Assembly (NCBI RefSeq): GCF_013372225.1
Contig: NZ_CP053832.1
Location: 372,001-436,000, forward strand
Origin: Campylobacter ureolyticus
Lineage (GTDB): Bacteria; Campylobacterota; Campylobacteria; Campylobacterales; Campylobacteraceae
Direction: 5' to 3'
Length of the DNA stretch: 64,000 nt
The notes beneath the pieces were generated by a model. The model saw only the letters and a list, made by a program, of their open reading frames with translations. It searched no databases and had not been told where the DNA came from. Of the stretch, positions 1 through 64,000 are shown one piece after another (within the stretch, counting starts at the first letter, position 1; the number at the start of each line of letters is the position of its first letter). The position numbers and the translations under genes are program-made.

Positions 1-1578
1 ATGAATAAAATAATCGTATGTGATGCAATCAATGAAGCTGGATTTGAAATTTTAGCAAAAGAAAAAGACATAGAAGTAGTTAATGCTACAGATGTTCCAA
101 AGGATGAGCTTTTAAATTTATTAGTTGATGCTGATGTTGCTATAACTAGAAGCCCAACTGAAATAAGTGAGTCTTTTTTAAATGCTGGTAAAAAACTTAA
201 AGCAGTTGTAAGAGCTGGTGTTGGGGTTGATAATGTTGATATTGATGGATGTTCAAAAAGAGGAATAATTCTAATGAATGTTCCAACAGCAAACACAATT
301 GCAGCAGTTGAAATGACAATGTGCCATCTTTTAAATGCAGCCAGAAAATATGTGAATTCTTGCAATGATTTGAAAATAGATAGGATTTGGAAAAGAGAAA
401 AATGGTATGGAACTGAGCTTTATGGAAAAACATTAGGCATAATAGGTTTTGGAAATATTGGCTCAAGAGTAGGAGTTAGATCACTTGCTTTTGGCATGAA
501 AGTAATAGCTTATGATCCATACATTGAGCCATCAAAAGCAAAAGATTTAGGTGTTGATTATACTTCAAATTTCGATGATATTTTAAAATGTGATTTTATA
601 ACTATTCATACTCCAAAAACAGCTGAAACAACAAATATGATAGATGAGGCTGAAATTGCAAAAATGAAAGATGGGGTAAGAATTGTAAATTGTGCAAGAG
701 GTGGTTTGATAAACGAGGATGCACTTTTAAAAAATTTAAAAAATGGCAAAATTGCCTATGCTGGAATCGATGTTTTTGTAAAAGAGCCTGCAACAGATCA
801 TCCTTTGCTTGATATTGAAAACTTAACCGCAACCCAACATCTTGGAGCCAATACAGTTGAGTCGCAAAAAAATATAGCTGTTCAAGCAGCCGATCAAGCA
901 ATAAGTGCTCTTAGGGGAATTTGTTATCCAAATGCTCTAAATTTACCTATAAAAACAGAAGATATTCCAAATGAAATCAAACTTTATTTAGATTTAGTTT
1001 CAAAAATGGCATATCTTGCAACTCAGATTAATAAAAATCTTATAAGAAATATTAAAATAGAAGTTTCATCAAATTTGAAAAAATATTTAGATCCGATGCT
1101 TACTTTTGCATTGGTAGGCGCATTAAAAACTCAACTTGGCGATAGTATAAATTATGTAAATGCTAAATTTGTAGCTGATGAGCGAGGCATAAAAACAGAA
1201 TCCGTCGTTACATCAAGTCTAAATTTAAAAAGCTTAGTTACTGTTAAAGTTATAACAGATAAAGAAGTTACTACTTTTAGCGGTGTTGTTTTTGGAGAAA
1301 ATGAAGAAAGAATTGTAAATATTAATGGTTTCAAAACTGACTTTAAGCCAAAAGGTAAGATGATTTTCTTAAAAAATAGAGATATTCCAGGATTTATCCG
1401 TGATATCAGTGCAATTTTGGCAAAAGAAAATATTAACATTGCTGATTTTAGACTTGGCCGTGGTGAAGAAAAAGACGCTTTAGCTGTTGTTTTAGTTGAT
1501 GAAGATATAAACAGTGAAATATTAAAAGAGTTAAATAGCGTTGAGGCTTGTATCTGGGCAAGATACGCAAATGTTTGA
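1..1578 (+). CDS. serA: D-3-phosphoglycerate dehydrogenase
   Basis: Catalyses the NAD-dependent oxidation of 3-phosphoglycerate to 3-phosphohydroxypyruvate, the first step of serine synthesis, in the cytosol. The 525-residue protein has the long form of the family: an N-terminal 2-hydroxyacid dehydrogenase domain with the Rossmann motif GFGNIG near residues 149-154, the catalytic Arg in NCARGG (about 232-237) and the His in TQHLGA (about 277-282). An intervening ASB-type domain and a C-terminal ACT domain (from about 450, IPGFIRDISAILA) follow. The ACT domain is usually the serine-feedback site. The ATG is the first base of the window, so upstream signals cannot be judged. Its stop overlaps the next start (TGATG), suggesting coupled translation. 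Confidence 0.95.
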   Translation: MNKIIVCDAINEAGFEILAKEKDIEVVNATDVPKDELLNLLVDADVAITRSPTEISESFLNAGKKLKAVVRAGVGVDNVDIDGCSKRGIILMNVPTANTIAAVEMTMCHLLNAARKYVNSCNDLKIDRIWKREKWYGTELYGKTLGIIGFGNIGSRVGVRSLAFGMKVIAYDPYIEPSKAKDLGVDYTSNFDDILKCDFITIHTPKTAETTNMIDEAEIAKMKDGVRIVNCARGGLINEDALLKNLKNGKIAYAGIDVFVKEPATDHPLLDIENLTATQHLGANTVESQKNIAVQAADQAISALRGICYPNALNLPIKTEDIPNEIKLYLDLVSKMAYLATQINKNLIRNIKIEVSSNLKKYLDPMLTFALVGALKTQLGDSINYVNAKFVADERGIKTESVVTSSLNLKSLVTVKVITDKEVTTFSGVVFGENEERIVNINGFKTDFKPKGKMIFLKNRDIPGFIRDISAILAKENINIADFRLGRGEEKDALAVVLVDEDINSEILKELNSVEACIWARYANV

Positions 1579-2450
1579 TGAGTAATGACTGTTTGGTTGG
1601 AGTTGATTTAGGCTCAAACAGTTTAAAAATTTCTTTGATGAATGCTAAGTTTGAGGTTTTAAAAACTGATGAATTTGGCATTCAAAGTGCTTTTGGCTTA
1701 AAAGAAAATTTAAGTGATATCGCTAAAAATAAAATCATACTTGCTTTAGAAAAAATATCAAAAAATTATGATTTAAAAAATGCATTGGCTGTTGCAACGG
1801 AAGCATTTAGAGTTGCAAAAGATAGTGGTGAGTTTTTTAAATTATTAAATGATAAATTTGGTATAAAATTTGAAGTAATAAGTCCTTTAAAAGAGTGCGA
1901 GCTAACAAAACTTGCAGTTTATAAAAGATGTGAAATGCTTGGTGCTAGCACTAGCAATCTTGCCATAGTTGATCTTGGTGGTGCTAGTTGCGAAATCGTG
2001 CTTGATGAAAAATTTAAAAGCTTTAAATTTGGCATCATAAAAGTTTTTAATAATTTTTTAAATTTAGAAAACATAGAAAAAAATGCAAAATTTATAACAA
2101 AAGAAGCAAATAAATTTTTAAAAAATTTAAAACCAAAAAATATTGTCTTAAATTCTACTATTTCAAAAAAACTACTAAATTTAAAGCAAAATTATAAAAA
2201 TTCAAAAATTTTAGAATTTGATGATTTTAAAAAACTTAAAAAGCTTATTTTAAATAATACAAAATCACATCTTAAAAACTCAGATGAGCAAGCCATGGAC
2301 AGTCAAATTTTAAGTGAAAGAAATTTGCTACTTTGTGGAATTTATCTTTATGAAAATATTTTAAAAGGCTTTGATGATTTTATAATTATTGATTATGGTT
2401 TAAAAGAAGGTGTTATTATAGAAAAAATTTTAAAAAAGGAAATTTTATGA
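1578..2450 (+). CDS. Short Ppx/GppA-family phosphatase
   Basis: Exopolyphosphatase/guanosine pentaphosphatase family member of the ASKHA fold. The phosphate-binding signatures are GVDLGSNSLKI at the N-terminus and AIVDLGGASCEI near residue 130. At 290 residues it covers only the two catalytic half-domains and lacks the C-terminal HD-like part of full-length Ppx/GppA (about 480-500 residues). It could therefore be a dedicated exopolyphosphatase or a (p)ppGpp-related enzyme. I chose the ATG inside the serA stop (TGATG overlap); an earlier in-frame ATG at 1548 would overlap serA by 31 bp and adds a non-family extension. It also overlaps the next gene by 4 bp (ATGA). Confidence 0.8.
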   Translation: MSNDCLVGVDLGSNSLKISLMNAKFEVLKTDEFGIQSAFGLKENLSDIAKNKIILALEKISKNYDLKNALAVATEAFRVAKDSGEFFKLLNDKFGIKFEVISPLKECELTKLAVYKRCEMLGASTSNLAIVDLGGASCEIVLDEKFKSFKFGIIKVFNNFLNLENIEKNAKFITKEANKFLKNLKPKNIVLNSTISKKLLNLKQNYKNSKILEFDDFKKLKKLILNNTKSHLKNSDEQAMDSQILSERNLLLCGIYLYENILKGFDDFIIIDYGLKEGVIIEKILKKEIL

Positions 2451-5179
2451 AAAAAATTATTCTCATTTTGTCCATTTTTTTATCTATTTGTTTTGGTTTT
2501 AAAAACGATGAAAATCTAAAAATAGGTAAATTAGATAATGGATTTTCATACTATCTTTATAAAAATCAAACTCCAAAAGATAGCATTAGTTTGATACTTT
2601 ATTTCAATGTTGGATCAAGTGATGAGCTTGAAAATGAAAAAGGGATTGCTCATTTTGTCGAACACATGGCATTTAACGGTACAAAAGATTATACAAAAAA
2701 TGACCTTATTAAAGCACTTGAAAGTTTAGGGGTAAAATTTGGAGCTGATTTAAACGCTGCAACTAGTTTTAATGAAACTATTTATAAACTTGATATAAAA
2801 AAAGAAAATTTAGATAAGGCATTGAGTGTTTTATCAAATATGGGCTTTAAGGCTTTGTTTGAAAAAGATGATTTAGAGGCTGAAAAAGGGGTAATCATCG
2901 AAGAAGAAAGAAATAGAAAAAATGCCTATGTTAGAATAATGGATCAAGGATTAAAATATTTTTATCCAAACAGCATCTATGCAAGTAGACTACCAATTGG
3001 TGATATGAATATAATAAAAAATGCAACTCCAGCTCTTTTAAAAGGGTTTTATAATAAATTTTACACTCCAAATAATGCAAAATTAATAATAGTTGGAGAC
3101 TTTAATGAAAGCGAAACTAAAACTCTCATAAAAAAGTATTTTAATAATATAAAAAATAATGATTTTGCAAAAAGAGCGGATAAAAGCATAAGTTATTTTA
3201 ACGATCTTGTTATTTTTAATCCAAACGATGAAGAGATAGCAAATAATTCAGTTTCTATAATGTTTGAAGATACGCCTTATAAATTAAATAGCATTGAAAA
3301 TTTGGAAAAAGAGTATAAAAATAGATTTATTTCAAAAATGTTTTCTTTGCTAAACGAAAAAAGAAAGTCTAAAAGCAAGACGCTTTTAACCACAAATTAT
3401 TATGATATAAATTTATACAATTTAAAAAAACTAAACTCATTTTATGCAACAGTTGTAAAAGATGATGTTAATGCTAGTTTGAGTGAGCTTATTTCAATTA
3501 TTAAAACAGTTCAAAAAAATGGCTTTAATAAAGATGATTTTTTAAGTGCAAAAAAAGAACTTTTAGCACAAAATTTAGCAAATTTTGAAAAAAAACAAAA
3601 AAGATATAACTCTGAAATAGTTTCTGAAATTTTAAATTTAATAGAAGATGACACAACTTTTTTAAGCCCAAAAGATGAAAAAGAAATAAGTCAAAATATT
3701 ATTGATAAAATGACTCTTGATGAGATAAATAAAGAGTTTAAAAAAAGTGTTTCAAGTAGTGGAGTTTTAGTAAATTTAACAACAAAAAAACCTATTTCTT
3801 TAAGCAAAGATGAGTTTAAAATTTTGCAAGAAAATGCTCAAATTTTAAAAGATGATAGTCTAAATTTGCCTAAAACCATTTTAGAAAAAAAGCTAGCAAA
3901 TAAATCCCCAATAAGCTCTAGTGTTGATAAAAATTTAATATATAAATTTGAATTTACAAATGGTGCAAAGGTCTATTTTAAAGAGATAAATACAAATAAA
4001 GATACCATTTATTTTAAAGCTTTTAAAAAAGGCGGTCTTACAAATTTTGATGATATTATAAATCTTAACTTTGCTATAAATATTTCAAATGGAAGTGGAA
4101 TTGGTAAGTTTAACGATTATGAGGTTAGGAAAATAACAGCTGGACAGATGTTTGAATATAAAAAATTTATCGATAAAACATCTTTAGGGTATATTGGAAA
4201 TGCTCAAGTTAAAGACTTTGAAAATTTGTTAAAAGCATTTTTTACTGATTTTGAAAATCCAAAAATAGATGATGAGTATCTTAAAAGATATCAAACATTA
4301 GCACTTGATCTATTGGCTAAAAATTTAAATCATTCAGATTATAAATTTGAAAAAGAGTTTAATGAGTTTTATTTTAACAACTCCTATAAAATGCGTTTTT
4401 CAAGTAAGGATGATATTTTAAATTTAGATAAAAACAACTTAGAAAATATGTTAAAAAAAGCTTTTTTAAACGCAGGAGAGTATGATTTTGTATTTGTAGG
4501 AGATATGAGCCCAAAAGAATTTATTAAAATTTCTAAAAATTATATTGGAAATTTAAGTGCAGATATAAATCAAACTTTTATAAAAGATGATGGCATCCGC
4601 CAAATTTTAGGAAGAAAAAATTTTACAAGAAAATATTTGCAAGAAAACTCATCTAAAAACAGTGTTTTTATAAATAGTTATGATCTTAACTACACACCTA
4701 AAAATGCGCTTGCATTAAGTCTTGGAACAGATATTTTAAATATACTTTTAAGAGAAAAAATAAGAGAAGAAGATTCTATGGTTTATGGAATTTATGCTCA
4801 CAATGAGCTTCAAAACAAGCCTTATAAAGAAGCAAGTATCAGTATTTATTTTACAAGCGATGTAAAAAACATAAATACAATAGTCAAAAATGTTAAAAAT
4901 ACAATAAATTTATTAAAAACTTCTTACGATGATGAAAAAGAACTTAAAAGTGTAAAACTTGCTTTAAAAGTAAAACTAGAAAAACTTTATCAAACACCAA
5001 ATTTTTGGCTAAATCAGTTAAGTCAAGATTTGCTTTATGAAAAGTATTTTTACAATTATGATGAAATGATGAGTTTAATTGATAGCATAACTTTAAATGA
5101 TATAAAAAGAGTTGTAAATTTGGCATATAATTTAGATAATTTCATCGTTAAATCAAATATTTATAAAGGCGCAAAATAG
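2447..5179 (+). CDS. M16-family zinc metallopeptidase, exported (PqqL-like)
   Basis: Predicted periplasmic zinc peptidase of 910 residues. It starts with a signal peptide (MKKIILILSIFLSICFG). An M16 catalytic half follows with the inverted zinc motif HFVEH at residues 69-73 and a distal Glu-rich ligand region (VIIEEERNRK, about 149-158). The second half (about 490-900) is the structural M16 domain without the zinc motif. This one-chain, two-half layout is that of the pitrilysin/PqqL group, which degrades small peptides; the substrate is unknown. It overlaps the upstream gene by 4 bp. A strong convergent hairpin lies right after the stop. Confidence 0.85.
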   Translation: MKKIILILSIFLSICFGFKNDENLKIGKLDNGFSYYLYKNQTPKDSISLILYFNVGSSDELENEKGIAHFVEHMAFNGTKDYTKNDLIKALESLGVKFGADLNAATSFNETIYKLDIKKENLDKALSVLSNMGFKALFEKDDLEAEKGVIIEEERNRKNAYVRIMDQGLKYFYPNSIYASRLPIGDMNIIKNATPALLKGFYNKFYTPNNAKLIIVGDFNESETKTLIKKYFNNIKNNDFAKRADKSISYFNDLVIFNPNDEEIANNSVSIMFEDTPYKLNSIENLEKEYKNRFISKMFSLLNEKRKSKSKTLLTTNYYDINLYNLKKLNSFYATVVKDDVNASLSELISIIKTVQKNGFNKDDFLSAKKELLAQNLANFEKKQKRYNSEIVSEILNLIEDDTTFLSPKDEKEISQNIIDKMTLDEINKEFKKSVSSSGVLVNLTTKKPISLSKDEFKILQENAQILKDDSLNLPKTILEKKLANKSPISSSVDKNLIYKFEFTNGAKVYFKEINTNKDTIYFKAFKKGGLTNFDDIINLNFAINISNGSGIGKFNDYEVRKITAGQMFEYKKFIDKTSLGYIGNAQVKDFENLLKAFFTDFENPKIDDEYLKRYQTLALDLLAKNLNHSDYKFEKEFNEFYFNNSYKMRFSSKDDILNLDKNNLENMLKKAFLNAGEYDFVFVGDMSPKEFIKISKNYIGNLSADINQTFIKDDGIRQILGRKNFTRKYLQENSSKNSVFINSYDLNYTPKNALALSLGTDILNILLREKIREEDSMVYGIYAHNELQNKPYKEASISIYFTSDVKNINTIVKNVKNTINLLKTSYDDEKELKSVKLALKVKLEKLYQTPNFWLNQLSQDLLYEKYFYNYDEMMSLIDSITLNDIKRVVNLAYNLDNFIVKSNIYKGAK

Positions 5180-5180
5180 T

Positions 5181-5205
5181 AAATTTGGAGTTTTACTCCA
5201 AATTT
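5181..5205. terminator. Bidirectional hairpin between convergent genes
   Basis: Perfect 11-bp inverted repeat AAATTTGGAGT/ACTCCAAATTT with a 3-nt loop. It lies directly after the M16 peptidase stop and reaches the stop codon of the opposing ThrE-like gene, so it can end transcription from both sides. Confidence 0.75.
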
Positions 5206-5701
5206 AGTCTAAGTATCTTTTTTTAAAATCTTTATTTCTAGTCATTGTAAAAGATTTTTCATAAAAAATTAATATTACAACGCTAACTCCAACAGCTAGA
5301 GCAAATATAGCTGAAACTGCTGTTGAGCCGTAGTCAAAGATTTCAACTAAATAGTGAGATTTTTTATTCTCAACATTTGTTTGGATAAATAAAAACATTG
5401 CAAGCATAGCTTTGTAGGCATAAAGTCCTGGTATCATTGGCAAAAGTGATGGAAATGCGATTATTTCAATAGGAGTTTTTACTTTTCTAGCTAAAAAAAC
5501 AGCTACAAAACTTATGCAAATTGCACTTATAAAAGTTGATATTGTGTAGCTTAGATAGTTCATAAAAATAACTCTTAAAGAGTATCCAAAACCACCAAGC
5601 ATAGTACAAAAGAGTAAAATTCTCCTAGGTGGCTTATTAGCGTATGAAAAACCAAGTCCGGCAATTGCAGCAAATACTGCATCTATTAAAAACATACTCA
5701 T
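5204..5701 (-). CDS. ThrE-like threonine/serine exporter, C-terminal subunit (YjjB type)
   Basis: Small inner-membrane protein (about 165 residues, roughly five hydrophobic segments) of the ThrE/YjjB family. Together with the YjjP-type protein encoded just upstream it makes up a split threonine/serine (or dicarboxylate) exporter. The MSMFLIDAVF start overlaps the upstream stop by 4 bp (ATGA), the usual coupled arrangement, and is preferred over an ATG 57 bp further upstream that would run deep into the neighbour. Substrate is inferred from the family only. Confidence 0.8.
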   Translation of the reverse strand: MSMFLIDAVFAAIAGLGFSYANKPPRRILLFCTMLGGFGYSLRVIFMNYLSYTISTFISAICISFVAVFLARKVKTPIEIIAFPSLLPMIPGLYAYKAMLAMFLFIQTNVENKKSHYLVEIFDYGSTAVSAIFALAVGVSVVILIFYEKSFTMTRNKDFKKRYLD

Positions 5702-6471
5702 TTTATAAGTCCAAAATTTACTAATGATAAAGTTATATAAATTCCAATACTCATACAAAGTATTAAAATAGTAGCATTTACGGCTCTACTAAGTCCTATT
5801 AAAACATTTTTATCTAAAATATCAAACATTGAATTTATTAAAGCAATACCTGGAAAAAGATATAAAATACTTGAACTAATTGAAGCTTCAGGTGTTTTAC
5901 TAAATCCAAATTTATATCCTAAATATGCAATAAATGATGATATAAAAGCACAAAATATATAAGTTATCCTAATATCAACTTTTTTTAAACTCAACAAAAA
6001 TTTTGATAAAACTCCACAAAATGTCCCAAAAATCACAAACACAACTCCAAAGATATCTCCACCAAAAAGCCTACAAAATGCTCCAAAAGCTATACTTGTT
6101 AAAGCAAAAGTAATTAAAATATTTCTTTTTTTCTTTGCTATAATTTTTTGATAAATATCTTTTGCTTCTTTAAGGCTTAGATCTTCATCGCTTACCGCCC
6201 AGCTTAATGCGCTAAGATCCGAAATAGTTTCTAAATTTATCTCTTTTTGAGTTGCATCTTTTATAAAAGACTTTCTAATTTCAGGGTTTGTTTTGTTGCT
6301 TACAGTCAGGTTTATAAATTTAATAAGTATAAATATAGAAGCATTATATCCATAGTGTGAAGCTATTCTTTTAACGCATCTTATAACTCTTGCATTATAT
6401 GCTCCTACGCCACTTAGCGCATCTGCATAATCAGCTAAAAAATTTGTAAGTTCATTGATTTCTGGCTTCAA
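5698..6471 (-). CDS. ThrE-like threonine/serine exporter, N-terminal subunit (YjjP type, DUF1212)
   Basis: Membrane protein of 257 residues with a soluble N-terminal part of about 115 residues (starting MKPEINELTNFL) followed by about five membrane segments. That is the DUF1212/YjjP layout in which the N-terminal domain carries a hydrolase-like region. It pairs with the adjacent YjjB-type protein to form a two-component amino-acid exporter. Its start lies within the last 20 bp of the sodium:solute symporter gene, so the three genes probably form one transcript. Confidence 0.8.
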   Translation of the reverse strand: MKPEINELTNFLADYADALSGVGAYNARVIRCVKRIASHYGYNASIFILIKFINLTVSNKTNPEIRKSFIKDATQKEINLETISDLSALSWAVSDEDLSLKEAKDIYQKIIAKKKRNILITFALTSIAFGAFCRLFGGDIFGVVFVIFGTFCGVLSKFLLSLKKVDIRITYIFCAFISSFIAYLGYKFGFSKTPEASISSSILYLFPGIALINSMFDILDKNVLIGLSRAVNATILILCMSIGIYITLSLVNFGLIK

Positions 6472-7777
6472 CTCTCCCTCCTTTAAAATGTGCTAAAATT
6501 GAAATAATAAATGCTAAAAATAAAGCTATAAATGAGTAAATTTTTTCATCACTCATCGCTCCTATAAGTCCAACTCCTCCACCTATAATCATAGCAAATA
6601 AACATATATTTTCATTTAATTTTTTCCTACTTATCATAGCCATAAAAACAACTAAAACAACTCCACTTACATAAATATCATTTGCTCCAAGTAAATATCC
6701 TAAAATATTTTTTTTGCCAAAAGTAAGAAGTAGGGCAAAAAGACCAAATAAAATAGTAAAAACTCTATAAATTTTTAGCGACTTTGTTTTTAAGATATCA
6801 TTACAAAAAACGCTACTTGCAGTAATTAAGCATGAATCAGCCGATGAAATAATAGCTGAAAATAAAACTACTAATAAAATAGCTCCTAAAAACGGCGGTA
6901 AAGTTTCACAAATATCTTTCGTTAAAATTTGATCGTTTATAACCGTTGGATTTATTAAATTTTGTGAAATAAGACCTATTAAAACAACCATGATAGCGCC
7001 TATTATAATACCTATAACGCCAAAAGCTACACCAAATTTTGCATCAAATTTGCTTTTTGCACTCAAAACTCTTCCAAAGAGCATTGGACAAACTACATAG
7101 CTTCCACCAATTATAAGCATAAAGTAACTCCATTTTGAAATGGTAAATTTATCATTTAAAAGCTCAAAATTTAAATTTGCTATAGATACATCTTTGACAA
7201 AAACAAACCATAAAATAATTATAAAAAATGTTATAAACATCAACATAGTTTGTGCCAAATCACTTTTTAAAATACTTGCTTGACCTGCTAAAATAGAATA
7301 AGTAATTATGATAAACGCACTTACAAAAACAGCAAAATTAAATGGAATTTTTAAAATAGCAGCTAGTATCCAAGCACTTGCTAAAAGTTGTGCTGCTAAA
7401 ATACTACTCCAAGCAAGAACTATAATAATAGAAGCTATAAACCTTGCTTTTTTTCCTATATAATACTCTATCATTTCAGGCATTGTAAGAGCTTTTGAGA
7501 TAGCTATTTTTTTAGCTAAAAATATACATAAAACTAAAAGTCCACTTGCTCCGCTTAAAAGCCACCAAATGGCTGGAAAACCAACTTCATAACTTAAGCT
7601 TATTACGCCTATTGTTGCACTTCCTCCAATACATGATGCGATAATTGAGCCACCAACTAAATACCAAGAGGCATTTTTGCTAGAAATTGTATAGTGGGTA
7701 ACATTTTTAGTTTTTTTAAACTCTAAGTATCCTATAAAATAAATTATAAATAAATATATGAAAAATAATATGCTCAT
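6452..7777 (-). CDS. Sodium:solute symporter family protein
   Basis: Inner-membrane transporter of the SSS family, 441 residues with about 12-13 hydrophobic segments. The early segment GGSIIASCIGGSATIG and the mid-protein SAIISSADSCLITASS are typical of SSS helices that bind Na+ and substrate. The substrate cannot be told from sequence. Being sandwiched between biotin synthesis and an amino-acid exporter makes an amino-acid or vitamin substrate possible but unproven. It starts 3 bp after the bioDA stop and overlaps the YjjP-type gene by 20 bp. Confidence 0.8.
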   Translation of the reverse strand: MSILFFIYLFIIYFIGYLEFKKTKNVTHYTISSKNASWYLVGGSIIASCIGGSATIGVISLSYEVGFPAIWWLLSGASGLLVLCIFLAKKIAISKALTMPEMIEYYIGKKARFIASIIIVLAWSSILAAQLLASAWILAAILKIPFNFAVFVSAFIIITYSILAGQASILKSDLAQTMLMFITFFIIILWFVFVKDVSIANLNFELLNDKFTISKWSYFMLIIGGSYVVCPMLFGRVLSAKSKFDAKFGVAFGVIGIIIGAIMVVLIGLISQNLINPTVINDQILTKDICETLPPFLGAILLVVLFSAIISSADSCLITASSVFCNDILKTKSLKIYRVFTILFGLFALLLTFGKKNILGYLLGANDIYVSGVVLVVFMAMISRKKLNENICLFAMIIGGGVGLIGAMSDEKIYSFIALFLAFIISILAHFKGGRVEARNQ

Positions 7778-7780
7778 CTT

Positions 7781-9724
7781 TTACTCGTATTTTTTAAATT
7801 TAATTGCATTATAAATCGCATTACAAAGAGTTTTTAATTCTTTATCATTTTGTGTAAAATGCGGCATTATATAGATGTTTTTGCCAAAAGGTCTTATCCA
7901 AACTCCATTTTCTACAAAAAAACTTTGGATATTTTCTGTATTTACTTCTTTATCAATCTCTACAACTCCAATAGCACCTAAAACTCTAACATCCTTAACG
8001 CTTTGAAAATCATAGCATTTCATAAGTTCATCTTTTAGTAGTTTTTCTATATGCTTAACTTTTTCTTTAAAATTTAAATTTTCCAAAATTTCTAAACTTT
8101 TTATTGCTACACTGCAAGCTAAAGGATTTGCCATAAATGTTGGACCGTGCATAAAAACTCTGTCATTTTCGCAAATTCCATCAGCTACTTCTTTAGAGCA
8201 AATTGTAGCCCCAAAGCTCATAACTCCGCCAGTTAACGCTTTTCCAATGCATATTATATCAGGACTTACATTAGCTATTTTATAAGCAAACATTTCACCT
8301 AATCTTCCAAAGCCTGTTGCAATTTCATCAAAGATTAAAAGTGCATCTATTTCATAACAAATTTCTCTTAAAAATTTAAGGTAATTTTCATGATAAAACC
8401 ACATCCCACCAGCTCCTTGAACAATTGGCTCAACTATGATGGCTGCAATATGGTCTTTATTTTCATAGATGATTTTTTTCATTTTTTCAAGACTTCTTTC
8501 ATCAAATTTGAAGCCAAATTTTGAAGTTGGTTTTGGCATAAAAATTTGCTTTGCTAAAGTTTCTTTAAACAAAGAATGCATTCCAGTTACTGGATCACAA
8601 ACACTCATCGCACCAAATGTATCTCCGTGATAACCACCTTTAAAAGTTGCTATTTTTGTCTTATTTGGATTTTTGTTTTGCTGAAATTGAAGTGCCATTT
8701 TTAAAGCTACTTCCACGCTTACTGATCCACTATCGCTATAAAAAATTTTATCCATATTTTCTGGCATTAAAGAAAGTAGTTTTTTACCTAAATTTATAGC
8801 TGGAGCGTGAGTTAGCCCTCCAAACATAACATGAGAAAATTTATTAATTTGCTTAATTATGGCTTTGTTAAAATCGGCATTTTTATAGCCTAAATACGCA
8901 CACCACCAAGAGCTCATCCCATCAATTAATGCTTTATTTTGAAATTTTTCATCATTTATATAGATATAGCTATCTTTTGCATTGCTTACACCGTAAGTTT
9001 TAAGAGGTTTTATCGATGAGGTATATGGATGAAAAAGATGATGTTTATCAAACTCTAAGTCGATAAAATCATCAGTTTTTTTATAATTTTTTATAAAATT
9101 TCTAAATTTTAAAGATGCTTTTTGAATGCTTAAATTTGGCTCTAAATTTATAATATCACAGTTAAATTTATCTTTTAAATATTCTAAATTTGAAAGACTT
9201 ATCTCATCGCTTAAATCACTAAAATTTAACACTATTAAATCTAGTTTTAAACCTCTATTTTCCAAAGCTTCTATGCTTAAAAGAATTTGATTTATAACAC
9301 CAAGTTCATTTTTACAAACTAAAACAACAGGTAAATTTAAAGCCTGTATAAAATCTATAATGTAGCTTTTTTCATTAAGTGGAACAAAAAGCCCTCCAGC
9401 TCCTTCTACTAAAACATTTTCATAAGTTTGTAAAAACTCATTGCAGTATTTTAAAATTTCATTAAATTCTATATTTATGCCCTCTTTTTTTGCAGCATAT
9501 GCTGGTGATGATGGAAATTTTAAAGCATATCTCGGAGTAAAGTTATTTTTACTTGAAATTTTTGTATAAGCCATAGCATCGGTTAAAGTTCCTTCTTCAC
9601 AGCCACTTTGAACTGGTTTTATGGCAACAGTGTTTAAATTTTCGTCTAAAAAAGCTTTTAAAAGTGATGAAGTTACGAAAGTTTTACCAACATCTGTGTT
9701 GGTAGCGGTTATAAAAAAATTCAT
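7781..9724 (-). CDS. bioDA: Fused dethiobiotin synthetase / DAPA aminotransferase
   Basis: A single 647-residue protein that appears to hold two consecutive biotin-pathway enzymes. Residues 1 to about 205 are BioD: P-loop TNTDVGKT at 8-15, KPVQSG, and VLVEGAGGL. Residues about 225-647 are BioA, a class III PLP aminotransferase: HPYTS, SSWWCAYLGY, SDSGSVSVEVALKMA, FKGGYHGDT, IFDEIATGFGR, and the Schiff-base Lys in CIGKALTGG. BioA makes 7,8-diaminopelargonate from 8-amino-7-oxononanoate with SAM; BioD then closes the ureido ring. The domain order is opposite to the reaction order. An AAGGAG Shine-Dalgarno site precedes the ATG. No other biotin gene is in the window. Confidence 0.92.
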   Translation of the reverse strand: MNFFITATNTDVGKTFVTSSLLKAFLDENLNTVAIKPVQSGCEEGTLTDAMAYTKISSKNNFTPRYALKFPSSPAYAAKKEGINIEFNEILKYCNEFLQTYENVLVEGAGGLFVPLNEKSYIIDFIQALNLPVVLVCKNELGVINQILLSIEALENRGLKLDLIVLNFSDLSDEISLSNLEYLKDKFNCDIINLEPNLSIQKASLKFRNFIKNYKKTDDFIDLEFDKHHLFHPYTSSIKPLKTYGVSNAKDSYIYINDEKFQNKALIDGMSSWWCAYLGYKNADFNKAIIKQINKFSHVMFGGLTHAPAINLGKKLLSLMPENMDKIFYSDSGSVSVEVALKMALQFQQNKNPNKTKIATFKGGYHGDTFGAMSVCDPVTGMHSLFKETLAKQIFMPKPTSKFGFKFDERSLEKMKKIIYENKDHIAAIIVEPIVQGAGGMWFYHENYLKFLREICYEIDALLIFDEIATGFGRLGEMFAYKIANVSPDIICIGKALTGGVMSFGATICSKEVADGICENDRVFMHGPTFMANPLACSVAIKSLEILENLNFKEKVKHIEKLLKDELMKCYDFQSVKDVRVLGAIGVVEIDKEVNTENIQSFFVENGVWIRPFGKNIYIMPHFTQNDKELKTLCNAIYNAIKFKKYE

Positions 9725-9738
9725 TAATTCTCCTTAAA

Positions 9739-9758
9739 AAGGGGATGAATTTCCCCTT
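9739..9758 (-). terminator. glnA terminator
   Basis: Read on the minus strand, AAGGGGA and TCCCCTT form a stem after the glnA stop, followed by a short T run. It lies between glnA and bioDA and suggests that bioDA is transcribed at least partly independently. Confidence 0.65.
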
Positions 9759-9772
9759 AAATTTAAAGTTAA

Positions 9773-11200
9773 TTAGCAAGAATATGTAGTTTTAAACTCA
9801 AATGGAGTAGGTCTTGCTTCATAAGGCCAAACTTGAGTTTCAAATTTAAATCTTTGATATGTTTGTATAAATTCATCACACATAACAGGTTTTAAAAACT
9901 CATTATCTCTTATTAAAGATTCCAAGCTTCCTCTTAGTGTATGAGGGAATTGTTCTATTCCTTTTTCTCTAATTTCATCAAGATGAAGTTCAAACAAATT
10001 TATATCCATTGGACCAACTGGTTCGTATTTGTGTTTTATCCCATCAATTCCTGCCATTAAAAGTGCAGCAAAAGCTAAATATGGGCAAGCTGATGAATCT
10101 GGAAACCTCATCTCAACTCTTGTGCTGTTTTCACCAGCTCCATAAGGAATTCTAATTGAAGCTGAGCGGTTTTGGCAAGAATATGTTAAGATATTTGGTG
10201 CTTCAAAACCAGGGATTAATCTTTTATATGAGTTAATGCTTGGATTTGTAAGGGCTGAAAGGCTTCTAGCATGTTTTAAAACTCCACCTATATAATATTT
10301 TGCCAAATCACTTAAATTTCCATATTTTCCTTTTTCATAAAAGAGATTTTTTCCATTTTTCCAAATGCTTTGATGCACATGCATGCCACTTCCGTTATCT
10401 CCATAAAGTGGCTTTGGCATGAAAGTTGCAGTTTTTCCGTTTAAGTGGGCTACCATTTTTACAACATATTTATATTTTTGAACATTATCAGCAGCCTCAA
10501 CTAAAGAGCCAAACTTAACACCTATTTCACCTTGAGCTTGAGCAGCTTCATGATGACATACAAAAGTTTCTAATCCAATTTGCTCTAAAACTTGCACCAT
10601 TTCAGCTCTTAAATCAACCATGCTGTCAATTGGCTGAACTGGGAAATATCCGCCTTTTGGTCCTGGGCGATGGCCTGTGTTATAAGAGTCTTTATACTCT
10701 TTAGCGCTATTCCATTCACCTTCTTCGCTATCTACATTAAACATTGCGCAATTCATGGAATCTACTATTTTCACATCATCAAAAATAAAAAATTCATTTT
10801 CAGGTCCAAAATAGCAAGCATCACCAATGCCACTTTCTTTTAAAAAGGCTTCTGCTCTTTTTGCTATGGATCTTGGGCATTTTTCATACATTTTGCCTTT
10901 GTAGATATCATATACATCGCAAATTACAATGATTGTAACATCAGCAGTGAATGGATCTAAAAAAGCAGTTTCTAAATCTGGCTTTAAAATCATATCTGAT
11001 TTATGGATTGGTTGCCAAGCCTCAATTGAACTTGCATCAAATGGAAGCCCTTCATCGAAATCTTTAGGCAATCTTTTATAATTATATGAAATATGGTGCC
11101 AAGTTCCTTTTAAGTCTGTAAATCTAAAATCTACAAATGCAACTTCATTTTCATCACAAAATTTAAAAAATTCATCTTTATTTTTTACAAATTTACCCAT
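9773..11200 (-). CDS. glnA: Glutamine synthetase, type I
   Basis: ATP-dependent conversion of glutamate and ammonia to glutamine. The 475-residue protein has the GSI signatures: [18 protein letters not shown] (about 132-141), the ATP-binding segment [16 protein letters not shown] (263-278), and [11 protein letters not shown] (344-353). The position of the adenylylation Tyr (NLYDLPPEE in enterics) reads NLFELHLDE with Phe403, so covalent control by GlnE is not possible. This agrees with what is known for the H. pylori enzyme. An AAAGGAG site lies 8 bp before the ATG. A TGTTAAAAT extended -10 candidate sits about 30 bp further upstream (around 11229-11237). Confidence 0.95.
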
Positions 11201-11336
11201 ATTTTTTCTCCTTTGGAATAAAGGGGTTATTTTAACATATTTAGAGTTATATTTTTATAAAATTTAATCATAATTTCTAAATTTAGATATTATTTGCATG
11301 ATAAAAACATCATTGTATTGTAACATTCATTTTGAT

Positions 11337-11342
11337 ATAATT
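11337..11342 (+). promoter_or_regulatory. -10 box for the WG-repeat lipoprotein gene
   Basis: TATAAT preceded by TTGA, 41 bp before the ATG at 11384, in the 183-bp divergent gap between glnA and this gene. No clear -35, as is common in Campylobacter sigma-70 promoters. Confidence 0.5.
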
Positions 11343-11383
11343 TCACATTTATTGATAATTAAATTTTTATAAAGGATTAAGAT

Positions 11384-12823
11384 ATGAAAAAAATCGTTTG
11401 TGCCTTGACTTTATTAGTTTTTATTTTTACGGGTTGTGATAGTGATTCAGAGTTTTTAACACCTGCTGAAATAGACGGCAAATATGGTTTTATTAATGAA
11501 AAAAGTAAGTTTGTCTTGAAGCCAATCTACGAAAGAGCTTGGGAATTTTCAGAAAATGGCGTAGCAGTAGTTCAGTTAAATGGCAAATTCGGTCTTATAA
11601 ATAAAAAAGGTAAATTTATAGTTGAGCCTAAATTTGATGATATCGGTTATTTTTCAAAAAATGGTTTAGCAGAAGTTAAGCTATACAGTAAATGGGGTGT
11701 TATCAATGAAAAAGGCAAATTTATAATTGAACCTAAATTTGATGATATGGGTTATTTTTCAAAAAATGGTTTAACAAAAAATGGTTTAACAAAAATTGAG
11801 TTAAACGGTAAATATGGTTTTATCAATGAAAAAGGAGATATCGTAATAGAACCTAAATTTGATGATATTTACTATTTTTCAGAAAATGGTTTAGCAGCAG
11901 CTCAATTAAAAAAAGAATGGGGTATTGGCAGCAAATGGGGTTTTATCAATGAAAAAGGTAAATTTATAGTTGAGCCTAAGTTTGATGATATTGAACAATT
12001 TTCAAAAAATGGTTTAGCACCAGTTAAGCTATACAGTAAATGGGGTGTTATCAATGAAAAAGGTAAATTTATAGTAGAGCCTAAATTTGATAATATATGG
12101 GAGTTTTCAAAAAATGGTTTAGCACCAGTTAATTTATATAATCGGTGGGGTTTCATCAATGAAAAAGGAGATATCGTAATAGAACCTAAATTTGATTATG
12201 TTGATAGATTTTTAGAAAATGGTTTAGCAAAAATTGAGTTAAACGGTAAATATGGTTTTATCAATGAAAAAGGAGATATCGTAATAGAACCTAAATTTGA
12301 TAATATTTACTATTTTTCAGAAAATGGTTTAGCAAAAATTAAGTTAAACGGTAAATATGGTTTTATCAATGAAAAGGGGGATATCATAATAGAACCTAAA
12401 TTTGATGATATTGGTTATTTTTCAAAAAATGGTTTAGCACCAGTTAAGTTATATAATCGGTGGGGTATTATCAATGAAAAAGGAGATATCGTAATAGAAC
12501 CTAAATTTGATTATGTTGATAGATTTTTAGAAAATGGTTTAGCAACAATTGAGTTAAACGGTAAATATGGTTTTATCAATGAAAAAGGAGATATCGTAAT
12601 AGAACCTAAATTTGATAATATTTACTATTTTTTAGAAAATGGTTTAGCAAAAATTAAGCTAAACGGTAAATATGGTTTTATCAATGAAAAAGGAGATATC
12701 GTAATAGAACCTAAATTTGATGATATTGGTTATTTTAAAAAAGGTTGGGCAACAATTAAATTAGACGGTAAACACGGTGCTATAAACGAAAAAGGCGGAG
12801 AGATATGGGGAGTGGTATTTTAA
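11384..12823 (+). CDS. WG-repeat lipoprotein
   Basis: Predicted lipoprotein with a short signal peptide and lipobox FTGC (Cys18). The rest of the 479 residues is almost entirely tandem WG repeats of about 35 residues, with the pattern NGKYGFINEKGD.VIEPKFD followed by an aromatic-rich linker and ENGLA. I count twelve full copies and one partial. WG repeats form beta-rich scaffolds, probably for cell-surface or periplasmic binding; no specific ligand is known. Within repeat 3 a 5-residue KNGLT unit is duplicated. Repeats 7-9 and 10-12 form a higher-order duplication with a 315-bp period. No operon partners: it is flanked by a divergent gene and by the pdxS promoter. Confidence 0.85.
   Translation: MKKIVCALTLLVFIFTGCDSDSEFLTPAEIDGKYGFINEKSKFVLKPIYERAWEFSENGVAVVQLNGKFGLINKKGKFIVEPKFDDIGYFSKNGLAEVKLYSKWGVINEKGKFIIEPKFDDMGYFSKNGLTKNGLTKIELNGKYGFINEKGDIVIEPKFDDIYYFSENGLAAAQLKKEWGIGSKWGFINEKGKFIVEPKFDDIEQFSKNGLAPVKLYSKWGVINEKGKFIVEPKFDNIWEFSKNGLAPVNLYNRWGFINEKGDIVIEPKFDYVDRFLENGLAKIELNGKYGFINEKGDIVIEPKFDNIYYFSENGLAKIKLNGKYGFINEKGDIIIEPKFDDIGYFSKNGLAPVKLYNRWGIINEKGDIVIEPKFDYVDRFLENGLATIELNGKYGFINEKGDIVIEPKFDNIYYFLENGLAKIKLNGKYGFINEKGDIVIEPKFDDIGYFKKGWATIKLDGKHGAINEKGGEIWGVVF
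11474..12800 (+). repeat. Tandem 105-bp coding repeats (WG repeats)
   Basis: DNA-level tandem array underlying the WG-repeat protein. Units of about 105 bp are highly similar, and the phrase TATGGTTTTATCAATGAAAA recurs nearly unchanged. A larger 315-bp period is seen by aligning 12137 with 12452 (both TATAATCGGTGG). Such an array can expand or shrink by recombination. Confidence 0.85.
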
Positions 12824-12857
12824 AATTACTAGATATTAAATTTAGCTTTTTTGATAC

Positions 12858-12886
12858 TTGCAATAATGTTAAAATTTTTTTATAAT
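12858..12886 (+). promoter_or_regulatory. pdxS promoter
   Basis: TTGCAA (12858-12863) and TATAAT (12881-12886) separated by 17 bp, 30 bp before the pdxS ATG at 12917. The spacing and both hexamers fit a standard sigma-70 promoter. Confidence 0.65.
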
Positions 12887-12916
12887 AGCGAGTTTTTAAA
12901 TTTAAAAGGAGAAAAT

Positions 12917-13798
12917 ATGTCAAATTTTTGTGAATTTTTAAAAAATTCTGAAAATGCAACTAAGTCATTTATGGGTGGAGTTATAATGGATGTTGTAACA
13001 CCAGATCAAGCTAAAATAGCAGAAGCAAGTGGTGCTGTTGCAGTTATGGCGCTTGAAAGAGTTCCAGCAGATATTAGAGCAGCTGGTGGTGTCTCAAGAA
13101 TGAGTGATCCAAAAATGATAAAAAGCATCATGAATGCAGTTAAAATTCCAGTTATGGCAAAATGTAGAATTGGTCATATCGTTGAAGCAAGAATATTGGA
13201 AAGTATAGGGATTGATTTTATAGATGAGAGTGAAGTTTTAAGCCCAGCTGATAATGTATATCATGTAAATAAGCGTGAGTTTAAAACACCTTTTGTTTGC
13301 GGTGCTAGAAATTTAGGTGAAGCACTTAGGAGAATTAGCGAAGGTGCGATGATGATAAGAACAAAAGGAGAAGCTGGAACTGGAGATGTGGTTCAAGCAG
13401 TAACACATATGAGATCAATAATGAGTGATATAAGACGCATTTCAAATTTAAACAAAGATGAACTTTTTAACGAGGCAAAAAACTTAGGAGTTAGCTATGA
13501 AATGCTTTTATATGTGCATGAAAATGGCTCACTTCCAGTTGCAAATTTTAGTGCAGGTGGCGTTGCAACACCAGCAGATGCAGCTTTAATGAGAGTTTTG
13601 GGTGCACAAGGCGTTTTTGTAGGAAGTGGAATTTTTAAGTCAGGAAATCCTGAAAAAAGAGCAAAAGCTATCGTAAAAGCAGCAAAAAATTATGACAATC
13701 CTGACATTATTGCAGAAGTTAGCCAAGATTTGGGCGAAGCAATGGTTGGCATAAACGAAGATGAGATAAAAATCATAATGGCAAATAGAGGAATATAA
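12917..13798 (+). CDS. pdxS: Pyridoxal 5'-phosphate synthase, lyase subunit PdxS
   Basis: Synthase subunit of the deoxyxylulose-5-phosphate-independent PLP pathway. It condenses ribose 5-phosphate, glyceraldehyde 3-phosphate and PdxT-supplied ammonia into PLP. The 293-residue barrel shows [25 protein letters not shown], the catalytic Lys82 in [20 protein letters not shown] with the second Lys, and the phosphate site [16 protein letters not shown] chose the ATG at 12917 because AAAGGAG lies just before it; an in-frame ATG at 12851 lies upstream of the -10. The partner glutaminase PdxT is not next to it nor anywhere in the window. Confidence 0.95.
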
Positions 13799-13864
13799 TT
13801 AATTTTAATCTATTTTAAAAGCTTTGTAAGGTATAATTTAATTATTCTACAAAAGGGCTTTTAA

Positions 13865-14548
13865 ATGCAAAAAGATGATTTTTTACAAAAATGTAAAGAT
13901 GAGTATAAATTTAATACTCATCAGCTAAGAGAAGTTGAGCTCGGATTTGAAAACTCTCTTAGTTTTGATAAGATAGAATTTTATGCAAAAACAAAATTTA
14001 ATTCTCATCAAATGGCTGAGATAAGAAAAGGTTTTGAAAACTCTCTTAGTTTTGATGAGATTTGCAAGTATGCTAAAAACGAGTACAACTCAAATCAAAT
14101 GTATATTTTAAGAAAAGCTATATTATCAAATTTTAACCTTGATGAAATTTATCCACTAATTGATAAAACTAAATTTGGTTGGCATCAGATGAGTGAGATA
14201 AAAGAGGGGTTTAAAGATAAACTCTCTTTAAAAAAAATAAATTTATTTGCAAAAAGTGAGTTTGGAAATTTAAGAATGGCCGAAATAAGAGATGGTTTTA
14301 ATCATGGATTAAGCTATGAAAAAGTTAGTTTTTATGCAAAAAAAGAATTTAGTCAAAAACAAATGCAAAATATTAAAAATCTTTTGTTAAACGGTGTAAA
14401 AAAATCTGAAATAGAAAAACTTATCCTAGAAAAAGAAAAAATCAAAAATAAGCCTACTAAGAAAAAAAATTCATTGATAGATTTAAATTTTAGCTTCAAA
14501 GCACCTTTTAAAATAATTTTTTATATAATGCAAAATTTGGATTTTTAA
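13865..14548 (+). CDS. Tandem-repeat protein with HQM.EI..GF motif
   Basis: Function unknown. The 227-residue protein contains about six copies of a 29-30-residue helical repeat. The consensus is roughly (K/E)FN.HQM.EI..GFE..LS...I..YAK, best seen at residues 43-71 and 101-130. A basic tail and a hydrophobic end (APFKIIFYIMQNL) close it. There is no signal peptide. From memory, very similar QM.EIR.GLE.GLD..YA repeats are common in gut Firmicutes proteins of unknown role. It is preceded by GTATAAT (about 13833) and an AAAGGG site. The next gene starts 14 bp downstream, so they may be co-transcribed. Confidence 0.65.
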   Translation: MQKDDFLQKCKDEYKFNTHQLREVELGFENSLSFDKIEFYAKTKFNSHQMAEIRKGFENSLSFDEICKYAKNEYNSNQMYILRKAILSNFNLDEIYPLIDKTKFGWHQMSEIKEGFKDKLSLKKINLFAKSEFGNLRMAEIRDGFNHGLSYEKVSFYAKKEFSQKQMQNIKNLLLNGVKKSEIEKLILEKEKIKNKPTKKKNSLIDLNFSFKAPFKIIFYIMQNLDF

Positions 14549-14562
14549 AAAAAGGAAATATT

Positions 14563-15822
14563 TTGAAAAAACCTGAGCTTTTATCACCTGCTGGGAATTT
14601 AGAAAAACTTAAAATTGCACTAAGTTATGGAGCTGATGCTGTATATGCAAGTGTAGGAGCTTTTTCCCTAAGGCAAAGAAGTGCAAAAGAATTTAGTAAA
14701 GAGACTTTTAGGGAGGGCGTTGAATTTACGCACAAAATGGGTAAAAAATTCTACGCCACTATAAATGGATTTCCATTTAATGCTCAGCTTGATAAGTTTA
14801 AAACCCATATTGAGTTTTTGAAGGATTTAGGCGTTGATGCCTTCATAATCGCAAGTCCAAGCATTATAAGCTTAGCTAAAAAAATATCTCCAGATACTGA
14901 AATTCATCTTTCAACACAAGCAAATGTTATGAATTATATGGATGCTCAAATTTATTATGATATGGGTGTAAAAAGAGTAGTTGTAGCTCGAGAAATAGGA
15001 CTAAAAGATGTAATTTCAATAAAAGAAAAAGTGCCAAATTTAGATATTGAAATTTTTATTCATGGTTCTATGTGTTTTGCTTATAGTGGGAGATGCTTGA
15101 TTTCAGCTTTGCAAAGTGGTAGATTTAGTAACCGTGGAAGTTGTGCAAATGATTGTAGATTTAATTATGAAATTTATGCTAAAAATGATGAAAGCGGTGC
15201 ATTATTTAAGTTAAATGAAGATGAAAATGGCACTTATATAATGAACTCAAAAGATCTGAATTTAAGTTCTTACGTTGAAAAAATTATGCAAAGTGGAGCT
15301 GTTGATAGTTTTAAAATCGAGGGAAGAACAAAAAGCCAGTATTACGCCGCATGTGCAACAAATGCTTATAGAATGGCAATTGATGATGCACTTAGTGGCA
15401 GATTTAATGCTGAAATTTATCAAAAAGAACTTCATACTTTAAAAAATCGTGGTTTTACAGATGGATACTTAGTAAGTCGTCCATTTGAGAGAAAAGATAC
15501 ACAAAATTTTAACTCAACTTTGGAAGAAGGCACTCATCAAGTTTGTGCAATTACTTTAGATGGTGAGTTTTTTGATGTTAAATATAAAATTTCTAAAAAC
15601 ACACCTTATGAAATTTTGGTTCCAAAAGATAGCAAAATTGAAACAATTGAGAATGAAATAGGGAAAATTTATGAAAAATATGGTAAATTCTGGCTTGAAT
15701 TTAAAGTTTTAAAAGCGAAAAATAACAAAGAATTTGATGAAATTCACAGCGGAAATTTAAATCAAATAATTTCGCCTGTAAAACTACCTAATTTCAGTTT
15801 TTTAAGAAAAGAAATAGAGTAA
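14563..15822 (+). CDS. U32-family peptidase / tRNA hydroxylation protein TrhP-like
   Basis: 419-residue U32 protein. The N-terminal barrel begins KPELLSPAGNLEKLKIAL. The family signature SMCFAYSGRCLISA...GRFSNRGSCANDCR near residues 169-200 has four cysteines, which in the YegQ/TrhP branch bind an iron-sulfur cluster. The family acts with prephenate-derived cofactor to make 5-hydroxyuridine in tRNA; older annotation calls it collagenase PrtC. The start is TTG at 14563, with AAAGGAAAT just upstream; no ATG fits the conserved N-terminus. purE follows after 12 bp. Confidence 0.85.
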   Translation: MKKPELLSPAGNLEKLKIALSYGADAVYASVGAFSLRQRSAKEFSKETFREGVEFTHKMGKKFYATINGFPFNAQLDKFKTHIEFLKDLGVDAFIIASPSIISLAKKISPDTEIHLSTQANVMNYMDAQIYYDMGVKRVVVAREIGLKDVISIKEKVPNLDIEIFIHGSMCFAYSGRCLISALQSGRFSNRGSCANDCRFNYEIYAKNDESGALFKLNEDENGTYIMNSKDLNLSSYVEKIMQSGAVDSFKIEGRTKSQYYAACATNAYRMAIDDALSGRFNAEIYQKELHTLKNRGFTDGYLVSRPFERKDTQNFNSTLEEGTHQVCAITLDGEFFDVKYKISKNTPYEILVPKDSKIETIENEIGKIYEKYGKFWLEFKVLKAKNNKEFDEIHSGNLNQIISPVKLPNFSFLRKEIE

Positions 15823-15834
15823 AAGAAAGGAAAT

Positions 15835-16344
15835 ATGATGAAATTTGTATCTATTATAATGGGAAGTGGAAGCGATTTAGACATTGCAAATGAAGCAGCT
15901 AAGGTGCTTGAAAGCTTTGGTGTGAAATATGAAATGATAGTAAGTTCTGCTCATAGAAGTCCTCAAAGAACGCATGATTATGTTATAGCAGCACAAAATA
16001 AAGGTTGTGAGGCTTTTATCTGCATTGCAGGAATGGCAGCTCATCTAGCAGGCGTGGTTGCATCACTTACAACAAAACCAGTTTTAGGAGTTCCAGCAGG
16101 TGGTGGAGCTTTGGGCGGGGTTGATTCACTTTACTCAACTGTTCAAATGCCAGGAGGTATTCCAGTTGCTACTTTTGCAGTTGGTAAAGCAGGTGCGAAA
16201 AATGCAGCTTATTTTGCAAGTCAAATTCTATCTTTAAGCAATGAAGAACTTGCTTTAAAAATTAAAAACGATAGAGCAAATATGGCAAAAAAAGTTTGTG
16301 AAGATTCAAGTAAAATTGAAATTATCTTGAAGGAAGATAAATGA
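15835..16344 (+). CDS. purE: 5-(carboxyamino)imidazole ribonucleotide mutase
   Basis: Class I PurE of purine synthesis, converting N5-CAIR to CAIR in the cytosol. The 169-residue protein has [16 protein letters not shown], the catalytic SSAHRSPQR, and the [15 protein letters not shown] glycine-rich loop. Two ATGs in tandem follow an AAAGGAAAT site, so the start is uncertain by one codon. The stop overlaps glyQ by 4 bp. purK, needed upstream in the pathway, is not in the window. Confidence 0.95.
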
Positions 16345-17243
16345 CATTTTCAAAAATAATTTTAACTTTGCAAGATTTTTGGCAAGCCCAAGGTTGCGTG
16401 ATAGTTCAACCTTACGATATTCCTGCAGGAGCTGGGACTTTTCATCACGCAACTTTTTTAAGAAGTCTTGGTAAAAAGCCTTGGCGAGCAGCTTATGTGG
16501 CACCATCTAGACGTCCTGCAGATGGAAGATATGGTGAAAACCCAAATAGATTAGGTGCGTATTATCAATTTCAAGTTATTTTAAAACCAAGTCCTAGTAA
16601 TATTCAAGAACTTTATTTAAAAAGTTTGGAAGCCATTGGTTTTAATCTTAAAAATCATGACATAAGATTTGTTGAAGACAATTGGGAGAGCCCAACTCTT
16701 GGAGCTTGGGGGCTTGGTTGGGAAGTTTGGCTTGATGGTATGGAGGTAACTCAATTTACTTATTTTCAACAAGTTGGAGGAATAGCTTGCGAGCCTATAA
16801 GTGGTGAGATAACTTATGGTTTGGAGCGACTTGCCATGTATTTACAAAACAAAGAAAATGTTTTTGACATAGTTTGGAATGAATTTAAAGGTGATGTAAT
16901 AACTTATGGAGATGTTCATAAAAGAAGTGAGTATGAGTTTAGCAAATATAGTTTTGAAGTAGCTGATACAAATATGCTTTTTAAGTCTTTTGAAAGTGCT
17001 TATAATGAGTGTTTGAAAACTCTTAAAAAAGAATTATCTCTTCCTGCATATGATTACTGTATGCTTGCATCACACATATTTAATTTACTTGATGCAAGAG
17101 GTGCGATAAGTGTTACTCAAAGACAAGATTTTATTCTTAAAATAAGATATTTAGCAAAAGGGTGTGCTATTGTGTATGCAAGTAAAGATGATCCTAGCTT
17201 AAAAGAAAAATTTAGTGAGTATTTTACAGATGAAAATAGCTGA
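16341..17243 (+). CDS. glyQ: Glycyl-tRNA synthetase, alpha subunit
   Basis: Catalytic-core subunit of the bacterial alpha2-beta2 glycyl-tRNA synthetase. The 300-residue sequence is textbook Gly[43 protein letters not shown], and [18 protein letters not shown]. The beta subunit gene glyS is not adjacent. Next come a Nif3-like gene, an FlgZ-like gene and waaA, an order I recall from H. pylori (HP0960-HP0957). Confidence 0.96.
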
Positions 17244-17952
17244 AATTTATCAAATTTTAGATGAGGTTGCACCTTTTGAAGCTCAAGAAAGCTGGGATAA
17301 CTCAGGACTGCTTTTGGGAAATATGGACGATGAGTTTGATAAAATTTATGCAAGTATTGATTTAGACTCAAATTTGATTCAAAAAATAGAAAAAAACTCA
17401 CTTGTTATAACTCACCATCCTTTAATTTTTAAAGGCTTAAAAAGTCTAAATCCTAGTGTTTATCCATCAAATTTAATTTATGAAATCATTAAAAAAGATA
17501 TAAAGCTTATTTCAATGCACACAAATTTTGATAAATTTGTTTTAAATCAATTTGTAGCAAGTGAAATTTTAGGTTATAAAATCACTGAAATTCGTGATTT
17601 TTTAGTATTTTTTGAAGTTAATAAAATTTTCGATGAGTTTGCTAAAGAGATAAAACAAAAACTTAAAATTTCAAATTTAAGAGTTGTAAAGGCAAGCGAG
17701 TTTATAAAAATAGCTACGCTTTGTACTGGGAGTGGAGCTGATTTACTAGGAAGCTTTAAATCAGATTGTTTTTTAACTGGAGATTTAAAATACCATAGTG
17801 CACTTGAAAGCCTAGAAAATAAAATATCTTTAATTGATATAAATCACTTTGAAAGCGAAGCCTATTTTGGCCAGTCTTTAGCTAAAAATTTGCAAAAATA
17901 CAATTTAAATATTATAATAACAAATTCAATTAATCCATTTTTATACATTTAA
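17230..17952 (+). CDS. Nif3-like dinuclear metal-centre protein (YbgI family)
   Basis: 240-residue Nif3/YbgI family protein. It has the metal-ligand motifs [11 protein letters not shown] (about 56-66), HTNFD (about 97-101) and a C-terminal H..SE segment ([10 protein letters not shown]). Family members form hexameric toroids with a two-metal site and are variously called GTP cyclohydrolase-like; the function is unsettled. The N-terminal [19 protein letters not shown] is conserved and supports the ATG at 17230, which overlaps glyQ by 14 bp. An upstream in-frame GTG (17215) is less likely. Confidence 0.85.
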
Positions 17953-17963
17953 GAGGAAAATTT

Positions 17964-18683
17964 ATGAACAAAAATTTAGAACAATTAATACAGCTATCAA
18001 ATTTCGATAAAAATATTGATGGTTTTTCACCAAAAATCGCAGCTATCCAAAAAGAGCTTAATGATAAACAAAATGAAATTACAGAAGTTCAAAAAGAAGT
18101 TGAAAATTCAAATAAAGAGATAGAAGATTTAGCTGATGAGATAGAAAAAACTGACAATCATATAAAAGATTTAAACTCACAACTAAAAGCAGGTAGTAAA
18201 AAACACTCAGCTATAAAAACCGAAAAAGAGTTAAAATCACTTCAACTTGAAGAAGAGCTTACAAAAGATCAGTTAAGTTCTGCAAATGATGAGATAGAAA
18301 GACTTGAAAATTTGATGGAAAATAAAAAATCAAACCAAAATGAGCTTTTAGACAAAGAAAAAACACTAAAAGATGAGTTTGAAAATATTCAAAAAAATAC
18401 AGAAGATGAGTTAAAAAACATAGAAAGCCAAAGAGAAAAATTTTATCTTGAAAAGGATAAACTTGTAAAAAAAATGGATCAAAAAATCATCTCTTTTTAT
18501 GAAAAAATTAGAAAATGGGCAGGAAATACAGCTGTTGCAAAGGTTAAAAAACAAGCATGTTATGGCTGTTTTATGCATATAAATGATAAAACTTATAGTA
18601 ATGTTATAAGATCTGATGAAATTGTAACTTGTCCAAATTGTGGAAGAATACTTTATAAAGATTTTAATGACGAAGAAAAATAG
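17964..18683 (+). CDS. Coiled-coil C4 zinc-ribbon protein, HP0958/FlgZ-like
   Basis: 239-residue protein. Residues about 20-170 form a long antiparallel coiled coil rich in E, K and N. The C-terminus carries a C4 zinc ribbon with two Cys pairs (CYGC and CPNC, followed by GRILY). This is the HP0958 family. In H. pylori that protein stabilises sigma-54 (RpoN) and is needed for flagellar gene expression; related proteins bind nucleic acid. The Nif3-waaA neighbourhood matches HP0959-HP0957. It follows the Nif3 gene by 11 bp, with AGAGGAAAA before the ATG. Confidence 0.8.
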   Translation: MNKNLEQLIQLSNFDKNIDGFSPKIAAIQKELNDKQNEITEVQKEVENSNKEIEDLADEIEKTDNHIKDLNSQLKAGSKKHSAIKTEKELKSLQLEEELTKDQLSSANDEIERLENLMENKKSNQNELLDKEKTLKDEFENIQKNTEDELKNIESQREKFYLEKDKLVKKMDQKIISFYEKIRKWAGNTAVAKVKKQACYGCFMHINDKTYSNVIRSDEIVTCPNCGRILYKDFNDEEK

Positions 18684-19831
18684 TGTTTTATAACTTATTT
18701 TCTTTTTTTATTTGGCTTTTTTTAACTCCTTTTATATTGGTTTTTTCATTTAAAAAAAAGTATAAAAAAAGCCTTCCCGCAAGATTTTTTCTATATAAAA
18801 ATCCTCCACTAAAAAAAGTTGATGTGCATTTTCACGCTTGCAGTTTTGGGGAAATTTCAGCTCTCGAGATTCTAGCTTTAAAATTTGAAAGCTTTTCATT
18901 TACAACGACGACTGCAACAGGTTTTGAAAAGGCAAAAAGCCTAAATGAAAATACAAGATTTTTACCATTTGAATGTTTTATACCTTTTTGGCTTACAAAA
19001 AGTAAAGTTTTAGTTGTTTTTGAGGCTGAGCTTTGGTTGAATTTGGTAAAAACTGCTAAAAAAAATGGTTCTTATGTGATACTTTTAAACGCAAGAATTA
19101 GCGATAGATCATATAAAAGATATGAAAAATTTAAATTCTATTATAAAGAAATTTTTAAATACATTGATTTAGTATTAGCTCAAAGCAAGCTTGATAAAAC
19201 TAGACTTTTAAATTTGGGAGCAAAAAACATAGAAGTTGTTGGAAATATAAAAAGTGCAAATTTTAAACTAGCAAGCAAAGACTATCCAAAATTTAGTGAG
19301 TTTTTAGTAACCATTGCAAGTACTCATGATGGCGAGGAAGAACTTATTTTAAATAATATAACGCCAAATAAAAATCAAAAATTTATAATCGCACCAAGGC
19401 ATCCTGAAAGATTTTGTAAAGTAGCTAAAATTTGTGAAGATTTTGCTAAAAAATTTAATCTAAAATTTGAAAAATTTTCACAAAATTTAGGTTTTAAATC
19501 AAACATTATATTGCTTGATACAATGAACGAAGTTATAAATTTTTATAAAATAAGTGATGTTGTTATACTTGGAGGAAGCTTTATAGACGGTATTGGCGGA
19601 CATAATCCAATAGAAATAGCTCAATTTAATAAGCCTTTAATAAATGGTTATTTTTATCATAACCAAAAGGCCTTGTTTGAACTAGTTGATGGTGTAAATT
19701 TTAGTGATTTATCAAATTTAAATGAGTTATTAAGTTTAAATTTGAGTAAAACAATGATTAAAAATAAAGCCGATTTACAAAGCATAGAAAATTTGATAAA
19801 AATAAAAATAAAGGAACAAAATGGCTGTTGA
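18683..19831 (+). CDS. waaA: 3-deoxy-D-manno-octulosonic acid (Kdo) transferase
   Basis: Inner-membrane-associated glycosyltransferase that adds Kdo to lipid IVA in lipooligosaccharide core synthesis. The 382-residue protein has an N-terminal membrane anchor, HFHACSFGEISAL, FEAELWLNLV, ILLNARISDRSYKRY and the GT-B site GIGGHNPIEIAQF. The start is GTG, overlapping the upstream TAG by one base; the conserved N-terminal anchor begins there. The C-terminal end overlaps the pseudouridine synthase start by 11 bp. Confidence 0.92.
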   Translation: MFYNLFSFFIWLFLTPFILVFSFKKKYKKSLPARFFLYKNPPLKKVDVHFHACSFGEISALEILALKFESFSFTTTTATGFEKAKSLNENTRFLPFECFIPFWLTKSKVLVVFEAELWLNLVKTAKKNGSYVILLNARISDRSYKRYEKFKFYYKEIFKYIDLVLAQSKLDKTRLLNLGAKNIEVVGNIKSANFKLASKDYPKFSEFLVTIASTHDGEEELILNNITPNKNQKFIIAPRHPERFCKVAKICEDFAKKFNLKFEKFSQNLGFKSNIILLDTMNEVINFYKISDVVILGGSFIDGIGGHNPIEIAQFNKPLINGYFYHNQKALFELVDGVNFSDLSNLNELLSLNLSKTMIKNKADLQSIENLIKIKIKEQNGC

Positions 19832-20594
19832 AAAAGCATATAAACTTTTAGCTTTGCAAGAAAATATCTCAAACAATGAAGCTAAGAACTTGATTGATAG
19901 CGGTTTAGTTTATTTAAGTGGCAAGAAAATAATTTTAGCAAGAGGGTTAGTTAATACAAGTGCAAAATTTAAAGTAACAAAATTAAAAAAACCAACTATT
20001 ATTTTTGAAGATGAAAATATTTTGGCTATAAATAAACCTGAGTTTATAAATAGCTCAGATATTGAAAAAAAATATAAATTTCCACTTATTAATAGACTTG
20101 ATAAAGAAACAAGCGGTGTTATACTCTTAGCTAAAAATGAGGAATTTAGACAAAAAGCCATACAAGAGTTTAAAAATTTAAATGTAAAAAAAACATATAT
20201 TGCGATTGTAAGTGGTGTCGTTAGTGAAAAAATAGAAATTAATGATAAAATTTTAACTATAAAAAATAATAATTCAAAAGGTAGAAATGAAGCATTTTCT
20301 AAAATTTCAGATAATGGAAAAACCGCTCTTACTACAGTTTATCCATTTATGGTAAGTGGTAAAAAATCACTTGTTAAAATAGAGATTAAAACAGGCAGAA
20401 CTCACCAAATAAGAGTGCATTTAGCTGCTTATGATCACGCTGTAATTGGCGATGAAAAGTATGCAAAACTAAGCTCAAAAAGACTTTTTTTACACTCATA
20501 TAAAACTGAAATTTTAGGATATTCTTTTGTAGCTCCGCTTGATAATAGTTTTAACGAGTTTGGTTTTGAGATTTCAAAAGATATGAAATTTTAA
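19821..20594 (+). CDS. RluA-family RNA pseudouridine synthase
   Basis: 257-residue pseudouridine synthase. A short S4-like N-terminal region (about 10-55) is followed by INRLDKETSGVILLAKN with the catalytic Asp, a YIAIVSGVV motif and IKTGRTHQIRVHLA. These are RluA-family signatures. Whether it modifies 23S rRNA or tRNA cannot be told here. The start overlaps waaA by 11 bp and has AAAGGAAC just upstream. Confidence 0.88.
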   Translation: MAVEKAYKLLALQENISNNEAKNLIDSGLVYLSGKKIILARGLVNTSAKFKVTKLKKPTIIFEDENILAINKPEFINSSDIEKKYKFPLINRLDKETSGVILLAKNEEFRQKAIQEFKNLNVKKTYIAIVSGVVSEKIEINDKILTIKNNNSKGRNEAFSKISDNGKTALTTVYPFMVSGKKSLVKIEIKTGRTHQIRVHLAAYDHAVIGDEKYAKLSSKRLFLHSYKTEILGYSFVAPLDNSFNEFGFEISKDMKF

Positions 20595-20654
20595 GCAAAT
20601 TTAAGAAAGTTTATTGTAAAATAAGCCCTTTGATTATATTTTAAAAGGTTAGAT

Positions 20655-21992
20655 GTGTTTGTACAAATAGGTGAATCACTTAGATCAGCTGTAAATAAGC
20701 TTAGAATTGTTGATGATGAAAAGGCGCTTAAAAATGCCCTTGTAACGCTTAGAAAAGCACTTTTAAAATCAGATGTTCATCATAAAGTAACAAAAGATTT
20801 TGTTGCTATGATAGAAGATGATTTAAAAGAAAATGGCATCGGGCAAAAGCAGTTTTTAGACTCAATTAAAAAGAATTTAACAGATATTTTAACAGCTCCA
20901 GGAAATCAAGGATTTGTTTATTCAAGCAAGCCACCAACAGTTGTTCTTATGAGTGGACTTCAAGGTGGTGGTAAAACAACATCAACTGTCAAACTTGCAA
21001 ATAACCTAAAACAAAAAAATAAAAAAGTATTAATAGCTGCTGCAGACTTACAAAGACTTGCTGCAGTTGAACAGTTAAAACAACTTTGCGAGGCAAATGA
21101 AATAGATCTTTTTTATATTGAAAATGAAAAAGACCCTGTTAAAGTTGCAAAAGAGGCTTTGCAAAAAGCTAAAAAAGAGCTTTATGATGTGCTTTTTGTA
21201 GATACTGCAGGAAGACTTGCAATAGATGAAGCTTTAATGAGCGAGTTAAAAGATGTTAAAAACGCCATAAATCCAGATGAAATTTTTTATGTAGCAGATG
21301 CTATGAGTGGACAAGATGGCGTTAGAACAGCTGATACATTTAATAAAGAACTTGGAATAACAGGGGTTATTTTAAGTAAATTTGATGCTGATACAAAAGG
21401 CGGAGTAGCTATTGGTATAGCTCATCAAATCGGAGTTCCTTTAAGATTTGTTGGAACAGGCGAAAAAGTAGCTGATATAGAGGGCTTTATACCTGATAGA
21501 ATTGTCGGAAGAATCATGGGCGAGGGCGATCTTGCTACTTTAGTTGAAAAAACAAGTGCTGTTTTTAATGAAAAAGATGTAAAAGATATAACCAAAAAAA
21601 TTAAAAAAGGGAAATTTACATTTAATGACTTTGTAAGTCAGCTTGAAAGTGTTAAAAAACTTGGAAATATGAAAAGTTTAATTGGAATGCTTCCAGGAAT
21701 GGGAAATTTAGCTGAAAAAATAGGCGATATGGATTTAGAAAATTCAAAAGAAATAATTCATATAAAAGCTATGATTAGTTCTATGACACCAAAAGAAAGA
21801 GAAAATCCAGATTTGTTAAATAATTCAAGAAAAAGAAGAATTGCTGCAGGAGCTGGCCTAACACAGATGGAAGTTAATAAATTTATAAAGCAATTTACAA
21901 ATGCCTCAAAACTAGCAAAAAAACTTACAAATAAAGGTGGCATTCGCGGAATGGCATCTTTAATGCAAGGCGGACAAAAATTTCCGGGATAA
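20655..21992 (+). CDS. ffh: Signal recognition particle protein Ffh
   Basis: SRP54 GTPase that delivers nascent membrane proteins to FtsY and SecYEG. The 445-residue protein has an N domain, a G domain with SGLQGGGKTTST (G1), VDTAGRL (G3) and the TKGGVAIGIA loop, and a methionine-rich M domain ending KNKGGIRGMASLMQ-like. The start is GTG at 20655, behind AAAAGGTTAG; the nearby ATG (20653) is out of frame. Its terminator-like hairpin overlaps the stop codon and rpsP follows 77 bp later. ffh next to rpsP is common in Campylobacterota. Confidence 0.95.
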   Translation: MFVQIGESLRSAVNKLRIVDDEKALKNALVTLRKALLKSDVHHKVTKDFVAMIEDDLKENGIGQKQFLDSIKKNLTDILTAPGNQGFVYSSKPPTVVLMSGLQGGGKTTSTVKLANNLKQKNKKVLIAAADLQRLAAVEQLKQLCEANEIDLFYIENEKDPVKVAKEALQKAKKELYDVLFVDTAGRLAIDEALMSELKDVKNAINPDEIFYVADAMSGQDGVRTADTFNKELGITGVILSKFDADTKGGVAIGIAHQIGVPLRFVGTGEKVADIEGFIPDRIVGRIMGEGDLATLVEKTSAVFNEKDVKDITKKIKKGKFTFNDFVSQLESVKKLGNMKSLIGMLPGMGNLAEKIGDMDLENSKEIIHIKAMISSMTPKERENPDLLNNSRKRRIAAGAGLTQMEVNKFIKQFTNASKLAKKLTNKGGIRGMASLMQGGQKFPG

Positions 21993-22003
21993 TTTCTCGG
22001 AAA
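21981..22003 (+). terminator. Hairpin at the ffh stop
   Basis: TTTCCGGGA/TCTCGGAAA stem (one G-U pair) spanning the ffh stop codon, followed by GTTTTATT. It could be a terminator or an attenuator before rpsP. Confidence 0.55.
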
Positions 22004-22005
22004 GT

Positions 22006-22038
22006 TTTATTATGAATAAATCTTTTATTTATAATAAA
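22006..22038 (+). promoter_or_regulatory. AT-only hairpin in the rpsP leader
   Basis: Inverted repeat TTTATTATGAATAAA/TTTATTTATAATAAA (15-nt arms, one G-U, 3-nt loop) directly after the ffh hairpin and 31 bp upstream of rpsP. It may be a leader structure or operator; nothing proves its role. Confidence 0.4.
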
Positions 22039-22069
22039 GCTTATATTAAAATTAACAAGGAGAAAAAAT

Positions 22070-22297
22070 ATGGCAACAGTTGTAAGACTAACAAAAATAG
22101 GTCGTAAAAAAAGACCATTTTATCGTATAGTTGTAACAGATAGTAGAAAAAGAAGAGATGGTGGATATATAGAGAGCATTGGTTATTATGATCCTATGGC
22201 AAATCCTGAAGTTGTTAAATTTGACGCTGAAAGATTACAGTATTGGAAAAGCGTTGGAGCAAAACTTAGTGAACGTGTAGAGAGAATAACCAAATAG
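22070..22297 (+). CDS. rpsP: 30S ribosomal protein S16
   Basis: Small-subunit ribosomal protein of 75 residues with the typical N-terminus [19 protein letters not shown] and [13 protein letters not shown] strong AAGGAGAAAA site precedes the ATG. First gene of the rpsP-khpA-rimM-trmD-rplS operon. Confidence 0.97.
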
Positions 22298-22305
22298 AGC
22301 TAGAA

Positions 22306-22551
22306 ATGGTTGAAGAATTTATCAGACAATATGCTTTACTTATATGCGAGTATCCAGAAAAAATAAAAATAGAAAAAGTAAAAATTGATGATAATTTTTA
22401 TGAAATTATCATTTACGCAGATAAAACTGATACTGGAAAACTCATAGGTAAAAATGGTCAAATGATAAACGCCATAAGAACTGTTGTTCTTGGCTATAAA
22501 GCTAAAGATGCAGCTTCTTATAAATTTAGTGTAAAAGCCCTAGAAGAGTAG
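22306..22551 (+). CDS. khpA: KH-domain RNA-binding protein KhpA
   Basis: 81-residue single KH domain with the GxxG loop in GKLIGKNGQMINAIRT. KhpA binds RNA (in Gram-positives with KhpB/EloR) and commonly sits between rpsP and rimM, as here. Eight bp separate it from rpsP; rimM starts 4 bp after its stop. Confidence 0.92.
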   Translation: MVEEFIRQYALLICEYPEKIKIEKVKIDDNFYEIIIYADKTDTGKLIGKNGQMINAIRTVVLGYKAKDAASYKFSVKALEE

Positions 22552-22555
22552 TTTT

Positions 22556-23083
22556 ATGAGTGAGCTTCTTACAGTCGCCAAAATTGGTAAAACTATAGGA
22601 CTAAGAGGAGCTTTAAAACTACATAATAAGAGCGACTTTGTCTCACAATTTAAAAAAAATGCTAAATTTTTTTTAAGTGATGGCACCATACTTGAAATTT
22701 TATCTTACAATAGTGCTAGCTCACAAGTAATTTTTAAAGATTATGAAAGTATAGAGCTTGCTTCAAATTTGGTAAATAAATTTCTTTATCAAAGCATTGA
22801 AGCTACTAGAAAAAATTGTAAATTAAAAAAAGATGAGTATTTCTACTTTGATATAATAGGTCTTGAAGTTATAGAAAACGGTGAAACCTTAGGAAAAGTT
22901 GTGGATATTTTAGAAGTTGGAGCAAATTTTTTATTTGAGATAAAAACTGATGAAAAGTTAGTGAGCCAAGGATTTACAAAAAACTTTTTTGTTCCATATA
23001 TTGATGAATATTTAGATAAAATTTCAATCCAAACAAAACAAATTTTTACAAAAAATGCAAAACTTATTTTAAAAGAGTCATGA
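22556..23083 (+). CDS. rimM: Ribosome maturation factor RimM
   Basis: Assists 30S head assembly by binding S19. The 175-residue protein has the N-terminal RimM barrel ([17 protein letters not shown]) and the C-terminal PRC-like barrel ([33 protein letters not shown]). The stop overlaps trmD by 4 bp (ATGA). Confidence 0.94.
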
Positions 23084-23766
23084 AATTTAACTTTATAACT
23101 CTTTTTGAAAATCTTATAAAACCTTATTTTGATGATTCTATACTAAAAAGAGCTTTGGATAAAAATCTTTTTGAAGTTAGTTTTATAAATCCAAGAGATT
23201 TTAGTAAAGACAAGCATAAAAAAGTTGATGATTATATGATAGGTGGTGGAGCTGGACTTTTAATGGGCATCCAGCCATTAAGTGATACAATTTTAAATGT
23301 AAAAAATAAAAATCCCAACACTCATATAATTTACCTAACTCCAGTTGGCAAAAAATTTACTCAAAAAGATGCAAAAAGACTTTCAAAAAAAGATAATATT
23401 ACTTTTATTTGCGGACGTTATGAAGGTATAGATGAAAGAGTTATAGAAAAATATGTAAATGAGGTATTTTGTATTGGAGATTTTATCATGACAGGCGGAG
23501 AACTTGGAGCTTTATGTATGTGTGATGCAATTTGTAGAAACATAAATGGAGTTTTAGGAAATGCCAATTCACTTGAAGTTGAAAGTTTTGAAAATTCACT
23601 TTTAGAAGCACCATCTTTTACAAAACCAAATATTTTTGAAAATTTACCTGTGCCTTCAGAGTTTTTAAAGGGAAATCACGGTAAAATATCAGCTTTAAAA
23701 AATCAAATGGCGAGATTAAAGACAAACTATTTTCGCCCTGACTTAAAGGACAATCATGAGAAATAA
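23080..23766 (+). CDS. trmD: tRNA (guanine-N1)-methyltransferase
   Basis: SPOUT methyltransferase making m1G37 with SAM, preventing +1 frameshifts. The 228-residue protein has [15 protein letters not shown], the trefoil-knot motifs YLTPVGKKF and [13 protein letters not shown], and [14 protein letters not shown]. Start and stop both overlap the neighbours (4 bp with rimM, 11 bp with rplS). Confidence 0.96.
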
Positions 23767-24112
23767 ATATATACAAGCTTTTGAAGAAGCTCAAATTTCT
23801 AAAAGAAGTATTCCTGAATTTCGTGCGGGCGATACTTTAAGAGTTGCTATAAGAATTACTGAAGGTGAAAAAACAAGAATTCAAAACTTTGAGGGTATTT
23901 GCATAGCTAAAAGAGGAACTGGAACAGGCAAGACTTTTATAATCCGCAAAATCGGTGCAAATAACGTCGGTGTTGAGAGAATTTTCCCACTTTATGGTGA
24001 AAACCTCGAAGAGATAAAAGTTTTAAGACATGGAAAAGTTAGAAGAGCAAAACTATTCTATTTAAGAGATAGAAGAGGTAAAGCTGCAAAAATTAAAGAG
24101 CTTAGAAAATAA
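23756..24112 (+). CDS. rplS: 50S ribosomal protein L19
   Basis: Large-subunit protein of 118 residues at the 30S/50S interface. Signatures include [26 protein letters not shown] and [15 protein letters not shown]. The start lies inside the end of trmD. A perfect palindromic terminator follows 6 bp after the stop, ending the operon. Confidence 0.97.
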
Positions 24113-24117
24113 TCAAA

Positions 24118-24143
24118 AATAAAAGAGTTATAACTCTTTTATT
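24118..24143 (+). terminator. Terminator of the rpsP-rplS operon
   Basis: Perfect 26-bp palindrome AATAAAAGAGTTA/TAACTCTTTTATT. It starts 6 bp after the rplS stop, and its right arm carries its own T tract. Confidence 0.75.
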
Positions 24144-24155
24144 GACTTAAATCAA
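24142..24155 (+). promoter_or_regulatory. FNR/CRP-type operator upstream of the cupin gene
   Basis: TTGACTTAAATCAA matches the FNR consensus TTGAT-N4-ATCAA at all but one position. Its centre lies about 40 bp upstream of the start point expected from the TATAAT at 24177. That is the class II activator position used by FNR/CRP proteins. Which Crp/Fnr regulator would bind is unknown. Confidence 0.5.
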
Positions 24156-24176
24156 CAACTACAACAAAATAAAAGT

Positions 24177-24182
24177 TATAAT
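24177..24182 (+). promoter_or_regulatory. -10 box of the cupin gene
   Basis: TATAAT 29 bp before the ATG at 24212. No -35 hexamer is evident; the FNR-like site lies where an activator would replace it. Confidence 0.55.
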
Positions 24183-24211
24183 ATCCTATAAATTTAAAAA
24201 AGGATATTGTA

Positions 24212-24544
24212 ATGCAGATTTATAAATTTAACAAAACTGAATTTGATGGTGTTAATGCTAAGCTTTTATATGAAGATAAATTTTCAAAAGAAATTTGTCT
24301 TAGTATGGCAAAAAACAGCTTTATGAAGGAGCATTTTGCTCCAAGCCCTATAAAAGTTCAGGTTTTAAAAGGTAGTATCGAGTTTGGCGTTGATAATGAA
24401 AAAGTTATTTTAAGCCAGTTTGATATGATAGCTCTTGATTCTATGGTTAAGCACTCTTTAAAAGCCAACGAAGATAGCATAATAAGACTGAGCCTATCTT
24501 TAAATGATACTTTTTCAAGAGTTAAAGAAGTATTAAATAAATAA
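24212..24544 (+). CDS. Small cupin-like protein
   Basis: 110-residue protein that looks like a single cupin barrel: KVQVLKGSIEFGVDNEKVILSQFDMIALDS is the usual glycine-turn-strand pattern, followed by VKHSLKANEDS with one candidate metal His. The first cupin motif (GxxxxxHxHxxxE) is degenerate: MKEHFAPSPIKV has one His only. Metal binding or redox sensing is therefore doubtful. An FNR/CRP-like site in its promoter suggests control by oxygen or nitrosative state. Monocistronic: a terminator lies before it and a new promoter after it. Confidence 0.6.
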   Translation: MQIYKFNKTEFDGVNAKLLYEDKFSKEICLSMAKNSFMKEHFAPSPIKVQVLKGSIEFGVDNEKVILSQFDMIALDSMVKHSLKANEDSIIRLSLSLNDTFSRVKEVLNK

Positions 24545-24592
24545 ATTTTATCATATTTTAAAAATATATAAAAATCATTAATCAATAACCAT

Positions 24593-24598
24593 TATAAT
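24593..24598 (+). promoter_or_regulatory. -10 box of the MoxR/Bat operon
   Basis: TATAAT in CATTATAATTTC, 29 bp before the moxR ATG at 24627, in the only gap (82 bp) before the seven-gene block. An ATAAGGTGG Shine-Dalgarno site follows. Confidence 0.5.
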
Positions 24599-24626
24599 TT
24601 CACTAAAAAATAATATAAGGTGGATT

Positions 24627-25568
24627 ATGATCTTACAAGATATAAAAAAAGAAGTAAGTAAGGTGGTTGTTGGTCAAGATGAACTTATTAATGCTTTACT
24701 TATAGGTCTTATTTCAAACGGTCATATTTTGGTTGAGGGAGTTCCAGGTTTAGCAAAAACAACGGCTATAAATGCACTAGCAAAAAGTCTTGGCATAAGG
24801 TTTAAAAGAGTTCAATTTACACCTGATCTTCTTCCAAGTGATATTATAGGAACTGAAGTTTATAATGTAAAAACTGGTGAGTTTTATCTTAAAAAAGGAC
24901 CCGCTTTTACAAACTTGCTTCTTGCTGATGAGATAAATAGAGCTCCTTCAAAAGTTCAATCTGCACTTTTAGAAGTTATGCAAGAAAAGCAAATTACAAT
25001 TGGCGATAATTCATTTAAACTTGATGAGCCTTTTTTGGTTATGGCTACACAAAACCCAATTGAGCAAGAAGGTGCTTATAAGCTTCCTGAAGCTCAGCTT
25101 GATAGATTTTTAATGAAAATTTTAGTTGATTATAACACTTATGATGAAGAGCTTGAAATAGTAAATAGAGTTGTTGTAAAAGGTTTTGAAAATATAAATC
25201 AAGTTGCCTCAAAAGATGAAATTTTAAATTTAAAAAATGAACTTAAAAAAATTCATTTTGATGAGGAAGTTAAAAAATATATGATAAAGCTTATTTTTGC
25301 TACAAGAAAACCTAGTGAATATGGTTTATCTCAAATTGGTGAATTTTTGGAATTTGGTGCAAGCCCAAGAGCAAGTATTGATTTATACAAATCAAGTGCA
25401 GCCTATGCGATGATAAACGGTAAAGACTATGTAACTCCACTTGATATTGCAGCTGTTTTAAAAGGTGTTTTAAGACATAGAATAATGTTAAATTATAAAG
25501 CAAAAGCAAAAGATATAACGCCAGATATTATAATAGAAAAAATCCTAAACACTATAAAGGCACCATAA
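24627..25568 (+). CDS. MoxR-family AAA+ ATPase
   Basis: 313-residue AAA ATPase with Walker A GVPGLAKTT (about 39-47), Walker B LLADEINRAP and sensor 1 MATQNPIEQEG. MoxR proteins act as chaperones that mature or insert metals into VWA-domain partners. Here it heads a MoxR-DUF58-BatA-BatB-BatC-BatD type operon, known in Bacteroides and spirochaetes for aerotolerance and stress survival. The next gene starts 4 bp after the stop. Confidence 0.92.
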   Translation: MILQDIKKEVSKVVVGQDELINALLIGLISNGHILVEGVPGLAKTTAINALAKSLGIRFKRVQFTPDLLPSDIIGTEVYNVKTGEFYLKKGPAFTNLLLADEINRAPSKVQSALLEVMQEKQITIGDNSFKLDEPFLVMATQNPIEQEGAYKLPEAQLDRFLMKILVDYNTYDEELEIVNRVVVKGFENINQVASKDEILNLKNELKKIHFDEEVKKYMIKLIFATRKPSEYGLSQIGEFLEFGASPRASIDLYKSSAAYAMINGKDYVTPLDIAAVLKGVLRHRIMLNYKAKAKDITPDIIIEKILNTIKAP

Positions 25569-25572
25569 ATAA

Positions 25573-26397
25573 ATGAATCGTGCAAAAGAAATTTTTATAA
25601 AAGCCAAAAAAAATGTCTTTAACTCAAACTTTGGTCTTTATGAAAGCTTGATAAAAGGTGATGGGCTTGATTTTAGAGAGATTAAAGAGTATGAAAATGA
25701 GGATTTAAGGCGTATTAACTATAAAGCTAGTGCAAAAAGTGGTGAGTTAAAAGCAAATGTTTTTAATGAAACAAAACAGATGAATGTTGTTGTAGTTTTG
25801 GCCTTAAGTAGTAGTTTAAAATTTGGCTCAAGTAGGCTTAAACTAGATCTTGCAGCAGAGATTTTTGCACTTTTGTCTCTTGCGACAACTATGGGTAAAA
25901 ATTTGCTTTTCCCAGTTGTTTTTAGTAATAAACCTGAGCTTTTTTATGAGCCAGTTAGTGATGAAAATGAAATCTATGAAATAACAAAAGATATTTTAAA
26001 TCTAAATACTTTTAAAAAGGAGATTGATTTTAAAAAATTGAGTGAGTTTTTAAATAGTGTCATTAAAAGAAAAGCTGCTGTTTTTTTAATAAGTGATTTT
26101 TTAGAAGAGATTGATTTAAGTGAAATATCATATCAAAATGATGTTTACGCGGTTGTTTTAAGAGATTTTTTTGAAGAAAATTTGACAACTTTAAATGATG
26201 TTGATTTGATAAATCCATTTAATGGAGATAAATTTGAAGCAAATTTGGATGAAATTTCTATTAAAAGATATAAAAAACTTTTAAAAATACATGATGAAAA
26301 ATTAAAAGAACATTTTTTACAAAATAAAGTTTCTTTTGGCAAAATTTATACAAACGATGAGCCACTTTCAAAGCTCATACAAATAGCAAGGCGTTAA
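25573..26397 (+). CDS. DUF58 domain protein of the Bat operon
   Basis: 274-residue soluble protein of the DUF58/VWA-like family. The signature GDGLDFREIKEYENEDLRRINYKASAKSG (residues about 29-57) matches the DUF58 consensus, followed by a VWA-like region with a degenerate metal site (VVLALSSSLKFG). DUF58 proteins regularly accompany MoxR ATPases and are assumed to be their substrates or partners. The next gene starts 1 bp after the stop. Confidence 0.85.
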   Translation: MNRAKEIFIKAKKNVFNSNFGLYESLIKGDGLDFREIKEYENEDLRRINYKASAKSGELKANVFNETKQMNVVVVLALSSSLKFGSSRLKLDLAAEIFALLSLATTMGKNLLFPVVFSNKPELFYEPVSDENEIYEITKDILNLNTFKKEIDFKKLSEFLNSVIKRKAAVFLISDFLEEIDLSEISYQNDVYAVVLRDFFEENLTTLNDVDLINPFNGDKFEANLDEISIKRYKKLLKIHDEKLKEHFLQNKVSFGKIYTNDEPLSKLIQIARR

Positions 26398-26398
26398 A

Positions 26399-26815
26399 AT
26401 GCAAGAATTTGATCTTTTAAAAGAGTTAAAAGATATTAAAGGTATTAGCGAAATTGATTTAAGCTTTTTATATCCGTGGATTTTTTTAATTTTATTTTTA
26501 TTAATAATTGCAATTTTTTGTCTTTTTAAAATAATTTTTATGCCAAGATATAAAAAAATAAAAAAAATATCTAAAAAAGAGTTGGCATTTAATGAGTTAA
26601 AAAGCATTGATTTTAAAAATGAAAAAGAAAGTATTTATAAATTTAGTCAAAACTTTCCATATTTTTTAGATGAAAATAACAGAAATAAATTTAATGAAAT
26701 CAATAAAAAACTTGAAATTTATAAATATAAAAAAAATACTCCAACTCTTGATAAAAATTTAAAAAGTGAAATTTTAACTTTGATTAAAAGTTTAAAGCCT
26801 AAGGACATAAAATGA
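26399..26815 (+). CDS. Small membrane protein of the Bat operon
   Basis: 138-residue protein with one hydrophobic segment (about 22-45, YPWIFLILFLLIIAIF) and a cytosolic basic tail. Its position between DUF58 and BatA and its one-helix layout correspond to the DUF4381-type small protein of Bat operons; I do not see a clear sequence motif. The stop overlaps batA by 4 bp. Confidence 0.65.
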   Translation: MQEFDLLKELKDIKGISEIDLSFLYPWIFLILFLLIIAIFCLFKIIFMPRYKKIKKISKKELAFNELKSIDFKNEKESIYKFSQNFPYFLDENNRNKFNEINKKLEIYKYKKNTPTLDKNLKSEILTLIKSLKPKDIK

Positions 26816-27702
26816 TTGAGTTTGAAAATTTATGGGCTTTTTTAATTCCTTTTATTTATCTTATTTTTTTAAAATTTTGCAAGCAAAAAAAAGAAGCCTT
26901 TTATTTCTCAAACATAAAAATGCTTAAAAATGCGACAAAAAATAGAACTATTTTAAAAGAAATTTTAAAATTTCTTTTAATTTTATTATTAAGCACAGCT
27001 CTTGCAAGTCCTATAAAAAAAGATGAGATAAAATCATCAAACTCACAAGGATATGAAATAGCTTTAATGCTTGATGCAAGTGGTTCTATGAGTGAGGGAA
27101 ATAAATTTGAAATTGTTAAGGACATATTAAATGATTTTATAGATAAAAGAAAAGATGATGCCTTGGCTTTAAATGTTTTTGCTGATTTTGCTTACACAGC
27201 TATTCCTTTAACTTATGATAAAGCAAGTATAAAAAGACTGCTTGAAAAGATAAAACTTGGTATGGTTGGATTAAACAAAACTGCACTTTATGAAGGACTT
27301 TTTTTAACTTCAAATTTATTTAAAGATAGCAATTCCAAAAATAAAATTATAATTTTACCAACTGATGGTATTGATAACGCAGGAACAATTCCACTTGATG
27401 TAGCTATAAAAACAGCTCAAAAATATAATATCAAAGTCTATACGGTTGGTGTTGGAAGGGCTGGGGATTTTAATCCAGATGTTTTAAGATATATCGCGCA
27501 AGAAACAGGTGGAAAGTACTATTCATCAAATTCAAGCAGTGGCTTAAAACAAATTTATGATGAGATAGATAAGCTTGAAAAAAGCGAGATAGAATCACAA
27601 AAATTTATTAAAAAAACTTATTTTTATTTTTACTTTTTAGGTTTTGGACTTTTTTTAATCGTGGTTTTATTTTTATATGACAATAGGAAAATAAATGTTT
27701 GA
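26812..27702 (+). CDS. batA: VWA-domain membrane protein BatA
   Basis: 296 residues. Two N-terminal membrane helices (about 5-20 and 47-65) flank a cytosolic segment, then a VWA domain with a complete MIDAS motif (MLDASGSMS, about 86-94; PTDGIDNAG) is followed by a C-terminal helix (about 265-287). BatA proteins of aerotolerance operons sit in the inner membrane with the metal-binding VWA domain outside and are thought to be MoxR clients. Overlaps batB by 8 bp. Confidence 0.88.
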   Translation: MIEFENLWAFLIPFIYLIFLKFCKQKKEAFYFSNIKMLKNATKNRTILKEILKFLLILLLSTALASPIKKDEIKSSNSQGYEIALMLDASGSMSEGNKFEIVKDILNDFIDKRKDDALALNVFADFAYTAIPLTYDKASIKRLLEKIKLGMVGLNKTALYEGLFLTSNLFKDSNSKNKIIILPTDGIDNAGTIPLDVAIKTAQKYNIKVYTVGVGRAGDFNPDVLRYIAQETGGKYYSSNSSSGLKQIYDEIDKLEKSEIESQKFIKKTYFYFYFLGFGLFLIVVLFLYDNRKINV

Positions 27703-28639
27703 GTTTTTATATTTAGAAGTTTTATATTTGTTAATAATCCCATTTATATTTATTTTTTTAGTTAGAAAAAGTAGAAGTTTAAAAGCAATTTTTTCAAAAG
27801 AAGTAATGGAAGAAATTTATATTAAAAAAAGTGGCTTTTCAAAAAGATTAAGAGCTTATATTTTGATTTTTAGCCTTATTTTTGGCATTATTTCTCTTGC
27901 TAGACCAGTTATTACAAATGGTGAAATAAAAATAAAACAAAGTTATATAAATGCAGTTATAGCACTTGATATATCAAATTCAATGAGAGTTGATGATCTT
28001 TTTCCAAACCGTTTTGAATTTGCTAAAAATAAAATTTATAGTTTTTTGGATAATGCGATGGATAAGCGTTTAGGAGTTGTTGGATTTAGCAATGAAGCTT
28101 TTATGATATCGCCTTTAACAAGTGATTTTAGCTCATTAAAATATCTTATTTCAAATTTAAATTTTTCAAATTTAAATTTACAAGGAACAAATATTTATTC
28201 ACTTTTAAGATCAGTTGATACTCTTTTTAAGGATGAGAAAAATAAAATTTTGGTTTTATTTAGTGATGGTGGGGATAATGAAGAATTTAGTAAAGAAATT
28301 AAATTTGCTAAAGAAAATAAAATAAGCGTGTTTGTTTATCTAACAGCAACAAATAAAGGTGGACTTTTTAAAGCACCAAATAATGATGTTGTACTTTTAA
28401 AAGCAAATCAAAACATTAAAGATTTAGCTTTAAAAACAGGTGGTGCGTATATGCAAAGCTCACTAAATAACGATGATATGAAAGCTTTAAATTCACTAAT
28501 TAGTGCTAAATTTAAAAATAGTAGCGATAAAGATGAGGTTATAAAAGACCAAAAAGAGCTTTTTTATTATCCTCTTTGTTTGTCGATAGTTTTATTTTTT
28601 ATGGCAAATTTTTCCTTGCCTTTTAGGAGAAAAGCGTGA
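27695..28639 (+). CDS. batB: VWA-domain membrane protein BatB
   Basis: 314-residue paralogue of BatA with the same layout: N-terminal helices, a VWA domain with MIDAS (ALDISNSMRVD, about 89-99; FSDGGDNEE), and a C-terminal helix (LCLSIVLFFMANFSLPF). The tandem BatA-BatB pair is the hallmark of the operon. The ATG at 27695 overlaps batA; the stop overlaps the next GTG start by 4 bp. Confidence 0.87.
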   Translation: MFEFLYLEVLYLLIIPFIFIFLVRKSRSLKAIFSKEVMEEIYIKKSGFSKRLRAYILIFSLIFGIISLARPVITNGEIKIKQSYINAVIALDISNSMRVDDLFPNRFEFAKNKIYSFLDNAMDKRLGVVGFSNEAFMISPLTSDFSSLKYLISNLNFSNLNLQGTNIYSLLRSVDTLFKDEKNKILVLFSDGGDNEEFSKEIKFAKENKISVFVYLTATNKGGLFKAPNNDVVLLKANQNIKDLALKTGGAYMQSSLNNDDMKALNSLISAKFKNSSDKDEVIKDQKELFYYPLCLSIVLFFMANFSLPFRRKA

Positions 28640-29667
28640 GATATTATATAGGTTTTATTTTATCAATTTTAGGAATTGTATTGATTTTATTTTATAAATA
28701 CCCTGAGTTTTCTAGTGTTTTAAAAGCAAAAGAAAGTTATAATTTAGGAGATTATAAAACAGCTGCTGAAATTTATAAAAGTTTAAATTTGCCAAAAGCA
28801 AAATATAACGAAGGTGTGGCAAACTATGAAGATGGAAATTTCAGTGAGTCTTTGCAAAATTTTAAAGATGTAAAAGATGATAATTTAAGTTTTGAGAGAT
28901 TGTATAATTTAGGCAACACGTATGCAAATTTACACGATTTTAACAAATCTATTTTGTCTTTTAAAAAAGCTTTAGAGATAAAAGATGATAATGACACAAG
29001 GTTTAATTTAGAACTTGTTGAAAAAATAAAAGATCAAAACAAAACTCAAAATAACCAAAATAGTGATAACAATAAAGAGCAAAATCAAGATAAAAATCAA
29101 AATAGTAACCAAAACAGTGATAAAAACAAAGAACAAAACAATCAAAACAATAGCGAACAAAACAATCAAAATTCCAAAGATGAAAACGAGCAAAACAAAA
29201 ATCAGCAAAACAGTGATAAACAAAATAGTGAAAAAAACGAGCAACAAAACGACAAGCAAAATGATAATAAATCAAATGAAAATCAAGAAGATAAAAACAA
29301 TCAAGAAATTGAGCAAAACAATGAAAAGCAAGAAAATAAAAACAAACAAGAAAATGAACAAAGTAATGAAAGCCAAGAAAACAGACAAAACGAAAACAGT
29401 AATATAGCGCAAAAAAGTATTGCAAATGATCAAAAAAAAGATGAGCAAAGAGAAGATGAAAATAAAGAAAACCAAAATGTTGGTAAGCAAGTTGAAAATA
29501 AAAAAGATGATAAAATAGATGAAATTCCAGCAGATATAAAACCAATCAGCGATATGGAAGAAGCAAAATGGCAAAAAGCTTTAGAGCATAGAAATATCGG
29601 AACTTTTTTAATGCCTATAGGTGAAAAAAATCATAAAAGTGAGGATAAAAATGTTAAACCTTGGTAG
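28636..29667 (+). CDS. batC: BatC-like TPR protein with a long Q/N/E/K-rich tail
   Basis: 343 residues. An N-terminal membrane helix (YYIGFILSILGIVLILF) is followed by TPR-like repeats (about 30-130: YNLGDYKTAAEIYK, NYEDGNFSESLQNFK, YNLGNTYANLHDFNKSI). Then comes a low-complexity stretch of about 150 residues (about 135-290) made almost only of Q, N, E, K, D and S. A conserved end (MEEAKWQKALEHRNIGTFLMPIG) closes it. BatC/BatE TPR proteins are periplasmic partners of BatA/B. The GTG start overlaps batB by 4 bp. The low-complexity DNA is a compositional outlier that leaves other frames open by chance. Confidence 0.82.
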   Translation: MRYYIGFILSILGIVLILFYKYPEFSSVLKAKESYNLGDYKTAAEIYKSLNLPKAKYNEGVANYEDGNFSESLQNFKDVKDDNLSFERLYNLGNTYANLHDFNKSILSFKKALEIKDDNDTRFNLELVEKIKDQNKTQNNQNSDNNKEQNQDKNQNSNQNSDKNKEQNNQNNSEQNNQNSKDENEQNKNQQNSDKQNSEKNEQQNDKQNDNKSNENQEDKNNQEIEQNNEKQENKNKQENEQSNESQENRQNENSNIAQKSIANDQKKDEQREDENKENQNVGKQVENKKDDKIDEIPADIKPISDMEEAKWQKALEHRNIGTFLMPIGEKNHKSEDKNVKPW

Positions 29668-31165
29668 AGTATTTTTAATTTTTACACTATTTATAAATTT
29701 GGCTTTTTCAAAAGTTAGTTTAACTCTTGATACGCCTGTTGTTTATGAGGGAAATTTAGCGCAATTTAGCATAATTGCCGATGGAAATAGAGTTAAATTT
29801 CCAGATATTGATGAGGTTGGTGGATATGCTATTTTAGGAACTTCAAGTTCGCAAAATATTAGCATTATAAACGGAGCTAAAAGCAAAACTGTTTCTAAAA
29901 TTTATGCTTTTAAGCCTTTAAAAAGTATTGAAATTCCAAGCTTTGAAGTTTTAGTTGATGGAAAACTTTATAAAACAGAACCTGCAAATTTAGAAGTTGT
30001 AAAGCAAACTCCAAATAAAACTGGTGATGAGTTTATGGTTGAGCTAAAAACTAATAAAAACAAGCTTATTTTGGGTGATTATTTAAAGCTTGATGTTGTT
30101 TTTAAGATAAGAGCAGATGTAAAATTTGATAAATTTGATTATGAGTTTCCAAAGATAGAGCATTTTTTAGTAAAACAGTTAAATGATGTAAAAAATAGCA
30201 GCGAAAATGGCTATATAACGCAAACAATATCTTTTTTACTTTTTCCACAACAAGCTGGAAGTTATGAAATATCTCCATTAAAAGCTTATTTTGGAAATAC
30301 ACAAAAAGATCAATTTAGCGATCCATTTTTTAGCTCATTTTTTGGAAATATAAAGTGGAAAGATACTATTTCAAATTCTTTAAATTTAGAAGTTTTGCCT
30401 CTTCCTGGCAATGTTCAAAATTTTGGTAAATTTAGCATTGATGCGACTGTGGATAAAACAAAAGTAAATGCAAATGAGCCAGTTAATTTAACACTAAAAA
30501 TTAATGGCGATGGAAACATAGAAGATATAAAAAAGTTTGATTTAAAGATAGATAATGCATTGATTTATCCAAATAATCCAGAGATTAAAAATTACTTAAA
30601 TAATGGTTTGTATGGTGGTGAGTTTTTACAAAAATTTGCTATTGTGGGTGATGGAAATTTTACAATTCCAGCTATAGATTTTAGTTATTTTGATAAAGAC
30701 TTAAACGCTACAAAAACAATCTCTTCACAAGAGATAAAAATAGAAGTTTTAAACTCAAATTTGCAACACTCATCTCAAACTCAAAACTCACCTAAAATTT
30801 TAGTTTCAGATGAGCTAAAAAGTGATAATTTAAACGAAATAAAAGATGAAAATTTATCAAATTTAAATACTAAAACTAGTAAAAAATATTTAATTTTAAC
30901 TTTTATTTTGGGATTTATTTTAGGTATTATTTCTATGATTTTATTTTCAAAAATTAACTTTAAAAAAGAAAAAAAACAAAAACCAATCATAGAAAAACTA
31001 AAAGCTGCAAAGAGCGATAAAGAGTTATTTGATTTACTTCTACCGTATATCAAAACTTCTAAATTTATAGATGAAATTTTGGCTTTGCTTGAAGAAAATT
31101 TATATAAAAACGCTTCAAATAAAATAGATAAAAGAAAAATCATAGAATATTTTTTAAACATTTAA
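29651..31165 (+). CDS. batD: BatD-like protein (oxygen-tolerance protein)
   Basis: 504-residue exported membrane protein. Signal peptide LGRVFLIFTLFINLAFS, a large beta-rich periplasmic region with the BatD-type start (VSLTLDTPVVYEGNLAQF), one helix near residues 415-437 (YLILTFILGFILGIISMIL) and a cytosolic tail of about 65 residues. Final gene of the Bat operon. I chose the ATG at 29651, which has GTGAGGA upstream and sits at the signal peptide; the earlier in-frame ATG (29621) would put ten charged residues before it. It overlaps batC by 17 bp. Confidence 0.85.
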   Translation: MLNLGRVFLIFTLFINLAFSKVSLTLDTPVVYEGNLAQFSIIADGNRVKFPDIDEVGGYAILGTSSSQNISIINGAKSKTVSKIYAFKPLKSIEIPSFEVLVDGKLYKTEPANLEVVKQTPNKTGDEFMVELKTNKNKLILGDYLKLDVVFKIRADVKFDKFDYEFPKIEHFLVKQLNDVKNSSENGYITQTISFLLFPQQAGSYEISPLKAYFGNTQKDQFSDPFFSSFFGNIKWKDTISNSLNLEVLPLPGNVQNFGKFSIDATVDKTKVNANEPVNLTLKINGDGNIEDIKKFDLKIDNALIYPNNPEIKNYLNNGLYGGEFLQKFAIVGDGNFTIPAIDFSYFDKDLNATKTISSQEIKIEVLNSNLQHSSQTQNSPKILVSDELKSDNLNEIKDENLSNLNTKTSKKYLILTFILGFILGIISMILFSKINFKKEKKQKPIIEKLKAAKSDKELFDLLLPYIKTSKFIDEILALLEENLYKNASNKIDKRKIIEYFLNI

Positions 31166-31184
31166 ATTTACAAAAAAGAAATTT

Positions 31185-31214
31185 ACCTAAAATAACTCAA
31201 ATTTTAGGTATAAT
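31185..31214 (+). promoter_or_regulatory. Hairpin plus -10 box before the CNNM/CBS gene
   Basis: ACCTAAAAT and ATTTTAGGT (31185-31209, 7-nt loop) form a hairpin 19 bp after batD. The TATAAT (31209-31214) sits on its last base. The hairpin may end the Bat transcript or act as an operator over the new promoter. Confidence 0.45.
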
Positions 31215-31244
31215 TTCACATTTTAAAATTAAAGGAAAACCATT

Positions 31245-32546
31245 TTGGATACGGATCATTCCACTTTTATGCTATTTTTAGCATTTGTTTTTATATTTTT
31301 AAATGCTTTTTTTGTGCTCTCTGAGTTTTCAATTGTTAAAGTTAGAAAAAGTAAGCTTGAAGAGCTTATCCATGAAAATGTCCCAAATGCAAAACTTGCT
31401 TTAAAAATCACAAATTCCCTTGATACTTATTTAAGTGCCACTCAACTTGGAATTACGCTAAGTTCACTTGCACTTGGTTGGATTGGAGAACCTGCTGTTG
31501 TAAGACTTATAGAATCTCCTATAAAAGAGTTTTTTAGTGTAAATGATATAGCACTTCACACAATTGCAGTTGGAATTTCTTTTACTTTTATTACGCTTTT
31601 TCATGTTGTTTTAGGTGAGCTTGTGCCAAAGTCAGTTGCTATAGCAAAAACTGAAAAAATTGTACTTTTTGTAGCAAAACCACTTCATGCATTTTGGCTT
31701 TTATTTTTACCTTTTATAAAAATTTTTGATATTTTGGCTAAAACTATTTTAAATATAATTGGCATAAAACCTGCAAGTGAAAATGAAATAGCTCATTCAG
31801 AAGAAGAGATTAAGATCATTGCAGGAGAAAGCCTAAAAGTAGGAGTGCTAGACTCATTTGAAAATGATATTATTCAAAATGCGGTTGATTTTGGTGATAC
31901 AGTTGCAAAAGAAGTTATGACTCCAAGAAAAGATATGATTTGTCTAAATAAACAACTTAGCTTTGAAGAGAATTTTAAAATCGTTGTAAATTCCGGCTTT
32001 ACAAGATTTCCATACATTGATGGAAGTAAAGATAATGTTTTAGGAATGATACATATAAGAGATTTGATTTTACAAAACAAAGAAAAAGATTTTAATAAAA
32101 TAGTTAGAAAAATTATAATTGTTTCAGAAAATACTTCAATTGCTAAAATTTTGCCGATGATGAATAAAGAAAGAATTTCTGCAGCACTTGTAATTGATGA
32201 GTATGGTGGAACATCTGGACTTATTACCATGGAAGATATAATCGAGGAAATTTTAGGCGATATCAGCGATGAACACGATGATAATATCACAACTTTTAAA
32301 AAGTTAAATGATGATAGCTATGAGTTTATAGGAAGAAGCTATATTGAGGATGTTGAAGACATTATGGGGGTTAAGTTTGACGATGATATAGAGGAAAATA
32401 CAATTGGTGGATATGCCTTTAATCTAATTGGAAAACTCCCTGTAGTTGGAGATAAAATAAGTGATAAAAACTGCATTTATGAAGTTTTAGCTATGGATAA
32501 AACGGCTATTTCAAAATTAAAAATAACAAAAATAAGTAATTTATAA
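31245..32546 (+). CDS. CNNM/TlyC-type membrane protein with CBS domains
   Basis: 433 residues: an N-terminal DUF21 membrane domain with about four helices (FMLFLAFVFIFLNAFFVLSEF, SATQLGITLSSLALGWIGEP), a CBS pair (VMTPRKDMI; EYGGTSGLITMEDIIEEILG), and a C-terminal CorC_HlyC domain. The family is called hemolysin C but related proteins are involved in Mg2+/Co2+ transport. The start is probably TTG at 31245, 5 bp after AAAGGAAAA; the first in-frame ATG (31269) lacks a ribosome site. A hairpin follows the stop. Confidence 0.85.
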   Translation: MDTDHSTFMLFLAFVFIFLNAFFVLSEFSIVKVRKSKLEELIHENVPNAKLALKITNSLDTYLSATQLGITLSSLALGWIGEPAVVRLIESPIKEFFSVNDIALHTIAVGISFTFITLFHVVLGELVPKSVAIAKTEKIVLFVAKPLHAFWLLFLPFIKIFDILAKTILNIIGIKPASENEIAHSEEEIKIIAGESLKVGVLDSFENDIIQNAVDFGDTVAKEVMTPRKDMICLNKQLSFEENFKIVVNSGFTRFPYIDGSKDNVLGMIHIRDLILQNKEKDFNKIVRKIIIVSENTSIAKILPMMNKERISAALVIDEYGGTSGLITMEDIIEEILGDISDEHDDNITTFKKLNDDSYEFIGRSYIEDVEDIMGVKFDDDIEENTIGGYAFNLIGKLPVVGDKISDKNCIYEVLAMDKTAISKLKITKISNL

Positions 32547-32553
32547 TAAATTT

Positions 32554-32585
32554 ATAAATTTGATTTAGAATTTCAAATTTATTTT
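32554..32585 (+). terminator. Terminator after the CNNM/CBS gene
   Basis: ATAAATTTGA/TCAAATTTAT, perfect 10-bp arms with a 9-nt loop, followed by TTTA. Seven bp after the stop codon. Confidence 0.55.
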
Positions 32586-32612
32586 ACAATTTCATCTAAA
32601 TTTGGGAGATAA

Positions 32613-33593
32613 ATGTTTAGATCTTTTTTTTGTGATAAAAAATGGCGTCTTTGGGCCTATGGTGGGGTTATGTTTATACTTTGTTCTTTGGTTTTACAAA
32701 CTCAGCTAAATGTTGCAATAAATAATTGGTATAAAGACTTTTATGATATGTTGCAAAATATAAAAGATTATAATATTAATGATTTTTGGAAAGAAATTTG
32801 GCGATTTTTATATATTGCAATGCCTTATGTCATTACTTACACAATTACATCTTTTTTTGCTAGTCATTGGGCTTTTAGATGGAGAGAAGCCATAACTTTT
32901 TCATATATTCACCAGTGGAAAGAGTGCCATAAAGATATCGAGGGAAGTTCTCAAAGAATGCAAGAAGATATTTATAGATTTGCTAAAATCATAGAAGATT
33001 TAGGCGTTAGGGTTGTAAGAGCTTTTATGACATTAATCGCATTTACGCCTATTTTATGGGCTTTAAGTGATAAAGTTCCACTTCCATATTTAAAAGACAT
33101 TCCAGGAAGTCTTGTTTGGGTAGCTCTTAGCATAAGTCTTGGAGGGCTTGTTATATCATGGTTTGTTGGTATTAAACTTCCAGGGCTTGAATACAATAAT
33201 CAAAAAGCAGAAGCAGCTTTTAGAAAGGAGCTTGTTTATGCAGAAGATGATAAGCTAAATTATGCTGATGAAAAAGTTGCAAGAGGACTTTTTAGGGCTT
33301 TGCAAAAAAACTATTATAAACTTTTTTTACATTATGGTTATTTTAATATATGGCTTATTTCATTTTCCCAATTTATGGTAATAGTTCCATATATGATAAT
33401 GGGAGCAGGGCTTTTTACAGGTCTTATAACTCTTGGTATTTTAGTTCAAGTAAGCAATGCTTTTTCACAAGTTAGGGAAAGTTTTAGCGTGTTTATAGAT
33501 AACTGGACAACCATAACAGAATTAAGAAGCATCCATAAAAGACTTAGTGAGTTTGAAGAAAACATAAACTATAAAAGCGTGAAATTTTCATAA
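32613..33593 (+). CDS. SbmA/BacA-like inner-membrane peptide transporter
   Basis: 326-residue membrane protein with about six hydrophobic segments and no ATPase domain. The central motif IEGSSQRMQEDIYRFAKIIE (about 109-128) and the WRWREA-like region before it are diagnostic of SbmA/BacA proteins. These take up peptides and peptide antibiotics (microcins, bleomycin, proline-rich peptides). It is shorter than E. coli SbmA (about 406 residues). Monocistronic between a terminator and the 180-bp gap before feoA. Confidence 0.8.
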   Translation: MFRSFFCDKKWRLWAYGGVMFILCSLVLQTQLNVAINNWYKDFYDMLQNIKDYNINDFWKEIWRFLYIAMPYVITYTITSFFASHWAFRWREAITFSYIHQWKECHKDIEGSSQRMQEDIYRFAKIIEDLGVRVVRAFMTLIAFTPILWALSDKVPLPYLKDIPGSLVWVALSISLGGLVISWFVGIKLPGLEYNNQKAEAAFRKELVYAEDDKLNYADEKVARGLFRALQKNYYKLFLHYGYFNIWLISFSQFMVIVPYMIMGAGLFTGLITLGILVQVSNAFSQVRESFSVFIDNWTTITELRSIHKRLSEFEENINYKSVKFS

Positions 33594-33633
33594 GTTTATA
33601 GCTATTTTTTAAAATAAAACTCAGGCTTGCTAA

Positions 33634-33678
33634 AAATATCATTTTAATAAAAATTATCATTAATATTTATCAATTATT
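33634..33678 (+). promoter_or_regulatory. Cluster of Fur-box-like hexamers upstream of feoA
   Basis: Three ATTATC/TATCATT-type hexamers (33637-33643, 33654-33663, 33667-33675) in the 180-bp gap before feoA, upstream of a TATAAT at 33704. ATAATGATAA also occurs at 33754-33763, next to the ribosome site. Fur boxes are arrays of such hexamers, but the region is AT-rich and each match is partial. Confidence 0.4.
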
Positions 33679-33703
33679 TATATTTTTTTAAGTCCTTAAA
33701 AGA

Positions 33704-33709
33704 TATAAT
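33704..33709 (+). promoter_or_regulatory. -10 box of the feo operon
   Basis: TATAAT in AGATATAATG, 65 bp before the feoA ATG. It lies between the upstream ATTATC cluster and an ATAATGATAA motif at 33754. Confidence 0.45.
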
Positions 33710-33773
33710 GAAAGCCAAATATAAACAATGATTTCTACTATCAAAATGTTTTTATAATGATAACGGAGAAAAG

Positions 33774-33998
33774 ATGAATTTATTTGATGCGCTAAAAAAT
33801 AGACAATATAAAATTAAAAACATTAATGCAAAGGGAAAAGTTTTTTTAAAGCTTCTTGATATGGGGTTCGTAAATGGAGTAACAACAGAAGTTATAAGAA
33901 AAGCACCTTTAAATGATCCAATAGAACTTAAAATTCATAACTATTTAATAACTCTAAGAAGTAGTGAGGCAAGGCTAATCGAGGTCGAAGAAGTATGA
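33774..33998 (+). CDS. feoA: Ferrous iron transport protein A
   Basis: 74-residue SH3-like protein that supports FeoB. It matches FeoA in length and pattern: KGKVFLKLLDMGFVNGVTTEVIRKAPLNDPIELKIHNYLITLRSSEA. An ACGGAGAAA site precedes the ATG. The stop overlaps feoB by 4 bp. First gene of the iron island. Confidence 0.93.
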   Translation: MNLFDALKNRQYKIKNINAKGKVFLKLLDMGFVNGVTTEVIRKAPLNDPIELKIHNYLITLRSSEARLIEVEEV

Positions 33999-36445
33999 AT
34001 ATAAAAATTGCAGTAGCAGGTCAGCCAAACTGCGGAAAATCTACAATTTTTAGCATGCTTAGTGGCATTCGCCAACATATTGCAAATTATCCTGGTGTTA
34101 CTGTTGATAAAAAATCAGGCTTTTTTTCATATAAGGATTTAGATATTGAGATGGTCGATCTTCCAGGAACTTATTCATTTAGTTCTTATTCTTTGGAAGA
34201 AAAAGTTGCAAAAAGAGCAGTTATTGAAGAAAACCCTGATTTAATAATTAATATTTTAGATGCTTCAAATTTAAAAAGAAATTTATATCTTACTTTTCAA
34301 CTTTTAGAAATTGCAAAACCTGTTATGGTTGTTTTAAATATGGCTGATATAGCGCAAAAAAGAGGGATTATCATAGATAAAGATAAGCTTTCTAAAATGC
34401 TTGGATGTCCTGTGGTTTTAGCAAGTGGAACTAAAAAAATAGGAAAAGATGAAATTTTAGAAACGATTTATAATATAAGTCATAAAAACTATAAATACAG
34501 TGAATTTAAACTAAACTACGAAGAGCTTGAGCCTATTATTAATGAAGTAGAAAACGCTATTAATGGTGAATATAACGCCTCTAAAAGATGGCTTGCTATA
34601 AAAGCTCTTGAAAATGATAGCGTAGTTTTTGATATTGTAAGAGATAAAAACGAAGATTTTGAGGGTTTCGTAGGTCTTAAAATAGATGAGTTTCAAAAAG
34701 AACATAATTTAAATATAGAAAGTTTTTTGGCCTCTTTTAGGTATGATTCAGCTCAAATTGTTTTTTCTGATACTGTAAAGCAGACAAATGAGGGCAAAAT
34801 AACTTTAACTGAAAAAATAGATAAAGTAGTTTTAAATAGATGGCTTTCTTTTCCGATTTTGCTTCTCATAATTATAGCTATTTATGAGCTTTCCATAGTA
34901 AAAGGTTATGAGATTACAAATTATACTTGGCCACTTCTTGCTAGTATTAAAAATTTTGTAATTGACATAACTCCAGCAGCAGATATCACACAAACTCATC
35001 TTATTTCAGACTTTGCACTTTGGATAGTAAATAGTATGAATGCTTTACTTAATTACTTGCCAATATTTTTTATTTTATTTGCATTAATTGCAATTTTAGA
35101 AGATGTTGGATATATGCCTAGGATGGCTTTTATACTTGATAGAGTTTTTAGAAAATTTGGACTTCATGGACAAAGCACATTGCCTCTTGTTTTAGGTGGT
35201 GCATTTGTTGGAGGATGTGCTGTTCCTGGTCTTATGAGCACAAAAGGCATAGCAGATGAAAGAGCTAGACTTGCTACTATTTTTACAGTTCCTTTGATGA
35301 ACTGTTTATCAAAAGTACCATTTTACACACTTTTACTTGGGGCATTTTTCCCTACTAAAATGGGGCTTATGATGTTTTATATCTCAACAATTACAGTTTT
35401 TACGGCTTTGATTTTTGCAAGGCTTTTAACTTCAACTATTTTAAAAACCAGAGAAACAGCTCCTTTTGTTATGGAGTTACCTACATATCATTTACCGACA
35501 ATAAAAGGTGTTATTGGAAGAGCTTGCGAGAGAGTTTGGGTTTATATTAAAAAAGTTTGCACAGTTGTTTTAGCAGTTGCGATAGTTTTATTTGCGCTTT
35601 TACAATTTCCTGGAGTTGGCAAGGAGGCAAAAGAACAGTTTTTAAAACAAGAACAAGATGTACTTGCAAAATTTGATAAGAAAATTTCAAAAACCAAGCA
35701 GTATGAAAATTTAAAAAATAGAAAAGAAGTATCTGAGCTATTAAACTATTATGATAGCTATAGAGCTAAAAAAATGGCAGGTGGTAAAGACATAGATGAA
35801 AAATTTAAAGCTAAAAATGAGTTTTTTTACACCATTATAAAGCCAGAAAGCAAAGATGAAAAAACTATAAACAAAGAACTTAGAAACTTGTCAAAAGCAA
35901 GAAATAAAATTTTAAGAGAGCAAAAAGCATTAAGTATAGAAAACTCGCTTTTAGGAATGGCAGGAAGAGCAATAGAGCCAATTAGCAAATTTGCAGGATT
36001 TGACTGGAAAATAAATGTTGCATTTTTAGCTTCATTTGCCGCAAGAGAATCAGCCGTGGCAACTGTTGGAAGTATTTACGAAACTGGAAAAGCTGATAGT
36101 TCAAGACCTGAGGAGATGATAAGAGTTGGAAGTGGATATACTCCACTTCACGCGGTTGCTATTATAATATTTATGCTTTTATCCCCGCCATGTATCGCTG
36201 CAATGGTTGTTGTAAAACTTCAATCAAATAGTTGGAAATTTATGATTTTAGCGACACTTTTACCTTTTGCTTTGGGTTTAGTTTTAGCAGCTTTAGTATT
36301 TAGTTTAGGAACTATTTTAGGGGCTAGTGGACTAGTTGCTATGAGTGTGTATTACGTAGTTGTTGCTGGTATAACGGTTATTTTAGGATTATTTCCTGAA
36401 AAAAGACGAAACTGGCAAGGCGGATTAAAAAATAAAAATAGTTAG
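33995..36445 (+). CDS. feoB: Ferrous iron transporter FeoB
   Basis: 816-residue inner-membrane Fe2+ transporter. The N-terminal G domain has G1 GQPNCGKST (8-16), DLPGTYS (G3) and LNMAD (G4). The membrane domain carries the two inverted Gate regions, GGAFVGGCAVPGLMSTKG and the later SFAARESAVATVG. A charged insert of about 100 residues (about 545-650) separates the halves. Downstream genes lie 38-53 bp apart in the same direction, so the unit probably runs feoA-feoB-36485-36823-37695. Confidence 0.97.
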   Translation: MNIKIAVAGQPNCGKSTIFSMLSGIRQHIANYPGVTVDKKSGFFSYKDLDIEMVDLPGTYSFSSYSLEEKVAKRAVIEENPDLIINILDASNLKRNLYLTFQLLEIAKPVMVVLNMADIAQKRGIIIDKDKLSKMLGCPVVLASGTKKIGKDEILETIYNISHKNYKYSEFKLNYEELEPIINEVENAINGEYNASKRWLAIKALENDSVVFDIVRDKNEDFEGFVGLKIDEFQKEHNLNIESFLASFRYDSAQIVFSDTVKQTNEGKITLTEKIDKVVLNRWLSFPILLLIIIAIYELSIVKGYEITNYTWPLLASIKNFVIDITPAADITQTHLISDFALWIVNSMNALLNYLPIFFILFALIAILEDVGYMPRMAFILDRVFRKFGLHGQSTLPLVLGGAFVGGCAVPGLMSTKGIADERARLATIFTVPLMNCLSKVPFYTLLLGAFFPTKMGLMMFYISTITVFTALIFARLLTSTILKTRETAPFVMELPTYHLPTIKGVIGRACERVWVYIKKVCTVVLAVAIVLFALLQFPGVGKEAKEQFLKQEQDVLAKFDKKISKTKQYENLKNRKEVSELLNYYDSYRAKKMAGGKDIDEKFKAKNEFFYTIIKPESKDEKTINKELRNLSKARNKILREQKALSIENSLLGMAGRAIEPISKFAGFDWKINVAFLASFAARESAVATVGSIYETGKADSSRPEEMIRVGSGYTPLHAVAIIIFMLLSPPCIAAMVVVKLQSNSWKFMILATLLPFALGLVLAALVFSLGTILGASGLVAMSVYYVVVAGITVILGLFPEKRRNWQGGLKNKNS

Positions 36446-36484
36446 AAAAATAAAATTTAATTAAATTTAATAAAAGGAGAAAAA

Positions 36485-36784
36485 ATGAAAAAAATTTCAT
36501 TAGTTTTAGCATTTGCTATAAGTTCAATGTTTGGCCATACAGCTTTAATGAGTTGTTTTGATAATGGTGATAAAACAATTACTTGCGAGGGTGGTTTTAG
36601 TGATGGAAGTAGTGCTTATGGAGTTAAATTTAGAGTTGAACAAGATGGAAAAGTTTTAGTTGAAGATAAATTTAATGAAGACAGTGAAGTTACTTTTAGT
36701 AAGCCAGAAGGTGATTATACTGCTACTTTTGATGGTGGCGAGGGTCATAGCGTGGTTGTAAAAAGTCAAGATATTGCTGAATAA
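36485..36784 (+). CDS. Small secreted protein of the feo operon
   Basis: 99 residues with a signal peptide (MKKISLVLAFAISSMFG). The mature part, about 82 residues, probably begins with His (HTALMSCF) and carries two Cys (SCFDNGDKTITCEGG) and a late GEGHS. I do not recognise a named domain; from memory, similar small proteins accompany DUF4198 proteins in nickel/cobalt ECF or feo loci. Its place between feoB and a DUF4198 gene, 39 bp after feoB and with AAAAGGAGAAA upstream, suggests a periplasmic metal-handling role. Confidence 0.65.
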   Translation: MKKISLVLAFAISSMFGHTALMSCFDNGDKTITCEGGFSDGSSAYGVKFRVEQDGKVLVEDKFNEDSEVTFSKPEGDYTATFDGGEGHSVVVKSQDIAE

Positions 36785-36822
36785 CAAAAAAGTATTAATA
36801 AATTTATAAAAAAAGGATAAAA

Positions 36823-37641
36823 ATGAAAAAGACTATTGTTTCATTAACAGCAGTAGCCGCATTAGCTTCATCGGCATTTGGGCATTTTCAAATGCTTTAC
36901 ACTCCAGAAAGTGCATTAGAAAAAGGAACTACTATTCCTTTAAAGGTTGTTTTTAACCATCCTTTTGCAGATGAGCATACCATGGATATGGGTCTTCAAG
37001 CAAACGGCAAAATTAAACCTATTGAAGAGTTTTATGTAGTTCATAAAGAACAAAAAACTGATTTAAAAAAGAGTTTAAAAGAGATAACTTTTAAAGGTAA
37101 CTCAAACTCAGGCAAAGCTTATGAAAGCGAGTATAAAGCTAGGAAAATGGGAGATCATATCTTTGTAGCAGTTCCTGCACCTTATTATGAAAAAAATGAA
37201 GATGCTTACATTCAACAAATTACAAAAATGATTGTAAATGTTGCTGGAGCACCAACTGATTGGGATGCTGAGCTTGGTTTAAAAGCTGAGATCGTTCCAC
37301 TTACAAAACCATACTCGATTTGGGCGGGAAGTACATTTTCAGGTATTATAAAAGGAGATGGAAAACCAGTACCTTTTGCGGAAATTGAAGTTGAGTATCT
37401 AAACTATGATGTTGATGTAAAAAATAATAAAATGGATGAAAAAGCTCACTATGAAGCACCACAAGATAGCTTTGTTACTTTAACAATTAAAGCTGATGAA
37501 AACGGTAAATTTACTTTTGGAATTCCAAAAGCTGGTTGGTGGGGATTTGCAGCTTTAGGAGTTGGCAAGTCTAATCAATATGATGGCAAAGAACTAAGCC
37601 AAGATGCAGTTATTTGGGTTCAAGCAAAAGAGATGAAATAA
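36823..37641 (+). CDS. DUF4198 periplasmic protein, feo-linked
   Basis: 272 residues. Signal peptide ending SSAFG, with the mature protein probably starting at His (HFQMLYTPES). The sequence has the DUF4198/NikK-like features VVFNHPFADEHTMDMG and SIWAGSTFSGIIKGDGKPVPFAEIEVEYLN, with a carboxypeptidase-regulatory-like Ig fold in the C-terminal half. DUF4198 proteins occur as extra periplasmic components of nickel, cobalt and iron uptake systems. In this operon Fe2+ delivery towards FeoB is the natural guess. A G8 tract lies just after the stop. Confidence 0.82.
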   Translation: MKKTIVSLTAVAALASSAFGHFQMLYTPESALEKGTTIPLKVVFNHPFADEHTMDMGLQANGKIKPIEEFYVVHKEQKTDLKKSLKEITFKGNSNSGKAYESEYKARKMGDHIFVAVPAPYYEKNEDAYIQQITKMIVNVAGAPTDWDAELGLKAEIVPLTKPYSIWAGSTFSGIIKGDGKPVPFAEIEVEYLNYDVDVKNNKMDEKAHYEAPQDSFVTLTIKADENGKFTFGIPKAGWWGFAALGVGKSNQYDGKELSQDAVIWVQAKEMK

Positions 37642-37648
37642 GCTTGAA

Positions 37649-37656
37649 GGGGGGGG
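37649..37656 (+). repeat. Poly-G tract (G8), possible phase-variable site
   Basis: Eight consecutive G, exceptional in this AT-rich window, 7 bp after the DUF4198 stop and 39 bp before the TTG of the Cys-rich FeoB-associated protein. With the following ATTTTTCCC it can form a GGG/CCC hairpin. Campylobacter poly-G tracts of this length often vary in number. Confidence 0.6.
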
Positions 37657-37694
37657 ATTTTTCCCTCTTTGGTGAAAAATACAAAGGAGAAATT

Positions 37695-37817
37695 TTGGAA
37701 GCACTATTTGTTTTGGTAGTTGCAATTTTAGCAGGATTTTTTTTATATAAAAATTTTAAAAAAACAGGTGGATGTGGATGTGGCAAAAAAGATTGTCCAA
37801 GTAAAAAACACAACTAA
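37695..37817 (+). CDS. FeoB-associated Cys-rich membrane protein
   Basis: 40-residue protein: one membrane helix (ALFVLVVAILAGFFLY) then a basic tail with GGCGCGKKDC. This matches the small FeoB-associated cysteine-rich proteins found next to feoB in many anaerobes, which probably take the place of FeoC. The start is TTG at 37695, 5 bp after AAAGGAGA. A longer in-frame reading from 37614 would run through the G8 tract and inside the DUF4198 gene and is unlikely. Its stop is 7 bp before a large inverted repeat. Confidence 0.75.
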   Translation: MEALFVLVVAILAGFFLYKNFKKTGGCGCGKKDCPSKKHN

Positions 37818-37824
37818 AAAACCG

Positions 37825-37867
37825 TATAAACTATAAATAAAACAAGATAATTTATTTATAGTTTATA
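37825..37867. promoter_or_regulatory. 17-bp perfect inverted repeat before the Fur-family gene
   Basis: Arms TATAAACTATAAATAAA (37825-37841) and TTTATTTATAGTTTATA (37851-37867) around a 9-nt spacer. The whole element fills the 71-bp gap between the Cys-rich gene and the Fur-family gene. There is no G/C-rich stem and no T tract, so an operator (for example autoregulation by the Fur-like protein) fits better than a terminator. Confidence 0.6.
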
Positions 37868-37888
37868 TGTGTTTAAATAAGGTAAAAT

Positions 37889-38317
37889 ATGGTTAATGAT
37901 AGAGTTTTTACTAAATTTTTAAATATGATTTTTCCTGATAGCAAAGATTTTCCTACGCGATCTGCAATTATAAAAATTCTTTTTTACAACAAGCATTTAA
38001 GCACAAAAATGATAAAAGAAATTTATGAAAAACAAGAAAAAAATAGTGTTAATATAAGCACCATTTATCAAACAATAAATTTACTTGAAGAAAAAAATCT
38101 AATAAAATCTATAAATTTAAAAAATGTTATTTATTATGAACTTGAAAATGGTTTAAGACATGATCATTTAGTTTGCATAAAGTGTGGAAAAATAGTTGAA
38201 TTTATCGATAATAGTTTTTCGAGCTTAGAGCAAAATTTAGGTAAAATATATGAGTTTAATATAGAGGGTAGGATATTAATTTTACAAGGAGTTTGCAAAA
38301 AATGTCAATTGTCATAA
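37889..38317 (+). CDS. Fur-family transcriptional regulator
   Basis: 142 residues: a winged helix (about 20-85, with recognition-helix region NISTIYQTINLLEEKNLI) and a dimerisation/metal domain with RHDHLVCIKCGKIVEF and a second Cys pair CKKC at the end, the structural Zn(Cys4) site. It may be Fur, PerR or Zur; the sequence alone does not decide. The gene overlaps the next ATPase by 16 bp and is preceded by a large inverted repeat, so it likely controls this island and itself. Confidence 0.85.
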   Translation: MVNDRVFTKFLNMIFPDSKDFPTRSAIIKILFYNKHLSTKMIKEIYEKQEKNSVNISTIYQTINLLEEKNLIKSINLKNVIYYELENGLRHDHLVCIKCGKIVEFIDNSFSSLEQNLGKIYEFNIEGRILILQGVCKKCQLS

Positions 38318-40428
38318 AATCAAATTTAAAAGATAGAGTTAGGCTTAAATCAGATCTTTTTACAAAGAAAAATGAGGACTTTATAAATCAAATTTTAGAA
38401 GATAAAGTTATAGATTTAAGATTTAATTTAGCTTGCAATTCGCTTATAATAAAATTTAATTCCTTGGAAATTTCTTTAAATGATATACTTGATTTACTCT
38501 ATGAATATTTTAAAATTTCTTCAAATTTACCAAAAGAAAAAGTTGAAAATTCACTCAAAACTTGCAATGATTGTTTGGTTTGTAAAAAAACTCACTCTAA
38601 AAAAACTTGGAGAAGAAAAGTTTATGAAATAGTTGGTTTAAGTGTGGTTGCGGTAGTTGTTTTTGTAAAAGAGCATATTTTAGCAACCCCTTTTTCAGCC
38701 ATTTCAAATATTGCACTTGGAAGTCTTAGTGTAATTGCAGCACTACCACTTTTAAATGAAGCTAAAAATGACATTTTAAATAAAAAATTTAGTCTTGAAA
38801 CTTTCATGGCATTTTCTTTACTTTTAGCTATTTTTGGCGGTGAGATAGCAGCTGCTTTTGAAGTTATTTATATATTAAGGGCTTCTAGATTATTTGAAGA
38901 ATATACCGCGCAAAAATCTCGCATTGCAATTAAAAATTTGATAGAAATGGATGTTAAACAAGTATACGTTTTAAATGGCGATATTGAAATACAAACAAAT
39001 TTAGAAGATGTTAAAAAAGGCGATATCGTAGTTTGTGTAAATGGAGAAAAAATTTGTGTTGATGGTGAAGTTGTATATGGTGAGGGATATGTTGATGAAA
39101 GCATTATAAATGGCCATAGTCAAGCTATTTATAAAAAAATTGGAAGCAAGGTTTTTGCAAATACAACTTTAAATGAGGGAAAAATTCACATAAAAGTAAG
39201 TGCTGTTGGAAATGAAACTTATATTTCGCGTGTAATTAATGATGTTGAGAAGCATTTAAGCCTAAAATCTACAAGCGAGATTGAGGCTGATAGGCTTGCT
39301 AAAAAAGTTTTAAAACTTGGCTCATTTATGACGATTGCGACACTATTTTTAACAGGTTCTTTTACTAATGCTTTTAGTGTGATGATTATTATGAGTTGTC
39401 CATGTGCTACTATTTTAGCGGCAAGTTCAGCAGTTAGTTCGGCTATTGCAAGTGCAGCAAAGAATGGAATTTTGATTAAAGGTGGTGAGCATTTAGAAAA
39501 AATGAGCAAAGCAGATATAGTTTGTTTTGATAAAACAGGCACATTAACCACAAATACTCCGATTGTATCAAGTTATGAAACAAAACTTGATGAAAATGAG
39601 TTTTTTCAAGTTTTATCAAATTTAGAACACAAAAACACCCATCCTATCGCAAAAGCAGTGAGTAAATACTGCCAAAATTTAGGCTTTAAGCCAATTTCAA
39701 GCTCAAATAGTTGCAGTATCGTTGGACTTGGTGTAAAAGGCAAATTCAATAAAGATAAATACCTTCTTGGAAATAAAAAATTTATGGTTGATAACGGCGT
39801 TAGACTCCCATATAATAGCAACTTTTTAAAAGATAACGAACACGCAACGATTATATTTTTAGCTAAAAACTATAAATTTGTTGGATGCTTGTCTATATCG
39901 CACGAGATAAGAGATGGAAGTAAGGAAACTATATTGGAGCTTAAAAAAAGAGGTGTTAAAAAAATAGTCTTATTAACCGGAGATGATGAACTTGTGGCAA
40001 ATGAATTTGCAAAAGAGTTTGAATTTAATGCTGTTTATCCAAATTTAATGCCTGATGAAAAAGCCAAGATAGTAAATTCTTTTTCAAAAAAAGGCATTAC
40101 TCTTATGATAGGAGATGGCGTAAATGACACTTTAGCTATGAGTAGGGCAGACATTAGTGTTTCTTTTGCAAGTGGTGGAAGCGAGGCTGCTATAGAAGTA
40201 TCAAATATCGCTATAACAAATTCCGATCCAAAAGATATAATAAAACTTTTTGATTTAAGCAATTTGGCTTTAAAAAAAGCAAATCAAAACTATAAAATAG
40301 GCACTTCAACAAATATATTAGGCTCTATTTTGGCAATGTTTGGCACTATTACACCAGCAGCTGCAGGACTTATACACTTAGCTCATACTGGGGCTATTTT
40401 ATACAATTCAAGCAAGGTTAAAATTTGA
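38302..40428 (+). CDS. P1B-type heavy-metal ATPase with CPC motif and R-x-R N-terminal domain
   Basis: 708-residue metal-pumping ATPase. The N-terminus (1-80) looks like a degenerate HMA domain without GMxCxxC; it begins with KDRVRLKSD, followed by a CNDCLVCKK Cys cluster near 92-100. Then come membrane segments, the actuator domain, SCPCAT with the CPC ion site at Cys366-Cys368, the phosphorylated Asp410 in DKTGT, the HP motif (THPIAKAV) and GDGVNDTLAMS. CPC is typical of Cu+ or Zn2+/Cd2+ pumps, so the cargo is unsettled. I chose the ATG at 38302; an in-frame TTG at 38293 sits 1 bp from the AAGGAG site. It overlaps the Fur-family gene. Confidence 0.85.
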   Translation: MSIVIKSNLKDRVRLKSDLFTKKNEDFINQILEDKVIDLRFNLACNSLIIKFNSLEISLNDILDLLYEYFKISSNLPKEKVENSLKTCNDCLVCKKTHSKKTWRRKVYEIVGLSVVAVVVFVKEHILATPFSAISNIALGSLSVIAALPLLNEAKNDILNKKFSLETFMAFSLLLAIFGGEIAAAFEVIYILRASRLFEEYTAQKSRIAIKNLIEMDVKQVYVLNGDIEIQTNLEDVKKGDIVVCVNGEKICVDGEVVYGEGYVDESIINGHSQAIYKKIGSKVFANTTLNEGKIHIKVSAVGNETYISRVINDVEKHLSLKSTSEIEADRLAKKVLKLGSFMTIATLFLTGSFTNAFSVMIIMSCPCATILAASSAVSSAIASAAKNGILIKGGEHLEKMSKADIVCFDKTGTLTTNTPIVSSYETKLDENEFFQVLSNLEHKNTHPIAKAVSKYCQNLGFKPISSSNSCSIVGLGVKGKFNKDKYLLGNKKFMVDNGVRLPYNSNFLKDNEHATIIFLAKNYKFVGCLSISHEIRDGSKETILELKKRGVKKIVLLTGDDELVANEFAKEFEFNAVYPNLMPDEKAKIVNSFSKKGITLMIGDGVNDTLAMSRADISVSFASGGSEAAIEVSNIAITNSDPKDIIKLFDLSNLALKKANQNYKIGTSTNILGSILAMFGTITPAAAGLIHLAHTGAILYNSSKVKI

Positions 40429-40490
40429 TAATGATTTTTAAATGATTTTAAGTTTAGTTTAAAATAAAAAATATGATAATGCATTAAAAT
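40427..40490 (+). promoter_or_regulatory. Promoter region of the fez-like operon with Fur-box-like sites
   Basis: GATAATGAT (40427-40435) overlaps the ATPase stop. TGATAATGCATTA (40474-40486) overlaps the likely -10 (TATGAT or GATAAT, 40472-40480). Both resemble halves of GATAATGATAATCATTATC, placing possible Fur operators across the promoter of the small-protein operon that starts at 40507. Confidence 0.4.
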
Positions 40491-40506
40491 AATAAAAGGA
40501 GATAAT

Positions 40507-40845
40507 TTGAAAATAACATCTGAAATGATACTTAAAATTATGTCATACTGCTCTTTAATCCACCATATAAATGGCAGGTTAAGAGTTAGAATAAATCCTT
40601 CCATTAAGAAGGAGTTGGAAAATTTTAGTAAAGATGAGATTGCAAATTTTAGCGAAAGCTTTAAATCAAGTATTGAAAATTTTGCAGGCATTAAAAATAT
40701 AAAACTAAATAAAACAGTTGCATCTTTAACAATAGAATATGATAAAGATATCATTCCAAAAAGTTTTTGGGATAATGTTCTAAATGGGAAAGATTTAGAT
40801 ATCGCAGCTAATAAATTTAATCAATTATTAAAGGATGCAGCGTGA
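40507..40845 (+). CDS. HMA-like small protein with GRLRVR motif (FezC-like candidate)
   Basis: 112 residues, no signal peptide. The region HHINGRLRVRINPSIKKEL (about 19-37) has the Arg-rich R-x-R motif of the HMA_2 type of metal-associated domain, which lacks the usual Cys pair. A beta-alpha-beta HMA-like remainder (GIKNIKLNKTVASLTIEYD) follows. Domains with this R motif occur in FezC and at the N-terminus of FezB in ferrosome operons. The start is TTG at 40507 with AAAGGAGA upstream. First gene of a tight operon; it overlaps the next gene by 4 bp. Confidence 0.7.
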   Translation: MKITSEMILKIMSYCSLIHHINGRLRVRINPSIKKELENFSKDEIANFSESFKSSIENFAGIKNIKLNKTVASLTIEYDKDIIPKSFWDNVLNGKDLDIAANKFNQLLKDAA

Positions 40846-41480
40846 AAAAAGAGTTATATGATGCCATAATTCATGAAGAACAGGGCATAAAAATGTATGA
40901 GGAATTTGCTTTAAAATTTAACGAACCTGTTTTTACTGAAATTTTAAATGTTAAAAAAACAGGAAGTGAGTTTTTAAAATCTGCAAATTTGCAAAATGGT
41001 AAAAATAATGATTTTTTAAAAGAGGTAAATTTTAAAAATTTTAGTAATATAAATGATAAAAATGATGCTGTTTTCAAAGCATTATCTTATGAGATTGAAA
41101 GTGAAAATTTATATAGTGAGCTTGCATCAAATGAAAATAATGAAGCTTTAAAAGATCTTTATTTTAGAATCTGGGCAACCTCTACAAACGAGTATAAAAA
41201 AGCTTTGCAAAATTTGTTAAATTTAGAAACTTTTAAAGATGGTGAACAAAATTTTAAAGAAGATAAGCATATAAATAAAGACACAAATGCCTTTAATTAT
41301 GCAAGGGAATTTAGCGAGGCATTAGAAAAACTAAAAAATGGTAAAATGACTGCAAATGAAGCTTTAAATTTACTCCAAAATCCAAATATATCATTTATTG
41401 GAGGAGCGTTAATAGGAGCTTTGGGCGGTGTTTTGCTAAATCAACTTTTAGATAAAAACAACAATAGTCATGAAGAATAA
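40842..41480 (+). CDS. Ferritin-like protein with a C-terminal membrane helix
   Basis: 212 residues. Residues 1-130 look like a four-helix ferritin/rubrerythrin-type fold: IIHEEQGIKMYEEFA (10-23), LSYEIESENLYSELA (81-95) and YFRIWATSTNEYKKAL (107-122), with candidate iron ligands Glu13, Glu20, Glu84, Glu87 and Glu117. The usual His of the last helix is replaced (NEY), so a full di-iron site is uncertain. A linker follows, then a glycine-zipper helix FIGGALIGALGGVLLNQLL (185-203). A ferritin-like domain tied to a membrane inside a metal-ATPase operon suggests iron handling at a membrane. GTG start overlapping the upstream gene. Confidence 0.65.
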   Translation: MKKELYDAIIHEEQGIKMYEEFALKFNEPVFTEILNVKKTGSEFLKSANLQNGKNNDFLKEVNFKNFSNINDKNDAVFKALSYEIESENLYSELASNENNEALKDLYFRIWATSTNEYKKALQNLLNLETFKDGEQNFKEDKHINKDTNAFNYAREFSEALEKLKNGKMTANEALNLLQNPNISFIGGALIGALGGVLLNQLLDKNNNSHEE

Positions 41481-41499
41481 CTTTTTAAAGGAGAGAAAA

Positions 41500-41841
41500 A
41501 TGGCACTTCCATTTATAGCAGGTATTGCAGTAGGAGCAGGATTAATAGTTGCTTATAATAATAAAAGCAAGATAAAAAATACTATCTTAGAAAAGGCTCA
41601 AAAAACAAAAGAGTTTGCAAGTGATTTAAAAGATAAAGTTTGTGATAGTAAATGTGATTGCGAGGAAGTAAAAGATAGCGTTATCAAAGATTGCGAGAAA
41701 GCAAAAGATGATGTTATAAAAGATGGTGAAAAAGTAAAAGAAAGCGTTAAAAAAGCTGTAAATAAAACAAAAGATACTATCTCAAAAGAAGTAGATAATT
41801 TAAAAGAAAAAGTTCAAAACACTAAGACTTCAAATAAGTAA
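41500..41841 (+). CDS. YtxH-like membrane protein with Cys cluster
   Basis: 113 residues. An N-terminal glycine-rich helix (ALPFIAGIAVGAGLIVAY) is followed by a long charged amphipathic helix of KD/KE repeats, as in YtxH-type proteins. A cluster CDSKCDCEE at about 49-57, plus a fourth Cys about 15 residues later, could bind metal. I prefer the ATG at 41500, directly behind AAAGGAGAGAAAA; an upstream in-frame ATG at 41470 overlaps the ferritin-like gene. No enzyme domain is visible. Confidence 0.65.
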   Translation: MALPFIAGIAVGAGLIVAYNNKSKIKNTILEKAQKTKEFASDLKDKVCDSKCDCEEVKDSVIKDCEKAKDDVIKDGEKVKESVKKAVNKTKDTISKEVDNLKEKVQNTKTSNK

Positions 41842-41858
41842 ACAAAGGAAGATAACTA

Positions 41859-42149
41859 ATGTTTAAAACATCAACTAGCAGGCTTCCAGCTGATCATTTT
41901 ATAAGTGGGGCACTTTTTGGCGGTATGACTGCAACTGCACTAGAGTTTTATGGCAATAAGCAGTCAAGTTCAAAAGATAAAGTTAAAAATATAAGTAAAT
42001 TTGCTATTGAAGGTGGTATCGCTACATCATTATCAATAAGCGCATCAAATAAGATTGTTCAAAAACAGTATTTAAATGCTGCTTTTGATATGGCGTTAGG
42101 AATTGGACTTATTTTGGCGATTGAAAATATATTAAAAATAGGAGAATGA
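41859..42149 (+). CDS. Small glycine-zipper membrane protein
   Basis: 96 residues with two or three hydrophobic stretches: HFISGALFGGMTATALEFYG (13-32), IEGGIATSLSISASN and AFDMALGIGLILAIENIL. Glycine and alanine spacing (GxxxG-like) suggests tight helix packing. Function unknown. It sits in the middle of the fez-like operon, 17 bp after the Cys-cluster protein and 3 bp before the next gene, with AAAGGAAGATAA before the ATG. Confidence 0.6.
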   Translation: MFKTSTSRLPADHFISGALFGGMTATALEFYGNKQSSSKDKVKNISKFAIEGGIATSLSISASNKIVQKQYLNAAFDMALGIGLILAIENILKIGE

Positions 42150-42152
42150 GAA

Positions 42153-42485
42153 ATGACAAATCCATATATAAAAGAAGCAAAAGTTGAAGTAAGAAATGAG
42201 TTTACAGATGCTACTATAAACTCAGGTGAAAAACTAGGCTTAAACGCAACTTCAAATCAATCAAATTCAGGAATTTTAGGAAATTTACTTCCAAATTTTA
42301 GTTCTGCAAATTTTTTGCAAGGTGCAATAGTTGGAGCAATAGCTGCTTATGTTTTAACTAATGAAAATGCACAACAGACAATTTTTAAATCAATTGTAAG
42401 AATGGGCAAACTTTTTGAAGCAGGAAAAGAAGAGCTTAAAGAGAGATTTGAAGATGCAAAAGCAGAAATTGAAGCAGGACAATAA
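42153..42485 (+). CDS. Single-helix YtxH-like membrane protein
   Basis: 110 residues. A polar N-terminus, one glycine/alanine helix (FLQGAIVGAIAAYVLTNEN, about 51-69) and a charged amphipathic helix (LFEAGKEELKERFEDAKAEI). The layout resembles the 41500 protein and other YtxH-like proteins, so these may be scaffold or membrane-shaping components. The end overlaps the start of the P1B ATPase by about 32 bp. Confidence 0.6.
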   Translation: MTNPYIKEAKVEVRNEFTDATINSGEKLGLNATSNQSNSGILGNLLPNFSSANFLQGAIVGAIAAYVLTNENAQQTIFKSIVRMGKLFEAGKEELKERFEDAKAEIEAGQ

Positions 42486-44547
42486 TATAGAGTTTGAAAT
42501 TTTTCATAAAAGTAAAAACCGAGTTAGGTTTTTACAGCCTGAGCTAAGTTTAAATTCTGATATCAAAGCTTATAAAGATGCCATATTAAAACTTGATAAT
42601 GTTACAAATGCAAGAGTTAATAAAACTATAAAAAGTGTAACTGTAAATTTTGAGAATGTAGACTTAGATAAATTACTAGGTGAAATTTCAAAACTTGAAA
42701 TTCCAGTTTTAGAAAATGAAAGTGATGATATAAGTAAAGCTGAGATTATAAAATCTTTAATTTCACTTGGGCTTACGCCTATTGTTAAAAACAAAGATAT
42801 AAACACCTTAATAAGCTTGTTTGCCTCATATCCACTTTTAAAAGATGGATTAAGTGAGCTTTTAAAAAGCGGTCTTACTTCAAAAGTTTTAGAGGCAATG
42901 GCAGTTGGAATTTCACTTTCAAGAAAAGATTTATTAGCTGCAAATAGTACAAATTTGATGTTAAATATTGGCGAGTATATTGAAGAAAGCACAACTCATA
43001 AAAGCGATGATTTAATTAAGGCGTTGGCAAAACCAGCTATCAAAGAAGCTTGGGTTGAGGTTAATAAAAATGGTAAAAAAACTCTTGTTAAGACAAAAAC
43101 AGAAGATATTAAAGTTGGAGATATTGTAGTAGTTGGAAGTGGCGAGAGTATTGCAATAGATGGGTATGTATTGGAAGGAAATGCAAGTGTAAATGAAGCC
43201 TCTATGACAGGCGAAGCAGAAGCTATTGCTAAAAAACATGGTGATAGAGTTATGAGTGGAACTGTTGTTGAAGATGGTAAAATTAAAATTTGGACTGAGC
43301 TTGCTGGAAAAGATACAAGTACTGAAAGAATTCGCCATTACATACAAAATTCACTCAATGAAAAATCTAATGTAGCTCAAAAAGCCACAAAACTAGCCGA
43401 TAAGTTAGTGCCTATAACTTTAAGTTTGGCTGGATTATCATACTTTATAAATAGAAATATGACAAGTGTAGCTTCGGTTTTACAAGCTGATTATTCGTGT
43501 GCTTTAAAGCTTGCTACTCCAGTAGCTTTTAAATCAAGCATAAGTAAAGCTGGAAATAACGGTATGCTTATAAAAGGTGCTAAATCATTAGAAGAGCTAG
43601 CTAGTGCAGATACTTTTGTTTTTGACAAAACAGGAACCATTACAAGAGGAATTTTAGAAGTTATTGACATTATAAGCTTTGATAAAGACTGGAAAAAAGA
43701 TGATATTTTAAATCTTGCAGCAAGTGCTGAAGAGCACTATTTTCATCCAATTGCAGAAGCTGTTGTAAGTGCGGCAGAGAAAAAAGGATTTAAGCATATG
43801 CATCATGGAGAAGTTGAGTTTATTGTAGCACATGGACTTAAAACACATTTTCATGGCAAAGAAGTAGTTATCGGAAATAGACATTTTTTAGAAGATGATG
43901 AAAATATTTCATTTAAAGCTCACGATACAAAGATAAGAAATGAACTAAAAGATGGAAATACACTTTTATATATTGGCTATGATAAAAAGCTTCTAGGAAT
44001 TATTGTTATGAAAGATGAAATTCGCTCAAACGCTAAAAAAACTATTAAAAAGTTAAAAGAACTTGGCGTTAAAGAAGTGATTATGCTAACAGGAGATATT
44101 GAAACAAAAGCAAAAGAAGTTGCAGATTTATTGGGTATTGATAAAGTATATGCAAATATGCTTCCAACTTCAAAAGCAGAAGTTATAGATACTCTTGTAA
44201 AAGAAGGTAAAAAAGTTGTATTTTGTGGTGATGGGATAAACGATGCACCATCTTTAACAAAAGCAAATGTTGGAATAAGCATGAAAAGAGGTGCTGATAT
44301 AGCAAGGGCAGTTGCTGATATTAGTCTTTTAAAAGATGATATTTATGCAGTTGCTCGACTAAAAGAGTTAGCAAATGAAACTTTAAAACTAGTTGATAAA
44401 AATTTTAATGCCACAGTTTTAATAAACTCAGCGATACTTTTAGGTGCAACTTTAGGAAAATTAAGTCCTATTTCAACAGCGGTTTTACATAATGGAACAA
44501 CGATAGGACTTCTTTTAAATTCAATGAAGGGTGTGAAAATTCAGTAA
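42454..44547 (+). CDS. P1B-type ATPase with SCA motif (FezB-like, P1B-6 candidate)
   Basis: About 697-residue P-type ATPase. The N-terminus has an HMA-like domain with the R-x-R motif (HKSKNRVRF). A weakly hydrophobic pre-actuator region follows (EAMAVGISLSRKDLLAANS...LNIGEYIEEST), then the actuator (ASMTGEAEA). The ion-site helix reads DYSCALKLATP with Ser348-Cys349-Ala350 in place of CPC. Asp391 in DKTGT, HPIAEAV and GDGINDAPS complete the family motifs. Replacement of CPC by SCA and the R motif are, as I recall, features of P1B-6 ATPases, whose characterised member FezB builds ferrosomes. The start is uncertain (42415, 42454 or TTG 42469); all overlap the upstream gene. Confidence 0.8.
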   Translation: MQKQKLKQDNNIEFEIFHKSKNRVRFLQPELSLNSDIKAYKDAILKLDNVTNARVNKTIKSVTVNFENVDLDKLLGEISKLEIPVLENESDDISKAEIIKSLISLGLTPIVKNKDINTLISLFASYPLLKDGLSELLKSGLTSKVLEAMAVGISLSRKDLLAANSTNLMLNIGEYIEESTTHKSDDLIKALAKPAIKEAWVEVNKNGKKTLVKTKTEDIKVGDIVVVGSGESIAIDGYVLEGNASVNEASMTGEAEAIAKKHGDRVMSGTVVEDGKIKIWTELAGKDTSTERIRHYIQNSLNEKSNVAQKATKLADKLVPITLSLAGLSYFINRNMTSVASVLQADYSCALKLATPVAFKSSISKAGNNGMLIKGAKSLEELASADTFVFDKTGTITRGILEVIDIISFDKDWKKDDILNLAASAEEHYFHPIAEAVVSAAEKKGFKHMHHGEVEFIVAHGLKTHFHGKEVVIGNRHFLEDDENISFKAHDTKIRNELKDGNTLLYIGYDKKLLGIIVMKDEIRSNAKKTIKKLKELGVKEVIMLTGDIETKAKEVADLLGIDKVYANMLPTSKAEVIDTLVKEGKKVVFCGDGINDAPSLTKANVGISMKRGADIARAVADISLLKDDIYAVARLKELANETLKLVDKNFNATVLINSAILLGATLGKLSPISTAVLHNGTTIGLLLNSMKGVKIQ

Positions 44548-44566
44548 TAAAACAGCTTTAGTATGA

Positions 44567-44585
44567 TATAATGACATTTATTATC
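44567..44585. promoter_or_regulatory. Fur-box-like site
   Basis: TATAATGACATTTATTATC matches 15 of 19 positions of GATAATGATAATCATTATC, with an inverted TAATGA/TCATTA repeat extending just past it. It includes a TATAAT that could serve as the -10 for the small gene at 44602. Confidence 0.5.
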
Positions 44586-44601
44586 ATTACAAGGAAATTA
44601 A

Positions 44602-44736
44602 ATGCCATTTTTTATACTAAATGCAGTTTTATTTACTGCGACAACGGTGATGACTTATGATACAATCTCAAAAGCAAAAACAAAATTTGATAGAAAAAGA
44701 AGACGAAAGCTTGAAAAAAGCAAAAACAGAGATTAA
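44602..44736 (+). CDS. Possible 44-residue membrane peptide
   Basis: Short reading frame behind a good AAGGAAATTAA ribosome site. It has one hydrophobic helix (FFILNAVLFTATTVM) and a very basic tail (KFDRKRRRKLEKSKNRD). It overlaps the following gene by 80 bp in another frame. No homologue is recognised. The ribosome site and helix-plus-basic-tail layout argue that it is real, possibly for translational coupling. Confidence 0.4.
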   Translation: MPFFILNAVLFTATTVMTYDTISKAKTKFDRKRRRKLEKSKNRD

Positions 44737-44941
44737 AAAACCTTTTTTAGATGATATGAGCAAGAAAGAGCTTGCTAAAATTGGTCTTAGTGTCTCAATG
44801 GGACTTACTGTGTTAAGTGCATTTTCATTAAGAAGTAGATTTTCTAAAAATTTACATGTTATTTCTGGAGCTTTAATGGTTGGGTTTGCATTTTATCACA
44901 ATTCACTCTATGATAATAAAACTCCTGCAAAAAAAGATTAA
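44657..44941 (+). CDS. Small membrane protein at the end of the fez-like operon
   Basis: 94 residues: a charged N-terminal helix (about 1-38) and two hydrophobic segments (LAKIGLSVSMGLTVLSAF and HVISGALMVGFAFYH). Unknown family. The ribosome site is weak (GGTGATG), which together with the overlapping 44602 frame suggests coupled translation. It follows the P1B ATPase by 109 bp that contain a Fur-box-like site, so it may also be transcribed on its own. Confidence 0.6.
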   Translation: MIQSQKQKQNLIEKEDESLKKAKTEIKKPFLDDMSKKELAKIGLSVSMGLTVLSAFSLRSRFSKNLHVISGALMVGFAFYHNSLYDNKTPAKKD

Positions 44942-44955
44942 TAACCTATTTTGGC

Positions 44956-44995
44956 TATAATTTAGTTAATTTAACCGCATTTGTAGTTAAATTAA
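44956..44995 (+). promoter_or_regulatory. -10 box and inverted repeat before the flavodoxin pseudogene
   Basis: TATAAT (44956-44961) followed by a perfect 10-bp inverted repeat TTAATTTAAC (44966-44975) / GTTAAATTAA (44986-44995) with a 10-nt spacer, ending at the ribosome site AAAGGAGAG. It lies at or just after the expected transcription start, where a repressor would act. Confidence 0.5.
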
Positions 44996-45005
44996 AGGAG
45001 AGAAA

Positions 45006-45475
45006 ATGACATTAGTAGTTTATTTTAGTGCAACTGGAAATACTGCAAATTTAGCTAAAAAAATTAGCAAAATAACAAATGGTGAAATTTATGAAATAAA
45101 ACCAAAAGTACCTTACATAGACAAAGATCTGGATTGGTGGGATGATAAATGCAGGGCAAATACCGAAATGAGAGAAAATTTACGCCCTGAAATTTTGGGT
45201 GAAATTGACATTTCTAAATTTGATACTATTTTTTAGGATTTCCGATTTGGCGGTATAAAGCCCCGGTTATTATAAATTCTTTTTTAGAAAAATATGATTT
45301 TAATGGCAAGATCATAATCCTATTTGTAACTTCTGGAAGCAGTTCGTATGGTGATACAAATTTAGCACTTTTAAACTCTTGCAAAGGCGGGGTTTTAAAA
45401 AATGGCGTTAGATTTGATGCAAATATCAGTCAAAACGAGCTTGAAAAATGGGTAAAAAACTCACTTAATAAATAA
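45006..45475 (+). pseudogene. Flavodoxin, frameshifted
   Basis: Flavodoxin of about 156 residues broken by a single-base deletion. Frame 1 gives VVYFSATGNTANLAKKI (the FMN phosphate loop with a TGNT core) up to ISKFDTIF and then a stop at 45234-45236. Adding one T to the T6 run at 45229-45234 restores FDTIFLGFPIWRYKAPVIIN and VTSGSSSYGD through to the stop at 45475. Both halves are otherwise typical of the short flavodoxins of electron-transfer or NADPH-quinone type. It is either a recent pseudogene, a sequencing slip in a homopolymer, or a slippage-controlled gene. Confidence 0.75.
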
Positions 45476-45508
45476 AAAAATAAATTTATCAAAAACGCTT
45501 GAAATCTC

Positions 45509-45537
45509 TTGCAAAATTAATGTTTTTTTGATATAGT
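45509..45537 (+). promoter_or_regulatory. Promoter of the 45567 gene
   Basis: TTGCAA (45509-45514) and TATAGT (45532-45537) with a 17-bp spacer, about 30 bp before the ATG. Confidence 0.5.
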
Positions 45538-45566
45538 TGCGAAATTTTATTTTTAGGAGAATGTTT

Positions 45567-45779
45567 ATGACTTATGATGAGTTAGAGCTTGAAGCTTATC
45601 TTTTAGAGATTTTAGAAGAATATAAGAACTTTGATAATATGGACGATGAGGAACTATACGAACTTATGAGCAATGTTGCAAGCTATATGGATGATGATTA
45701 TGAAGAAGCTTATGAGTATGTAACGCAGTTTGGACCAATTGACAAAAAAAGAATTTTAGCTCTTGATTTACCAAGATAA
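45567..45779 (+). CDS. Small acidic protein of unknown function
   Basis: 70 residues, strongly acidic and tyrosine-rich (TYDELELEAYLLEILEEY, then MDDEELYELM and MDDDYEEAYEYV), probably all helical and cytosolic. The ATG at 45567 has TAGGAGA at good spacing; the in-frame ATG two codons earlier touches that site. It has its own promoter. No family recognised. Convergent with acpS, whose stop lies 9 bp away. Confidence 0.6.
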   Translation: MTYDELELEAYLLEILEEYKNFDNMDDEELYELMSNVASYMDDDYEEAYEYVTQFGPIDKKRILALDLPR

Positions 45780-45788
45780 AAAAGCGAT

Positions 45789-46139
45789 TTATTGAGTTTC
45801 TATCATAACAGCTGCGATGGCAAAACCTCCATCGTGGCTTATGCTAAGATTTGAGTCTTTTATTTTAAATTTGGTTTTTATTTCATCTTTAAATTTTATA
45901 AGAGGAGCGTTTTTATCACTTTTATAAATTTCAATATCTAAAAACGAAAATTCATTTCCAATCCCAACACCAAGAGCTTTTGAAACAGCTTCTTTTGCGG
46001 CAAAAAACCCCGCTAAGGTTTCATCACTTTTTACTAAGCTTATTTCACTGTCGTTTAAAACTCTTTTTAGAAATTTCAATCCATATTTTTCTTTTAAATT
46101 TGAAATTCTTTTTATGCTTACTATATCAACTCCAAGCAT
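45789..46139 (-). CDS. acpS: Holo-[acyl-carrier-protein] synthase
   Basis: Transfers 4'-phosphopantetheine from CoA to apo-ACP. The 116-residue protein has the AcpS signatures [27 protein letters not shown] and [12 protein letters not shown]. The ATG at 46139 has AAAAGGAG upstream; a longer reading frame to 46406 lacks homology and would run into the divergent gene. Confidence 0.93.
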
Positions 46140-46211
46140 TTTACTCCTTTTATAAACATAGTTTATTATCTCTAAATTTAGCTTGAAATTTACTAAAATT
46201 ATATTTATATA

Positions 46212-46240
46212 TTGACAATAATTTTCAAATTTGTTACAAT
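46212..46240 (+). promoter_or_regulatory. Promoter of the second DUF4198 gene
   Basis: TTGACA (46212-46217) and TACAAT (46235-46240) with a 17-bp spacer, 33 bp before the ATG at 46274. It is the best -35/-10 pair noticed in the window. Confidence 0.6.
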
Positions 46241-46273
46241 TGAAATCTAAATTTAACTTTAATGGAGAAAAAT

Positions 46274-47038
46274 ATGAAAAAATTTGCAACTTTTGTTTTA
46301 TTGGCTTGCTTAAGCTCATCACTTTTAGCTCACGATCTTTGGGTTTGGGGAGAAAATAATGGTGATAAATTCGGTGCTGATTTAATTTATGGACATGATT
46401 TTCCAAATCCTGAAAAAATAGCTGATGAAAGAACTGTTTTGTTTGATAATGTCAAGGTTATATCAAATGAAGGTGAACAAATTTTATCCCAAGCTGGTGA
46501 AAACTATCACTTTGAGGGAAAATCTTTAAAAGATGGAGTTTATATCATAAATGCTTACTATAAACCAACTCCTTGGATACAAAAAAGTGATGGAAGTTGG
46601 GATATGAATAAAACTAGAAAAGATACCAATGACGCGGTTAAATATTGTGGTGTTTCTACAATGCAAAGCAAAGCTTTAATTAAATTAGGCGATTCAAAAG
46701 ATTCAAAAATTATAACAAAACCTTTAAAAAGAGGCTTAGAGTTTTTACCACTTTTTGACAGCGTTGATGAGATAAAAGAAGGTAATCTTATCAAATTTAA
46801 ACTTATGCTAAATGGAAATTCGGTTAAAAATGCTTCTGTTTATGCAAGTTATGGTGGTTATGCAACTAATGATATGGCTCAAGCTGGATATGCAAAAACA
46901 GATCTTGATGGCAATTTTGAATTTCGCCCACTTAAAAAAGGACTTTGGTATTTAAAAGCCACAGTAAATACAAACTCAAATAATAAAGATTGTGAGATAA
47001 ATAACGATAAAGCAACAATTGTTTTTGAGGTTAAATAA
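46274..47038 (+). CDS. DUF4198 periplasmic protein, second copy
   Basis: 254 residues with a signal peptide ([18 protein letters not shown]). The predicted mature start is His ([15 protein letters not shown]). [13 protein letters not shown] and the Ig-like C-terminal half ([28 protein letters not shown]) place it in DUF4198, the same family as the feo-linked protein at 36823. The two are clearly divergent, not a recent duplicate. It stands alone with its own promoter and a terminator. Probable periplasmic metal-binding role, metal unknown. Confidence 0.78.
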
Positions 47039-47050
47039 ATTTTTAAGATT

Positions 47051-47070
47051 TAGCCCTAAATTTAGGGCTA
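47051..47070 (+). terminator. Terminator of the second DUF4198 gene
   Basis: Perfect palindrome TAGCCCTAAATTTAGGGCTA 12 bp after the stop, followed by an AT-rich AATATAATTTTT. Confidence 0.65.
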
Positions 47071-47079
47071 AATATAATT

Positions 47080-47117
47080 TTTAAACTATAAATTTAGCAA
47101 AAAATTTATAGTTTAAA
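47080..47117. terminator. 16-bp inverted repeat between convergent genes
   Basis: TTTAAACTATAAATTT (47080-47095) and AAATTTATAGTTTAAA (47102-47117), 6-nt loop, followed on the plus strand by TTTTTAAGG. It could terminate either side. It shares the 12-nt core TAAACTATAAAT with the inverted repeat at 37825. Confidence 0.5.
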
Positions 47118-47120
47118 TTT

Positions 47121-47366
47121 TTAAGGATGCTTTATAATAAATCTAATTGTTGGGCCATCTTGCTCTACACTTAAAACTTCAAAACCACGATTTTTAGCAT
47201 CGTATGGAATTGAATTTATACTTTGTGGGCAATCACAAATTAGCTCTAAAACTTCACCTTTTTTTAAATTTGGCAAAGCATCAATTAAGGCAATTGCTGG
47301 CAGAGGACATGCTTCACCTTGTAAATCAAGTGTATAAGTTACTTTGCCATCATAAAAACTACTCAT
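47121..47366 (-). CDS. fdhU: TusA/YedF-family sulfur-carrier-like protein (FdhU-like)
   Basis: 81-residue TusA-like fold with the active-site CPxP motif in LQGEACPLPAIALIDAL, followed by the usual two-layer sandwich (GEVLELICDCPQS). Adjacent to a YedE-type transporter, it matches the C. jejuni fdhT-fdhU pair. That pair is needed for selenium-dependent formate dehydrogenase and probably channels selenium or sulfur. It begins directly after the yedE-like stop, so the two are co-transcribed. Confidence 0.75.
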   Translation of the reverse strand: MSSFYDGKVTYTLDLQGEACPLPAIALIDALPNLKKGEVLELICDCPQSINSIPYDAKNRGFEVLSVEQDGPTIRFIIKHP

Positions 47367-48569
47367 TTAAAAACTCCTATTTTTGAAAAAATCTCTTTGA
47401 TAAATATAAGCTAAAAATCCCATAACTCCAAATAAGGCTAAATTTAATACAAGACCACCAAATGAGCCAAAAGTTTCTAGCATATTTATTTTTACGCCTG
47501 ATTTTATAAAACTTGGAATAGCATCATAACTTAATGCTAAAATCATAGTTCCTATAAAATTTGCAATTCCAACTATTATAAAATGCACTTGTCCTTCAAA
47601 TGCTCTATACATCCAACCACATTCACAACCTCCGGCAAATACTATGCCAAAACCAAATAAAAACCCTCCAATTATAACTCCAAGTGAGATTTCAACGAGT
47701 TTGACGCTGTGACCGTTTAGAACAAAAGCATAAACTAAAATGCATGAAATTATCATGCCAATAATCGCACCTTTTATGGCAATTGTTCTACCAAATAAAA
47801 ACATATCTCTAAAACAAGATGTAAAGCAAATTTGTCCTCTTGAGATGATAAATCCAAAGATAAATCCAAAAAGTAGGGCAATTGGAAGCATACTTTTTGT
47901 ATTTTTTACATTAAGCTCAGGAGCATTTATAAACATATAAAAAAACCACCCTAAAAATAATATAAATATTACAATTCCAAAAATAAAATGTCTTTTTGCT
48001 CTTTTTTTATCTATTTTTAATCCTTGACCTTTGCCAGTTGCTAAGCGAAGTAATTTTGCTTTTGGTTTAAAAAACTCTATATTTAGGAGTTTTACAGCTA
48101 CATAAATTCCTGCTATCATTGATATTGTAAAAAACCAAGTATGAAGCGAGAAATAAGGAAGTCCGGTAAAAAAGTTAGCTAAATTACACCCGTATGCAAG
48201 TCTTGCACCAAAACCTGTTAAAATTCCTCCAATTATAGCCTGAAAAACTCTAATTTTACTTGCGGGAAATCTAATTTTAACCTTATTGGCAAGAAGTGCT
48301 GCAACAAAAGCACCAATAAACATACCTATAAGCATAACTCCAGCTTTTCTACTAAGTGGTGTTCCATCAAGTTTATAATAAGAATATTTGCTCAAGTCAG
48401 CTCCAAAAAGTTCTAAAAACTCGCCACCCCATTTTGTCATCTCACCAGTTACAGCCCAGCCACTACCAATTAATCCATAATAAGCAGTCGCAAATATAGC
48501 TAAAACTATCATGGCTTTGCCGGTATGCCAAAAATTAACCAAAAAAATTTTTTTGAATTGTTTAAACAT
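47367..48569 (-). CDS. fdhT: YeeE/YedE-family transporter, selenium-linked (FdhT-like)
   Basis: 400-residue inner-membrane protein with about ten helices. It has the conserved Cys positions of YeeE/YedE channels: AYGCNLANFFTGL, QICFTSCFRDMF and FAGGCECGWMYRAFEG. YeeE takes up thiosulfate via such cysteines; YedE/FdhT with a TusA partner is linked to selenium use. The genes for formate dehydrogenase and selenocysteine synthesis are not in the window. Confidence 0.78.
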   Translation of the reverse strand: MFKQFKKIFLVNFWHTGKAMIVLAIFATAYYGLIGSGWAVTGEMTKWGGEFLELFGADLSKYSYYKLDGTPLSRKAGVMLIGMFIGAFVAALLANKVKIRFPASKIRVFQAIIGGILTGFGARLAYGCNLANFFTGLPYFSLHTWFFTISMIAGIYVAVKLLNIEFFKPKAKLLRLATGKGQGLKIDKKRAKRHFIFGIVIFILFLGWFFYMFINAPELNVKNTKSMLPIALLFGFIFGFIISRGQICFTSCFRDMFLFGRTIAIKGAIIGMIISCILVYAFVLNGHSVKLVEISLGVIIGGFLFGFGIVFAGGCECGWMYRAFEGQVHFIIVGIANFIGTMILALSYDAIPSFIKSGVKINMLETFGSFGGLVLNLALFGVMGFLAYIYQRDFFKNRSF

Positions 48570-48677
48570 AAAAATTCCTTAAAAAGTAATTGCTAAAACT
48601 TAGCACTTAAAAGCAGAATTATATATAAACTTAACTTAAAGTATAGTTTGAAATTATAAGTAATTATTATATTTAAT

Positions 48678-48705
48678 TTTAGCCTCATATTTCCTAGAGG
48701 CTAAA
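48678..48705. terminator. Weak hairpin at the end of the Zn/Cd ATPase gene
   Basis: TTTAGCCTC/GAGGCTAAA with a 10-nt loop, 4 bp beyond the ATPase stop. The T-rich side is on the plus strand, so its use by the minus-strand gene is uncertain. Confidence 0.35.
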
Positions 48706-48708
48706 TTT

Positions 48709-50538
48709 TTAAAGTTTTTTAGCGTAATAAAAAGTTCTAAATGAGTTAAGTATTGCCAAAATTGTAACTCCAACATCAGCAAATATCGCCATCCAAATAT
48801 TTGCAAATCCAAATATGGCAAGCACCATAACTAAAACTTTAATGCCAATTGCAAAGACTATATTTTGATAAGCGATATTTATCGTTTTTTTAGAAATTTT
48901 AATTGCAGTTTTTATTTTTGAAATGTTATTATCCATTAAGACTATATCGCTTGCCTCCATAGCCGCATCTGTTCCAAGCATAGAAATTCCAACATCCGCT
49001 CTTGCTAAAACCGGAGCATCATTTATCCCATCGCCTATATATGCAACTGTGCCGTTTTTTGAATTTTCATTTATAATTTTTTCTAAATTTGTAAGTTTAT
49101 CGGCTGGAAGAAGCTCTGCATAAACTTCATCAATTTTAAGTTTTTCATTTATATTAAGTGCTACTTCAAGCCTATCACCGGTTAGCATAGCAGTTTTTAT
49201 ATTACTGTCTTTAAGCCATTTTATAAGTTCAAACGAGTCATTTCTTAATTCATCTTCAAAGGTTAAATATCCTGCAAATTTTCCATCAACTGCGATAAAT
49301 GAAGCAGTTTCTTTTAAATTTGGAAGTTTAAATTCGCTTAAAAATTTTTTACTTCCTATTTTTATATTTTTACCAAAAATTGTAGCATTTATTCCATTTC
49401 CTGGAACTTCTTCAAGTTTTGTTATAGAGTTTTCATCTATTTTTTTATTATAAGCTTTTACTATTGAAATGCCTATTGGATGCGTGCTATATGCTTGTGC
49501 ATAAGCTGCAAGTTTTAAAATTTCATCTTTTGATATAAAGCTTTCATTTACAATGTTTTTTAAAGCAAATTCTCCCTTAGTTAAAGTTCCAGTTTTATCA
49601 AAAACAAATCTTTTAACCTTTGCTAGGATTTGTAAATAGTTACTTCCTTTAACTAAAATTCCCTTTTTACTAGCTCCGCCAATTCCTCCAAAAAAGCTAA
49701 GTGGCACAGAAACTACCAGTGCGCACGGGCAAGATACAACTAAAAATATTAAAGCCTTATAAACCCACTCTTTAAAATCTCCTGCAAATATAGGAACTAT
49801 AAAAGCTATAAAAAAAGCTAAACCTACGACAATAGGCGTATAAACTTTTGCAAATTTTGTGATAAATTTTTCATGACTTGATTTTTTAGCGGTCGCATCT
49901 TCAACGAGTTCTAGAATTTTACTGACTGTTGAGGTTTGAAATTCGCTTGTTACTTTAACTTCTAAAAGTCCATTTATATTTACACTTCCACTTAATATCT
50001 TAGTTCCTTTTTCAACCTCAAGAGGAAGTGATTCACCAGTTAGTGCTGATGTATCAAGAGTTGAGTTTCCAGTTGTTATGATACCATCAAGTGGAACTTT
50101 TTCTCCAGGTTTTACTACGATGATATCATCTATTTTAACATCTTCTGGATTTATTTTTTTTACGCCATTTTCTGTTTTTAAATTTGCGTAATCCGGAGCA
50201 ATACTCATAGCTTCTTTTATTGATTTTCTTGATCTATTTATTGAGTAATCTTCAAACGCAACACCGATCTTATAAAATAAAATAATAGCAACCGCTTCTA
50301 TTTGTTCGCCTATTAAAAACGCTCCTATTGAGGCTATTGCCATTAAAAAATTCTCGTCTAAAAATCCACCATTTTTTAAACTTTTATAAGCTTTTATAAA
50401 AATTTGAATACTTACTATCATGTAAGCAAACAATAAAAAAGCCGTTTTAAGCTCAGCATTAGAAACGATAATAGATAATACTACAAAGCTAATAGAGATT
50501 AAAATTTGTTTGATATCTTTTATTAATTCTTTATTCAT
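48709..50538 (-). CDS. Zn2+/Cd2+/Pb2+-exporting P1B ATPase (ZntA/CadA-like)
   Basis: 609-residue P1B-2-type ATPase without its own HMA domain. It has SCPCALVVSVP (CPC at 270-272), the phosphorylated Asp314 in FDKTGT, STHPIGISIV, GDGINDAPVLARAD and the late helix FADVGVTILAILNS typical of Zn/Cd pumps. It exports excess divalent soft metals. A separate HMA protein precedes it with 1 bp between, and an ArsR-family repressor heads the operon, as in cad/zia systems. Confidence 0.88.
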   Translation of the reverse strand: MNKELIKDIKQILISISFVVLSIIVSNAELKTAFLLFAYMIVSIQIFIKAYKSLKNGGFLDENFLMAIASIGAFLIGEQIEAVAIILFYKIGVAFEDYSINRSRKSIKEAMSIAPDYANLKTENGVKKINPEDVKIDDIIVVKPGEKVPLDGIITTGNSTLDTSALTGESLPLEVEKGTKILSGSVNINGLLEVKVTSEFQTSTVSKILELVEDATAKKSSHEKFITKFAKVYTPIVVGLAFFIAFIVPIFAGDFKEWVYKALIFLVVSCPCALVVSVPLSFFGGIGGASKKGILVKGSNYLQILAKVKRFVFDKTGTLTKGEFALKNIVNESFISKDEILKLAAYAQAYSTHPIGISIVKAYNKKIDENSITKLEEVPGNGINATIFGKNIKIGSKKFLSEFKLPNLKETASFIAVDGKFAGYLTFEDELRNDSFELIKWLKDSNIKTAMLTGDRLEVALNINEKLKIDEVYAELLPADKLTNLEKIINENSKNGTVAYIGDGINDAPVLARADVGISMLGTDAAMEASDIVLMDNNISKIKTAIKISKKTINIAYQNIVFAIGIKVLVMVLAIFGFANIWMAIFADVGVTILAILNSFRTFYYAKKL

Positions 50539-50539
50539 T

Positions 50540-50755
50540 TTATACCTCCAAAACAGTGTCAGGCTCGAATTTTTTAATAATTTTTCTTATATTTTCAATG
50601 ATTTCATCACTTCTATTTTCATCAAAATCAATTTTCATAGTAGTGGTAAAGAAATTAACACTTACACTATTTACGCCATCAATTTTGGCAACATTTTCTT
50701 CTATTTTTGCCGCGCAATTTGCACAATCCAAATTTTTTAAATTAAATTTTTTCAT
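50540..50755 (-). CDS. Stand-alone HMA metal-binding protein
   Basis: 71-residue heavy-metal-associated domain with the metal site LDCANCAAK (GxxCxxC type, residues 9-17) and the ferredoxin-like continuation. It ends one base before the ATPase start and in a different frame, and the ATPase ribosome site GGAGGT lies in its last codons. It corresponds to the N-terminal domain that is fused to ZntA/CadA in most bacteria; here it is a separate chain, translationally coupled. Confidence 0.82.
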   Translation of the reverse strand: MKKFNLKNLDCANCAAKIEENVAKIDGVNSVSVNFFTTTMKIDFDENRSDEIIENIRKIIKKFEPDTVLEV

Positions 50756-50781
50756 AATTTTTCCTTTTTTAAAATTTATTT

Positions 50782-51159
50782 TTACTCACTTATATGAGTT
50801 AAACCTTGTTTTAAAATATAGCTAATATGCTCATCTAAAAGTGAGTAATAAACAACTTTTCCATCGCGTCTGTTTTTTACAAATTTGTTTTGCTTCAATA
50901 CTCGAAGCTGATGAGAAATGCTTGATTGACTCATATTTAAAAGTGCAGCTATATCGCAAACACACATTTGATTTAGGCTTAAAGCCCATAAAATTCTAAC
51001 TCTTGTGCTATCTCCAAAAATTTTAAAAAAATCAGCCAATTCATTAAGCGAAGTATCATCTGGCATTTTTGTTTTTATATTTTCAACCACTTCTTTGTGT
51101 ATAACTACACTTTCGCAAATTTCTTGGCTATCTTCTAAAATTTTTTCTTTTTTATCCAT
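50782..51159 (-). CDS. ArsR/SmtB-family metal-sensing repressor (CadC-like)
   Basis: 125-residue winged-helix repressor. It has the alpha3 metal motif MCVCDIAALLNMSQSSISHQ (two Cys, then the recognition helix), and an acidic/His C-terminal segment DEHISYILKQGLTHISE that may form the alpha5 zinc site. CadC/SmtB proteins release DNA when Zn, Cd or Pb binds. It heads the HMA-ATPase operon and has a matching palindrome in front. Confidence 0.85.
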   Translation of the reverse strand: MDKKEKILEDSQEICESVVIHKEVVENIKTKMPDDTSLNELADFFKIFGDSTRVRILWALSLNQMCVCDIAALLNMSQSSISHQLRVLKQNKFVKNRRDGKVVYYSLLDEHISYILKQGLTHISE

Positions 51160-51185
51160 TACAAACTCCTATTAATCAAATTTAT

Positions 51186-51205
51186 ATATGAATATATGTT
51201 CATAT
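51186..51205. promoter_or_regulatory. ArsR/SmtB-type operator
   Basis: ATATGAA-N6-TTCATAT inverted repeat, 27 bp upstream of the repressor start. TGAA-N6-TTCA palindromes are the usual operator of the SmtB/CzrA/CadC group, so autoregulation of the cad-like operon is likely. Confidence 0.6.
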
Positions 51206-51290
51206 GTAGAATTGTATTGAATTTATTCTTAAATTTTGATAAATTTAGCATCATTAATTTTAAAAATATAAAAAAGTGAAATAGTTTGAA

Positions 51291-52208
51291 ATGAAAATAA
51301 GTAATAAAGGTTTAAATTTAGCTCCATTTTTTGTAACAATTGGTGCCATAAGTTATGGCATTCCTGCAACCATATATAATACTGCTTTTAAACATGGTGT
51401 AACAAGTGGAGTTTTGCTTTGCGGTATGTTTCTTTTAGGATTTATTATGTTTTTTGTGCTTGTAAAAATTCTAGCCAATAATCATAAAATTTTAAAAATT
51501 ACGAAATTAAAAGTAATTATAAGTGGAAGTAGTATTGCCTTAACAAATACATTTTATATGATTTCTCTCATTCATACAAGTGTTGCTGTGAGTGCTGTTT
51601 TGCTTATGCAATCAGTTTGGATTTCTATTTTAATAGCTTGTTTTGTAAATAAAACAATGCCATCACTTTATCAAATTTGTGTTGTGGTTTGCATAATTTT
51701 TGGCACCATTTTAGCAACTGATTTACTAAATCAAAATATTAAATTTTCATATCTTGGAGCTTTTTTGGCTTTGCTTTCAGCCATAACTTATGCTTTTACT
51801 ATTCAATTTACTAAAAATTTAGCCTTAAGCTTAGATCCTATTATAAAGGCAAAATTTATGTGTTTTGGGGCATTTTTAACTATTTTTATTATATTTATTA
51901 TTTTAAATATTTTTGGTTTTAACTTAGATTTAAAAAATTTAGATTTAAAAATGCTTGAAAAAAGTTTTATATTTAGTCTTTTGGCTGCATTTTTTTCTCT
52001 GATTGTCCCACTTGTTACATTTTCATATTATATGAAAAAATTGCGCCCAGGAATTGGAGAGATAATAACCTCAGTTGAGCTTCCATCAGCTATATTTTTT
52101 GCCTATGTTTTTTTAAATCAAAATGTAAATTTAACTCAAATTATAGGAGTTTTAATTATTTTAATAAGTGTTGTTTTTGCAAATTATGAGAAAAAAATTA
52201 AAGATTAA
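51291..52208 (+). CDS. EamA/DMT-family transporter
   Basis: 305-residue membrane protein with ten hydrophobic segments in two EamA halves, the second beginning near FSYLGAFLALLSAITYAFTIQ. It has the usual Pro-Gly/Glu near the end of each half (RPGIGEIITSVELPSAIFFAY). Drug/metabolite exporters of this family move amino acids, nucleobases or drugs; the substrate is unknown. Convergent with lnt, overlapping its end by 11 bp. Confidence 0.82.
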   Translation: MKISNKGLNLAPFFVTIGAISYGIPATIYNTAFKHGVTSGVLLCGMFLLGFIMFFVLVKILANNHKILKITKLKVIISGSSIALTNTFYMISLIHTSVAVSAVLLMQSVWISILIACFVNKTMPSLYQICVVVCIIFGTILATDLLNQNIKFSYLGAFLALLSAITYAFTIQFTKNLALSLDPIIKAKFMCFGAFLTIFIIFIILNIFGFNLDLKNLDLKMLEKSFIFSLLAAFFSLIVPLVTFSYYMKKLRPGIGEIITSVELPSAIFFAYVFLNQNVNLTQIIGVLIILISVVFANYEKKIKD

Positions 52209-53538
52209 AACTTTTTAAAACTCTTTTTATCCACATAGTTTTTGGTTTTATAATCTCACTTTTACTACCATTTACACTGTGATAAACTGTTGTATTATAC
52301 TTTGTGGCAAAATATTTTATTAATGTTTTTTGTAAAAAAGGCTCAGTTGATGGCACAAACCAGCCATTGTTTGATATGGCAACTACAAAATTTGGTGAGT
52401 TTTTATAAATCTCAGGTCGCGTAGCCTCATAGCAAATCGCATTTGTTATTTTCGCACCATTAACTTTATAAAAGCTTACATTTTTTGCCTTTGTAAAATC
52501 CTCTGCACCGTTAAAAAAAACTTTATTAAAAATATTTTTTAAAAAATTTGGTAAAGGAATTTCTTCTCCAAAAGGAACTAAAATATACTTATCAAAACGT
52601 GATATTTTTCCATTTTGAAATAAAAAAGCTGAGTTGTAAATTTGATTATTTTCAAAAGCTAAAGCTCCGGTTAAAATAGAAATTTGAAAAGATTTTTCTT
52701 TTAGCTCTTTTTCTAAATTTTTCTCTAAATTTAAATAAGCCGCAATAGCATTTTCAGGAAAGATAATAAACTCAAAATTATTATCAATTGCTTCATCAAT
52801 TTCTTTTAAAACTGCATTAATTTGTGGATTTTTATACTCATTTAGCCATTTTATATCTTGTGAGATAGTTGTATTTACAAGCTTGGTTTTAAAGCCAAAA
52901 TCATAGCTGTAATTCTCAAAAATTTGAAGAGAAAGGCAAAGACAAACTATAAAAATAAAAGCTTTTTTAAATTTATTTTTTATCTCATAAAGAGCGATAA
53001 TTCCTAAAAATATAAAAGCTAAACCGCGGATATTTGGCTCAAAAATACCAGGCATTAAAATTAATTCCAAATTTAGCCAGTTAAAGTTAAATGGATAAAA
53101 ATAACTTATTAAAAGTAGCATTACCATTTTATAAAATTTATTATTAAGCCAGCCACATATTAAAAACAAAATCCCATATACAAAAGCTATAAACAAAATT
53201 TCCAAAGGTATTAAAAATCTGAGTCCATAAAATTTTAAAGAAAAACTAACCCAATAAAACCATAAAATTCCTATAAAAAATCCTGTAAAAAAAAATGCAG
53301 TTTTATTACAATTAAATAGCTTATAAAAGCCATATATTGCGATAAATGGCGAGATGAATTCTAAAAACAAATTATTAAAAATTCCACCAAAATTTTCAGA
53401 TAAAAAGCCTAAAAATATAAAATTTGAGATAAAAACAGATATAACAAAGCCTTTTATAATTTCATTTGTGGTAAAATAACGCTTTATTAAATTTTTTATA
53501 AAGGATTTACATGGAACAAGGAAGCGTTTTAGGGACAT
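52198..53538 (-). CDS. lnt: Apolipoprotein N-acyltransferase
   Basis: Final enzyme of lipoprotein maturation, in the inner membrane. About 446 residues: an N-terminal membrane region with several helices, then a nitrilase domain with the catalytic triad in IIFPENAIAAY (Glu), KYILVPFGEE (Lys) and NAICYEATRPE (Cys). The start is uncertain: the ATG at 53538 overlaps the first 28 bp of the divergent yajC. No later ATG, GTG or TTG fits before the first helix. Confidence 0.88.
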   Translation of the reverse strand: MSLKRFLVPCKSFIKNLIKRYFTTNEIIKGFVISVFISNFIFLGFLSENFGGIFNNLFLEFISPFIAIYGFYKLFNCNKTAFFFTGFFIGILWFYWVSFSLKFYGLRFLIPLEILFIAFVYGILFLICGWLNNKFYKMVMLLLISYFYPFNFNWLNLELILMPGIFEPNIRGLAFIFLGIIALYEIKNKFKKAFIFIVCLCLSLQIFENYSYDFGFKTKLVNTTISQDIKWLNEYKNPQINAVLKEIDEAIDNNFEFIIFPENAIAAYLNLEKNLEKELKEKSFQISILTGALAFENNQIYNSAFLFQNGKISRFDKYILVPFGEEIPLPNFLKNIFNKVFFNGAEDFTKAKNVSFYKVNGAKITNAICYEATRPEIYKNSPNFVVAISNNGWFVPSTEPFLQKTLIKYFATKYNTTVYHSVNGSKSEIIKPKTMWIKRVLKSFNL

Positions 53539-53840
53539 TTTTTCCTTTCATAATCTTTGGTCTTATTTTTTATTTTTTACTTATTAGGCCACAGCAAAAA
53601 CAAGCAAAAGCTCATGCTTTAATGCTTGCAGGACTTCAAAAAGGCGATAAAATAGTAACCTCTGGTGGTCTTAAATGTACGGTTATAAAACCAGGTGATG
53701 ATTTTATCAAAGTTTCGCTTAATGATAGCACAATTGTTGAGATTGCAAGAACAAGTGTAGCAAGAAAAATAGAAAGATTAGAAGAGGCACCAAAAGTAGA
53801 GAAAGACTCTAAAAAACAAGAAAAGACAAAAAATGCGTAG
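53511..53840 (+). CDS. yajC: Preprotein translocase subunit YajC
   Basis: 109-residue single-helix protein (FFPFIIFGLIFYFLLIRPQQKQAKAH) that associates with SecDF. KGDKIVTSGGL is conserved. The tail is rich in Lys and Glu. AAAGGATTTAC precedes the ATG. First gene of yajC-secD-secF; the stop overlaps secD by 8 bp. Confidence 0.94.
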   Translation: MEQGSVLGTFFPFIIFGLIFYFLLIRPQQKQAKAHALMLAGLQKGDKIVTSGGLKCTVIKPGDDFIKVSLNDSTIVEIARTSVARKIERLEEAPKVEKDSKKQEKTKNA

Positions 53841-55431
53841 TGGAAAAGTTACATATAGATTTATTGTTTTAATAATAACTTTTGTATTTTCTGTTATTTT
53901 TTCAATTCCTTCTTTTTTGCAAATTGACAAAATGCCAAAAATAAACTTAGGACTTGACTTACAAGGTGGACTTCACATGCTTTTAAATGTTGATTTAGAT
54001 GAAGCAATAAGTTCTAAGATCAAGTCTGTAGCATCAAGTTTGAGCTATTCAGCAGGCAAAGAAGATCTTTTATATAGTGACTTAAAAATTGAAAGTAATT
54101 ACTTTGAGTTTGAAGTTTTGGATAAAGATGAGATGAATAAATTTGATGCTATTTTAAATAAAATAACAGGGCTTGATATTCAAAAAAATGGTCAAATTTA
54201 TAATGTTTCTTTAACTGAAAATGAGATTGCTTTAACAAAAGAATATGCTATTGATCAAGCTGTTGAGACCATAAGAAATAGAATAGATCAGTTTGGTTTA
54301 AGTGAGCCAACAGTTGCAAGACAGGGAAAAGAAGATATTTTAGTTGAGATTCCAGGAGTTAAGAGCAATGAAGATAAGCAGCGTGCAAAAGACTTAATAG
54401 CAACTTCAGCTCATTTACAACTTATGGCACTTGATGATAAAAGACAAGATAGGGCTCATCTTTTAACTAAGGCTCAAGCTGCAAGTTTTGGTGATATTAT
54501 ATTAAACGATGCTAAAAATCCTGAACAAAAATATGCTGTAAAGCAACTTCCAGTTTTAGACGGTTCAATGCTTGTTGATGCAAGAGTTGGATTTGATCAA
54601 GCAAATCAACCGGTTATAAATTTCACACTTAACTCTGAAGGTGCTGCAATATTTGGTGATTTTACAGGAAGCAATGTGGGAAAAAGACTTGCTATTGTTT
54701 TGGATGATAAGGTATATTCTGCACCTAGGATAAATGAAAGAATAGGTGGTGGAAGTGGTCAGATAAGTGGTGGATTTACTATGGAAGAAGCAAGAGATGT
54801 TGCAATTGCATTAAGAAGTGGAGCTCTTTTAGCCCCTGTTACAATGGGCGAAGAAAGAACTATTGGACCAAGTCTTGGTGCTGATAGTATAAAACAAAGT
54901 AGTTTTGCTTTAGCTTTAGCATCTGTTTTAATAGTGGTATTTATGGTGCTTTATTATGGTCTTGCTGGAGTTGTAGCAAATATTGCATTAGTTGTAAATA
55001 TTTTATTTTTAGTTGCGATAATGGCACTTTTTGGAGCTACATTAACACTTCCTGGAATGGCCGGTATAATTTTAACCGTTGGTATGGCAGTTGATGCAAA
55101 CGTTATCATCAATGAAAGAATTAGAGAGATGCTTAGACATGGAAATAGCATAAAAAATAGCATTGAAAAAGGCTATCATAAAGCAATGAGTGCTATCATC
55201 GACTCAAACTTAACTACTTTGATAACTTCAGCTGTACTTTATGCTTATGGAACAGGTCCGGTTAAAGGCTTTGCCGTTACTATGAGTATAGGTATAATAG
55301 CTTCTATGATAACAGCAATTTTAGGAACACATGGAATTTTTGATTTACTAGCAGATAAGATGGAAAGAAGCAAAAATACAAAACTTTGGTTTGGTTACAA
55401 AGTTAGAAAGGCCGAAAATGCAAATATTTGA
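53833..55431 (+). CDS. secD: Protein translocase subunit SecD
   Basis: 532 residues. First helix, NLGLDLQGGLHMLLNVD, a periplasmic P1 domain (about 45-340, with RNRIDQFGLSEP and IPGV), then five helices with GMAVDANVIINERIRE. SecDF uses the proton gradient to pull exported proteins through SecYEG. The 3' end overlaps secF by 14 bp. Confidence 0.96.
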   Translation: MRSGKVTYRFIVLIITFVFSVIFSIPSFLQIDKMPKINLGLDLQGGLHMLLNVDLDEAISSKIKSVASSLSYSAGKEDLLYSDLKIESNYFEFEVLDKDEMNKFDAILNKITGLDIQKNGQIYNVSLTENEIALTKEYAIDQAVETIRNRIDQFGLSEPTVARQGKEDILVEIPGVKSNEDKQRAKDLIATSAHLQLMALDDKRQDRAHLLTKAQAASFGDIILNDAKNPEQKYAVKQLPVLDGSMLVDARVGFDQANQPVINFTLNSEGAAIFGDFTGSNVGKRLAIVLDDKVYSAPRINERIGGGSGQISGGFTMEEARDVAIALRSGALLAPVTMGEERTIGPSLGADSIKQSSFALALASVLIVVFMVLYYGLAGVVANIALVVNILFLVAIMALFGATLTLPGMAGIILTVGMAVDANVIINERIREMLRHGNSIKNSIEKGYHKAMSAIIDSNLTTLITSAVLYAYGTGPVKGFAVTMSIGIIASMITAILGTHGIFDLLADKMERSKNTKLWFGYKVRKAENANI

Positions 55432-56389
55432 TAAAGATAAAATTTATAATTTTATGGGTGTTAGACACCTATTTTTTGCAATTTCTTTGATTTTAATGTT
55501 AGGATCTATTTTTTTACTAGGAACTCAAGGGTTAAAATTTGGAATAGATTTTTCAGGTGGAACTTTAATTCAAATAAAATATGATAGTAAAGCTCCAATT
55601 GAGGATATTAGGCATAAGCTAAATCAAGTAAATGAGTTAAAAGGTGCAAGTGTAACTGAGTTTGGAAGCAGTGAAGAAATTACTATAAGATACTCAGGAT
55701 CGAATGAATCACTTGGAAAAGATGTAAGTGCTACTATTAGTCAAATTTTAAAAGATACTGGAAATTTTGAGATAAGAAGAGTTGATGTTGTTGGACCAAA
55801 AGTTGGAAATGAGCTAAAAAAAGGTGGTCTAATGGCGGTTATTATCTCACTTATTGCCATACTTATTTATCTTGGTGTGAGATTTGAGTGGAGATTTGCT
55901 CTTGCTGCTGTTCTTTCTGAAGTACATGATATTTTAGTTGTTCTTGGTTTTATCTCTTTAATGAAAATAGATGTAAATTTGGATACTTTAGCTGCAATTT
56001 TAACTATAATTGGTTATTCTTTAAATGATACGATTATTATTTTTGATAGGATTAGAGAAGGTATACAAGAAAGCAAAGAAGATTGCATAAATGGAGTTAT
56101 TAACGAATCTGTTTCAAGAACTTTATCAAGAACTGTTTTAACATCATTCACCACATTAATAAGCGTTGTTGTGCTATTTTTCTTTGGCGGCGATATGATA
56201 AATGATTTTGCTTCTATTGTTATGGTAGGAGTTATTTTTGGAACTTATAGCTCTGTTTTCATTGCAAGTCAAGCTTTAATTTTATTTAAATTTAGCGTAA
56301 AAGGTTATCGTGCATTTTTAGCCGAAAAACAAAAAAGAAAAAAAGAAAAAGAAAAAATGCGTGCAATGTATGAAAAAGGCACACTTTAA
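55418..56389 (+). CDS. secF: Protein translocase subunit SecF
   Basis: 323 residues with KFGIDFSGGTLIQIKY after the first helix, VGPKVGNELKKGG, and SLNDTIIIFDRIREG in the transmembrane proton path. The ATG at 55418 has AAAGGCC upstream; an earlier in-frame ATG (55391) lies well inside secD. A basic tail (KRKKEKEKMR) ends it. Confidence 0.95.
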   Translation: MQIFDKDKIYNFMGVRHLFFAISLILMLGSIFLLGTQGLKFGIDFSGGTLIQIKYDSKAPIEDIRHKLNQVNELKGASVTEFGSSEEITIRYSGSNESLGKDVSATISQILKDTGNFEIRRVDVVGPKVGNELKKGGLMAVIISLIAILIYLGVRFEWRFALAAVLSEVHDILVVLGFISLMKIDVNLDTLAAILTIIGYSLNDTIIIFDRIREGIQESKEDCINGVINESVSRTLSRTVLTSFTTLISVVVLFFFGGDMINDFASIVMVGVIFGTYSSVFIASQALILFKFSVKGYRAFLAEKQKRKKEKEKMRAMYEKGTL

Positions 56390-56398
56390 GGAGTTAAA

Positions 56399-56737
56399 AT
56401 GAATTGGGGACGAGTTGTTCATGTATTTTTTACTTTGATGAGTTTTACCACAATTGCAGGGTATTTATACATGCATAGCGGAGTTGCTTTATTTGTTGCT
56501 GCAAGTATAAATTTAATTTCAACTCTTTTAAAAATAGGCGTTAGAAATCTACTTTCCACAGAGCTTTTTGCAGCCTCTGTGGTTGCAGATTTGCATTTAA
56601 TTCCAGCTTTTATAATTTATATTGTAAATCCAAATATGAATCTTATCTATTCACTAGTTATAGGTGCAGGTCTTGCAAATCTTTTTTCAATAGTTTTAAC
56701 TATTATAGAAGCAGCAAAATACAAAGATGAATTTTAG
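56399..56737 (+). CDS. Small integral membrane protein between secF and leuS
   Basis: 112 residues with four hydrophobic segments and short loops ([68 protein letters not shown]). It resembles the DUF6394-type proteins that Campylobacter annotations place here, but this is from memory. Function unknown. AAGGAG lies 5 bp before the ATG; leuS starts 8 bp after the stop. Confidence 0.7.
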
Positions 56738-56745
56738 GAGAAAAA

Positions 56746-59193
56746 ATGGCTTATGAGGCTAAAGAAATAGAAAAAAAATGGCAAGAAATTTGGTTAAAAA
56801 ACGGTGAGTTTGAGCCAAAAGATGATTACTCTTTGCCAAAAAAATATATTTTAAGTATGTTTCCATATCCAAGTGGGAAAATTCATATGGGGCATGTTAG
56901 AAACTATACTATTGGTGATGCTATGGCAAGATATTATAGAAATCAAGGTTTTAATGTTTTACACCCAATAGGTTTTGACAGTTTTGGAATGCCAGCTGAA
57001 AATGCCGCTATTAAACATAATATTCACCCAAGAGTTTGGACCTATGAAAATATTGATTATATGATAAAAGAACTTGATAGTTTAGGATTAAGTTTTTCCA
57101 AAAAAAGACTTTTGGCAACTTCAGACCCACTTTATACAAAGTGGGAGCAAGAGTTTTTTATAAAAATGTATGAAAAAGGCCTTGTTTATAGGAAAAATGC
57201 CGTTGTAAATTGGTGCGAGCACGATAAAACAGTCTTAGCAAATGAACAAGTTGAAGATGGAAAATGTTGGCGTTGTGGACATGAGGTAATACAAAAAAAT
57301 ATGCCAGGATATTATCTAAAAATTACTGATTATGCAGATGAGCTTTTAAGTGATTTAAAAAAATTAGAGGGAAAATGGCCACCTCAAGTTATTACAATGC
57401 AGGAAAATTGGATTGGTAAAAGCGAGGGTTTAGAATTTTTCTTAAAATTTGATGAAGAGAGTAGGAATTTGCTTGATGGGATTCCTGGATTTAAAGTCTT
57501 TACAACAAGAGCAGATACAATTTATGGAGTAAGCTATACTGCAGTTGCGCCTGAGCATAAAGTAGTTGAAAAGCTTTTAAGTAAAAATTTACTTGATGAA
57601 AAAACAACCAAAAAGATAAAATCCATTTTAAAGCAAAGCCCAAGACAAAGACAAGAAAGTGATAAAGATGGAGTATTTTTAAATTTATATGTTATCCATC
57701 CACTAACTAATGAAAAAATTCCTGTTTGGCTTGCAAATTTTGTTTTAGCTGATTATGGAGATGGTGCTGTTATGGCAGTTCCTGCTCATGATGAAAGAGA
57801 TTATGAGTTTGCAAGTAAATTTAACCTTGTCATTAAACAAAGCATTAAACCACAAGATGGTAAATATGATAGTTCAAAAGCCTTTGTTGATGATGGAATT
57901 TTAGTTAATTCTGATGAGTTTACAGGACTAAAAAGCAAGGACGCAAGAGAAAAAATTATAGCTAAATTTGAAAATTTAGGAATTGGCAAGAAGGTTGAAA
58001 ATTTTAAACTTCGTGATTGGGGGGTTAGTCGCCAAAGATATTGGGGCGCACCAATTCCAATGATTCATTGTAAAACTTGTGGTCTTGTTCCAGAAGCTTT
58101 GGAGAATTTACCAGTAACCTTGCCAGAAGATATAAAAATAACAGGTGAGGGAAATCCACTTGATAAACATCCTACTTGGAAAAGATGTAGTTGTCCAAAA
58201 TGCCATAAAGAAGCAGTTAGAGAAAGTGATACTTTAGATACTTTTTTTGAAAGTAGTTGGTATTTTGCTAGATTTGCAAGCGATGAAAAAACTTGGCAAA
58301 ATTCAGCTTTTGATGAAAAAAGTGTTAATTATTGGATGAATGTAGATGAGTATATCGGAGGAATTGAGCACGCGATTTTACACCTTTTATACGCAAGATT
58401 TTTTCAAAAAGCTTTAAGGGATTTGGGTTATTTAAGAGATAGTGAGCCATTTTCTAATCTTTTAACACAAGGTATGGTTTTAAAAGATGGAGCTAAAATG
58501 AGCAAAAGCAAAGGAAACACAGTTGATCCTGATGAAATAATCAAAAAATATGGCGCCGATACTGCAAGAATGTTTATTTTATTTGCTGCTCCGCCTGCAA
58601 AAGAACTTGAGTGGAATGATAGCGCTGTTGAGGGAGCTTATAAGTTTTTAAATAGACTTTATGATAGAAGCATAAATGTTCATAAAACCAATGATATTCC
58701 AAAAATCAATCACGCTTCTTTAAATAAAGAGGAAAAATATGCAAGATTGAAAGTTTATGAAGCATTAAGTAGGGCAAATGAAGTTTATACAAAAAGTTTT
58801 GCTTTTAATACTCTAATAGCAGCCTCAATGGAAGCACTAAATGCTTTAAATTTGCAAAACAATCAAGATGTTTTAACTGAAGGGTTTTGGATAATTTTAA
58901 ATTTACTTGAGCCTATTGTACCTCATATTGCAAATGAGTTAAGTGATGAGCTATTTAATAGGAAGAATTTTTTTAAAATAGAAATTTTAGATGAAGTTTT
59001 TGTAAAAGATACATTAAATTTGGCAGTTACAATAAATGGAAAAAGAAGAGCTGAAATAGAGGTCGATAAAAATTTAAATCAAGATGAAATTTTAAATTTA
59101 GCTAAAGAAAAAGTTGAAAAATGGCTTCTTGATAAGACTATAATAAAAGAAATTTATGTAAAAGAAAAGTTAGTAAATTTGGTGATAAAATGA
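56746..59193 (+). CDS. leuS: Leucyl-tRNA synthetase
   Basis: 815-residue class I synthetase: HIGH-type motif [11 protein letters not shown] (about 45-55), Zn-binding Cys pairs (CWRCGH and the later CKTCG/CPKCH), a CP1 editing domain with TTRADTIYG and [11 protein letters not shown], and KMSKSKGN. Length is normal for the family. The stop overlaps lptE by 4 bp. Confidence 0.97.
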
Positions 59194-59738
59194 AAAAAAT
59201 AGCACTTTTTTTAGCTTTATTTTTTATGGTTGGATGTGGTTACAGGCCAGTTTCTAAAATAACTTCTGATATTTTAGGAGATAGTATTTTTGTAGATGCT
59301 ATTATGAGTAAGACAGATCCGCAAAATACAGTTGCTATAAAAGATGCTGTTAGAGAAGGTGTTGTTTATAGACTGCATAAAAAATTAGCCCCAAGAAATG
59401 TAGCTCAAAGCTATATAGAAGTTTCTATAAACTCTCTTAATTTTTCAGCTCTAACTTACGATCAATATGGTTATGTTACAAGCTATAGAGCAAATTTAAG
59501 TCTAAATTTTAAAACTAAGCTAAAAGATGGAAGAGTTGTAAATTTAAAAGGAACTGGCGATCATGATTTTAGAGTTACAAAGCTTTTAAAAAGTGTAAGG
59601 GACACAAGCTCAGTTATAAGCGATCAAGAGAGATACAGTGCTATACAAAATGCTTCTTTGCAAGCTTTTGATGAGTTTATAGCAGCTTTATCAATAGAGG
59701 GCTTAAAAAATGAAAATCATGAAAATATTCAAAAGTAG
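59190..59738 (+). CDS. lptE: LPS-assembly lipoprotein LptE
   Basis: 182-residue lipoprotein with lipobox MVGC (Cys16) after a hydrophobic signal. GYRPVSKIT follows, the start typical of LptE, then an alpha/beta region with [20 protein letters not shown]. LptE plugs and assembles the outer-membrane LPS exporter LptD. The assignment rests on the lipobox, GYRP, length and position after leuS, which is conserved in Campylobacter. Confidence 0.82.
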
Positions 59739-59754
59739 GTTTAAAAAAGAGTAA

Positions 59755-60912
59755 ATGAGTTTAGAAACATATCTTAAAAATAAACCAATTTTTTATAAAA
59801 AAATAGATTATGAAAGAATGCCAAGAGCTTTTAATAGCATAAAAGACAAAATTATTTTAAAGCCAATTATCCATATAGTTGGAACAAATGGCAAAGGTTC
59901 AACTGGTAGATTTCTAACACTTTTAATAGAAAGCCTTGGCTTAAAAGTAGGGCATTATACAAGTCCACATATTTTTAAATTTAATGAAAGATTTTATAAA
60001 AATGGTGATATTGTAAGTGATGATGAGCTTAACATAGCTCATGATAAGCTACAAAATTTATTAAATGATGAGTTTAAAAACTCACTTTCTTATTTTGAAT
60101 ATGCCACATTATTGGCTGCAATTTTATTCAAAGATTGTGATTATTGGGTGTTTGAAGCAGGCATGGGTGCTGAGTTTGATGCTACAAATTGTTTTGATAA
60201 GAGCTTATCTCTTTTCACACCTATTGGACTTGATCATATGGAAATTTTAGGAGGTAGTATAGAAAAGATAAGCCATACAAAGCTAATAAGTATGGCAAAA
60301 ACAGCTATTTTAAATGATGATATAAATGAAATATCAGTTAAAATTGCCAAAGATATAGCTTTGCAAAAAGGTTCAAATTTAAGTTTTGCAAGTCAAAATT
60401 TAAGTAAACTTGAAAAAACTGAAATTAAAAACTATATCAAAAAGTACGCTCTTGCAAATTTTCAAATTTCAAATTTAAGTCTCGCATTAGCTGGTGCAAA
60501 AGCTTTAAATTTAAATCCTGATTTGAAAAATCTAAAAAAACTCAATTTAAAAGGCAGACTCGAAAGAGTTGATAAAAATTTGTTAGTTGATGTTGGTCAC
60601 AATGAACTTGCAGCGCAGAATTTGCTAAAAGAGTTAAAAGATCAAAAATTTACTCTTATTTATAATGCATTTTTAGATAAGGATTATAAAAGTGTACTAA
60701 AAACCCTAAAGCCAATTATTAAGGAAGTGCAAATTTATGATTATAAAAGTAGTTATAGGGAGCTTGCCACACCATATATTAAAAAAACCTGTGATGATTT
60801 AGGCATAAAATGCTTTAATTTTCGCAGTCTAAAAAAAGATGAAAATTATTTATTGTTTGGATCATTTATGCTTGTAGAGGAATTTTGTGAACACTTACAT
60901 AAGTATAACTGA
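59755..60912 (+). CDS. folC: Folylpolyglutamate synthase / dihydrofolate synthase
   Basis: 385-residue Mur-ligase-like enzyme that adds glutamate to dihydropteroate and folates. P-loop HIVGTNGKGSTGRF (about 40-53), TSPHIFKFNERF, FEAGMGAEFDATN and LDHMEILG are clear; the C-terminal domain has LKGRLERVDKNLLVDVGHN. AAAAAAGAG precedes the ATG. The end overlaps the next gene by 26 bp. Confidence 0.92.
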   Translation: MSLETYLKNKPIFYKKIDYERMPRAFNSIKDKIILKPIIHIVGTNGKGSTGRFLTLLIESLGLKVGHYTSPHIFKFNERFYKNGDIVSDDELNIAHDKLQNLLNDEFKNSLSYFEYATLLAAILFKDCDYWVFEAGMGAEFDATNCFDKSLSLFTPIGLDHMEILGGSIEKISHTKLISMAKTAILNDDINEISVKIAKDIALQKGSNLSFASQNLSKLEKTEIKNYIKKYALANFQISNLSLALAGAKALNLNPDLKNLKKLNLKGRLERVDKNLLVDVGHNELAAQNLLKELKDQKFTLIYNAFLDKDYKSVLKTLKPIIKEVQIYDYKSSYRELATPYIKKTCDDLGIKCFNFRSLKKDENYLLFGSFMLVEEFCEHLHKYN

Positions 60913-61705
60913 TAAAAATGGTAATAAGAAATACGAGTTCTCATCAAATTTTTTTAGAAATTTAAAGCTAATTCTTATTTTAAATTTTGCTATTTTTTTA
61001 GTTTTAATTTTAACGACTATATTTTTAATTTTTTCAAAAAATAGTGTAAAAGATGAATTAGCAAATTTAAAATCACAAAATGAAATTTTAGAAAATGAGT
61101 TAAACTCTCAAAAAAATAGTGAGCAAACTGAAGAGCCAAATAACTTAGAGCTTGCACTTGCTTTAAGCAAAACATCTCTAGAAGAACAAAAACCAAAAAA
61201 TATTTCAGTTGCTGAAAATTTGGAAAGCAAATTTATAAAATCAGTCCCAAATAGCTTTCCAATCACAAATAAAGGCATAACTTCAAGCTATGGGCAAAGA
61301 GTTCATCCTATAAGCAAAATTTCAAGATTTCATCATGGTATAGATTTAAGAGCTGAACTTAAAACACCAATTTATGCCACTGCTGATGGCTTTGTTAAAT
61401 ATGCAGCACTATCAAATACTGGATATGGATATTTGGTTATTATAACTCATAATTATGGTTTTGAAACAAGGTACGCACATATGCTTGACAAAGATGTTGT
61501 CAAAGTAGGTCAGTGGGTAAGAAAAGGTGAGCTTATAGGATATAGTGGAAATACAGGACTTAGCAGTGGTCCACATCTTCACTATGAAGTTAGATTTTTA
61601 GATCACTCTCTTGATCCGCTTAGTTTTATTAAATTTAATAATATTTTTTATGATGAGAGAAAAGTTCCTTGGCAAGGGATTTTAAGAGCTATTTCGGAGT
61701 TTTAA
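60887..61705 (+). CDS. M23-family (LytM-like) peptidoglycan endopeptidase
   Basis: 272 residues: one membrane helix (ILILNFAIFLVLILTTIFLIF, about 26-46), a short coiled coil (about 55-80), and a periplasmic M23 domain. The zinc ligands lie in RFHHGIDLRAE (HxxxD) and PHLHYEVRF (HxH). It has GTSYGQRVHP-like GITSSYGQRVHPI. In C. jejuni the syntenic M23 protein (Cj1087c) helps set cell curvature together with a bactofilin encoded beside it. Here mfd follows directly and no bactofilin gene is present. GTG start inside folC. Confidence 0.87.
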   Translation: MNTYISITDKNGNKKYEFSSNFFRNLKLILILNFAIFLVLILTTIFLIFSKNSVKDELANLKSQNEILENELNSQKNSEQTEEPNNLELALALSKTSLEEQKPKNISVAENLESKFIKSVPNSFPITNKGITSSYGQRVHPISKISRFHHGIDLRAELKTPIYATADGFVKYAALSNTGYGYLVIITHNYGFETRYAHMLDKDVVKVGQWVRKGELIGYSGNTGLSSGPHLHYEVRFLDHSLDPLSFIKFNNIFYDERKVPWQGILRAISEF

Positions 61706-64000
61706 ATGCAAAGTGAAGTTTATGGGTATTTTTTAAACAACCACAAAGATATTTTGATATGTGAAGATGACAAAGAAGCATTCAAATGTTCTCAGGCTAC
61801 TAAATTTGCAGGATATGAAAGCTTTATTTTACCTGATTTTAGGGCTGTAAAAGGTGATGATTTAAGATCTTTTTATGGAGAGCTTATTGGCATAAGCAAA
61901 GAGCTTAATAGCTTTTATAAAAGCAAAGCAAATAAAAAAGTTATAATAACGCCTATTAAAACAATTTTAAATCCCCTTCCTGCAAAATCTCATTTAAAAT
62001 CAATTTTTATAAATTTTGGTGACAAAATAGAACAAAATGAATTTAAAGATGAAATTTCAAGACTTGGATATGAGGTTGTAGATATCGTACAAATGCAAGG
62101 AGAGATTAGTTTTAGAGGTGAAATTATAGATATTTTTCCTATAAATAGTGATGAACCTTTTAGAATTTTACTTGATATTGATGAAGTCGAAAGTATTAGA
62201 AAGTTTGATCTAATTACTCAAATAAGTGATAAATTTGAACTTGAAAGCTTAGAAATTTCGCCATTTGTTGCGAATTTAAATAAAGATGAGTTTGATAAGA
62301 TGAGTCAAAAGATTAAATCTTTGCAAAACAGTGCTTTGATTGATGATATGAACTCTTTGGGATTTTGGGCGATTGATGGCTTTATAAATTATTTAGAAAA
62401 TTTCAGTTTTATTAGTATAAAAGACTTTAAAGAAAGAGAATTTGGGAGTTTAAATATACCTAAAAATTTAGAAGTTTTACCAAAAGCTAAAGTTTATAAA
62501 GACCTAGATATTACTTTTTCAAATGAACTTTTGGAATTTCATAAAGAAAAACATATTAAAATACTAGCTTCAAGCCAGGCTATATTTGAGAGTTTTGACC
62601 TTAAAAATAGTGATAATGTAGAACTTATAAAAAGTGATTTAATCCTAAATTTAATAAGCAAAGATGAGATAATAATTTCTTTAAATAAAAAAGCATCTAA
62701 AAAAAGAACAAGAAAAGCAAGTATTGTAATTGATGAGCTTAAAATTGGCGATTTTGTCGTACATGAAAACCATGGAATAGGCAAATTTGCAGGACTTGAA
62801 AAAATCACTGTTATGGGAGCTACAAAAGAGTTCGTTTCTATCTTATATCAAAATGATGATAAGCTTTTGCTTCCTGTTGAAAATTTAAATTTAATTGATC
62901 GCTATATTGCAGATTCTGGTGCTGCTATTTTAGATAAGCTTGGAAAAGGAAGTTTTGCAAAAATTAAAGAGCGTGTTAGAGTTAAACTTTTTGAAATAGC
63001 TTCTAAAATCATAGCTTTAGCTGCAAAAAGAGAACTTATAAAAGGAAAAGTCATCTCTTTAAACAACCCTTTAATTTTGCAAGAGTATTCAGAATTTACA
63101 AGTAAAGCTGGTTTTGTTTATACAAAAGATCAACAAAATGCAGTAGATAATATTATAAAAGATTTTCAAAGTGGTAAAGTCATGGATAGGTTGATAAGCG
63201 GAGATGTTGGTTTTGGAAAAACTGAAGTTGCAATGAATGCTTCATTTTTAACTATTAAAAATGGCTTTCAAGTTCTATTTTTTGTACCAACTACACTTCT
63301 TTCATCGCAGCACTATCAAACCATAAAAGAGAGATTTAGTGTATTTAATATAGATGTTTATAGGTGTGATAGATTTACAAGTACTGCTAGCAAAAATGCT
63401 TTGAAAAAGGCTTTAAGTGATGGAAAGCCTTTGATTTGCATAGGAACACACGCACTTTTAAATTTAAAAGCTTCAAATTTAGGACTTATAATCATAGATG
63501 AAGAGCATAAATTTGGAGTAAAGCAAAAAGAAAAATTAAAAGAACTTTCTAATAATTCCCACCTTTTAAGCATGAGTGCAACTCCAATTCCAAGAAGTTT
63601 AAATATGGCATTAAGTTCCATTAAGAGCTATAGCACCTTACTAACTCCACCAGATGATAGATTAGATGTTAGAACTATTGTTAAAGAATTTGATGAGAAA
63701 ATTATAAAAGAGGCGATTTTAAGAGAGCTTAGAAGAGGTGGGCAAATTTTTTATGTTCATAATCATATCGCTTCAATTAATAAGGTAAAAAATGAGCTTT
63801 TAGAAATCTTGCCAAATTTAAAAATTTTAGTTTTGCACTCAAAAATTGAGCAAAAAACAACAGAAAATGAAATAGAAAAATTTATAAATAAAGAGTATGA
63901 TTTAATGCTTTGTACAAGCATCGTAGAAAGTGGCATCCACATGCCAAATGCAAATACAATGATAGTAAATAATGCAAATAAATTTGGCATAGCAGATCTT
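61706..64000 (+). CDS. mfd: Transcription-repair coupling factor Mfd (partial, 3' end outside the window)
   Basis: First 765 codons of Mfd, open to the window edge. The N-terminal UvrB-like region carries GEISFRGEIIDIFPIN (about 133-148), then the RNA-polymerase-interaction domain with GDFVVHENHGIGKFAGLE, and the translocase with Walker A GDVGFGKTE (about 498-506), DEEHKFGVKQ (Walker B, DEEH), SATPIPRSLNMA and VHNHIASI. Mfd removes stalled RNA polymerase and recruits UvrA. The ATG comes right after the M23 stop. Confidence 0.95.
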   Translation, partial: MQSEVYGYFLNNHKDILICEDDKEAFKCSQATKFAGYESFILPDFRAVKGDDLRSFYGELIGISKELNSFYKSKANKKVIITPIKTILNPLPAKSHLKSIFINFGDKIEQNEFKDEISRLGYEVVDIVQMQGEISFRGEIIDIFPINSDEPFRILLDIDEVESIRKFDLITQISDKFELESLEISPFVANLNKDEFDKMSQKIKSLQNSALIDDMNSLGFWAIDGFINYLENFSFISIKDFKEREFGSLNIPKNLEVLPKAKVYKDLDITFSNELLEFHKEKHIKILASSQAIFESFDLKNSDNVELIKSDLILNLISKDEIIISLNKKASKKRTRKASIVIDELKIGDFVVHENHGIGKFAGLEKITVMGATKEFVSILYQNDDKLLLPVENLNLIDRYIADSGAAILDKLGKGSFAKIKERVRVKLFEIASKIIALAAKRELIKGKVISLNNPLILQEYSEFTSKAGFVYTKDQQNAVDNIIKDFQSGKVMDRLISGDVGFGKTEVAMNASFLTIKNGFQVLFFVPTTLLSSQHYQTIKERFSVFNIDVYRCDRFTSTASKNALKKALSDGKPLICIGTHALLNLKASNLGLIIIDEEHKFGVKQKEKLKELSNNSHLLSMSATPIPRSLNMALSSIKSYSTLLTPPDDRLDVRTIVKEFDEKIIKEAILRELRRGGQIFYVHNHIASINKVKNELLEILPNLKILVLHSKIEQKTTENEIEKFINKEYDLMLCTSIVESGIHMPNANTMIVNNANKFGIADL

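Follow-up and report, generated by a model that had tools for sequence, protein, structure and literature searches.

The genes between 37889 and 44941 of the window (the whole stretch of 64,000 nucleotides that was analysed) all point in the same direction, and most of them overlap or are tightly spaced. Gaps of 78 and 109 bases follow the gene of a P1B ATPase, here called the partner, and separate fezB from fezC, respectively. The features of this putative operon are as follows.

37889..38317, + strand: Fur-family regulator (Pfam PF01475, 69.6 bits)
38302..40428, + strand: partner P1B ATPase; N-terminus resembling HMA_2, MSCPCAT lacking the subsequent Pro, NGHS where TGES is expected
40426..40440, + strand: Fur-box-like site in the gap after the partner pump; weak match, 12/14 positions
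40507..40845, + strand: small HMA_2-like protein; no CxxC, H..GR.R.R motif conserved
40842..41480, + strand: ferritin-like/rubrerythrin-like domain; glycine-rich membrane helix at the C-terminus
41470..41841, + strand: small protein; a single membrane helix at the N-terminus plus a charged helix resembling YtxH/apolipoprotein
41859..42149, + strand: small membrane protein; weak likeness to the magnetosome protein MamC (17.3 bits, cut-off 100)
42153..42485, + strand: small, putatively FezA-like protein directly upstream of fezB and overlapping it
42454..44547, + strand: FezB-like P1B ATPase; DYSCALKLATP in M4, DKTGT, TGEA; HMA_2-like N-terminal domain, N658 in M5, H679 in M6
44572..44586, + strand: Fur-box-like site in the fezB-fezC gap; weak match, 12/14 positions
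44657..44941, + strand: FezC/DUF4405-like membrane protein; weak Pfam match (17.8 bits, below the gathering score)

The ferrosome-type gene neighbourhood

Ferrosomes are iron-storing compartments that have only recently been described in bacteria. FezB and FezC are ferrosome proteins, the former a putative ferrous-iron transporter and the latter a DUF4405-like cytochrome (PMC10979944). In the FezC-like protein of the window, His67 and His81 are invariant (34/34), as are G23, R24 and R26 of the 40507..40845 protein (40/40). The product of 42153..42485 combines a glycine-rich membrane helix with a conserved EE.KERFEDAKAE helix, and its position next to fezB suggests that it is FezA-like. HMA_2-like domains occur three times in the operon (38302-38550, 40507-40845 and 42454-42760), in each case with an R.R motif and no CxxC.

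The ferritin-like protein retains E12, E84 and N116, while the helix-B E..H and helix-D His of its relatives are missing. As some diiron ligands are thus lost, it is probably not an active ferroxidase. The ligands look intact in some relatives, e.g. at the gammaproteobacterial locus L056, and degraded in this genus. Its structural model is of low confidence (pLDDT 62.8), and the best fold match, to ferritin-like proteins (E 2.9e-3), is suggestive only.

The order HMA_2, ferritin-like, YtxH-like, MamC-like, FezA-like, FezB, FezC is shared by most of the roughly 30 neighbourhoods inspected, one of which is an Arcobacter plasmid; a related six-gene cluster lies on an Azospirillum plasmid. Across the order, fezB (E <= 1e-120) was detected in 53 of the 249 Campylobacterales genomes sampled, and it was absent from all sampled members of one whole genus of the family. 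This conservation bears on an alternative in which the FezB-like pump would be a cytoplasmic-membrane efflux pump with a PfeT/FrvA-like role, exporting excess Fe2+ with no organelle involved. Bacterial P1B-4 pumps do export Fe2+ (PMC10654040), a Fur-family gene (one of four in the genome, overlapping the partner gene) stands at the operon head, and feoB is nearby. Still, the pump is consistently linked to FezC-like, FezA-like and further small membrane proteins, which fits an organelle cluster better than a lone efflux pump, and simple efflux is considered improbable.

Ferrosomes of C. difficile require FezA and FezB, and both are repressed by Fur (PMC12574912). In the window, eight Fur-box-like sites with at most two mismatches were observed against 1.5 expected (maximum of 5 in 100 shuffles), and two of the eight sit at the gaps of the fez-type operon. 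The sites may be taken as a weak sign of Fur regulation of the operon; at the operon start, the window shows no convincing canonical Fur box, and such a box is present in just a few of the relatives.

Three further elements flank the operon. The spacer that separates the feoB region from the fur-like gene holds a 24 bp inverted repeat (37818-37874; 88% complementary, 9-base loop), for which no conservation was seen in relatives. A short Cys-rich membrane peptide (37699-37816, ...KTGGCGCGKKDCPSKKHN) is encoded downstream of feoB and is present in relatives too. A homologue of the small acidic protein at 45537-45779 adjoins the fez operon on the opposite strand in several relatives (L030-L033).

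Metal site and phylogeny of the FezB-like ATPase

The reading frame runs from ATG 42454 to the stop at 44547 and encodes 697 amino acids, with Ser348-Cys349-Ala350 in place and DKTGT at 391-395, in agreement with the preliminary description. CPC is kept in the two other P1B pumps of the window (38293/38302 and 48709), likewise as described. The proposal that the ion site reads SCA instead of CPC holds as regards the loss of CPC, but the register was one residue off: the ungapped alignment of DYSCALKLATP with ACPCALGLATP places CPC opposite Tyr347-Ser348-Cys349, so that the second Cys is retained as Cys349 while the first Cys and the Pro are substituted. A polar stretch in the first membrane part, ISLSRKDLLAANS, had also been remarked upon as unusual. 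The stretch is real; in the AlphaFold model it forms a predicted turn joining membrane helices 143-156 and 160-192, and it is a family-wide feature (Asn164 in 66/73 and Thr166 in 65/73 relatives).

When relatives were ranked by BLAST score, D[YF]SCA was found in all but one of the best ~40. The lone exception, from Rhodobacter capsulatus (L059:9929-12073), has YACP for YSCA and falls inside the FezB clade. As the motif is common to nearly all of these relatives and dN/dS of fezB against its nearest relative is about 0.19, an origin of SCA by chance or frameshift was ruled out. Asp346 (73/73) and Lys352 (69/73) are further family-specific changes; the 73-row census was selected by D[YF]SCA, which makes its counts for positions 346 and 348-350 circular, and the BLAST-ranked relatives agree with it on the motif.

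The core P1B motifs (TGE, DKTGT, HP, TGD and GDGxND) are all present. Asn658 in M5 aligns with the column holding Asn in CopA and Lys in ZntA, and His679 in M6 with that holding Met in CopA and Asp in ZntA. The AlphaFold model is that of a P1B ATPase, of moderate quality (pLDDT 84.7, pTM 0.70), with a predicted ferredoxin-like (HMA-like) N-terminal domain; its top Foldseek matches include a copper pump (4bbj) and a zinc pump (4umw).

In a 68-row tree with E. coli CopA (P1B-1), E. coli ZntA (P1B-2) and S. meliloti Nia (P1B-5) as references, the SCA sequences form one clade (SH-aLRT 99-100) apart from all three, which excludes membership of the FezB-like pump in P1B-1, P1B-2 or P1B-5. The clade spans Campylobacterota, Pseudomonadota, Desulfovibrionaceae, Clostridia, Spirochaetota and others, and Rhodomicrobium is also represented in it. 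The third pump of the window (48709) clusters with ZntA (support 97). The assignment of the 42454-44547 protein as FezB-like rests on clade and neighbourhood.

An assignment to P1B-6, with iron as cargo, had been put forward from the altered triplet. Context and phylogeny support both subgroup and iron; the changed triplet alone is no proof of cargo, and metal specificity has no certain reading from sequence. P1B pumps are often promiscuous, and His in the M6 site also occurs in 17 of 80 non-FezB P1B pumps, so the pump might instead carry another divalent metal (Mn, Co, Ni or Zn) within a general metal-handling operon. The ferrosome-type neighbours, the ferritin-like protein within the operon and the assignment of P1B-6 to iron in the literature all speak against this, and we regard it as very improbable. 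P1B-6 is listed as an Fe(II) subgroup in a published table (PMC7558416); no statement that SCA is the P1B-6 motif was found in the literature searched. Taken together, the 42454-44547 protein is very likely a P1B-6 ATPase of FezB type, encoded in a ferrosome gene cluster. Its bacterial host is placed in Campylobacterales by kinship with Sulfurospirillum and Arcobacter sequences.

The partner ATPase

The partner pump (38302-40428, with an alternative TTG start at 38293 also open) belongs to a separate, long-branched clade (support 100). DKTGT and GDGVND are intact, and partner copies retain the phosphorylation Asp, TGD/SGD, GDGxND, the M5 Asn and the M6 His. In every copy the Pro after CPC is replaced by Ser, and TGE by NG[R/H/Y]: mostly R, with H in the window and one relative and Y in one. 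The partner class was found in 21 genomes over all searches, and in all 21 NG[R/H/Y]S stands for TGE, with loss of the dephosphorylation Glu. Counted by reading frame, this position holds R, H or Y in 23/23 partner ORFs (including duplicate or partial copies from the same genomes) as against Glu in 73/73 FezB sequences; 79 of the 80 other ORFs also have Glu, and the one that does not, L106, gave no BLAST match to FezB. A review describes the phosphatase-motif Glu as present in all pumps (PMC10654040).

The occurrence of the partner is tied to that of fezB. All eight partner-bearing genomes among the 249 of the order are found within the 53 fezB carriers (hypergeometric p 2.7e-6), and all 18 partner-bearing genomes among 397 of the phylum have fezB. 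Wherever both genes could be seen, at 20/20 loci, the partner gene precedes fezB by 1.9-2.5 kb in the same orientation. The draft genome G030 is the one exception to the co-occurrence: its partner gene lies on a 3-kb contig, and the search for fezB there gave no match. No close relative of the partner was found on plasmids among the best matches (identity at most ~32%). Outside Campylobacterota, it was detected in 0/349 genomes sampled from the phylum to which the gammaproteobacterial contig L056 belongs, a set without a positive control. Contig C61 of the metagenome-assembled genome to which L056 belongs (G272) carries seven P1B ATPase matches.

With dN/dS near 0.17, the partner is under purifying selection and its function appears to be maintained. 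It could in principle be an ordinary cycling P1B pump in which Arg or His takes the place of the TGE Glu without functional loss; purifying selection and the retention of every other catalytic motif together with the M5/M6 site residues are compatible with this. The near-universal Glu in FezB and the other ORFs, and its description as a residue of all pumps, weigh against it, and we hold ordinary cycling to be unlikely. Since the phosphorylation Asp is kept while the phosphate-removing Glu is lost, the partner most likely cycles slowly or not at all and serves as a regulatory or scaffold protein, a phosphorylation-locked state being our leading guess. It is tentatively proposed, at somewhat less than even odds, as a new class of P-type ATPase in Campylobacterota, in which fixed replacement of the phosphatase Glu by Arg, His or Tyr yields a phosphorylation-locked sensor or scaffold controlling FezB or ferrosome formation.

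Proposed function and comparison with known systems

In the scheme we infer for cargo, organelle and division of labour, the FezB-like pump would reside in the membrane of the ferrosome vesicle and drive Fe2+ from the cytoplasm into the lumen at the expense of ATP. In place of the thiol-rich CPC site it would offer one Cys (Cys349) and harder ligands, for which Asp346, Ser348, Asn658 and His679 are candidates; a combination of one thiol with O/N ligands would be appropriate for Fe2+. The redox state of the iron would be set by the FezC-like protein, and building or lining the vesicle may fall to the ferritin-like protein together with the small glycine-helix proteins.

So far, only a handful of bacteria have been shown to make ferrosomes; which further pathogens or commensals possess them is a question raised in a 2025 review (PMC12574912). 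The frequency of fezB reported above makes the ferrosome-type cluster widespread in Campylobacterales. The fez-linked partner departs from what has been stated as a rule for every P-type pump. It could therefore serve to test directly what the TGE Glu is required for, and whether there are P-type ATPases that regulate instead of transporting.

Among other P1B pumps, E. coli CopA and ZntA have fold and catalytic motifs in common with the FezB-like pump, which differs from them by YSC for CPC, Asp346 and Lys352 in M4, the M6 His and its separate clade. Four actinobacterial pumps (L062, L064, L068 and L070), which we take to be CtpC-like, are among the next best matches by score and share the P1B architecture, but they retain CPC and form a separate clade. 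S. meliloti Nia, for which Ni2+/Fe2+ are reported substrates (PMC4932525), is likewise of P1B architecture; it belongs to another clade, has another M4 triplet (TPC), and its reading frame as read runs beyond the ATPase core, which that of FezB does not.

The closest parallel is provided by the ferrosome fez operons of D. magneticus, R. palustris, S. putrefaciens and C. difficile, in which a P1B ATPase is likewise encoded together with small membrane proteins and a DUF4405 protein of the FezC type. The operon of R. palustris comprises six genes (PMC12016538), and the six-gene cluster of the Azospirillum plasmid is similar in make-up to fez operons. Beyond the content of these operons, the cluster of the window has a Fur-family gene, the P1B ATPase devoid of TGE, and genes for a MamC-like protein and a ferritin-like membrane protein.
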